Assembly (NCBI GenBank): GCA_001785615.1
Contig: MFUG01000007.1
Coordinates: forward strand, 1 to 35,932
Reading direction: 5' to 3'
DNA length: 35,932 bases
Origin: Candidatus Nomurabacteria bacterium RIFCSPHIGHO2_02_FULL_42_19
GTDB lineage: Bacteria > Patescibacteriota > Minisyncoccia > Phycocordibacterales > UBA9973
The first letter of the stretch is position 1. Every line of letters starts with the position of its first letter. Below the pieces are notes generated by a model, which was not told where the DNA came from, ran no database searches, and saw nothing but the letters and a program-made list of their open reading frames with translations. A program made the position numbers and the translations under genes. This document shows, one piece after another, positions 1 to 35,932 of the stretch.

Positions 1-177
1 TCGCAGGTCAGCTAAACTGCGGTGAATACGTTCTCAAGTCTTGTACTCACCGCCCGTCAAGTCAAGGGAGCCGGGAGTACCCGAAGTATCCACATAAGTG
101 AGTCCTACGGTAAGCTCGGTGACAGGGACTAAGTCGTAACAAGGCACGGCTAGCGGAAGCTGGTCGTGGAATAATTC
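1..177 (+). rRNA. 16S ribosomal RNA, 3' end (5' truncated by window edge)
   Basis: Contains 'ctcaccgcccgtcaagtcaagggagccgggagt' and 'aagtcgtaacaagg', followed by a helix-45-like hairpin ctagc-ggaa-gctgg. The exact 3' end is uncertain because the tail is divergent. Confidence 0.95.
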
Positions 178-244
178 AATTTGAAAAACGTTTCGCTCTT
201 CGGATGAAGAGTGGGAATTAATTGAGTCGGTATTGTGTATTCAA

Positions 245-286
245 CTCCGACGTGAAAGTCGGAGCCCCGACACAGGGGTTTTTGGC
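245..286 (+). terminator. hairpin pair downstream of 16S, possible terminator
   Basis: CTCCGAC-gtgaaa-GTCGGAG then CCCCgacacaGGGG followed by TTTTT. Confidence 0.5.
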
Positions 287-473
287 ACATGTCGTCTGGG
301 GTTGACTTCACAATGGACAATAATGGAATGTCCTAAAAACCATTTGACATAAGGGGAAAGACCCTAAGTTGACACTAATTTTACGAATTTGGCCCGAATG
401 ACACGAATTTATTCGGACATTCGTTCTGATTTGTAACCATTTGTGTAAAGGAACGAAACAAAACAAAGAACAG

Positions 474-511
474 AGCCGACCCTAGTCGGCTTCCCGACAC
501 AAGGTCGGGAC
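474..511. repeat. intergenic tandem palindromic element
   Basis: AGCCGAC-ccta-GTCGGCT-TCCCGAC-acaag-GTCGGGA (loop lengths approximate). Confidence 0.88.
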
Positions 512-521
512 AAAAAACAAA

Positions 522-555
522 AAACACCTCGCGCAAGCGGGGTGTTTTTTGTTTG
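522..555. terminator. bidirectional-looking intrinsic terminator
   Basis: aaaaaacacctcgcgcaagcggggtgtttttt: GC stem with A-run and T-run on opposite sides. Confidence 0.75.
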
Positions 556-563
556 TGATATAA

Positions 564-830
564 CTATAGTTTTTTCTCTACCACGTCAACTCGGTTTTCA
601 AGTTCTTTATAGGTGGTTTTAGAAACTTTAGTTTCTGCCAGAGCATCTATTCTTTTATTCGTGCCTTCAAGTTGATTCTTCACACCTTCAACTTCTTTTT
701 TCACACTATCAACTTCTCCCGTGAGTTTTTTCTCGAGCTCTTTCAAATCATCTTTAGTAGCTTCAAATCCTTTAGCAACCATAACGGCCAAAGTATCAAT
801 AGTTACTTTCTTTTTTACTCCTTTATTCAT
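564..830 (-). CDS. small coiled-coil hypothetical protein
   Basis: MNKGVKKKVTIDTLAVMVAKGFEATKDDLKELEKKL..., heptad-rich. Start set at the internal Met because TATACT lies 8 nt upstream of it. Confidence 0.7.
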   Translation of the reverse strand: MNKGVKKKVTIDTLAVMVAKGFEATKDDLKELEKKLTGEVDSVKKEVEGVKNQLEGTNKRIDALAETKVSKTTYKELENRVDVVEKKL

Positions 831-956
831 ACCTGCTAAGTATATCAAAAAATGTCTCTCACGCAAGTGGGGTGTTTATTGTTTGATTAAAGTCGGGAAA
901 GTTGTAGAATATAAATTGGCAGCCCGTTCTTTACTAATGCTGCCCAAGGAGTTCTT

Positions 957-1181
957 ATGGCGGAAAAGCCAGGCCTCTTCGGAGGCGGTCCAGTGCCGGT
1001 TTCGGGAAAAGAAGAAAAAGGTGTCACGATCCGGAACATGGATCAAGGCATCTACGAGGCCGGTGCACCACCGACCCTGGAAGACCGGTGGTTCAGTATC
1101 CCGTTGTTTGTTCGCTGGGTCATCTTGATCTCAGTGGTTGTCGCGATCGGTTTCGCGATCGCGTCGCTGTCGAGATCGTGA
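957..1181 (+). CDS. small GC-rich ORF with one C-terminal transmembrane segment
   Basis: 74 aa; SD AAGGAG 5 nt before ATG; hairpin GGCAGC...GCTGCC just upstream; hydrophobic C-terminus. Confidence 0.6.
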   Translation: MAEKPGLFGGGPVPVSGKEEKGVTIRNMDQGIYEAGAPPTLEDRWFSIPLFVRWVILISVVVAIGFAIASLSRS

Positions 1182-1268
1182 CAGGAGATGAAATTCACGT
1201 CGTTTGCGGGCAGGGCATGAAATGGATGCTCTCCCGTAGGGCAAGTAAATATCGCAAGTAGCGACCAG

Positions 1269-1300
1269 CGGAAACTAAGTTTCAGCTGGTTTTCTCGTTA
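1269..1300 (+). terminator. intrinsic terminator
   Basis: accagcggaaactaagtttcagctggttttc stem with short T-run. Confidence 0.5.
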
Positions 1301-1329
1301 TGAGAAGATTTTTTTGTTATAATTAAACC

Positions 1330-2151
1330 ATGAAAAGAGTTGGAATTCTCCGGGGCGGAACAGGAAAAAATTATAAGTCGTCGCTAAAGGAAGGCGGGAA
1401 TATCATTGCTTACATTCTTGAAAACCTGGGAGATAAATATAAAACCAGTGATATTTTAGTAGATAGGAAGGGTGTGTGGCACTTAAATGGCATACCCATA
1501 ATGCCGGCGGATTTAATTCATAAAGTTGATGTGGTATGGAACGTGGCGTATCCGCAGGCCTCTTCGGTCTTGCAAAGCTTTTCCATCCCCCACATTAGCC
1601 AAAGCCATTTTTCTTCCGCGCTAGAAAATAGTCGGGAGATGTTGCGTGAGCATATGGAGAGTATTGGCGTTGGTATGTCGAGGCGGGTAGTTGCCCCAGA
1701 GGCCGCGCGGGATGTTTTAGAAAAATTTGGAGCACCGTGGATTGTAAAAAGTGGGAGTGAAGTTAGAATAATAAAAATTTTTAACGAACTCGCCGATGTG
1801 ATAAACGGCGGGGGAGATATAATAGTAGAAGAATTTATTGGGGGTGTGCCTGGAGCTGTGCACAGTGTTTTAAATTTTAGAGATGAAAACATATACGCAA
1901 TTCCTCCCAGCGGTTTAACCGCTAAAGAGAAAAAGAATGTAAGATATTTGGCAAAGAATTTACATACCCACTTAGGCGCCCAACATTATTTGAAAACTGA
2001 CTTTGTTTTACATCCGAAAAGAGGATTTTTCATCACCAACATTGATTTCTCCCCGGACTTGCGAGCGAATTCCCACTTTGAGCAGGCCTGCCAGTCCGTC
2101 GGCGCGGAAATGCACCACCTGATGGAGCATATGTTAGAGAGCGTGCAATAA
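1330..2151 (+). CDS. D-alanine--D-alanine ligase-like ATP-grasp protein
   Basis: N-terminal RVGILRGGTGKNYKSSLKEGGNI and central IVEEFIGGVPGAVHSV resemble Ddl/ATP-grasp. TATAAT ends 6 nt before ATG. Confidence 0.65.
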   Translation: MKRVGILRGGTGKNYKSSLKEGGNIIAYILENLGDKYKTSDILVDRKGVWHLNGIPIMPADLIHKVDVVWNVAYPQASSVLQSFSIPHISQSHFSSALENSREMLREHMESIGVGMSRRVVAPEAARDVLEKFGAPWIVKSGSEVRIIKIFNELADVINGGGDIIVEEFIGGVPGAVHSVLNFRDENIYAIPPSGLTAKEKKNVRYLAKNLHTHLGAQHYLKTDFVLHPKRGFFITNIDFSPDLRANSHFEQACQSVGAEMHHLMEHMLESVQ

Positions 2152-2439
2152 TTAATTTATATCCATCTTGACTGCCTCTTCATCGAAAACTACGGGCACA
2201 GTATCTCCGCCTTCTGTCGCAACTTGTCCCATATATACGCCTGCTCTACCTTTTTTTATTTTTACCTTCAATTCCTCATCTTCATTAGTAACAACTATAA
2301 CAAAAACACCTGGTCTATATTTTAATGGCCTTGCTGATGATAAAGGGTTTTCCTCCATAGCATCTTTAACTTTTTCCCGGAACAACGCCTCCGCCTTGGC
2401 TTCAATTTGAGCGTCTACAGATTTTTTTCCTTCCATCAT
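2152..2439 (-). CDS. hypothetical protein, 95 aa
   Basis: Intact ORF with TATAAT 8 nt upstream of the start. Confidence 0.6.
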   Translation of the reverse strand: MMEGKKSVDAQIEAKAEALFREKVKDAMEENPLSSARPLKYRPGVFVIVVTNEDEELKVKIKKGRAGVYMGQVATEGGDTVPVVFDEEAVKMDIN

Positions 2440-2550
2440 AAGTTAGAATTATAATAACATATTGAATCTCGGTGTGAAAGTTCGCAACGGGGTAGTAATT
2501 AAGGATTGGAAGAAATAAATTAATTATAAAAACCCCTACCCACTCTCCAC

Positions 2551-2578
2551 ACCCTTAAAAACTGGAGTTTTTAAGGGT
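2551..2578. promoter_or_regulatory. 28-bp palindrome, candidate operator (copy 1)
   Basis: acccttaaaaactggagtttttaagggt, just upstream of the TATAAT of the winged-helix gene. Confidence 0.65.
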
Positions 2579-2597
2579 ATTGGTATATAATGTTTCT

Positions 2598-2882
2598 ATG
2601 GCAAAAGATAAGACAGCTAGGCAAATGGAACGGCACCTGAAGGGCATGGCCAATCATTACCGAATAGAAATTCTTTTCTTGGTAGCAAAGCATGAAGGTA
2701 TTACTTTGAACGAAGTTATCGAAACAATCAAAGCGAATGAGAAAACAATAGGGGAGCATGCTCGCCGACTTTTTAACGCGGGACTTCTAAACAAGAAACA
2801 CAACGGCGTATTTGTGGAGCTCTCTCTGTCCCCATACGGTAAAATGTTTGTTCAGTTTCTTAAATTGTTCAAGAATTTTTGA
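2598..2882 (+). CDS. ArsR-like winged-helix DNA-binding protein
   Basis: MAKDKTARQMERHLKGMANHYRIEILFLVAKHEGITLNEVIETIKANEKTIGEHARRLFNAGLL is HTH-like. Start moved to 2598 because TATAAT (2586-2591) lies inside the longer ORF. Confidence 0.75.
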   Translation: MAKDKTARQMERHLKGMANHYRIEILFLVAKHEGITLNEVIETIKANEKTIGEHARRLFNAGLLNKKHNGVFVELSLSPYGKMFVQFLKLFKNF

Positions 2883-2902
2883 TTTACTCTCCTTCATACC
2901 AG

Positions 2903-2930
2903 ACCCTTAAAAACTGGAGTTTTTAAGGGT
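2903..2930. promoter_or_regulatory. 28-bp palindrome (copy 2, identical to 2551-2578)
   Basis: Same sequence acccttaaaaactggagtttttaagggt directly after the stop codon. Confidence 0.65.
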
Positions 2931-2992
2931 CTTAGGGAAAGGTAGAAAGTTACTTATCTTTGCTATATACTTTATTACCGCAAAGAAATACC

Positions 2993-3063
2993 GGGCCTGT
3001 AGTATAGTAGTAATACGCGTCCATGGCATGGACGAGTCAGGAGTGCAATCCTCCTCAGGTCCA
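2993..3063 (+). tRNA. tRNA-Ala(GGC)
   Basis: Cloverleaf; anticodon loop atGGCat; acceptor gggcctg/caggtcc containing the Ala-identity G3:U70 pair. Confidence 0.95.
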
Positions 3064-3074
3064 CAATAAAATAC

Positions 3075-3145
3075 CGGGCCGTAGTATACCGGTAGTACGT
3101 ATCCTTCGGGAGGATATAGATTGGGTTCGATTCCCAACGGCCCGA
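3075..3145 (+). tRNA. tRNA-Pro(CGG)
   Basis: Cloverleaf; anticodon loop ttCGGga; acceptor cgggccg/cggcccg. Confidence 0.95.
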
Positions 3146-3163
3146 CATGTTATAATATATTTA

Positions 3164-3290
3164 CAAGTTGTTTTTATCTGTAGCGGGTGGTCGCACTCAC
3201 ATAGGCACATATGTTGGAGATTAGCCATCACCCGCTTCAAATGGAAATAATGCGCCTCTCCGGCGCATCCGCCGATGAGGCGGATTTTTC
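3164..3290 (+). ncRNA. candidate small structured RNA between tRNA-Pro and secA
   Basis: TATAAT at 3151-3156; long-range stem agcgggtg...cacccgct; ends in hairpin atccgccgatgaggcggat plus TTTT. No ORF of note. Confidence 0.4.
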
Positions 3291-3311
3291 ATTTTATGAT
3301 AATATAGCAAA

Positions 3312-5924
3312 ATGGGTATTTTCAGTAAAATATTCGGCGATACAAGCTCCAAATGGATTAGCGGTACCGAGGGGATGGTGGCCAAAGTGAACACGCTCGA
3401 GGCGGATATTTCGAAGTTTCGGGATGAGGATTTTCCCCAAAAGACCCAAGAATTCAAAGATGTACTGACCAAAGCAGAAGATAAACAAGGGGAACTAGAA
3501 AAAATCCTGCCGGAGGCCTTTGCCCTCGTTCGGGAGGCGGCTAAAAGGAACCTAAAGGAGCGGCATTATGATGTGCAGCTGGTGGGTGGACTTGCGCTAC
3601 ATCAAGGTAAAATTGCCGAGATGAAAACCGGAGAAGGCAAGACCTTAGTGGCTACACTGCCTGCGTATTTGAATGCGTTCTTAGGCGAGGGAGTGCACAT
3701 CATCACGGTGAATGACTATCTTGCCCGCCGCGACGCAGTGCTGATGGGGCAGGTTTATAATTTCCTTGGACTCTCTGTTGGCGTCATAAATTCGCAAAAT
3801 GTTTCCTATCTTTACGACGAGAAGGTGATGAAAGAAGTCCCGACCGAAGTCGGGATCCCGACAGGGGTCGGGAAAGATAAAGAGCGGGACACGATAGGAG
3901 AGTTTAGAATCGTTTATGATTTTTTGAAACCATGCACGCGTCGCGAGGCCTATGCAGCGGATATAACCTACGGAACAAATCACGAATACGGATTTGATTA
4001 TTTGCGCGACAATTTAGCTACTGCCAAAGATAATCTAGTGCAAAGAGGGCACTCCTTTGCCATAGTGGACGAGGTGGACTCTATTTTAATAGATGAAGCG
4101 CGCACTCCGCTTATTATCTCGAGTGCTTCCGGTGACTTCGAGGACTTTTATATAAAATTTTATAACATTGCCAAGCAGCTGAAACGCGATACGGACTACA
4201 CTGTAGATGAAAAACTTCGTGCTATTTCGCTCACCGATGAAGGTATAAGCAAAGCAGAACAATTGCTCGGGGTGGACAACATTTATACCGAAAAAGGTAT
4301 CAAATACGTGCACCATTTGGAAACTGCAGTAAAAGCGCAGGCCATTTTTGAGCGGGACAAGGACTATGTAGTAAAGGAAGGCGAGGTGATTATCGTGGAT
4401 CCTTTTACCGGGCGACTCCAGCCGGGGCGTCGCTGGAGCGAGGGGATTCACCAGGCGATTGAAGCGAAGGAAGGGGTAAAAATTGAAAAAGAAACCCGGT
4501 CCTCCGGCTCTATTACTTTCCAGAACTATTTCAGATTTTATAAAAAGCTCTCCGGCATGACCGGTACGGCCGCGACTTCGGCGGAAGAATTTCTGAAGGT
4601 CTATGGGCTGGATGTAGTGGTGGTGCCCACCAATCGCCCCACGATCCGCCTTGATAATTCCGATGTAATTTTCCAAACAGAAAAAGGAAAGCTTCAGGCA
4701 ATCGCGCGCAAGGTAAAAGAATTAAATATGAAAGAAGAGCCGGTTTTGATCGGTACTATTTCTATTGAAAAAAATGAACTTCTATCTATGTACTTAAAAC
4801 AAGAAGGTGTGCCCCATGTTATTCTAAACGCGAAGAATCACGAGAAGGAAGGTGAGATCATCGCGCAGGCAGGCAAGCGCGGGGCGGTGACCATCGCTAC
4901 CAACATGGCGGGGCGCGGCATAGACATCAAGCTCGGGGGCAATCCGCAGAATAAAGAAGAATACGAATTTGTAAAAAGTGTCGGGGGCTTGTTCGTTTTA
5001 GGCACAGAACGGCATGAAGCGCGCAGAATTGATAATCAGCTCCGCGGACGCTCTGGCCGCCAGGGTGATCCGGGAGAGACGCAATTTTTCGTATCGCTAG
5101 AAGACGACTTGATGCGGATTTTCGGCGCGGAGAAAATAAAAAACATGATGGGACGCTTCGGTATTCCGGAGGATCAGCCGATTGAGAACCGTTTCGTCGG
5201 GCGAACTCTGGAAGGAGCGCAGGCGAAGATAGAAGGTTTCCACTTTGATTCCCGCAAGCATACGCTTGAGTACGACGACGTAATGAATCATCAGCGCAAG
5301 ATTGTTTACGAAAGAAGGCAAAAGATGTTGTTTTCTGACAAAGCGGGGATAGAAGAATTGCTGGAAGATATTATAGAATGGAGGGATAAAATAGCCCCGA
5401 CGCCCGAAGGGGTCGGGGTCCCGACTGCAAGCGTCGGGGTTGAAAAGAAGAAAGCAAAACTGGGTGAAGAAGCATTTTACGAAACAGTTCGCCGTATCGC
5501 GCTCTATACCAACGATGCTCTATGGATGGAGCATTTAGAAGCAATGGACTACCTCCGTTCATCCGTGAACTTGCGTGCCTACGGTCAGCGTGAGCCGATT
5601 GTGGAGTATAAAAAAGAGGGCCTTGCGATGTTTAAGGAAATGGAAGAGACCTTCAAGGGACAGGTTTTCTCTCTCATTAGCTCAATTACGGAACAAGCTA
5701 AAGCAGATGATACTCCGGTAAAACAAACTTTAGTCACGAGCCATACTGAATCTTCACAAGAACCGTCTTCGCAAGAACCGTTCTTGCGAGGTGAAAAAAA
5801 AGACATTGGCCGCAACGACCCTTGTCCATGTGGCGCAATAAATCCAGTCACCGGCGAGGTCTATAAATACAAAAAATGCGGCCTTATCAACGCCCCCCAG
5901 CATCGCAAATCATTAATTAATTAA
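3312..5924 (+). CDS. secA: preprotein translocase subunit SecA
   Basis: 870 aa; GGLALHQGKIAEMKTGEGKTLVATLPAYLNAF, DEVDSILIDEARTPLIIS, and C-terminal GRNDPCPCG zinc motif. Confidence 0.98.
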   Translation: MGIFSKIFGDTSSKWISGTEGMVAKVNTLEADISKFRDEDFPQKTQEFKDVLTKAEDKQGELEKILPEAFALVREAAKRNLKERHYDVQLVGGLALHQGKIAEMKTGEGKTLVATLPAYLNAFLGEGVHIITVNDYLARRDAVLMGQVYNFLGLSVGVINSQNVSYLYDEKVMKEVPTEVGIPTGVGKDKERDTIGEFRIVYDFLKPCTRREAYAADITYGTNHEYGFDYLRDNLATAKDNLVQRGHSFAIVDEVDSILIDEARTPLIISSASGDFEDFYIKFYNIAKQLKRDTDYTVDEKLRAISLTDEGISKAEQLLGVDNIYTEKGIKYVHHLETAVKAQAIFERDKDYVVKEGEVIIVDPFTGRLQPGRRWSEGIHQAIEAKEGVKIEKETRSSGSITFQNYFRFYKKLSGMTGTAATSAEEFLKVYGLDVVVVPTNRPTIRLDNSDVIFQTEKGKLQAIARKVKELNMKEEPVLIGTISIEKNELLSMYLKQEGVPHVILNAKNHEKEGEIIAQAGKRGAVTIATNMAGRGIDIKLGGNPQNKEEYEFVKSVGGLFVLGTERHEARRIDNQLRGRSGRQGDPGETQFFVSLEDDLMRIFGAEKIKNMMGRFGIPEDQPIENRFVGRTLEGAQAKIEGFHFDSRKHTLEYDDVMNHQRKIVYERRQKMLFSDKAGIEELLEDIIEWRDKIAPTPEGVGVPTASVGVEKKKAKLGEEAFYETVRRIALYTNDALWMEHLEAMDYLRSSVNLRAYGQREPIVEYKKEGLAMFKEMEETFKGQVFSLISSITEQAKADDTPVKQTLVTSHTESSQEPSSQEPFLRGEKKDIGRNDPCPCGAINPVTGEVYKYKKCGLINAPQHRKSLIN
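3838..3873. repeat. tandem palindromic element, in-frame in secA (copy 1)
   Basis: TCCCGAC-CGAA-GTCGGGA-TCCCGAC-AGGG-GTCGGGA, 36 bp. Confidence 0.9.
5395..5440. repeat. tandem palindromic element, in-frame in secA (copy 2)
   Basis: CCCCGAC..GTCGGGG-TCCCGAC..GTCGGGG. Confidence 0.9.
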
Positions 5925-5926
5925 AT

Positions 5927-7231
5927 ATGATTAAAATAAAGTTTTTTAATTCAATTACGGAAGGAGAATTGGCTGGAAATTTATTGAAAGCAGAAGGTAT
6001 TGAAAGTTCTGTCAGTCGTAACAAAATCTATTCATTCATGAAAAACTTGCTTAAAAAACTTAAATTAAAACGGCGGGTGGTTACGGCGCTTGCGGCCCTG
6101 CACTTTTATGGTAATCCTTCCACCAAGCTAAAGATTGTTGGGGTTACGGGTACCAATGGCAAGACGACTACTGCCGCGCTTTTATATAAGGTTGCCACGG
6201 CGCTTGGCTATAAAGCTGGGCTGATAGGCACGGTGGAAAATGTTATTGCTGGCGTTGCGAGAGGTGCGACTCTCACTACTCCGGACCCCATCGCTTTGAA
6301 TAAACTACTCTCGGAAATGGCCAATAAGGGATGTGAATATGTCTTTATGGAGGTCTCGTCGCATGCAACAGACCAGAACCGTATCGCCGGGATAACTTTC
6401 GCCGGCGGAATTTTTACGAATCTAACGCATGACCATCTGGACTATCATAAAAGCATAGAGAATTATTTTCTGGCAAAAAAGAAATTCTTTAACATTTTGC
6501 CAAATGACGCCTTCGCTCTTTCCAATGTAGATGATGCGTATGGAGCGAGGATGTTAGAAGGAATCCGAGCAAAAAAATATACTTACGGCCTTAAAAATAA
6601 AGAAAAAAAAGCTGATTTTAGCGAGAAACTCGAGACCAAATTATTGGGGGACTTTAACGCATCCAACGCGCTTGCGGTCTATGCTTCTTTGGTTTTAATG
6701 GGGCAAGATAAAGAAAAAGTAAAAGAAATTCTAAAAGATGTAGCCCCTCCGCGTGGTAGATTTGAGCATTTCACATCTCGGAGTGGGGTGCTTGTCATTG
6801 TGGATTATGCGCATACTCCGGACGCGCTCCAAAATGTATTGAAAACAGTAAAAGATATAAGAAAAGAAAAGGCAAAAATTATTTCTGTCTTTGGCTGTGG
6901 CGGCGACCGCGACCCGGCAAAACGCCCGATAATGGGTAACATCGGGGCGGTAAATTCCGATATTGCTATATTTACTTCGGACAATCCTCGGGGTGAAGAC
7001 CCGGAAGAAATTATCGAAGCGATGAAAACGGACTTATCCATGAATGATTCTAAAAAAGTGAAGACAATTCCAAACCGCTTGGAAGCAATTAAAGAATCAG
7101 TTAAAATTGCCCAAAGCGGCGATATTATTTTATGCGCTGGCAAGGGCCACGAGGACTATCAAGAAATTAAAGAGGTGCGTCATCATTTCAACGATATGGA
7201 GGAGTTTAGGAAATTGTTCCCACATAAATAA
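5927..7231 (+). CDS. murE: UDP-N-acetylmuramyl-tripeptide synthetase MurE
   Basis: VTGTNGKTTTA, EVSSHATDQNRI, GCGGDRDPAKRPIMG and DNPRGEDP motifs. The true start may be 6038. Confidence 0.93.
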   Translation: MIKIKFFNSITEGELAGNLLKAEGIESSVSRNKIYSFMKNLLKKLKLKRRVVTALAALHFYGNPSTKLKIVGVTGTNGKTTTAALLYKVATALGYKAGLIGTVENVIAGVARGATLTTPDPIALNKLLSEMANKGCEYVFMEVSSHATDQNRIAGITFAGGIFTNLTHDHLDYHKSIENYFLAKKKFFNILPNDAFALSNVDDAYGARMLEGIRAKKYTYGLKNKEKKADFSEKLETKLLGDFNASNALAVYASLVLMGQDKEKVKEILKDVAPPRGRFEHFTSRSGVLVIVDYAHTPDALQNVLKTVKDIRKEKAKIISVFGCGGDRDPAKRPIMGNIGAVNSDIAIFTSDNPRGEDPEEIIEAMKTDLSMNDSKKVKTIPNRLEAIKESVKIAQSGDIILCAGKGHEDYQEIKEVRHHFNDMEEFRKLFPHK

Positions 7232-7338
7232 CTTCTCTCGAAAAGCAATCTATCTGGCGAAGCTTCGCCAGCGAACTGCTCGCGCCGTCGCGCTACGCAA
7301 GGCTTTTCTCAAGAACTATTTATGTTAAGATTACTTTT

Positions 7339-8658
7339 ATGAGGGATTTTAGGGCATTTTTCAAAGGCAAATCGGTGACTGTAGTCGGTCTGGGGCTTTT
7401 AGGCAAGCGCTTGGGGGATATTGCTTTTCTGGCTCAATGCGGGGCGAAGGTATTGGTAACGGACTTGAAATCCGCTCGGGAACTCACGCCTTCAATAAAA
7501 AAACTCCAAAAATATAATAAACCCGCCAGAGGACGGGCAGGCATACAATATGTTTTAGGCAAGCATCGAATGCAGGACTTTGAAAATTGTGATTTTGTTT
7601 TGAAAGGGCAGGGGGTAGCGCTTGACTCACCCTACATTCTCCACGCAAGAGAAAAGGGGATACCGATAGAAATGGACGAGTCGTTGTTTGTAAAACTTGC
7701 GCCCCAGGTAAAAATAATTGGAGTTACTGGCACAAGAGGAAAAAGCACCACCACTGTTCTCATTTACGAAATTTTGAAACGTGCAGGCATGCGAGTACAT
7801 TTAGGTGGCAATATTCGAGGCACTGCCGCATTATCACTTCTTAAAGAAGTTAAAAAAGGAGATACAGTGGTTCTCGAATTGTCTTCCTGGCAGTTACAGG
7901 GATTCAATGAGGCCAAAATTTCTCCCAACATTTCAGTTTTCACTAATCTAATGTCAGACCACTGGAATTATTATAAAAATAACAGAAAACAATATTTTAT
8001 TGATAAGTCATATATCTATAAATTCCAAAAGAAAGACGATATTCTGATTTTAGGCCCAAGCATGAAAGGGAAAATAAAAAATGTAAAATCTAAAATAATA
8101 AATGCGAATATTAAAAATGTTCCAAAACTTGTCAACCTGCCAGGTCAACATAATCTGGAAAACATTGCTTGTGCCGTGGAAGTGGCAAAAATTCTAAAAA
8201 TTCCAGACAATATAATAAAAAAAACAGTCGAGAATTTTAAGGCCTTACAAGGAAGGTTGAAACTGGTTAGAAATATTCGCGGAGTTAAGATTTACAATGA
8301 TACAAATTCAACAACCCCAGAAGCAACTACTGCCGCCCTTAATTCTTTTAAACACAAAATAGTTTTAATAATGGGTGGCATGGATAAAGGTCCAGAGGTG
8401 AATGATTTAAATAAAATTTTATCAAATAAAACAAAAAAGATTTTTCTTACTCCTGGTTCCGGAAGCGAAAAGATAGAGAATACAAAGGCGAATATTGTAA
8501 AAGTTGCAAATCTGAAAGATGCCATAAATAAATCAATAAAAGTTGCAAAGAAGGGAGACATAATACTTTTTAGTCCCGGTTTCGCCTCTTTCAATATGTT
8601 TAATAACGAATATGACCGAGGAGATAAGTTTATGAAACTAGTCAAGAAATTAAAATAA
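7339..8658 (+). CDS. murD: UDP-N-acetylmuramoylalanine--D-glutamate ligase MurD
   Basis: IGVTGTRGKSTTTVLIYEIL, LELSSWQLQGF, YNDTNSTTPEATTAAL. Confidence 0.95.
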   Translation: MRDFRAFFKGKSVTVVGLGLLGKRLGDIAFLAQCGAKVLVTDLKSARELTPSIKKLQKYNKPARGRAGIQYVLGKHRMQDFENCDFVLKGQGVALDSPYILHAREKGIPIEMDESLFVKLAPQVKIIGVTGTRGKSTTTVLIYEILKRAGMRVHLGGNIRGTAALSLLKEVKKGDTVVLELSSWQLQGFNEAKISPNISVFTNLMSDHWNYYKNNRKQYFIDKSYIYKFQKKDDILILGPSMKGKIKNVKSKIINANIKNVPKLVNLPGQHNLENIACAVEVAKILKIPDNIIKKTVENFKALQGRLKLVRNIRGVKIYNDTNSTTPEATTAALNSFKHKIVLIMGGMDKGPEVNDLNKILSNKTKKIFLTPGSGSEKIENTKANIVKVANLKDAINKSIKVAKKGDIILFSPGFASFNMFNNEYDRGDKFMKLVKKLK

Positions 8659-9983
8659 TGCAAAAGAAAAATCAGGTGGATTTATCAAAAGTAAAAAAGA
8701 TTTTCTTTGTCGGTATCGGCGGGATTGGGATTTCAGCCGGGGCACAGCTTGCGTTATCGCGTGGTATGAAGGTACTCGGTCTAAACGATGAAGAGTCCCC
8801 AAAGACCATAGAGCCGCTGCGAGCAGCTGGGGCAATTATTTTTTATATGAACGAAATGAAAAAATTACCTCTAGCTGACTTGTATGTTTACAGCGATGCC
8901 TGGCTTCATCGGGGACCAGAGGTTATTGAAGAGGCAAGGGAGAGGGGTAAACCTGTTTTAAGTTACTTTGAATTTCTAGGAGTTGTTGCGAAAGAATATA
9001 AAGTCATCGCCATCGCGGGCACGCACGGCAAGACCACGACCACGGCTATGGTGGCCGGAATTTTAATTGACGCCGGGCTAGACCCGACGGTAGTGGTAGG
9101 ATCTTTTGTTAAAAAATTTGGTAGTAACTTCAGAAAGGGGAGTGGAAAATATTTAGTGCTAGAAGCAGATGAATACAACCGCCACTTCTTAAATTTCAAT
9201 CCATTTATCACTGTGGTCACAAATATTGAAGCCGACCACTTGGACTATTATAAAGATTTGGCTGATGTTCAAAATGCCTTCGGACAACTTATTGCTCAAA
9301 CAGAAAACACGGTGATTTACAATTCCAAAGACACCAGTACCCATGTACTAGTACATGATAACAAAATAAAAGTAGTCGATTACATAAAATATCTAGACAG
9401 AGTGCCCAAGCTCTCGGTGCCCGGAGAACATAATCGTAAAAATGCAGCCGCGGCTCTGGCAGTGGCGGACTTTTTAAGTATTAATCAAAAAATTGCGCAG
9501 AAATCCCTCGCCGAATTTGCCGGTACCTGGCGTCGCCTGGAAAAAAGAGGGCAGACAGAGTCCGGCACAATTGTTTATGATGATTATGCTCACCATCCCA
9601 CGGAAATCCGGGCAAGCATTGAAGCCCTGCGCGAACTTTACCCTGAGCGTGGCGAAAGGCAAAAAAATATAACCATACTTTTCCAGCCACACCTCTACAG
9701 CAGAACCAAAATGCTTTTTGACGATTTCGCGAAAAGTTTCAAAGGGGCGGACCGAGTATTACTGCTGCCCATCTATTTCGCCAGAGAAGAAAAGGATGAG
9801 AATGTTTCTAGCGAGAAATTAGCCAAGGCCATAACCAAAGAGGGGCAGAAAGCGGAGGCCTATCCTACCTTTCCAGCCGCGGAGGAAGCTATTTTGGCCT
9901 TAAATCTTGGGCCCAAAGATGTATTGGTGACCATGGGGGCGGGCGAAGCATATAAAGTGGCGGACAAAGTCCTCCAGTTTTAA
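8658..9983 (+). CDS. murC: UDP-N-acetylmuramate--L-alanine ligase MurC
   Basis: VGIGGIGISAGAQLAL, AGTHGKTTTTAM, EADEYNRHFL, YDDYAHHPTEIRAS. Overlaps the murD stop. Confidence 0.96.
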   Translation: MQKKNQVDLSKVKKIFFVGIGGIGISAGAQLALSRGMKVLGLNDEESPKTIEPLRAAGAIIFYMNEMKKLPLADLYVYSDAWLHRGPEVIEEARERGKPVLSYFEFLGVVAKEYKVIAIAGTHGKTTTTAMVAGILIDAGLDPTVVVGSFVKKFGSNFRKGSGKYLVLEADEYNRHFLNFNPFITVVTNIEADHLDYYKDLADVQNAFGQLIAQTENTVIYNSKDTSTHVLVHDNKIKVVDYIKYLDRVPKLSVPGEHNRKNAAAALAVADFLSINQKIAQKSLAEFAGTWRRLEKRGQTESGTIVYDDYAHHPTEIRASIEALRELYPERGERQKNITILFQPHLYSRTKMLFDDFAKSFKGADRVLLLPIYFAREEKDENVSSEKLAKAITKEGQKAEAYPTFPAAEEAILALNLGPKDVLVTMGAGEAYKVADKVLQF

Positions 9984-9986
9984 CTA

Positions 9987-10078
9987 TTGACTTTTTAACC
10001 CAAATATGCTAGTATATAAGAGTAACCCTATTTATAGGTACTAATCTCTTTTTGCCTTATAAATAAAGGGTTTTTTCG
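9987..10078 (+). promoter_or_regulatory. promoter plus leader with terminator-like hairpin (candidate attenuator)
   Basis: TTGACT-17-TAGTAT, then ccctatttatagg...ccttataaataaaggg-tttttt, well before the start codon. Confidence 0.5.
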
Positions 10079-10127
10079 TTTAAGACGAATTTCAGGCCTG
10101 AAGTTGGCGGAGCACATACCGCCACTT

Positions 10128-10772
10128 ATGAAGAATACAAAATTAATACGTTTCGTGGAGTCGTTTATTCTTTTACCCATAACAACAATGTCAACAGTGC
10201 CCCTAGGCCCTATCGCCCAAGGCACCCTTAATATTGTTCAAGATTCTTGGGCTCCCCAAACTGTATTTTCGCAAAAACTAAATAGCGCCTATGATGCTCT
10301 AGCTCTTAATAATAATCAGAGTGGAGAGGCCTTGATGGAAAAGGTCCGAGAGTCCAAGGCCGAGTCCATCGATGCTTATTTCGGGTCGCACAGTGTGCCG
10401 CTCGAAGGTATGGGCATGAAGATGGTACTTGAAGCCGAGAAAAACGAACTTGACTGGCGTCTTCTTCCGGCTATTGCCATGCGAGAATCAACCGGCGGAA
10501 AGTTTGCTTGTAAACGTGCTACCCACAATCCTTTCGGTTGGGGTTCTTGCAAGATTAACTTCAAGTCAACCGAGGAAGCTATCGAAACAGTAGCCAGAAA
10601 CTTGGGAGGTAATAATCCAAAGACGGCTAGACACTATGACGACAAGACCACTCTGCAAATTCTCCACGCTTACAACCCGCCTTCCATCGTGCCTCGTTAT
10701 GCTTCACAGGTGCTATCGATCATGGATAAGATTGGAGACGAAAATCTAGGAGCAAAAAATATTACTGCTTAA
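10128..10772 (+). CDS. exported cell-wall hydrolase-like protein (glucosaminidase/lysozyme-like fold)
   Basis: Hydrophobic N-terminus; WRLLPAIAMRESTGGKFACKRATHNPFGWGSCKINFKSTEEAIETVARNLGG resembles lytic enzymes. ATG at 10128 preferred to TTG at 10104. Confidence 0.6.
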   Translation: MKNTKLIRFVESFILLPITTMSTVPLGPIAQGTLNIVQDSWAPQTVFSQKLNSAYDALALNNNQSGEALMEKVRESKAESIDAYFGSHSVPLEGMGMKMVLEAEKNELDWRLLPAIAMRESTGGKFACKRATHNPFGWGSCKINFKSTEEAIETVARNLGGNNPKTARHYDDKTTLQILHAYNPPSIVPRYASQVLSIMDKIGDENLGAKNITA

Positions 10773-10775
10773 ACT

Positions 10776-10803
10776 AAAAATCCCCCGAGAGGGGGATTTT
10801 TAG
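10776..10803 (+). terminator. intrinsic terminator
   Basis: aaaaatcccccgagagggggattttt. Confidence 0.9.
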
Positions 10804-10810
10804 GTTTTAC

Positions 10811-12121
10811 CTATTTTTTTAATTTATCTAAGTAATTTTTATATTCCTGGTTTAGACTTTCATCCAATGGTTTTTTATCCACAACCACCCATTTGTAAAA
10901 AATATCAGAAGCCTCCATGGCTCTTTTGCCGATTGCCCTTAATTCATCTTCGGTTAATGTATAAAGCGACTCGAATTCTTTCCCGGATACATCATGTAAT
11001 ATAGAAGTCAAAGTTTCGCCCACAAGTCTTCGATATGGATCAGTTAAACCTGTCCAATTGAAGATGCTATATAGGGCTACCTTAGGCCGACCACCGTAAA
11101 GTGGTTTTATTAAACCCCTCATTTCTAAAATCATTGCCTTCGGAGCGTTTTCTGCGTTCATTTTTGCCTCACTTATTTCGTCTACTCCGTCGAGCACATG
11201 TTGTTCTTCATGCTCAAACGATGTTTGCATAATCAATCTTTGAATTTCTGCTACAGCATTAGGCCCCCTATATCCTCCAAAAGCGGTTTGTCGGGCTAAA
11301 TCTCTTGCGCTCTGGGGGCTATCCTGTAAATTCCTAAGGATATTTTCAGCCGAACCCGCGTAACCTTGTTTATATTGAATAAGCTTTATCTGTCCGTCTT
11401 CTCTGCGTGTGTCAGCCGTAAATCCTGTGGGACTGCTCTCGTATTGCTTCTTTTCATCCTTAGGGTCTGACCCTCCGACTAAAATATATTCATAATCCTG
11501 TTTTTTCTCATTATTGGAAGCTGTTCTTTTTTCTTTTCGTTCAATCTTACCCACAGTAACCGCCACAAAGCCAATTTCTCTATTTTTCCAGACGCCCCTT
11601 GTTGGCAGAGCAGAGAAAAAGTATCCTTGTTGTTCAAGTATATCTCGCAATGGTTGTACGGCTGTTAATAATTGAGCAGCCTTTGCGTCTTTTGGAATCT
11701 CTGATAATTTCGTATCTATGTTGATTCTCTGTATCCAAGAATTATAAATCTCTACAAATTTTTCTAACCCCTCATCTTCTCCAAAATTTCCCTTAAGGTT
11801 TTCAAACCATGCATTATATTCTTTTATCACCCCTAAAACCCCTTCAAGTGGCGACACTTTTTCCCGGGACTCTGTTTTTCTTCCCAAAAAAGTTTTTACT
11901 CCAAGTACTGCAATACCTATACCCCCAGCCACTAGGGCAGACTTTTTTAGCATTTCTCTACGAGGAATTTTTTTTAGTTCTTTGAGTTTTATTTCCTGAG
12001 GGTTTTTAAGATTACGGGATTTACGAAGTTCCTCTAAGCGGGCAATTTCAGCTCGAATTTTTGCCAATTGTAATTTGGGAACAAAAAATCCTTTTTCCTT
12101 TCCTATATTTTTTCCTTCCAT
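10811..12121 (-). CDS. membrane-anchored/exported protein with HEXXH motif
   Basis: RREMLKKSALVAGGIGIAVLGV signal/anchor; TSFEHEEQHVLDG contains HEEQH. TATAAT 7 nt before ATG. Confidence 0.6.
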   Translation of the reverse strand: MEGKNIGKEKGFFVPKLQLAKIRAEIARLEELRKSRNLKNPQEIKLKELKKIPRREMLKKSALVAGGIGIAVLGVKTFLGRKTESREKVSPLEGVLGVIKEYNAWFENLKGNFGEDEGLEKFVEIYNSWIQRINIDTKLSEIPKDAKAAQLLTAVQPLRDILEQQGYFFSALPTRGVWKNREIGFVAVTVGKIERKEKRTASNNEKKQDYEYILVGGSDPKDEKKQYESSPTGFTADTRREDGQIKLIQYKQGYAGSAENILRNLQDSPQSARDLARQTAFGGYRGPNAVAEIQRLIMQTSFEHEEQHVLDGVDEISEAKMNAENAPKAMILEMRGLIKPLYGGRPKVALYSIFNWTGLTDPYRRLVGETLTSILHDVSGKEFESLYTLTEDELRAIGKRAMEASDIFYKWVVVDKKPLDESLNQEYKNYLDKLKK

Positions 12122-12142
12122 TTTTTACATTATACAGTATTT

Positions 12143-13234
12143 CTACTCCAGGTGCATCAGGGTCATCTTGTGATCTTTGGGCTCAAATAAGGTGATCTGG
12201 AAATTATAATTCTTGCCGAGTTCTAATTTCTCGCGCAGTTTGGTTTCCGTTCCGAAAGTAGAATTGTGTACCAGGCCCGCTACGCCCTCCTTGATAGATA
12301 CCAAGGCGCCGTGCTTGTTGTATTTGATAACCACCCCTTTGATGATATCTCCCTTTTTCAACTTACCCTCAAATTCTTTCCAAGGATTTTCCTTCAGCGC
12401 CTTGATGGAGAGTGAAATTTTGCCGTCCTTTATTTCAATTACTTTGGCGCGGACAGTGTCTCCTACCTTAAACATGGTGCGAGGGTCTTCCACCAGGCCC
12501 CAATCCAGTTCCGAAATATGCACCAGTCCTTCCAGTCCGTCTTCCAGCTTCAGAAATACGCCGAAGTCCACAATACCTGCGACAATACACTCAAGCTCGT
12601 CGCCTACAGTGTACTTGCTTAGGATCTCCTTTTTCTCTTCTGGGTTGTTGTCCTTTTCAGAGAAGATAAGTTTGCCTTCTTTCGGTAGGGTGGAAATAAT
12701 CATGACTGAAATTTTCTGTCCCACCAATTTCTTCAACTCTTTCAAAATTTTATCTTTATCTGAATCCAGCACGCGAGGATAGTGCTCGGCTTTGAGCTGG
12801 GAAGCAGGCAAGAATCCTTGAATACCTTGCCACTCTAATATTAGTCCTCCCTTGTTCGCATCTTTTATTTCCAAATCCAGAACTGTCTTTGACTTGATGG
12901 CCTTCTCTGCTTCACTCCACATCAGCGCCTGCTTGGCTTCCTTGAGGGAGAGTTCTGTGTAGCCATCTTCATTTTCTGTTTCGACGACTTTCGCTTTGAT
13001 GATGTCGCCAAGGGCGATCTTTTTTATGATGTCTTTAGCGTTAATAAATTCGCGACCGTAAATTATGCCTGTGCCGTAGGGCGAGAGGTCAACATAGACA
13101 GACGACTTTTTAATCATGATCACCGGGCCTTCTATCAAGGAGTCCACTTTCGGTCTCTGACCGCTCCTATCCACTATAGAATTCAGCACCAAGTTTTCCT
13201 TGAAATTTTCTTCTACTGTGTCTTCTTTAATCAT
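12143..13234 (-). CDS. rpsA: 30S ribosomal protein S1 (about four S1 domains)
   Basis: Repeated S1/OB motifs, e.g. VGDELECIVAGIVDFGVFLKLEDGLEGLVHISELDW. Confidence 0.92.
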   Translation of the reverse strand: MIKEDTVEENFKENLVLNSIVDRSGQRPKVDSLIEGPVIMIKKSSVYVDLSPYGTGIIYGREFINAKDIIKKIALGDIIKAKVVETENEDGYTELSLKEAKQALMWSEAEKAIKSKTVLDLEIKDANKGGLILEWQGIQGFLPASQLKAEHYPRVLDSDKDKILKELKKLVGQKISVMIISTLPKEGKLIFSEKDNNPEEKKEILSKYTVGDELECIVAGIVDFGVFLKLEDGLEGLVHISELDWGLVEDPRTMFKVGDTVRAKVIEIKDGKISLSIKALKENPWKEFEGKLKKGDIIKGVVIKYNKHGALVSIKEGVAGLVHNSTFGTETKLREKLELGKNYNFQITLFEPKDHKMTLMHLE

Positions 13235-13302
13235 AATAATTTTTTATTTTTGGCTATAAATTAAAACATCCGCCACAAAGCGGATATAAGGCCTAGGTTT
13301 CT

Positions 13303-13336
13303 CTCCGACCTTCGTCGGAGTCCGACTTTGGTCGGA
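13303..13336. repeat. intergenic tandem palindromic element
   Basis: CTCCGAC-CTTC-GTCGGAG-TCCGAC-TTTG-GTCGGA. Confidence 0.9.
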
Positions 13337-13378
13337 CCGACTGATCTGAAAGGGGTTACCCTAAATCCATGCTTTTAA

Positions 13379-13422
13379 TCCCGACGCCTAAAGGGTCGGG
13401 ACCCCGACTTTTTACGTCGGGG
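13379..13422. repeat. intergenic tandem palindromic element
   Basis: TCCCGAC..GTCGGGA-CCCCGAC..GTCGGGG. Confidence 0.9.
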
Positions 13423-13560
13423 TATAATTCAGTTGTGAATGCATACTACTATAAGTACGCAAAAATGGCAACCATCACATTGACTAGGATTTTTATAGTT
13501 GTAATATCTAGAAAGTACTAGTTCCCGCGCTCGGCGGCACCGAGCAGGAAGGAGGCAAAT

Positions 13561-13812
13561 ATGAGCCGGAAGCGTGCACGGTGGATCGGGTCGATATTGT
13601 TCTACCTGATCCTGACAGCTGGTCTATTTTTTTACGTATCTCAACGGCCATGGGACGTAAATTCGAGGGTGGCAATTGCACTGTGGGTTCTCGCATCCTT
13701 TGGCGTCGGCGTCGTGGTGTTTCTAATCTACGACAGGCCAAGACGGAAGCCACAGACGCAGGTACGTGCGGAGCGGCGCTCGCGACGCCTAATGGAAAGG
13801 AGGAAGACATGA
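13561..13812 (+). CDS. small GC-rich membrane protein (2 TM)
   Basis: 83 aa with two hydrophobic segments; AAGGAGG SD; hairpin GCTCGG..CCGAGC upstream; promoter TTGACT-16-TAATAT. Confidence 0.7.
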   Translation: MSRKRARWIGSILFYLILTAGLFFYVSQRPWDVNSRVAIALWVLASFGVGVVVFLIYDRPRRKPQTQVRAERRSRRLMERRKT

Positions 13813-13934
13813 AATACTACCCGCCACGCTGGATGAGCGCAGTGGGTCGGCTTGTCTTGCTGATGAGCGCAATCGGCCTGTTGTGGTTGCTGGTTTGGCT
13901 CAAAGGCGGGCACATCGCGTTTCCCAAGGGCTAG
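13809..13934 (+). CDS. small GC-rich membrane protein, 41 aa
   Basis: AAAGGAGG SD; ATGA overlap with the previous stop; one TM: MKYYPPRWMSAVGRLVLLMSAIGLLWLLVWLKGGHIAFPKG. Confidence 0.6.
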   Translation: MKYYPPRWMSAVGRLVLLMSAIGLLWLLVWLKGGHIAFPKG

Positions 13935-13972
13935 CACCCGCGCTCGGCGGTTCCGAGCAGCAGGAGGGCGAA

Positions 13973-14121
13973 TGAGTAAACGAGGAAGGGAGTACTTCAA
14001 AGACGGGACGCCGATGCTGACGCCGTTCGAGACGTTCATGGTTTGGGGTTCTCTGGTGGCGGGTATAGTAGTGTTCTTGATCAAGCACTACCGACCAGAG
14101 TGGCTTCCGTTTCATTTTTAG
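13973..14121 (+). pseudogene. apparently frameshifted small membrane ORF
   Basis: SD AGGAGGG precedes ATG at 13973, but that frame stops early. The TM-encoding frame (RGREYFKDGTPMLTPFETFMVWGSLVAGIVVFLIKHYRPEWLPFHF*) is offset by one base. Confidence 0.4.
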
Positions 14122-14169
14122 CCATCCCCGCGCTCGGCGGTTCCCGAGCACATCAAAAAGGAGGGGCCG

Positions 14170-14271
14170 ATGGCCCAACCGAAACGGTCGCCGCCCTGGA
14201 AGGACGACGGCCGATTTCAATTTTTGCCCTATCTTTTTGTCCAATTTTTTGCTATATGGAGTACCATATAG
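14170..14271 (+). CDS. small ORF, 33 aa, fourth SD-bearing unit of the GC-rich cassette
   Basis: AAGGAGG SD plus upstream GCTCGG hairpin; MAQPKRSPPWKDDGRFQFLPYLFVQFFAIWSTI. Confidence 0.4.
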   Translation: MAQPKRSPPWKDDGRFQFLPYLFVQFFAIWSTI

Positions 14272-14344
14272 CATCGGCATTCGGACAAACTAAAAGCAAA
14301 AAAAGCTTTTGATTTGCTCCTCATTTGATGCTATAATTAATAGA

Positions 14345-14971
14345 ATGATAATCACATATTTCGGCAAGCAGTTTTTCAAGATTGGCCAAGGGGAAATGGT
14401 TCTGGCCTTCAACCCTGTCAGCAAAAGCTCGAAGTCCGGTGTTTCCGCGCACTTCGGTGCGGACATTGCTCTTGTCACCACTAATCATCCTGACTACAAT
14501 GGAGTGGAGCAGTTAAGTCGTGGCGAGCGGACACCTTTCACTATTACTGGTCCCGGGGACTATGAAATCAAGGAAATTTTTATTAAGGGTGTGATTTCGG
14601 AGGCGAAAATTGCTGACAAGAAATATATAAACACCATATACTCTCTTTCGGTGGATAATATTAATATTGCATTTTTGGGCGCGCTGTCGGATCCAGAAAT
14701 TTCCAAAGAGGCCCGTGAGGAGATAGACGGTCCGGATATACTTTTTGTCCCCGTAGGAGGAAAGGGGCTACTGGATGCCAAGGCCTCCGCCAAACTCGCT
14801 TCAACCCTGGAGCCGAAAATAATTATCCCGATGGACTACGAAGACGCTTCGCTGAAAGCATTCCTCAAGGAACTGGGAGAAGAAAAGGCCGAGGTGTCCG
14901 AGAAGCTTACGCTTAAGCGTAAAGATATAGAAGGGAAAGAGGGAGAGGTGGTCGTGCTGAACAAATTATAA
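14345..14971 (+). CDS. MBL-fold (metallo-beta-lactamase superfamily) metal-dependent hydrolase-like protein
   Basis: MIITYFGKQFFKIGQGEMVLAFNP...GADIALVTTNHPDYNGVE...GPGDYEIKEIFIKG. TATAAT 7 nt before ATG. Confidence 0.75.
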   Translation: MIITYFGKQFFKIGQGEMVLAFNPVSKSSKSGVSAHFGADIALVTTNHPDYNGVEQLSRGERTPFTITGPGDYEIKEIFIKGVISEAKIADKKYINTIYSLSVDNINIAFLGALSDPEISKEAREEIDGPDILFVPVGGKGLLDAKASAKLASTLEPKIIIPMDYEDASLKAFLKELGEEKAEVSEKLTLKRKDIEGKEGEVVVLNKL

Positions 14972-15035
14972 ATTACGAATTAATAATATTATGACCCATT
15001 CGATAAACTCAGGGTCATGGTGATACAATAGAATC

Positions 15036-15290
15036 ATGAGAAAAATAATTCATCGCCTACGAAGACAACCGGAACATATTCGCACCTACGTTTTACATGC
15101 GCTTACTATCGTCGCCGGAGTCATCCTTTTTTCTCTTTGGGTTTATTCTTTAGGCACGGATTTAACCGCGAAAGATACTCAAGCAGAATTAAAAAATGAT
15201 TTACAGCCGTTTTCCGCCCTGAAAGATAATTTAATTGGCGGTTATAATAGTATTATAGGTCAAGAAGCAGCGCCAGCGGCCGCTTATTAA
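15036..15290 (+). CDS. small single-TM hypothetical protein
   Basis: TACAAT ends 6 nt before ATG; TM segment HALTIVAGVILFSLWVYSLG. Confidence 0.65.
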   Translation: MRKIIHRLRRQPEHIRTYVLHALTIVAGVILFSLWVYSLGTDLTAKDTQAELKNDLQPFSALKDNLIGGYNSIIGQEAAPAAAY

Positions 15291-15296
15291 TTTTTT

Positions 15297-17756
15297 ATGG
15301 CCAAGGATTCTGTAAAGTCAAGCGAGGAGAAAAAAGGGGACACTATCAATCCGGTTGACATTGTGACCGAGATGAAAGAATCGTACCTGGCTTACGCCAT
15401 GTCGGTTATTACTTCGCGCGCCTTGCCGGATGTGCGAGACGGGCTGAAGCCAGTGCATCGGAGAATTCTTTTTGCCATGCATGAAATGGGATTAACGGCT
15501 TCCGCGCGTTTCAGAAAGTCCGCGGCGGTAGTCGGAGACGTGCTCGGTAAGTACCATCCGCATGGCGACGTGGCTGTTTATGATTCTATGGTTGGCATGG
15601 CGCAGGAATTTTCCTATCGCTATCCTTTTATTTTAGGTCAAGGGAACTTCGGCTCGATAGACGGCGACAATGCGGCCGCCATGCGTTATACCGAAGCGAA
15701 AATGTCCAGAATTTCGAGCGAACTTCTGCGCGATTTAGAAAAAGAAACAGTGGATTTTCGCCCGAATTATGACCAAACCCGCAAAGAACCAACGGTCTTT
15801 CCTTCAGCTGTGCCGGCGCTCCTCTTGAACGGTACGCTCGGCATTGCAGTGGGCATGGCGACCAATATACCCTCGCACAATTTGGCGGAGGTTTTGGACG
15901 CGACAAATTATTTAATTGAAAATGATGACGCTACCACCGAGGACTTGATGCAATTTATCAAAGGCCCGGACTTTCCTACCGGCGGCATTGCCTACGGGTC
16001 AAAAGATATGTTGCACGCGTATTCATCGGGGCGGGGCGGAGTGGTCTGCCGAGGCGAAGCCGAAATAGTAGAAGATAAAAACGGCAACCCGCAGATTGTC
16101 ATCACTTCCATTCCTTTTCGGGTAAACAAGTCCAACTTAATAATGGCTATTGCCGAACTGGTGCAGGGAAAAAAGCTTGAGGGCATCAAGGGCTTACGCG
16201 ATGAATCCACCAAAGACATTCGGATTGTCATTGACCTTAAAAATTCAGCCCACCCGGAGAAAGTTCTTAACTATATTTACAAAAATACTCAACTTGAATC
16301 AAATTTCAATTTCAATATCGTGGCTCTGGTTGACGGAGTGCCGCAGACGCTCTCGCTCCAGTCCATTCTCACTGAATTTATTTCTCACCGCAGGGAAGTG
16401 GTAAAGAGGAGAAGCGCTTATGATCTCCGTCGAGCGGAAGAGCGGGAGCATATTCTGCTTGGCTTGAAGCGTGCGCTGGATAAAATAGATAAAGTAATCA
16501 GCGTTATCCGGGCCTCTAAAAATTCTCTGCTCGCCAAACTTGCTCTAATGAAAGAATTCAAATTCTCTGACTTGCAAGCGGCGGCCATTCTAGAAATGAA
16601 ACTAGCAAAGCTCGCAGGCCTGGAGAGAAAAGCCGTGGAGGACGAATTAGCCGAGAAGCAAAAGTTCATTGCGGACATGAAGGACCTATTAGCCAGCCCA
16701 AAAAAAATATTGAAGACCATCGCGGATGAACTGAAAGAAATTCGGGAGAAATATGCGGATGAACGTCGCACTAAGATAGTCAAAGGCGGGGTAAAAGAAA
16801 TCTCCGATGAAGACCTAGTGCCAGAAAAGGAGACAATGCTGGTCTTAACAGCCGGTGGCTATGTGAAATGCACCGATCCATCAGAGTACCGTGCGCAGAA
16901 GAGAGGGGGAGTCGGCGTGGTGGACCTAGAGACCAAAGAAGAGGACTTCGTAACCATGCTTATTTCCGGCTCTACCCACAGCAATTTGCTTTTCTTTACC
17001 AACCTCGGCAAGGTGTATCAAATGAAAATGTACGACATTCCGGAAGGACGCCGCGCCACTAAAGGCAAGTCCCTGATGAATTTCCTGGCCTTAGGGGCGG
17101 AGGAAAAAGTTACTTCTATTTTAGCCATGCCCAAGGAAAAAGATCAGTCCGCATCATCCTTGATGTTGGTAACCAAAAACGGGGTGGCTAAAAAAATGGG
17201 CAGTGCCAGCTTCAAAGACGTGCGCCGAAGCGGCATCATTGCCATTCGTTTGGATAAAGACGATAAACTTGCCTCTGCGCTTCTGGTAGAAAAGGGCGAT
17301 GAAGTTATGATTGCCACCGCCCTAGGGCAGTCCATTCGGTTCAAAGAGTCCGATGTTCGGGAAATGGGCAGAACAGCCGGCGGCGTGACCGGCATTCGGC
17401 TCGCTAAAGGGGATGAAGTAATCGGCGTGGATGTAGTCAAGAAAGAAAATACTGCGGGGGCATTTCTGACCATGAGCGCGAATGGTTTCGGCAAGAAAAC
17501 ATCTCTTAAGGAATATAAAGTTCAGAAACGCGGTGGCTCCGGCGTGAAGACCGCCAAGGTTACTTCCAAGACCGGCAAACTTATTGTGGCTAAGGCGCTC
17601 TCGGGGCAAGAGCAAGAACTAATTGCGATGTCCAAGAAAGGCCAGGTCATCCGTACTGCGCTCAAAGATATATCAAGCTTGGGCCGGCAGACACAAGGCG
17701 TGACAGTCATGCGCCTCCACTCTGGCGACGGCATCGCTTCGCTCGCCTGTATCTAA
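15297..17756 (+). CDS. gyrA: DNA gyrase subunit A
   Basis: [53 protein letters not shown], and C-terminal GyrA repeats. Confidence 0.97.
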
Positions 17757-17786
17757 AATTTGTTAATTTAATGCTACAATTAAAGC

Positions 17787-18302
17787 ATGTTTGCTAATCC
17801 AGTAAAAATTTTAAGAATGTTTGGACTGCAGGAAAACGCCGTGGTGGCGGACCTCGGAGCGGGAACCGGATTTTATGCTGTAGCGGCGGGCGAGATGGTG
17901 CCTAAAGGCAAGGTCTATGCAGTGGAAGTGCAGAAGGACTTTTTACCGACTATTAAAAACAAGGCCAGAGAGGCGGGCCTAAATAACGTAGAGGCCCTCT
18001 GGGGCGACGTTGAAAAAATTGGCGGCACTAAAATAGGGGATAATATTGTGGACGCGGTTATCGCCTCCAATATTTTTTTTCAAGTTGAAGATAAGGATAA
18101 ATTTATTGAGGAAACAAAAAGAATATTAAAGCCGGGCGGCCGGGTGCTTTTTATTGACTGGGTTCTATCCCCGGCGGTGCAACAGAAGGCAATCGTTCCC
18201 CAAAGTAAAGCGCGCGAGATGTTTGAGCGGAAGGGCTTTACTTACGAGAAAGATATTGAGGCGGGGGCGCATCATTATGGTATGATATTAAAGAAGACAT
18301 GA
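17787..18302 (+). CDS. class I SAM-dependent methyltransferase
   Basis: VVADLGAGTGFYAVAAGEMV, ILKPGGRVLFIDW. TACAAT 6 nt before ATG. Confidence 0.85.
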   Translation: MFANPVKILRMFGLQENAVVADLGAGTGFYAVAAGEMVPKGKVYAVEVQKDFLPTIKNKAREAGLNNVEALWGDVEKIGGTKIGDNIVDAVIASNIFFQVEDKDKFIEETKRILKPGGRVLFIDWVLSPAVQQKAIVPQSKAREMFERKGFTYEKDIEAGAHHYGMILKKT

Positions 18303-19582
18303 AAGACAATTTTCAAATTATCTTTTTAGTCGTATTTATTTTTGCCGCGATAGTTGGCATTTTGGTCTTTTCCGGGGCGATACCGCTCGGTGGCGACGAG
18401 GACGGACAGGGTATCGGTACTGTATTTCTATGGGGAACAGTAAAAAGTCAAACCATTATACCTCTACTTGAAGAGTTTAACGCTACCAATGAGAACTTTG
18501 TCGTTGCCTATGTAGAAAAAAATGAAGAAACCTTTGACCAAGATTTATTAGAGGCGCTAGCGACCGGACAGGGGCCGGACATGTTTTTCTTGCCGAATGA
18601 TTTAGCTTTTCATTACGCCAACAAGATTTTCACCATCCCCTACGATAGCTATCCCTTGGCCCCTTTCAAAAAGAATTTTGCCGGCGCCGGAGAAGTATTT
18701 CTAACCTCCCGGGGGATATTGGCCTTTCCGCTTACCATAGACCCATTGGTCCTGTACTATAACCGAAGCATCCTGGATGCCAATAATGTTGTCTTTCCCC
18801 CCACGGACTGGGATGAATTTACAAATCAGGTTTCACTTTTAACAAAAAAGGACGATTCAGATAAAATAACAAAAAGCGGAATAGCTCTGGGACACTTTTC
18901 CAATGTCACTCATGCCAAGGACATCCTGGCCACTCTCTTTATGCAGACGGGAGATCAAATTGTAGTTGAAAAGAACGGGTCCTTCATTTCCGTTTTGAAT
19001 AAAAATAATACTCTCTCCCCGGTCTTGCAATTTTATACCGACTTTGCCGACCCCCTGAAGACCGTTTATTCCTGGAATAAGTCATTTACTAACTCGCATG
19101 ATTTTTTCAGCACCAACAACTTGGCATTCTATTTTGGGTTTGCCAGCGAGCTCTCGTCTCTAGTTAATAAAAATCCTAACCAGAACTTTCAAGTAGCGCC
19201 GGTGCCGCAAATAAAGAATGCGCCTTTTAAGTTAACGGGGGCAAAGGTGACGGGCATCGCCCTCTCCTCTTTTTCCAAAAATTTTACCACCGCTTTTATC
19301 GCGGCCTCCCAAATGGCCACCGGGGACTTTGCAAAAAAGTTAGCGAATGTCCTGGGGGTGGCGCCGGCCCGCCGGGATTTATTGGCGCAAGTTCCAAAAG
19401 ACGCGTATTCTCCGACTTTTTACGCTTCCGCGCTTTATGCGAGGAGCTGGCTGGACCCATCGCCTGAAGACACCGACAATATTTTCCGCACAATGGTGGA
19501 CTCGGTTCTTTCCAACAACATGATTCCTATCAATGCAGTTAGGGATGCCGGCGCCAAGCTCAGTTTGTTATTACTTAGATAA
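18299..19582 (+). CDS. extracellular solute-binding protein (family 1-like)
   Basis: N-terminal TM; LWGTVKSQTIIPLLEEFNATNENFVVAYVEKNEETFDQDLLEALATGQGPDMFFLPND. ATGA overlap with the upstream gene. Confidence 0.8.
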   Translation: MKDNFQIIFLVVFIFAAIVGILVFSGAIPLGGDEDGQGIGTVFLWGTVKSQTIIPLLEEFNATNENFVVAYVEKNEETFDQDLLEALATGQGPDMFFLPNDLAFHYANKIFTIPYDSYPLAPFKKNFAGAGEVFLTSRGILAFPLTIDPLVLYYNRSILDANNVVFPPTDWDEFTNQVSLLTKKDDSDKITKSGIALGHFSNVTHAKDILATLFMQTGDQIVVEKNGSFISVLNKNNTLSPVLQFYTDFADPLKTVYSWNKSFTNSHDFFSTNNLAFYFGFASELSSLVNKNPNQNFQVAPVPQIKNAPFKLTGAKVTGIALSSFSKNFTTAFIAASQMATGDFAKKLANVLGVAPARRDLLAQVPKDAYSPTFYASALYARSWLDPSPEDTDNIFRTMVDSVLSNNMIPINAVRDAGAKLSLLLLR

Positions 19583-19604
19583 ATTTCCGCCAGAGGCGGA
19601 CAAT

Positions 19605-20039
19605 ATGAAAAAAACAACAAAATTTCTAATCTTTCTTTTCATTCTAGCGATGCTGATGATGCCTGTTTTATCTTTTGCCCAACCTCAAGCCGTTCCGCTG
19701 TCCGGCTCCTTGATTCCCTGTGGCACATCTCTTAATCCAGCTATCGGTTCGCGCGCCAGCGATCACCCCTGTAAATTTGAGGATTTTATAACCCTTATAA
19801 ATAATGTAATTAAATTTGCTCTTTTTTATCTGGCCTTACCCATTGCCGCTATCATGTTCGCCTATGCCGGATTCAAGCTTGTTACTTCTGGGGGAAGTAC
19901 GGAGGCCAGAAGTAGCGCGAAAAATATCTTTACCAATGCCGCCATCGGCCTGGTTCTGGCCGCTGGCGCCTGGCTTATAGTGAAGACCCTTTTATCAATT
20001 TTAAGCTCTCCTGGGGCTTGGACTTGGATTGGTTTTTAA
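19605..20039 (+). CDS. VirB2/TrbC-like pilin-family membrane protein
   Basis: Signal peptide plus two TMs; YAGFKLVTSGGSTEARSSAKNIFTNAAIGLVLAAGAWLIV. Confidence 0.75.
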   Translation: MKKTTKFLIFLFILAMLMMPVLSFAQPQAVPLSGSLIPCGTSLNPAIGSRASDHPCKFEDFITLINNVIKFALFYLALPIAAIMFAYAGFKLVTSGGSTEARSSAKNIFTNAAIGLVLAAGAWLIVKTLLSILSSPGAWTWIGF

Positions 20040-20059
20040 GATGAGGTATAATTAATACA

Positions 20060-20437
20060 ATGAAATTTATAAAAAAATACGCATACGGATTGATTTTGAC
20101 AACTTTTATTGTATTTTTGCCAGCATTTTCTTTAGGGCAAACAAATGTTCCAGCGCCGTGCGTTCCAACTGGCGGTACAATCTGTAACCCCATCAACTCT
20201 AACACCATCAATGATTTCATCAGGGTCATTTTGGAAGGCGTAATAAAAATCGGCATACCAGTCGTGGCCTTGGCCATAATCTACTGCGGTTTTCTTTTTG
20301 TAAAAGCCAGAGGCAATGCTGAAGAATTAAGCAAAGCCAAAGACGCCCTGCTTTATACCGTTATTGGCGCAGCCGTCCTTCTGGGGTCGTGGGCTCTGGC
20401 CAAGCTTATATCGGAAACCGTGCTCTCACTAAAATAA
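20060..20437 (+). CDS. VirB2/TrbC-like pilin-family membrane protein
   Basis: Paralog: YCGFLFVKARGNAEELSKAKDALLYTVIGAAVLLGSWALAK. TATAAT 7 nt before ATG. Confidence 0.75.
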   Translation: MKFIKKYAYGLILTTFIVFLPAFSLGQTNVPAPCVPTGGTICNPINSNTINDFIRVILEGVIKIGIPVVALAIIYCGFLFVKARGNAEELSKAKDALLYTVIGAAVLLGSWALAKLISETVLSLK

Positions 20438-20447
20438 TTAATTTTTT

Positions 20448-20840
20448 ATGAAAAAACACATAAAATACATTTTGCTTCCAACTCTCTCATTAACAGCAGT
20501 TCTACCTCTTTTCGCTTCCGCCCAAGGTTTCTTCGGCCCATGTTTCGGATTTAGAGGAATTGACCTTCTACTTTGCAGAATAAGTTATCTTCTTAACTCT
20601 GTTCTCCCGATCCTCTTAGCTTTAGGAGTAGTGTATTTTGTCTGGGGAGTAGTACAATACGTCATAGGGGACAGCGAGGAAGTAAAAGAAAAAGGTAAAA
20701 ACCATATTATCTACGGCATCATCGGTTTAGTTGTCATTATTGGCCTTTGGGGGCTAGTGTATATCGTCGCTAATACTTTCGGCTTAGGAGGTGAACCCGC
20801 CCCTACTTCTTATCAGCTCAGGACTTTGTTGCCTTATTAA
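20448..20840 (+). CDS. VirB2/TrbC-like pilin-family membrane protein
   Basis: Paralog: GVVYFVWGVVQYVIGDSEEVKEKGKNHIIYGIIGLVVIIGLWGLVYIV. Confidence 0.75.
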   Translation: MKKHIKYILLPTLSLTAVLPLFASAQGFFGPCFGFRGIDLLLCRISYLLNSVLPILLALGVVYFVWGVVQYVIGDSEEVKEKGKNHIIYGIIGLVVIIGLWGLVYIVANTFGLGGEPAPTSYQLRTLLPY

Positions 20841-20865
20841 TTTTATTATAATTAACTTTTTAAAA

Positions 20866-21549
20866 ATGAAAAAACAAATAAAACTATTAGCAAAATTTAT
20901 TCCAATACTATTTTTCATAACTTTTACCCCCTTGCTTACTTTTGCTCAAGGGGCAGTTAATTCAACTAATGCATCTGATATTATAACAAAAATAAGTAAT
21001 CTTCTTGGCGCAGTTCTACCCGTCCTGGTCGCTTTAGGAGTTATCTACTTCGTTTGGGGAGTGGTGCAGTATTTTATAAGAGATAGTGAAGAGGCGAAGG
21101 AAAAAGGAAAAGATCGCATTATTTATGGCATCATCGGTTTGGCTGTAATAATTAGTATTTGGGGGCTTGTATATATTGTCACTGGTACACTAGGTATAGG
21201 TGAGGAGAGTGCTCCAACCAACATTACCAATCTAGTAAATACACCAACAGGTAGCTCTGCTTGCTCCCTCAATCCAAAATTGCAAGGTTTGATGGATTAC
21301 GCTACCTGTATTATCGGTAAGTCGGTAATACCGCTAATCTTTGCCATAGCTACAGTTATGTTTATATGGGGAGCGGTAAATTTCTTTATAATTAATGCCA
21401 ATGAAGAAGAAAAGAGGGCTCAAGGTAAGCAGTTCATGCTCTGGGGTATTATCGCCTTAGCTGTAATGATAAGCGTCTGGGGCTTGGTAAAGATCGTTGG
21501 GGGGACATTTAACCTCGATACAAACTTCCTTCCCCAGGTTAAGCCGTAA
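20866..21549 (+). CDS. double-domain VirB2/TrbC-like pilin-family protein
   Basis: Two pilin-like units in one ORF: GVIYFVWGVVQYFIRDSEEAKEKGKDRIIYGIIG and TVMFIWGAVNFFIINANEEEKRAQGKQFMLWGIIA. Confidence 0.75.
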   Translation: MKKQIKLLAKFIPILFFITFTPLLTFAQGAVNSTNASDIITKISNLLGAVLPVLVALGVIYFVWGVVQYFIRDSEEAKEKGKDRIIYGIIGLAVIISIWGLVYIVTGTLGIGEESAPTNITNLVNTPTGSSACSLNPKLQGLMDYATCIIGKSVIPLIFAIATVMFIWGAVNFFIINANEEEKRAQGKQFMLWGIIALAVMISVWGLVKIVGGTFNLDTNFLPQVKP

Positions 21550-21672
21550 TTGACCTTGCTTTTAGTTATCCTATGGTATAATTGGGGGCTGGTTCTTTTA
21601 TGGTATTATTAGATCGGTTATTAGTTTAATTATTATAAGGTCGTTTTAATTATTAGCGTTTAGCAGTAAATT

Positions 21673-22065
21673 ATGAAAAAGAAATTAATGATATTGTCGG
21701 GTTTTATTTTAGGCGCTGCGCCTTTGGTCGTATTGGCTCAGTCCCAAACTACGGGTACTTTCGTTGGTTGTAGCGGTGTTGCCTTAGGAACCATCGAAGG
21801 TATGTTGTGTAAGATTGGTGATATTCTAAACCTAGTTACTCCAATTTTGATCGTTTTGGGAGTTATTTACTTTGTCTGGGGAGTTATCACTTACGTTATT
21901 GGTAGTGATGAGGAGGCAAAGAAGGCCGGCAGAGACCGCATGATTTTCGGGATAATCGGCTTGGCCGTTATCATCGGCTTGTGGGGGCTTGTTAAAATGG
22001 TAACCAACACCCTTGGTATTAATACCGGGGTTCAAAACATTACCTATCCAACCATCCCTTACTAG
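21673..22065 (+). CDS. VirB2/TrbC-like pilin-family membrane protein
   Basis: Paralog: GVIYFVWGVITYVIGSDEEAKKAGRDRMIFGIIGLAVIIGLWGLVKMV. Confidence 0.75.
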   Translation: MKKKLMILSGFILGAAPLVVLAQSQTTGTFVGCSGVALGTIEGMLCKIGDILNLVTPILIVLGVIYFVWGVITYVIGSDEEAKKAGRDRMIFGIIGLAVIIGLWGLVKMVTNTLGINTGVQNITYPTIPY

Positions 22066-22095
22066 TCCTTGAGGGAAGTATTTGCTAAGTAAAAC

Positions 22096-22422
22096 ATGCA
22101 ATTTTTTGCTACCCCAGCTCATGCGAGTTTGAACTCTTTTATCGCGAGCGTAAACAGTTCTATAGTAAACCCGCTCATAACCTTACTCTTTGCTTTGGCT
22201 GTTGTTTTTTTTCTTTTCGGGGTCTTTCAGTTTATTTACAACCAGGAAAATGAAGAAAAGAGAACAGCCGGTAAAATGCATATGCTCTGGGGAGTCGTTG
22301 GCATTGCTATCATGATGGGAGTGTTCATGATTCTCAATCTTATTCTCAATACATTCAATATTACGGATATAAGTGTAGATCCTCAAGGAAATACAAACGT
22401 CCAATTAACTCCTTATCCGTAG
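22096..22422 (+). CDS. VirB2/TrbC-like pilin-family membrane protein
   Basis: Paralog: VVFFLFGVFQFIYNQENEEKRTAGKMHMLWGVVGIAIMMGVFMILN. Confidence 0.7.
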   Translation: MQFFATPAHASLNSFIASVNSSIVNPLITLLFALAVVFFLFGVFQFIYNQENEEKRTAGKMHMLWGVVGIAIMMGVFMILNLILNTFNITDISVDPQGNTNVQLTPYP

Positions 22423-22433
22423 TAAAAAAGTGA

Positions 22434-22463
22434 AAGGGCGGGCTCCGTGGAGACCGCCCTTTT
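22434..22463. terminator. bidirectional intrinsic terminator between convergent genes
   Basis: aaagggcgggctccgtggagaccgcccttt. Confidence 0.8.
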
Positions 22464-22527
22464 GCGTTGCGCGTGGGCCAGCGCGCGATCTACGGCCCTT
22501 CACCTCCTTCGGTGAAAAAAGAACAAC

Positions 22528-23433
22528 TTACTTACACGTCCCTTCGCCTCGTTCCAGCCGGTAGAGGCGAAAGGAAACCACCTTTCCGGGATCCTTCGGG
22601 TCGGTGAAGACCTTCGGACCCAGGCCCCGGGGCGTGGGTGCCTGCTGGCACTTTTCCCCGGGTTGGTGGATGTACTCCTGCCCGTCCGCATACTTGATGC
22701 GGATGGGTACGTTGGCTTCGAGGTTGAACTCGTAGTCAACGGACAAAGCCACCGGCGTCGTCGCGTTGATTAGACGCGGCGGCGAGACGACTTCCTGCGC
22801 GACGGCTCGGCCGACGACAGGTGAGTAGACGACGTTGGGAGGGGGTGGTGGGGCGGGTTTACCAAACATAAACGCCCACGCTCCCTTGGCGGAGGTACCT
22901 ACCACTCCGTTGTCGACGAGAGTGGTACTAATCGTGTCCCGATTCGGCCAAGTGCCGACATATTTCGGGAATGCGATCTGAATGCTTAAGATCGCAAGGG
23001 ACACCACGAAAATTGTCCCCACAATTCTGCGCTCTTTTCCGTTTGCCCAAGCGACCGCGAGGCCACCGGCAACGAAAGCGAAGCACACCTCCCACAGAAT
23101 CACCGACGAAACGTCGTGGCCGACGAGAATGCTGTAAGCACCCCCCGAGTCATCAACATTTCCGTAGGTGTCCGCTGGATAGAGCCCGAGCGTCTTCGCC
23201 GCCAAAAACCGCAAGGCGAGGAAGATGATGATTCCCATGGCCACATTGGCCGTGAGTCTCATTCCTCTCCACGCAATCGCCACACCACTTCCGAGTTCGG
23301 TGAAGACGATTTGCGTGACGTAGATGATTCCCAGCGCGACGAACGTAGTGAGGAAGGGGATTCCTACCCCCACTTTGAGTAGTATCGCGAGCAGGACACT
23401 CGCGACTGTAGCGCGGATCCAGTTTGGATTCAT
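22528..23433 (-). CDS. GC-rich multi-TM membrane protein, unknown function
   Basis: 301 aa, about five hydrophobic segments in the N-terminal half; SD AGGAGA before ATG. Confidence 0.75.
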   Translation of the reverse strand: MNPNWIRATVASVLLAILLKVGVGIPFLTTFVALGIIYVTQIVFTELGSGVAIAWRGMRLTANVAMGIIIFLALRFLAAKTLGLYPADTYGNVDDSGGAYSILVGHDVSSVILWEVCFAFVAGGLAVAWANGKERRIVGTIFVVSLAILSIQIAFPKYVGTWPNRDTISTTLVDNGVVGTSAKGAWAFMFGKPAPPPPPNVVYSPVVGRAVAQEVVSPPRLINATTPVALSVDYEFNLEANVPIRIKYADGQEYIHQPGEKCQQAPTPRGLGPKVFTDPKDPGKVVSFRLYRLERGEGTCK

Positions 23434-23442
23434 TATTCTCTC

Positions 23443-24180
23443 CTACACTCCGCGGCGACGCGCGAAGAAATGTGTAATTACCTCTGCCGTGAGCTCCGAA
23501 AGGAACTCTACGACGATCCAGATTCCCATGCCACCGGGGCGACCGTGATGTTGCCCCTGGTGTTCCGGATTCTCTGGCTGTCCGTGTTGCTGTCGTCTTC
23601 CACCAGCCGCTGGTTGATGTCCCTGCTGCTGGGGTGCTGCCGCTTGATGTTGCGGCCGCTCCCTTTCCCTCCACCTCCGAATAAAGGATGCTCCCGCCCG
23701 AACGGCGTGAGACGCTTCATCCCAAAAAGCGATCCAGAAGTAGCCGAAGGTGAGAAGGAAGTACACGAGCGTTGCCTTCCACCAGAACCAAGTCCCGGTT
23801 GCCCAGGGCAGTGGTTTGGTGGGGACAGTTGCCGTCGGCGCGTTCTTGCCTTCCCACAGGTGGCTGAGCACATTACTCATCCACCCGCGTTGTTTTGCAG
23901 TAGGGAAGTTCTCGGGCAGCAAGAGTGCCGGCCCGAAGTTGAAACACGCAATCACCAATGTGACTGCAAACATTCCAACCCCCACGAAGAAGTAGGTATT
24001 GTTGTCGCGGAGGTAGTCCTCCCAATCGGCGTGGTTGAACCACGCCGTCAGACGAATCGCCCCGAACCCAACAACCGCGTAAACGAACGTGAGCGCGATG
24101 AACCCCAGCCAGAACGATCCCCACGAGAGATACACGATCCCCGCGAGAATCGCAACGACGATTCCGATTAAAAGGCGCAC
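23443..24180 (-). CDS. GC-rich multi-TM membrane protein with Q/H/P-rich linker
   Basis: 245 aa; GTG start with GAGGA SD; low-complexity RPQHQAAAPQQQGHQPAAGGRRQQHGQPENPEHQGQHHGRPGG. Confidence 0.7.
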   Translation of the reverse strand: MRLLIGIVVAILAGIVYLSWGSFWLGFIALTFVYAVVGFGAIRLTAWFNHADWEDYLRDNNTYFFVGVGMFAVTLVIACFNFGPALLLPENFPTAKQRGWMSNVLSHLWEGKNAPTATVPTKPLPWATGTWFWWKATLVYFLLTFGYFWIAFWDEASHAVRAGASFIRRWRERERPQHQAAAPQQQGHQPAAGGRRQQHGQPENPEHQGQHHGRPGGMGIWIVVEFLSELTAEVITHFFARRRGV

Positions 24181-24268
24181 TTGCGTCCTCGTTTCTGCGC
24201 CGCCACGGCGCTTTTCTTAAGTTGACGAATAACCCAGAACTTGTATATATTGTATCACAATTAAACGC

Positions 24269-24296
24269 AAAAGTCAACCCCTAGGGGCTGACTTTT
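24269..24296 (-). promoter_or_regulatory. palindrome overlapping the -35 of the GC-rich operon; also terminator-like for the upstream gene
   Basis: aaaagtcaacccctaggggctgactttt. The minus strand reads TTGACT-17-TACAAT from within its arm. Confidence 0.6.
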
Positions 24297-24325
24297 GGCT
24301 TAGATTATAATGCTTTTTGGACGTT

Positions 24326-25036
24326 TTAAGATTGTTTCAACGGAGTAGCGTGATATTTATCTTCCAGTCCGAAGAACTTTCTCGCTAGGATGATTATTAT
24401 TAGAATAAATATCGCTAGAATAAGCCACTGAATCAAGCCAGAAGGCATGAAGGTATCTGTTCCGAAAATCGCATTAGCCGTAAGGTCGCTAAAGTCCTCC
24501 GTGGGTTTAGCTGTTTTAGTAGTACTAGGTTTGTTGGTTGATGCGCCCGCCACACTTCCGGCGGTAGAAACAGTACGAACTATAGCTAATTCATTTCTAA
24601 TATTCAGAACATAGCCATTCGAAAGTCCTCCACCTGGGCCCGGATTATCTACTGTCACTACGTAACTGCCCAAAAACGAGGTATCCGTATCAATCAATTC
24701 AAACTCAATCCTGTTCTCGTTGAAAAAAGTCGTAGTTCGGTCAGAGCCATTCAATTTAGCCACCGCGCCATAAACGAAGTTTTGTCCGTTAACAACTATA
24801 CTGGTCCGGCCTGAACCCAAAACGACCGGATTAGGATTAAGTGAATCAATAATCGGCCTGTCGTTATAGACAGTTGGTTTGCTATTACTAGAGCTTAATT
24901 TTGTACGAAGCTGGTAACCAGTATCATAAGCGTTCGTCTCTACTGGTATAGTTATCAGTCCGAAAGTCAAAATAACCAATATTGACAAACTCAAAATTAG
25001 GCCGTTTCTTATTCTTTTGTTGATTATATTACTCAT
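24326..25036 (-). CDS. IPT/TIG-like surface protein with N- and C-terminal TM segments
   Basis: PIIDSLNPNPVVLGSGRTSIVVNGQNFVYGAVAKLNGSDR is TIG-like. Promoter TTGACT-17-TATACT-6-ATG. Confidence 0.7.
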   Translation of the reverse strand: MSNIINKRIRNGLILSLSILVILTFGLITIPVETNAYDTGYQLRTKLSSSNSKPTVYNDRPIIDSLNPNPVVLGSGRTSIVVNGQNFVYGAVAKLNGSDRTTTFFNENRIEFELIDTDTSFLGSYVVTVDNPGPGGGLSNGYVLNIRNELAIVRTVSTAGSVAGASTNKPSTTKTAKPTEDFSDLTANAIFGTDTFMPSGLIQWLILAIFILIIIILARKFFGLEDKYHATPLKQS

Positions 25037-25075
25037 ATTAATAGTATAGCATATTGCGGTATAAAAGTCAAGTGG

Positions 25076-25156
25076 TGGGCGAGGGGAGAGTCGAACTCCC
25101 ACCCCTTGCGGGACTAGTTCCTAAGACTAGCGCGGCTACCGTTACGCCACTCGCCC
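25076..25156 (-). tRNA. tRNA-Leu(TAG)
   Basis: Class II cloverleaf; anticodon loop ctTAGga; long variable arm cccgcaagggg. Confidence 0.93.
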
Positions 25157-25735
25157 AATATTTTCAACGCTATTTTTTTCTTTCTTGACAAGCATATCAC
25201 ATTTTCTAAATAAATCATCTTTAGTATTTTTATACTATCGCTCTTACCAAAAGTCAGAGTATAAACAGAGGACTTGTCTGTTTTTGAAATTGAGCCCCCC
25301 GCAACACCAAAGAATCTTTTACATGATTTAAGAATCCAATCTAAAAAATTATTACTTGCTGAACATAGACGTATTTTATATTGTGGGTATTTACTTTCCG
25401 GGTGTTTGGATATTGAGATACTTCCATCGCCATCTATGCATCCCCTAAAAAAATCCGCAAAATATTTTTGAGGTATTTTTAGTTCAGATACCGTTTTTGA
25501 TTTTCTGGGAGTTAGACCCAACTCCAGTAAAAATTCAAAAAAATTCTTGTCTCCAAATTGAAGCATATAATATTTTTTGTCTTTTGAACCCCCTCTGGCT
25601 GTTCTACTTATTTTATTATTGATTCCTAAACATTTCTTGCAATTAATGATCATCTCATAATCCTTTGACGTAATTATCAAATGTCTTAAATCACTAGACA
25701 AATTGCCATCAGTCGCGACGACTCCTATTGTATAC
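25114..25735 (-). CDS. LAGLIDADG homing endonuclease-like ORF (possibly degenerate; coordinates are stop-to-stop)
   Basis: YTIGVVATDGNLSSDLRHLIITSKDYEMI and FADFFRGCIDGDGSISI motifs. No standard start precedes motif 1, and the ORF reads into tRNA-Leu. Confidence 0.75.
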
Positions 25736-25751
25736 GCGAAGTCCTATTTTG

Positions 25752-25824
25752 TGCGCCCAGTTGGGATCGAACCAACGACCTTATCCTTAAGAGGGATCTG
25801 CTCTACCAGCTGAGCTATGGGCGC
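25752..25824 (-). tRNA. tRNA-Lys(CTT)
   Basis: Cloverleaf; anticodon loop ctCTTaa; acceptor gcgccca/tgggcgc. Confidence 0.93.
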
Positions 25825-25958
25825 AAAAAATTTTCAAAATAACTGTTTACTGTTTTATTATCTTTCGACCTACCAAAACAGCTATGGGCGCAAAAAATTT
25901 TCAAAATAACTGTTTACTGTTTTATTATCTTTCGACCTACCAAAACAGCTATGGGTGC
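25813..25958. repeat. 67-bp tandem duplication plus 12-nt partial third copy, overlapping the tRNA-Lys 5' end
   Basis: agctatgggcgcaaaaaattttcaaaataactgtttactgttttattatctttcgacctaccaaaac starts at 25813 and 25880; agctatgggtgc at 25947. Confidence 0.95.
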
Positions 25959-26004
25959 TTAATTAAGTTGTCAATTCATAATTACAAATTCGTAATTAAC
26001 CTAG

Positions 26005-26086
26005 TGCCCGAGGTGGGGGTCGAACCCACATCCCTTGCGAGACACGATTTTAAGTCGTGCGCGTATACCAATTCCGCCACTCGGGC
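26005..26086 (-). tRNA. tRNA-Leu(TAA)
   Basis: Class II cloverleaf; anticodon loop ctTAAaa; variable arm tctcgcaaggga. Confidence 0.93.
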
Positions 26087-26120
26087 AATTTATCCTAAAA
26101 TATTTTAACATGTTTTAGGG

Positions 26121-26192
26121 AGGCCTGGGCGGGAATCGCACCCGCGTATATTCCTTTTGCAGAGGAATGCCTTGCTACTTGGCTACCAGGCC
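26121..26192 (-). tRNA. tRNA-Cys(GCA)
   Basis: Cloverleaf; anticodon loop ctGCAaa; discriminator U73 typical of Cys. Confidence 0.93.
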
Positions 26193-26203
26193 GTTTCTTT
26201 ATC

Positions 26204-26527
26204 CTACTTGGCTCTTAACAATTCGTCAATTTTTTGGCGATTCTTTTCACCTTGGTCTATGGCGAAATCGATAAAAGGAATTGTCTTTATTTCTAATTTT
26301 TTTTTCAGTAATTCCCGAACTTCACTTCTTTTACGTTTAACAAACAAGAGCACGTCCGCCTCTTTTTCTTCTGGCAGTACGGTGATAAATACTGTAGCGC
26401 GCTTTAAGTCCGGAGAGGCAGTAGCGAAAGTAACCGTGATAAGCGAAGTTCTGTTATTCTCCCGTCCTAAAAATTCCGCCGTCAACTCTTTTATTACCTT
26501 GGCTACCTTCTCATTTCTGGCTGTCAT
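26204..26527 (-). CDS. rbfA: ribosome-binding factor A
   Basis: MTARNEKVAKVIKELTAEFLGRENN...LITVTFATASPDLKRATVFITVLP; next to infB. Confidence 0.88.
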   Translation of the reverse strand: MTARNEKVAKVIKELTAEFLGRENNRTSLITVTFATASPDLKRATVFITVLPEEKEADVLLFVKRKRSEVRELLKKKLEIKTIPFIDFAIDQGEKNRQKIDELLRAK

Positions 26528-26536
26528 AAATTTTAA

Positions 26537-28105
26537 CTATTTTTGGACTACGTTCCATGATACAATCACGTCGCCCGTTGCTATTTCTATTTTTGATTCA
26601 ATCATTATGCCGAACTCCGTTCCCTCAGATACTACACCCGTTTTTACTTTACCGGCTTCCAGGTTTATGATTTTTCCTTGTCCGATTTCAAACTCTCGAC
26701 GGATTATTTTCACCGTACTGCCTTGAGTGATATTTCCCTCTATCACTTTACCTCCCAGAATTTGGCGTTCCTTCGTTCGGCTAAAGGCCTTGAGAATCTT
26801 GGCTCGGCCAGTCGTTTCTTCTGTTTCCACTCGTGGTCTCCTTATTTCCATTTCTTTTTGTAACCACTCCGTCAGCTTGTAGATAACGTCAAAAAAAGAA
26901 ATCACGATACCTCTTTTTTGAGCAACTTCACTCGCGCTTTTGTCGGCTTTCACGTTAAATCCTATCACTAATGCCAGCTCTCCGGCCGAGATGCCCTTTA
27001 TATCTGATTCCGAAATGGATCCGGTGCCTTTCTGAACGATTTTGAAAAGAGCGTTCTCGCCTTTAATTTTTGCTATTTCTTTTTCAATGGCTTCCAAGGA
27101 CCCGGCGACATCGGCTTTAAGCACAATAGGAATTATTTTTTTACTCCCGACGCTTTCAGTCGGGACTCCGATTCCTTGGGATGTCGGAGCTGGTTTGAAA
27201 TTCTGCGCGTATTCTTCCGCTTCTTGTTTTTTGGCGAATGCCTTAAAGGGGCTTCCTACTCTCGGCATAAAATTCCAGCCGACCAGTCGGATCGGGGAGG
27301 AAAAGGTGGCATGGTCAATCATTTCTCCCTTAAAATTCTCCATGATGCGGGTAGAACAGACGGAGTCCTCTGCCACTACGGTCATGCCTTTTTTGATACT
27401 TCCGTTCTTGATAATGAGCGTTGCCTGGATTCCACGCTTGGGATCAAGGGAGGTCTCTATCACGAGCCCAGTTGCGCACTCTTCAGGGTTGCCGGTGAAA
27501 TTTTCTACTTCTGCCAAAATCAAAATTAAAGACAATAAACTGTCCACTCCTTCACCCGTCTTCCCGGAGATAAGCGAGCAGGGAACTTTCCCGCCGTAGT
27601 TTTCCAAATAAATTTCATTTTCCGCTAATTCTGTTTTCGTTTTTTCAACATTGGCGTCGGGCTTGTCTATTTTATTAATGGCGACGATACATGGCGTTTG
27701 GCTTTCTACGATTGTTTTCCAGGCCTCAATTGTTTGCGGTTTTACTCCTTCCGGGGCCGAGACGACCAGGATAGCAATATCCGCCACTGCCGCGCCGCGC
27801 TCGCGCATTTTTGAAAAGGCCTCATGGCCCGGAGTGTCTAGGAAAGTTATTTTCCCCGACGCATACGGTCGGGGTCCCGACCCAGATTTCTCTGGCGTCG
27901 GGATTTCAACTTCGTAGGCAGAAATATGCTGGGTTATGCTACCGGCTTCTTTGTCTACCACGTTTGTTTTTCTGATGTAGTCCAAAAGCGTGGATTTGCC
28001 ATGGTCAATATGGCCCATGACCACCACTACCGGTGGGCGCGCGACTGCCTGCCCGACCTTTCGGTCGTTCGGGCGGGTATTTTTTTGTTCCTTGTTTTTA
28101 TCCAT
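26537..28105 (-). CDS. infB: translation initiation factor IF-2 (short form)
   Basis: [53 protein letters not shown]. Confidence 0.97.
27145..27189. repeat. tandem palindromic element, in-frame in infB
   Basis: TCCCGAC-gctttca-GTCGGGA then CTCCGAt...aTGTCGGAG. Confidence 0.85.
27854..27903. repeat. tandem palindromic element, in-frame in infB
   Basis: CCCCGAC..GTCGGGG-TCCCGAC..GTCGGGA. Confidence 0.9.
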
Positions 28106-28115
28106 TGGTCAATTA

Positions 28116-28583
28116 TTAAATTTTTGCTTTTTGGAGTGCTTCTTTTTCTTCTGCCGTCAATTCATATTCTGACTTTCCACCCTTGACTGGTTTGGCGAAG
28201 ATGCTCATTCGTTCGCGAGAATATAAACTAGAAAGTACTACGCCGTCACCTTCTTCATTTAGCATGCTGATGGCGAAGCTCTGATTACTGCCTTGGTCGG
28301 GGAAAGGGTTGAAGCGTACGGTTTCAAGTCCGCGGATGCTCTTTTTCACCTTACTTTTTATTAAAGATATTTCTTTTTCTGTATTTTCTTTCGCTGTATT
28401 TAATTTAATAATATTGTCTTCGAGTGCGACAATCGTATCTTCCAAATCCTGAGCTTTCTTACCAAGGAAAAATCTTTTTAGGCGTTTCTCCATGCTAACC
28501 ACCCAGATAACGCCGAGCAGGATAGCGATACCGGTCAAAACGAAAAAAGCCAGGAGAAAAATATTATCGAGCTTTATATTCAT
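28116..28583 (-). CDS. DUF4446-like membrane-anchored coiled-coil protein
   Basis: N-terminal TM, coiled coil, then VRFNPFPDQGSNQSFAISMLNEEGDGVVLSSLYSRERMSIFAKPV. Confidence 0.8.
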   Translation of the reverse strand: MNIKLDNIFLLAFFVLTGIAILLGVIWVVSMEKRLKRFFLGKKAQDLEDTIVALEDNIIKLNTAKENTEKEISLIKSKVKKSIRGLETVRFNPFPDQGSNQSFAISMLNEEGDGVVLSSLYSRERMSIFAKPVKGGKSEYELTAEEKEALQKAKI

Positions 28584-28662
28584 CCCGTACGAAATTCCAT
28601 CTTTATTTTTTGAGATAGAAGTGTTAATATTGTAAGTAAAATTCCATTATTTCGTACGGGAT
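28582..28662. promoter_or_regulatory. 14-bp inverted repeat between divergent genes, candidate operator pair
   Basis: atcccgtacgaaat (28582-28595) and atttcgtacgggat (28649-28662). The right arm overlaps the expected -35 region of the desulfurase promoter. Confidence 0.6.
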
Positions 28663-28688
28663 TCATTCCTACAGTGTATACTATTTTA

Positions 28689-29912
28689 ATGCCGAAATCA
28701 ACGATAAAACCGAAGAAAATATACATGGATTACGCCTCAAGCGCGCTTTCGGCGTCAGCCAACCCGAGCGCAATTCATGATTTGGGAGTGAAGGAGAGGA
28801 GTAAACTAGAAGATGCCCGATCAAAAGTGGCGAAGATTTTGAATGCGAATAGTAATGAAATTATTTTTACCTCCGGAGCGACCGAGAGCAATAATTTAGC
28901 GATACTTGGTTTGCTACAGAGAATGAACTTTTTTTCAGTTGCTCGGTCCCTCGCTTCGCTCAGCCACTCCTTCAAAAAAGTTCATTCTCTTCCGCATATC
29001 GTGACTACGAATATTGAACATGCGTCGGTTTTAGAGGTTTGTAAGTATTTGGAAAAAACAAAACAAGCCAAAGTAACTTATGTACCCGTGGGAACAAATG
29101 GCATAGTAGATCCTCGAGCGATTAAAAAAGCATTAGGGCCGAATACAATTCTGGTTTCCGTTATGTATGCCAACAACGAAATCGGCACAGTACAGCCGAT
29201 CAGGGATATCGCAAAGGAAATTAGGCATTTTAACAAAGTAAATCCCAAGCAAAATCATAAGATATTTTTTCACACTGATGCGGTGCAAGCAATAAATTAT
29301 TTACCGATAAACGTAGCTCAACTTGGGGTTGATTTGATGACTTTTAATAGCGCTAAAATTTACGGGCCCAAAGGAGCTGGTGTTCTCTACGTAAAAAGGC
29401 AAGTGCCTATCAGAGGAATTATGTTCGGAGGAAATCAAGAAGGGGGACTACGGCCCGGAACGGAAAATGTTGCTAGCATTCTTGGACTTGCGCAGGCGCT
29501 AACTAAAACAGAGAAAATAAAAAACGAAGAAGTGAAACGCCTAACCAAACTTCGCGATTATTTTTTCAACCAATTATCCCATTCTAACATTCTAACGAAC
29601 ATTAGAATAACAATTAACGGTGATTTGAAAAACCGTCTCCCGAACAATATAAATATCACTATTCCAAAAATCCCAAGCGATCTCCTAGTCATTGAGTTGT
29701 CGGCATACGGCATAATGGCCTCTGCCAAGAGCGCTTGCAAGTCAGGTGACGGCAAGACCTCGCATGTAATAGAAGCCATTAACCCAAAGACCCAAGATAC
29801 GGATGGCTCCCTGCGATTTTCTCTCGGCCGCGACACTGATAAAAAAGATATTGATTACACTATTCAAGCTCTAAAAGAAATTTTGACAAAGCTAAAAAAG
29901 TGGTACAATTAA
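28689..29912 (+). CDS. cysteine desulfurase (NifS/IscS family)
   Basis: IYMDYASSALSASANPSAIHDLG, HTDAVQAINYLPINV, SAKSACKSGDGKTSHVI. TATACT 6 nt before ATG. Confidence 0.92.
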   Translation: MPKSTIKPKKIYMDYASSALSASANPSAIHDLGVKERSKLEDARSKVAKILNANSNEIIFTSGATESNNLAILGLLQRMNFFSVARSLASLSHSFKKVHSLPHIVTTNIEHASVLEVCKYLEKTKQAKVTYVPVGTNGIVDPRAIKKALGPNTILVSVMYANNEIGTVQPIRDIAKEIRHFNKVNPKQNHKIFFHTDAVQAINYLPINVAQLGVDLMTFNSAKIYGPKGAGVLYVKRQVPIRGIMFGGNQEGGLRPGTENVASILGLAQALTKTEKIKNEEVKRLTKLRDYFFNQLSHSNILTNIRITINGDLKNRLPNNINITIPKIPSDLLVIELSAYGIMASAKSACKSGDGKTSHVIEAINPKTQDTDGSLRFSLGRDTDKKDIDYTIQALKEILTKLKKWYN

Positions 29913-29915
29913 CCA

Positions 29916-30332
29916 ATGGATATTAAGGAGCCAATAGTTGTAAAATTTCATCCGCACCCTTTTTGTTTTCTCGGTTTCTATTTTGGCGGAATTATTTTTA
30001 TGGTTTTAAGTTTTTTTGTTCTCCCGCTTCTTTTTTTAGCTGGAATTTTAATTTTTATCTTAGCTGAGGTTTTTCGACGCGCGGAAACCTTTTATGTATT
30101 AGAAAGCGGGGTGGCAAAGGAATATAAATTATTATCAACTTATAGAAAATTCGCGGAATTTAGCAAAATTCAAAACATGGAAGTGAATCAGAGTTTTCTT
30201 GAAAACATATTAGGTATTGGCACTATTCATTTAGATACTGCGGGAACGGACGAAAGGGAAGTGAGTTTTCGTGGCGCTAGAGACCCATACAAAATTGAGC
30301 AGATCATTCGAGAGAAGATGAAAACTATCTAG
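29916..30332 (+). CDS. bacterial PH domain-like (DUF304-type) membrane protein
   Basis: Two TMs, then YVLESGVAKEYKLLSTYRKFAEFSKIQNMEVNQSFLENILGIGTIHLDTAG. TACAAT 6 nt before ATG. Confidence 0.7.
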   Translation: MDIKEPIVVKFHPHPFCFLGFYFGGIIFMVLSFFVLPLLFLAGILIFILAEVFRRAETFYVLESGVAKEYKLLSTYRKFAEFSKIQNMEVNQSFLENILGIGTIHLDTAGTDEREVSFRGARDPYKIEQIIREKMKTI

Positions 30333-30388
30333 GGGAGAATTTTAGTAGGACGATTTTGAAAAAACTAAAAAGATGGTATAATTAAGGC

Positions 30389-31150
30389 ATGGACATTAAG
30401 GACTTAAATAAATCGCAACTCATACTGCTTGCTATCCTGCTTAGCTTCATTACTTCCATTGCCACCGGGATTGTCACGGTGACCCTGATGCAACAGGCGC
30501 CGGACTCGGTTACAGTGCCCATCAACCGCATTATTAAACAGACCGTTGAAAAGATTCAACAAGTGGAAGGCAAGACCACGGTAAACACGGTAGTGATAAA
30601 AGAAGAGGATTTAGTGGTGGATGCTATAGCCAAAAATCAGTCCACGGTGTTTGCTTTATCCAAAGAGATTATCGATCTGAACAATCAGAATGCAGAAGTT
30701 TCGGCCGGGAGAGGATTCGCGGTTTCCGAAGGTGGGATTATCGTCGCTGACTCAACCCTGGTCGGCGGTAAGGGAGTATATTATGTCTCCAACGCCAGCG
30801 GTAAATTCAATGCACAGTTTATTTCTTTAGATGAAGCCGGATTTTCATATTTGCAAATAGGCACGCCGCTTGACGAGAAAAACGTACTTTCTTTCACTCT
30901 GCCAGTGCCGGGAGACGTGAGTAAAATGAAAATAGGACAGAAAATTATAGTAATGGGTAATGCTATTTCTTCTTTTATTTTTGACGGCGACAAGGAGCTA
31001 AAAATAAATGTTCCCAAATCAAGTGCCGGCGGGTTGGTCGTTAACTTAGATGGAGAGGCCCTAGGCATTGCTCTCTCCAGTGAAACAAAACCCTTTACCT
31101 CGATTGATGTGATCAACGAGTCATTGAAACAATTAACAATTACAAATTAA
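30389..31150 (+). CDS. HtrA/trypsin-like fold protein, probably catalytically inactive
   Basis: N-terminal TM; GRGFAVSEGGIIVADSTLV and KSSAGGLVVNLDGEALGIALS align in style with S1C proteases but lack the catalytic His and Ser. Confidence 0.7.
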   Translation: MDIKDLNKSQLILLAILLSFITSIATGIVTVTLMQQAPDSVTVPINRIIKQTVEKIQQVEGKTTVNTVVIKEEDLVVDAIAKNQSTVFALSKEIIDLNNQNAEVSAGRGFAVSEGGIIVADSTLVGGKGVYYVSNASGKFNAQFISLDEAGFSYLQIGTPLDEKNVLSFTLPVPGDVSKMKIGQKIIVMGNAISSFIFDGDKELKINVPKSSAGGLVVNLDGEALGIALSSETKPFTSIDVINESLKQLTITN

Positions 31151-31208
31151 AAATTACTAATGAAATTTTGAATTGATAATTCGTAATCCGTAATTTATAA
31201 TTAAGCTT

Positions 31209-33920
31209 ATGCCACCCCTAAATAAATTTACAACTAAAGCCAAAGAAGCCATAAAGAAAGCCCACGAGCTGGCCATTGAACGCGGGCAAAATCACGTATC
31301 ATCTCTGCATTTGTTGGCCTCGCTCCTCCTGCAGGAGGAGAGCATGGTGAACTCCATTTTAGATAAATTGGAAATTGATACGATGTTGCTGACGGACTCG
31401 GTGCTAGAGTTAATTGAGTTGCCGGAGTCCCACAGCACTCTCTCGCCATCGTACCAGATTTATCTTAATCCTGATTTGGCGCAGACCATAGAACAGTCAG
31501 TAAAATTTGCGGAATTTATGAAAGATGACTTTGTTTCCACAGAACATCTTTTTATCGCTATGCTGGAAGTGACTGGCGAGGCGCGCGAAACCCTGGCGCG
31601 ATTCAGAATCAACAAAGATGCCGTGCTGAAGGTGGTGGAAGAACTGCGCAGTCAAAATATTACCGATGTTTCCGAGCCAAAGAAATTTAGGACGCTTTTG
31701 AAATATACCCGCAACCTAACGAAGCTTGCCAAAGAAGATAAGCTGGATCCGGTGATTGGCCGAGACAATGAAATAATGCGCATCATGCAGATTCTTTCCC
31801 GCCGTACGAAGAACAATCCGATTTTAATAGGGGAAGCCGGCACCGGCAAGACCGCGGTGGTGGAAGGTCTCGCCTCGCGCATTGCCAAGGGTAACGTTCC
31901 CGAGTCGCTGAAAGACAGAGAGCTCGTTTCCCTGGACTTGGGGCTCTTGATTGCGGGTACAAAATATCGTGGGGAGTTTGAAGAGCGATTGAAAAGTATT
32001 ATGAAGGAGATCGAACGCTCGGACGGAAAGATAATCCTTTTCATAGACGAGATTCATACCATTGTGGGCGCCGGAGGCGCGGAAGGTACGATGGACGCTT
32101 CAAATATGTTGAAGCCAGCACTCTCCAGGGGGGAACTGCGCGCCATCGGTGCCACGACTCTTCGGGAATATCAGAAACATATAGAGAAAGATCCGGCGCT
32201 AGCCAGACGTTTCCAGCCGGTGTACATTGATGAGCCGTCTATGGAAGACGCCGTCGCTATCTTGCGGGGCCTGAAAGAAAGATATGAGCTATTTCACGGT
32301 GTGCGAATTACCGACGACGCTATTGTCTCGGCGGTAAATCTTTCGGCTCGCTACATTACTAACCGATTTTTACCAGATAAAGCGGTTGACCTGATAGACG
32401 AGGCCTCTTCTTCGCTTAAAATAATGCTGGAGAACAAACCACCGGTGCTGGAAGACGCGCACGGCAAAATAATGCGTTTAGAAATTGAAAAAGAAGCGCT
32501 TAAAAAGGAAATTTCCGTCTCCAGTGGCGATAAACAAAAAGAAAAGGAGATAAAGAATAGAATAAAAGAAATAGATAAAGAAATAGGCAATCTATATGAA
32601 AAGACCAAAGAACTGGAGCTCAAGTGGCAGAATGAAAAGGGGACAGTGATTGAAATTCGCGCCATTAAGAAAGAACTAGAGGCACTACGCCTGGACGCGG
32701 AGAATGCGGAGATGAAGTCCGATCTTTCTAGGGCGGCGGAAATTCGCTATGGAAAAATTCCGGCACTCAAAAAGGACTTGGAAACAAAACTTGCCCGATT
32801 GAAAAAATTACAGAAATCCAGACGCATTTTGAAAGAAGAAATCACGGCGGAAGACATTGCCGAAGTGGTTGCTCGTTGGACTGGCATACCGCTTGCTAAG
32901 ATGCTTGAGGAAGAACGGGTGAAATTAGAGAGAATGGAAGCGGATTTAAGGAAAAGAGTTATTGGTCAAGAGGAAGCAATTAAACGAATGGCCGATGTCA
33001 TTCGTCGTTCTCGCGCGGGCATTTCCGATCCCAACCGTCCAATTGGCTCATTTATCTTTTTAGGTCCGACTGGGGTTGGGAAAACCGAGCTTACCAAGGC
33101 CTTGGGGGCTTTCATGTTTAACGATGATCGCGCAGTTATCCGCGTGGACATGTCTGAATATATGGAAAGACACTCCATATCAAAACTTATTGGTTCGCCT
33201 CCGGGCTATGTCGGCTATGATGAATCCGGCCAGCTTACCGAAGCCGTCCGACACCGACCTTATGCAGTGGTACTTTTTGATGAGATTGAAAAAGCCCATC
33301 CGGAGATTTTCAATATGTTGCTCCAGGTGATAGACGAAGGACGATTAACCGACGGCAAGGGTCGGGTGGTGAATTTCAAAAACACCATTATTATCCTCAC
33401 TTCCAACATCGGTTCGCAATTCGTAGAGAAGATGGAATCAATCGGTTTTTCCAATAATTCCGAAAAACAGGATTACAATAAAACCAAAGAAAAGGTGCTG
33501 GAAGCCCTAAAAGACAACTTCCGTCCGGAGTTTTTGAATCGTATTGATGAAATTATTGTCTTTGATATTCTCTCCGAGATTGCTATTAAAGAAATAGTTC
33601 ACTTACGAGCGCAGGTAGTGAAAGACCGCTTGGCCGGGAAGGGTATTGATTTCAAAATCTCTGAAGAAGCACTTTCGTACCTGGCAAAGGAGGGTTACAA
33701 TCCACACTATGGCGCCAGACCGCTCAACCGCTTGATTCAAAATAGAATTCTAAACCCAGTGGCGTCCTACATTATTTCCAACGGCGTTTTGAGGGGGGAC
33801 ACTATCGTGGTCTCAGTAAAAAATAAAGAATTAGTGATAGAGACCCAAAAAGGCCACGCCGGAGGACGAGCAAGCAAAATCAAAAGCTCTATTCGCACCA
33901 GATCTGGCCACTCGGTGTAA
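31209..33920 (+). CDS. clpB: ClpB-type ATP-dependent chaperone (ClpA/B family AAA+)
   Basis: Two AAA modules ([29 protein letters not shown]), long middle coiled coil, [16 protein letters not shown]. Confidence 0.93.
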
Positions 33921-34014
33921 GTATTCGAATACGTATTTGAATACGTATAAAAAATCTACCCACACAGAACGGCACATTAGTGCGGGGATGCAAAAAACAA
34001 TTTTTTGTGTTATT

Positions 34015-35628
34015 TTATAGTTGTTTCTTGTTATGCGCCGGTCGGATAGTGGCTATTCCAGTGCGCTGTAAACGCACCGCCTTCGGGCATCGTTGGTTCG
34101 AGTCCAACCCGGCGCACAAAATAGGACTTCGTGAAGTTTTGGGAAAAGAAAAAGTGTCGGAGCCGTTTTGCCGAACGGCAAAACGGGCAAGAGTGGCCTC
34201 TGCGAATTCGTATTCGGGTTTCCAAATCCAAGAGGGAGATTTTTCGGAAATGAGGCGGTTCGTTCCAATTTTTTGAACAAATTGAGATATCTCGGTTAGA
34301 GATTCCATAGAAGCAATTTTTTCCGCTTGGCATAAGGTTTTTATGTATTCTTTGGCTGGTTCAATCCAGCCAACAATCTGCTTCCGTAGAAGCGACTCCT
34401 TTTCATTTTTGAGAGATATTTTTTGCTCGACAAATTGCTCCTTTTTCTTGCGATAGGTGTCTTCGTCAATCAGATTGTCCAAATAACCGGAGACCAGTTT
34501 GTCGAGCTTTTCATCTATCAAAAATATTTTCTTTGAGATCGCTTCTGCGGAAACCGTAGCCAATTTTGTTTCTTTCTTTTCTTCAATATCGAGCATGGTG
34601 TGTAATTCACGCGTCCAATCAGTCGGTAAAGCGATTGCTTGCGATTTTTCTATGATTTTCCTTTTCAAATCATTTTCCTGTAAATACTTCTCACTACAAG
34701 CTCCATGCTTCCTTGTGCAACGATAATATCTGTAAGTGCCACCATTACCATGTGTCCATTGTGCTGTAATCATAGAACCACATGAGCAATGGAAAAGTCC
34801 AACGAAAGGAAAATCATGTTTTGATTTTGTTTTGCGAGGGCGACTTATCTCTCGCAAAACTTCCGCAACTTTCTCAAACAATCGCCTTGTAATGAGGGGC
34901 TGGAATTTTCCTTCATACACTTCGCCATTCCATTTCATTACGCCCATATACAATTCATTGCAAAGAAAATGTAGAATGGCAAAATTGGATTTTACTTTTC
35001 CCTTAGTCAATTTAGCAAAGTATTCAGCAATACTCTGAAAGGTATGTTTTCCAGTGGCATACTCGGCAAAAACCTTTTTGACAATTTTGGCTTCTCTGGG
35101 TTCTGGCACAATATTGCGAAGTCTGTGGTCATAGATGTAGCCAAAAGGTTTTTGGCCGGGCCAGCCGCCCTGCCGAAGTTTAGCGCGATTTCCTCGCCGA
35201 ACATTTTCGGACAGATTGTCTATGTAATATTTGGCATTAGAAAGAGCGATGGAGAGAAAAAACTTTCCCGATGGCGAATTATCAAAAACAGATGTTGGAA
35301 ACTTCAAATCGGCAAGTTTTCCAGTGTCTAATAAATATATTAACCGTCCGCCATCGACAGAGTTTCTAGACAATCTGTCCGTATGCCACGCCAAAATACC
35401 GAACTGATGAGGAAGACCTACTTCGATTTTGTCGAGCAGATTGTTGAAAACTTCTCGTCCGGGAATTTTAGCCGTTTTCTTCTCGATAAAAGTTTCAATA
35501 ATCTCTAACTTTTCACGCTCGGCAAATTCTCGAAGCTCAGTCATCTGAGCTTCGAGAGAAAGAACCTGACGGTCTTCCTCATCAGTACTTTTACGAATGT
35601 AGATGTAATATTTTGTCGTGGTTTCCAT
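34015..35628 (-). CDS. large serine recombinase (resolvase + recombinase + zinc ribbon)
   Basis: YYIYIRKSTDEEDRQVLSLEAQ, GILAWHTDRLSRNSVDGG, GGWPGQKPFGYIYD, GLFHCSCGSMITAQWTHGNGGTYRYYRC. The C-terminus runs antisense through tRNA-Tyr. Confidence 0.92.
   Translation of the reverse strand: METTTKYYIYIRKSTDEEDRQVLSLEAQMTELREFAEREKLEIIETFIEKKTAKIPGREVFNNLLDKIEVGLPHQFGILAWHTDRLSRNSVDGGRLIYLLDTGKLADLKFPTSVFDNSPSGKFFLSIALSNAKYYIDNLSENVRRGNRAKLRQGGWPGQKPFGYIYDHRLRNIVPEPREAKIVKKVFAEYATGKHTFQSIAEYFAKLTKGKVKSNFAILHFLCNELYMGVMKWNGEVYEGKFQPLITRRLFEKVAEVLREISRPRKTKSKHDFPFVGLFHCSCGSMITAQWTHGNGGTYRYYRCTRKHGACSEKYLQENDLKRKIIEKSQAIALPTDWTRELHTMLDIEEKKETKLATVSAEAISKKIFLIDEKLDKLVSGYLDNLIDEDTYRKKKEQFVEQKISLKNEKESLLRKQIVGWIEPAKEYIKTLCQAEKIASMESLTEISQFVQKIGTNRLISEKSPSWIWKPEYEFAEATLARFAVRQNGSDTFSFPKTSRSPILCAGLDSNQRCPKAVRLQRTGIATIRPAHNKKQL
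34035..34116 (+). tRNA. tRNA-Tyr(GTA)
   Basis: Class II cloverleaf; anticodon loop ctGTAaa; acceptor gcgccgg/ccggcgc. Confidence 0.94.
34114..34263. repeat. left arm of about 150-bp inverted repeat
   Basis: gcacaaaataggacttcgtgaag...ggcggttcgt matches the reverse complement of 35716-35865 with about 5 mismatches. Confidence 0.95.
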
Positions 35629-35715
35629 GGTGATTGGATTTTAATTAGTATAGCAAAAATTGCTTCTTCAAAAAATTGGAAACAAAACTTCTTTTTGTAA
35701 TTTGCTTTGCAAATG

Positions 35716-35865
35716 ACGAACCGCCTCATTTCTGAAAAATCCCCCTCTTGGATTTGGAAACCCGAATACGAATTCGCCCAGTCCACTCTTGCCCGTTTTG
35801 CCGTTCGGCAAAACGGCTCCGACACTTTTTCTTTTCCCAAAACTTCACGAAGTCCTATTTTGTGC
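35716..35865. repeat. right arm of about 150-bp inverted repeat; encodes a recombinase C-terminal tail remnant on +
   Basis: ORF NRLISEKSPSWIWKPEYEFAQSTLARFAVRQNGSDTFSFPKTSRSPIL parallels the C-terminus of the intact recombinase. Confidence 0.95.
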
Positions 35866-35932
35866 TCTTTAATTAACTTTGCTCGAACCTATTTTAGCAA
35901 GAATTAAGGAGTGTTCCTAATCGCACGCTCGG

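Follow-up and report, generated by a model that had tools for sequence, protein, structure and literature searches.

Apparent order-wide replacement of the 16S rRNA anti-Shine-Dalgarno tail in Candidatus Nomurabacteria, Candidatus Zambryskibacteria, and relatives, with predicted leaderless initiation and a putative precursor hairpin

Few bacterial sequences are as conserved as CCUCC, the anti-Shine-Dalgarno (aSD) core. The stretch of DNA analyzed here (35,932 bases, termed the window herein; the first part of contig C7 in a draft genome of 614 kb that is 92% complete) opens with the 3′ end of a 16S rRNA gene in which an earlier note, made from the sequence alone, had found no such core and from which it had concluded that canonical Shine-Dalgarno (SD) recognition is probably lost or rewired. 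The locus thus raises the questions of whether this tail is genuine, how far it extends among related genomes, and how translation might start without it.

The window begins within the 16S rRNA gene, and the features discussed below are collected in Table 1. The identity of the gene is given by a covariance-model match over the 3′ domain, which includes an intact helix 45, and the RF00177 alignment of bases 1 to 181 extends to the last position of the model. The sequence AAGTCGTAACAAGG (positions 131 to 144) lies directly 5′ of helix 45, and the RNA after the helix reads GAAUAAUUCAAUUU (in DNA, G169 A170 A T A A T T C A A T T T). The earlier note had counted TCGTG as part of the tail; these bases belong to the 3′ strand of helix 45. 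Its main observation holds, since the core site reads ATTCA.

TABLE 1 Coordinates of features in the window
Feature	Position	Strand	Evidence
16S rRNA 3′ fragment, 181 nt, upper part of helix 44 to tail, truncated by contig start	1..181	+	Rfam RF00177 SSU_rRNA_bacteria, 133 bits, model 1342-1533
Helix 45, 10 bp, CACGGCTAGC-GGAA-GCTGGTCGTG; arms 145-154 and 159-168, loop GGAA 155-158 intact	145..168	+	Sequence
Noncanonical 16S tail GAATAATTCAATTT where GATCACCTCCTTT is expected	169..182	+	Sequence; order-wide consensus
aSD core site, ATTCA (AUUCA) and not CCTCC (CCUCC)	174..178	+	RF00177 alignment; column table
Putative mini-hairpin TTCA-ATT-TGAA, 5′ arm is the aSD site	175..185	+	Pairing conserved by compensatory change across families
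Extended −10 TGTTATAAT, −15 to −7 of ATG at 1330 (predicted leaderless)	1315..1323	+	Sequence
Extended −10 TGATAATAT, −15 to −7 of SecA start codon (3312)	3297..3305	+	Motif scan
S1-domain protein, three S1 stretches above threshold; candidate mRNA binder for SD-less starts	12143..13234	-	Pfam PF00575, 122 bits
Extended −10 TGCTACAAT, −15 to −7 of methyltransferase-like ORF at 17787	17772..17780	+	Motif scan
rbfA, 30S maturation factor	26204..26527	-	Pfam RBFA
infB, initiation factor IF2	26537..28105	-	Pfam IF-2 and GTP_EFTU
Extended −10 TGGTACAAT, −15 to −7 of ORF at 29916	29901..29909	+	Motif scan
Extended −10 TGGTATAAT, −15 to −7 of ORF at 30389	30374..30382	+	Motif scan

A conventional tail might lie elsewhere in the genome or behind an intron. 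A scan of the window found no CCTCC downstream of the 16S gene before position 1903, which is itself within a protein gene, so no aSD lies close downstream, as the earlier note had stated. An intron, which had seemed not obvious from the letters, is unlikely: no intron family or structure and no downstream exon carrying CCUCC were detected in the window, and the 16S match runs to the model end. Pattern searches of the draft (92% complete) found a single 16S 3′ end and no second full 16S copy. The remainder of the window's 16S gene was not found in the draft, a weak zero given that the search used also missed the 181-nt fragment.

Three other features of the window and its relatives were observed in passing. 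At window positions 44 to 60, the 16S sequence reads GTACTCACCGCCCGTC in place of GTACACACCGCCCGTC, which we take to be near-universal; the change, in our own numbering A1396 to U of Escherichia coli, is present in 112 of 113 matches among the fetched loci, and the common 1392R primer would mismatch it. A LAGLIDADG-type endonuclease ORF (25114-25701, minus strand), whose 3′ end overlaps tRNA-Leu (25073-25156) and which lies near tRNA-Lys (25751-25824), may be of intron origin or a homing element associated with a tRNA cluster. The 3′ end of a large serine recombinase gene (34015-35628, minus strand) overlaps an ARAGORN tRNA-Tyr call on the opposite strand (34035-34117), and this locus is possibly an element integrated at a tRNA gene.

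That the window holds only a contig-end fragment from a draft genome would fit an assembly artifact, a pseudogene, an intron upstream of the tail, or an additional, normal copy of the gene. Taken as a group, these explanations are extremely unlikely in view of the searches above and the comparison with relatives, a second copy as far as the 92%-complete draft covers. The exact 30-nt pattern of helix 45 and tail occurs in 80 records from separate assemblies, labeled mostly Ca. Nomurabacteria, Ca. Zambryskibacteria, or Paceibacterota, and many of these hits lie within long contigs. Eight 16S genes with the AUUCA-type tail scored 712 to 1,366 bits against the Rfam small-subunit model, six of them at full length and the long ones at 1,298 to 1,366 bits. 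The 16S 3′-end pattern was matched in 161 of 217 genomes sampled from the order, and none of 129 native tails from 75 families carried CCTCC (among the matches listed, with some near-duplicates omitted and native copies only). Given the identical pattern in separate assemblies and the complete lack of CCTCC among these tails, the observation is real, far beyond chance or assembly error.

The few 16S copies with CCTCC in genomes of the order (six such contigs were noted) are likely binning contamination, because they lie on separate contigs, have a different, foreign-type helix 45, and accompany the order's own 16S type in all genomes but one. Conversely, Nomurabacteria-type 16S was seen in three records labeled Bacteroidetes, Burkholderiales, and Methylococcaceae, likely also through binning contamination.

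Under a strict CCTCC criterion, the rest of the class is mixed: among the matches listed, at least 17 families retain the core, at least 23 are without it, and at least 2 contain both kinds. Outside the class, CCTCC is present in almost all sampled CPR genomes. Since the class is mixed and its CPR neighbors almost uniformly carry the core, the loss probably arose within Paceibacteria, and probably more than once. Tails outside the order are highly variable; four genomes of the class have intermediate tails such as GGATTTTCTCCTTTTAAGGA and GGAACATCTCCTTTCTAGGGAG, possible steps in aSD decay during which the hairpin described below was retained. As a separate observation on the organization of these loci, neither 23S nor 5S rRNA genes follow the 16S gene in the window or were seen near it in eight 8-kb loci of the genus, so that the rRNA genes seem to be unlinked in the genus; an RNase P RNA gene lies near the 16S gene in two of these eight loci.

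Is the SD mechanism itself still in use? Start codons were called without reference to upstream signals, as the first ATG of long ORFs, provided that the 12 codons around it held no further start codon. Over 281 kb of the window's own genome, 9.3% of starts had an SD-like tetramer between −18 and −4, compared to 9.6% after shuffling. The same script recovered the signal in the E. coli positive control (45.5% versus 24.9%; z of 3.3). SD enrichment was likewise absent in two other families of the order, in the genus loci, and in six aSD-positive relatives from the class. Since no native tail carries CCUCC and no SD enrichment appeared in a pipeline that detects E. coli SD, canonical SD recognition looks lost in the order, a reading that we consider well supported. 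Because the aSD-positive relatives also show no enrichment, the SD mechanism had probably fallen out of use before the aSD sequence disappeared.

The new tail could instead be a new aSD, with UUCAA pairing with a UUGAA-type motif in mRNA leaders; a UUCAA core is indeed conserved in many of the 75 families, including several whose tails have no hairpin. The leaders themselves speak against such pairing. TTGAA, the tail complement, was found upstream of starts 3 times in the window's own genome (5.7 expected), if anything a depletion, and not at all in the genus loci (4.8 expected). Predicted tail-mRNA duplex energies were no better than those of shuffles, while the E. coli control was better (z of −2.7). 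A new aSD is therefore very improbable, and of the two outcomes proposed in the earlier note, loss of SD recognition is upheld and rewiring through a new pairing is not. Two published arrangements are also at odds with the data: upstream motifs complementary to the tail are not enriched, as they would be for a variant aSD with a variant SD (category iii of PMC10783764), and the tail does not retain CCUCC, unlike the sequestered aSD of the Bacteroidota type.

What is enriched upstream of starts is a promoter. The k-mers most enriched were TGCTA, TATAAT, TGATA, and TGTTA, which together form an extended −10 promoter (TGnTATAAT) whose position relative to the start codon is fixed, from −15 to −7. 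TGnTAnnnT stands exactly at −15 in 15 to 20% of the order's starts, compared to a mean of about 0.3 to 0.55 starts per other offset. A strict −10 box lies exactly at −12 in 57 of 368 starts of the order and in 9 of 380 starts of aSD-positive class relatives (Fisher P = 8e-11), and the difference persists against G246, the sole low-GC aSD-positive genome with many starts (P = 0.001). A published survey of other bacteria takes TANNNT some 12 bp before the start codon as the mark of leaderless genes (PMC3160421), and in the order such a box occurs there more often than by chance. Because these promoters lie so near the start codons, the predicted transcripts start at the AUG, and many messages of the order thus appear to begin right at the start codon, i.e., to be leaderless.

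With a relaxed motif and after background subtraction, about 21 to 28% of unambiguous starts are predicted to be leaderless, and the motif precedes 25 to 39% of genes that are apparently first in their transcription unit. Promoters were found for only this share of starts, and the majority depends on a less defined, SD-less route. Operon-internal genes have A-rich leaders with TAATT motifs. In closely spaced genes of the order, TAATT was seen directly before the start codon 50 times (17.6 expected) and is possibly an SD-less initiation or S1-binding element. A strict coupling between aSD loss and leaderlessness was rejected, because the aSD-negative genomes G075 and G127, from outside the order, show little leaderless signal (about 4%), and in G136 it is only weak. 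Within the order, since the extended −10 at −15 is enriched and tail complements are not, SD pairing seems to have been replaced by leaderless and SD-less initiation.

We then considered factors that act at the 16S 3′ end or in initiation. Era, which reads GAUCACCUCC beside helix 45 (PMC10582724), did not exceed the curated cutoff in any of 51 class genomes, aSD-positive and aSD-negative alike. The matches that were found fell below the cutoff and covered mainly the GTPase domain, and for this reason they are read as other GTPases. An Era loss specific to aSD-less lineages was rejected on the same counts; because its absence fails to distinguish relatives with an aSD from those without one, it is permissive at most, and Era, like SD use, was probably lost before the aSD. 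KsgA/RsmA, which modifies the helix 45 loop, was present in 50 of the 51 genomes, including the window's own, and this fits the intact loop. YbeY was found in 36 of 38 genomes and IF3 in 26 of 26; IF2, which favors leaderless initiation in other bacteria, is encoded in the window. A loss of bS21, which normally contacts the aSD that is gone here, does not track the loss of the aSD, as roughly half of the genomes in either group have a weak bS21 match. One such match adjoins ybeY (G000:C2:3673-4213), and the pair is also close in several relatives.

If neither SD pairing nor Era acts on the tail, it could be functionless and decaying neutrally, its similarity across the order reflecting shared ancestry; the wide variation of tails outside the order would fit. 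Within the order, the column statistics argue otherwise. When every family is given the same weight, the sequence that follows helix 45 has the consensus G-A-[A/U]-U-A-[A/U]-U-U-C-A-A, with an information content of 1.0 to 2.0 bits at most positions up to 9 (0.7 and 0.95 at the two A/U positions). This drops to about 0.4 at position 10, and a second rise at positions 14 and 15 is followed by none beyond. Conservation of the tail far exceeds that of the bases shortly beyond it, and the tail is apparently re-fixed with a new consensus rather than merely eroded.

The second rise coincides with the 3′ arm of a potential hairpin, in which U-U-C-A (tail positions 5 to 8) is able to pair with U-G-A-A immediately downstream. 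In 104 of the 129 tails this pairing gives a hairpin with a stem of 3 bp or more and usually 3 to 4 nt in the loop; it is missing in the other 25 and, where present, is weak (3 to 5 bp, mostly A-U). The pairs vary on both sides, with U-A, G-C, and A-U at position 5, C-G, U-A, and A-U at position 7, and A-U and C-G at position 8. Pair counting was replaced by a swap test, in which downstream segments were exchanged between families in 1,000 trials; the MAFFT tail alignment placed the variable loop poorly. With relatedness between families ignored, the observed pairing was reached in none of 1,000 swaps, both in the order and in aSD-negative families of other orders. The result was weaker among tails whose 5′ arm had changed (14 of 1,000), and the test is uninformative for invariant 5′ arms (164 of 1,000 for TCA and all for CCTCC). 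In a fold of window positions 148 to 200, the outer helix was disregarded, as this stretch cuts helix 45 in half; two other tails folded with the same truncation favored different pairing, so single-sequence folds do not decide for or against the hairpin. Pairing held by compensatory change, together with the conservation profile, makes neutral decay improbable.

The same arrangement, as CUCC...GGAG, is seen in CCUCC-bearing CPR relatives; the hairpin is therefore probably older than aSD loss. In those relatives it is probably part of the precursor, and we infer that it works in processing of the 16S precursor, for which YbeY is retained. This suggests that the former aSD site is now constrained mainly by a precursor hairpin, with both this role and the mature 3′ end placed by inference. 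Alternatively, the hairpin might be kept in mature 16S as a short terminal helix that shields the 3′ end or binds a protein such as bS21 or S1. The compensatory changes and the renewed conservation at the 3′ arm are compatible with this, but conservation is highest only to position 9, near the usual mature end, and the relatives' hairpin points to the precursor; we regard a mature terminal helix as doubtful. It is rather unlikely that the site now serves the mature ribosome as a novel functional element, i.e., a covarying terminal mini-helix (UUCA-loop-UGAA) that takes the place of the SD-aSD duplex near the mRNA exit and specializes the 30S subunit for leaderless mRNAs throughout the order.

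Taken together, we consider it likely that the 16S aSD tail has been replaced throughout this order of Ca. Nomurabacteria, Ca. Zambryskibacteria, and relatives (Paceibacteria, CPR), along with leaderless and SD-less initiation and a constraint from a precursor hairpin. Translation would start on leaderless mRNAs that are bound directly and, for genes within operons, at A/U-rich SD-less starts aided by S1, IF2, and IF3. With SD pairing and Era, the reader of GAUCACCUCC, both gone, CCUCC would no longer be under selection for either. The site would retain an older second job, pairing with downstream precursor sequence in a small hairpin for making the 16S 3′ end, and the hairpin could have drifted from CUCC/GGAG to UUCA/UGAA or UUCC/GGAA with pairing kept throughout.

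An order without CCUCC, with sister families of the same class that carry it, offers a direct test of why the sequence is normally kept. The candidate reasons are mRNA choice, Era-dependent assembly, and precursor processing, and the data point to an earlier loss of the first two, with the precursor hairpin as the constraint that still acts on the site. Gene finders that expect SD motifs likely miscall starts in these genomes, for which extended −10 boxes at −15 would be a better start signal.

Loss of the aSD in a few CPR genomes is already published, but its order-wide extent, the covarying hairpin, and the leaderless signature were not found in open papers; a search of the open-access literature, as distinct from subscription papers and preprints, yielded nothing for this group on either leaderless genes or the structure of the tail. 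Era loss in CPR has been described in PMC10582724 and PMC12641178; Era is absent there as it seems to be here, and RbfA is kept in Paceibacteria. The accessible texts draw no link from Era loss to a changed tail, and that link is ours. PMC12641178 (2025), a study of CPR biogenesis factors, remarks that annotation of the 16S 3′ end is often incomplete; it mentions neither SD nor aSD. In Flavobacterium-type aSD sequestration in Bacteroidota (PMC6847099 and PMC8710568), SD motifs are similarly rare and an A-rich region precedes the AUG, but CCUCC is kept there, whereas the sequence is replaced here. A survey of 128 taxa without CCUCC (PMC6107228) includes Chryseobacterium, Elizabethkingia, Blattabacterium, Mycoplasma, Carsonella, and Hodgkinia, which share a variant or absent aSD and generally no recognizable SD; those are few genera and extreme endosymbionts, unlike a large environmental CPR order with an apparently re-fixed tail. 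The TA-led genes of Actinobacteria and Deinococcus-Thermus (PMC3160421) likewise have TANNNT about 12 bp before the start codon in >20% of genes, but there the SD system coexists, while here there is neither aSD nor SD and the promoter is of the extended TGn form. Closest are the SD-scarce CPR without CCUCC listed in PMC10783764 (PLoS One 2024), namely, Ca. Campbellbacteria, Wolfebacteria, Absconditabacteria SR1, and Peribacter; Nomurabacteria are not mentioned in its main text. These belong to the same broad bacterial group and share the missing CCUCC and few SD interactions, but each lineage is represented in that table by one or two genomes and filed as SD independent, whereas here the loss is order-wide and is accompanied by a new consensus for the tail, a hairpin that covaries, and a leaderless signature of the extended −10 type.
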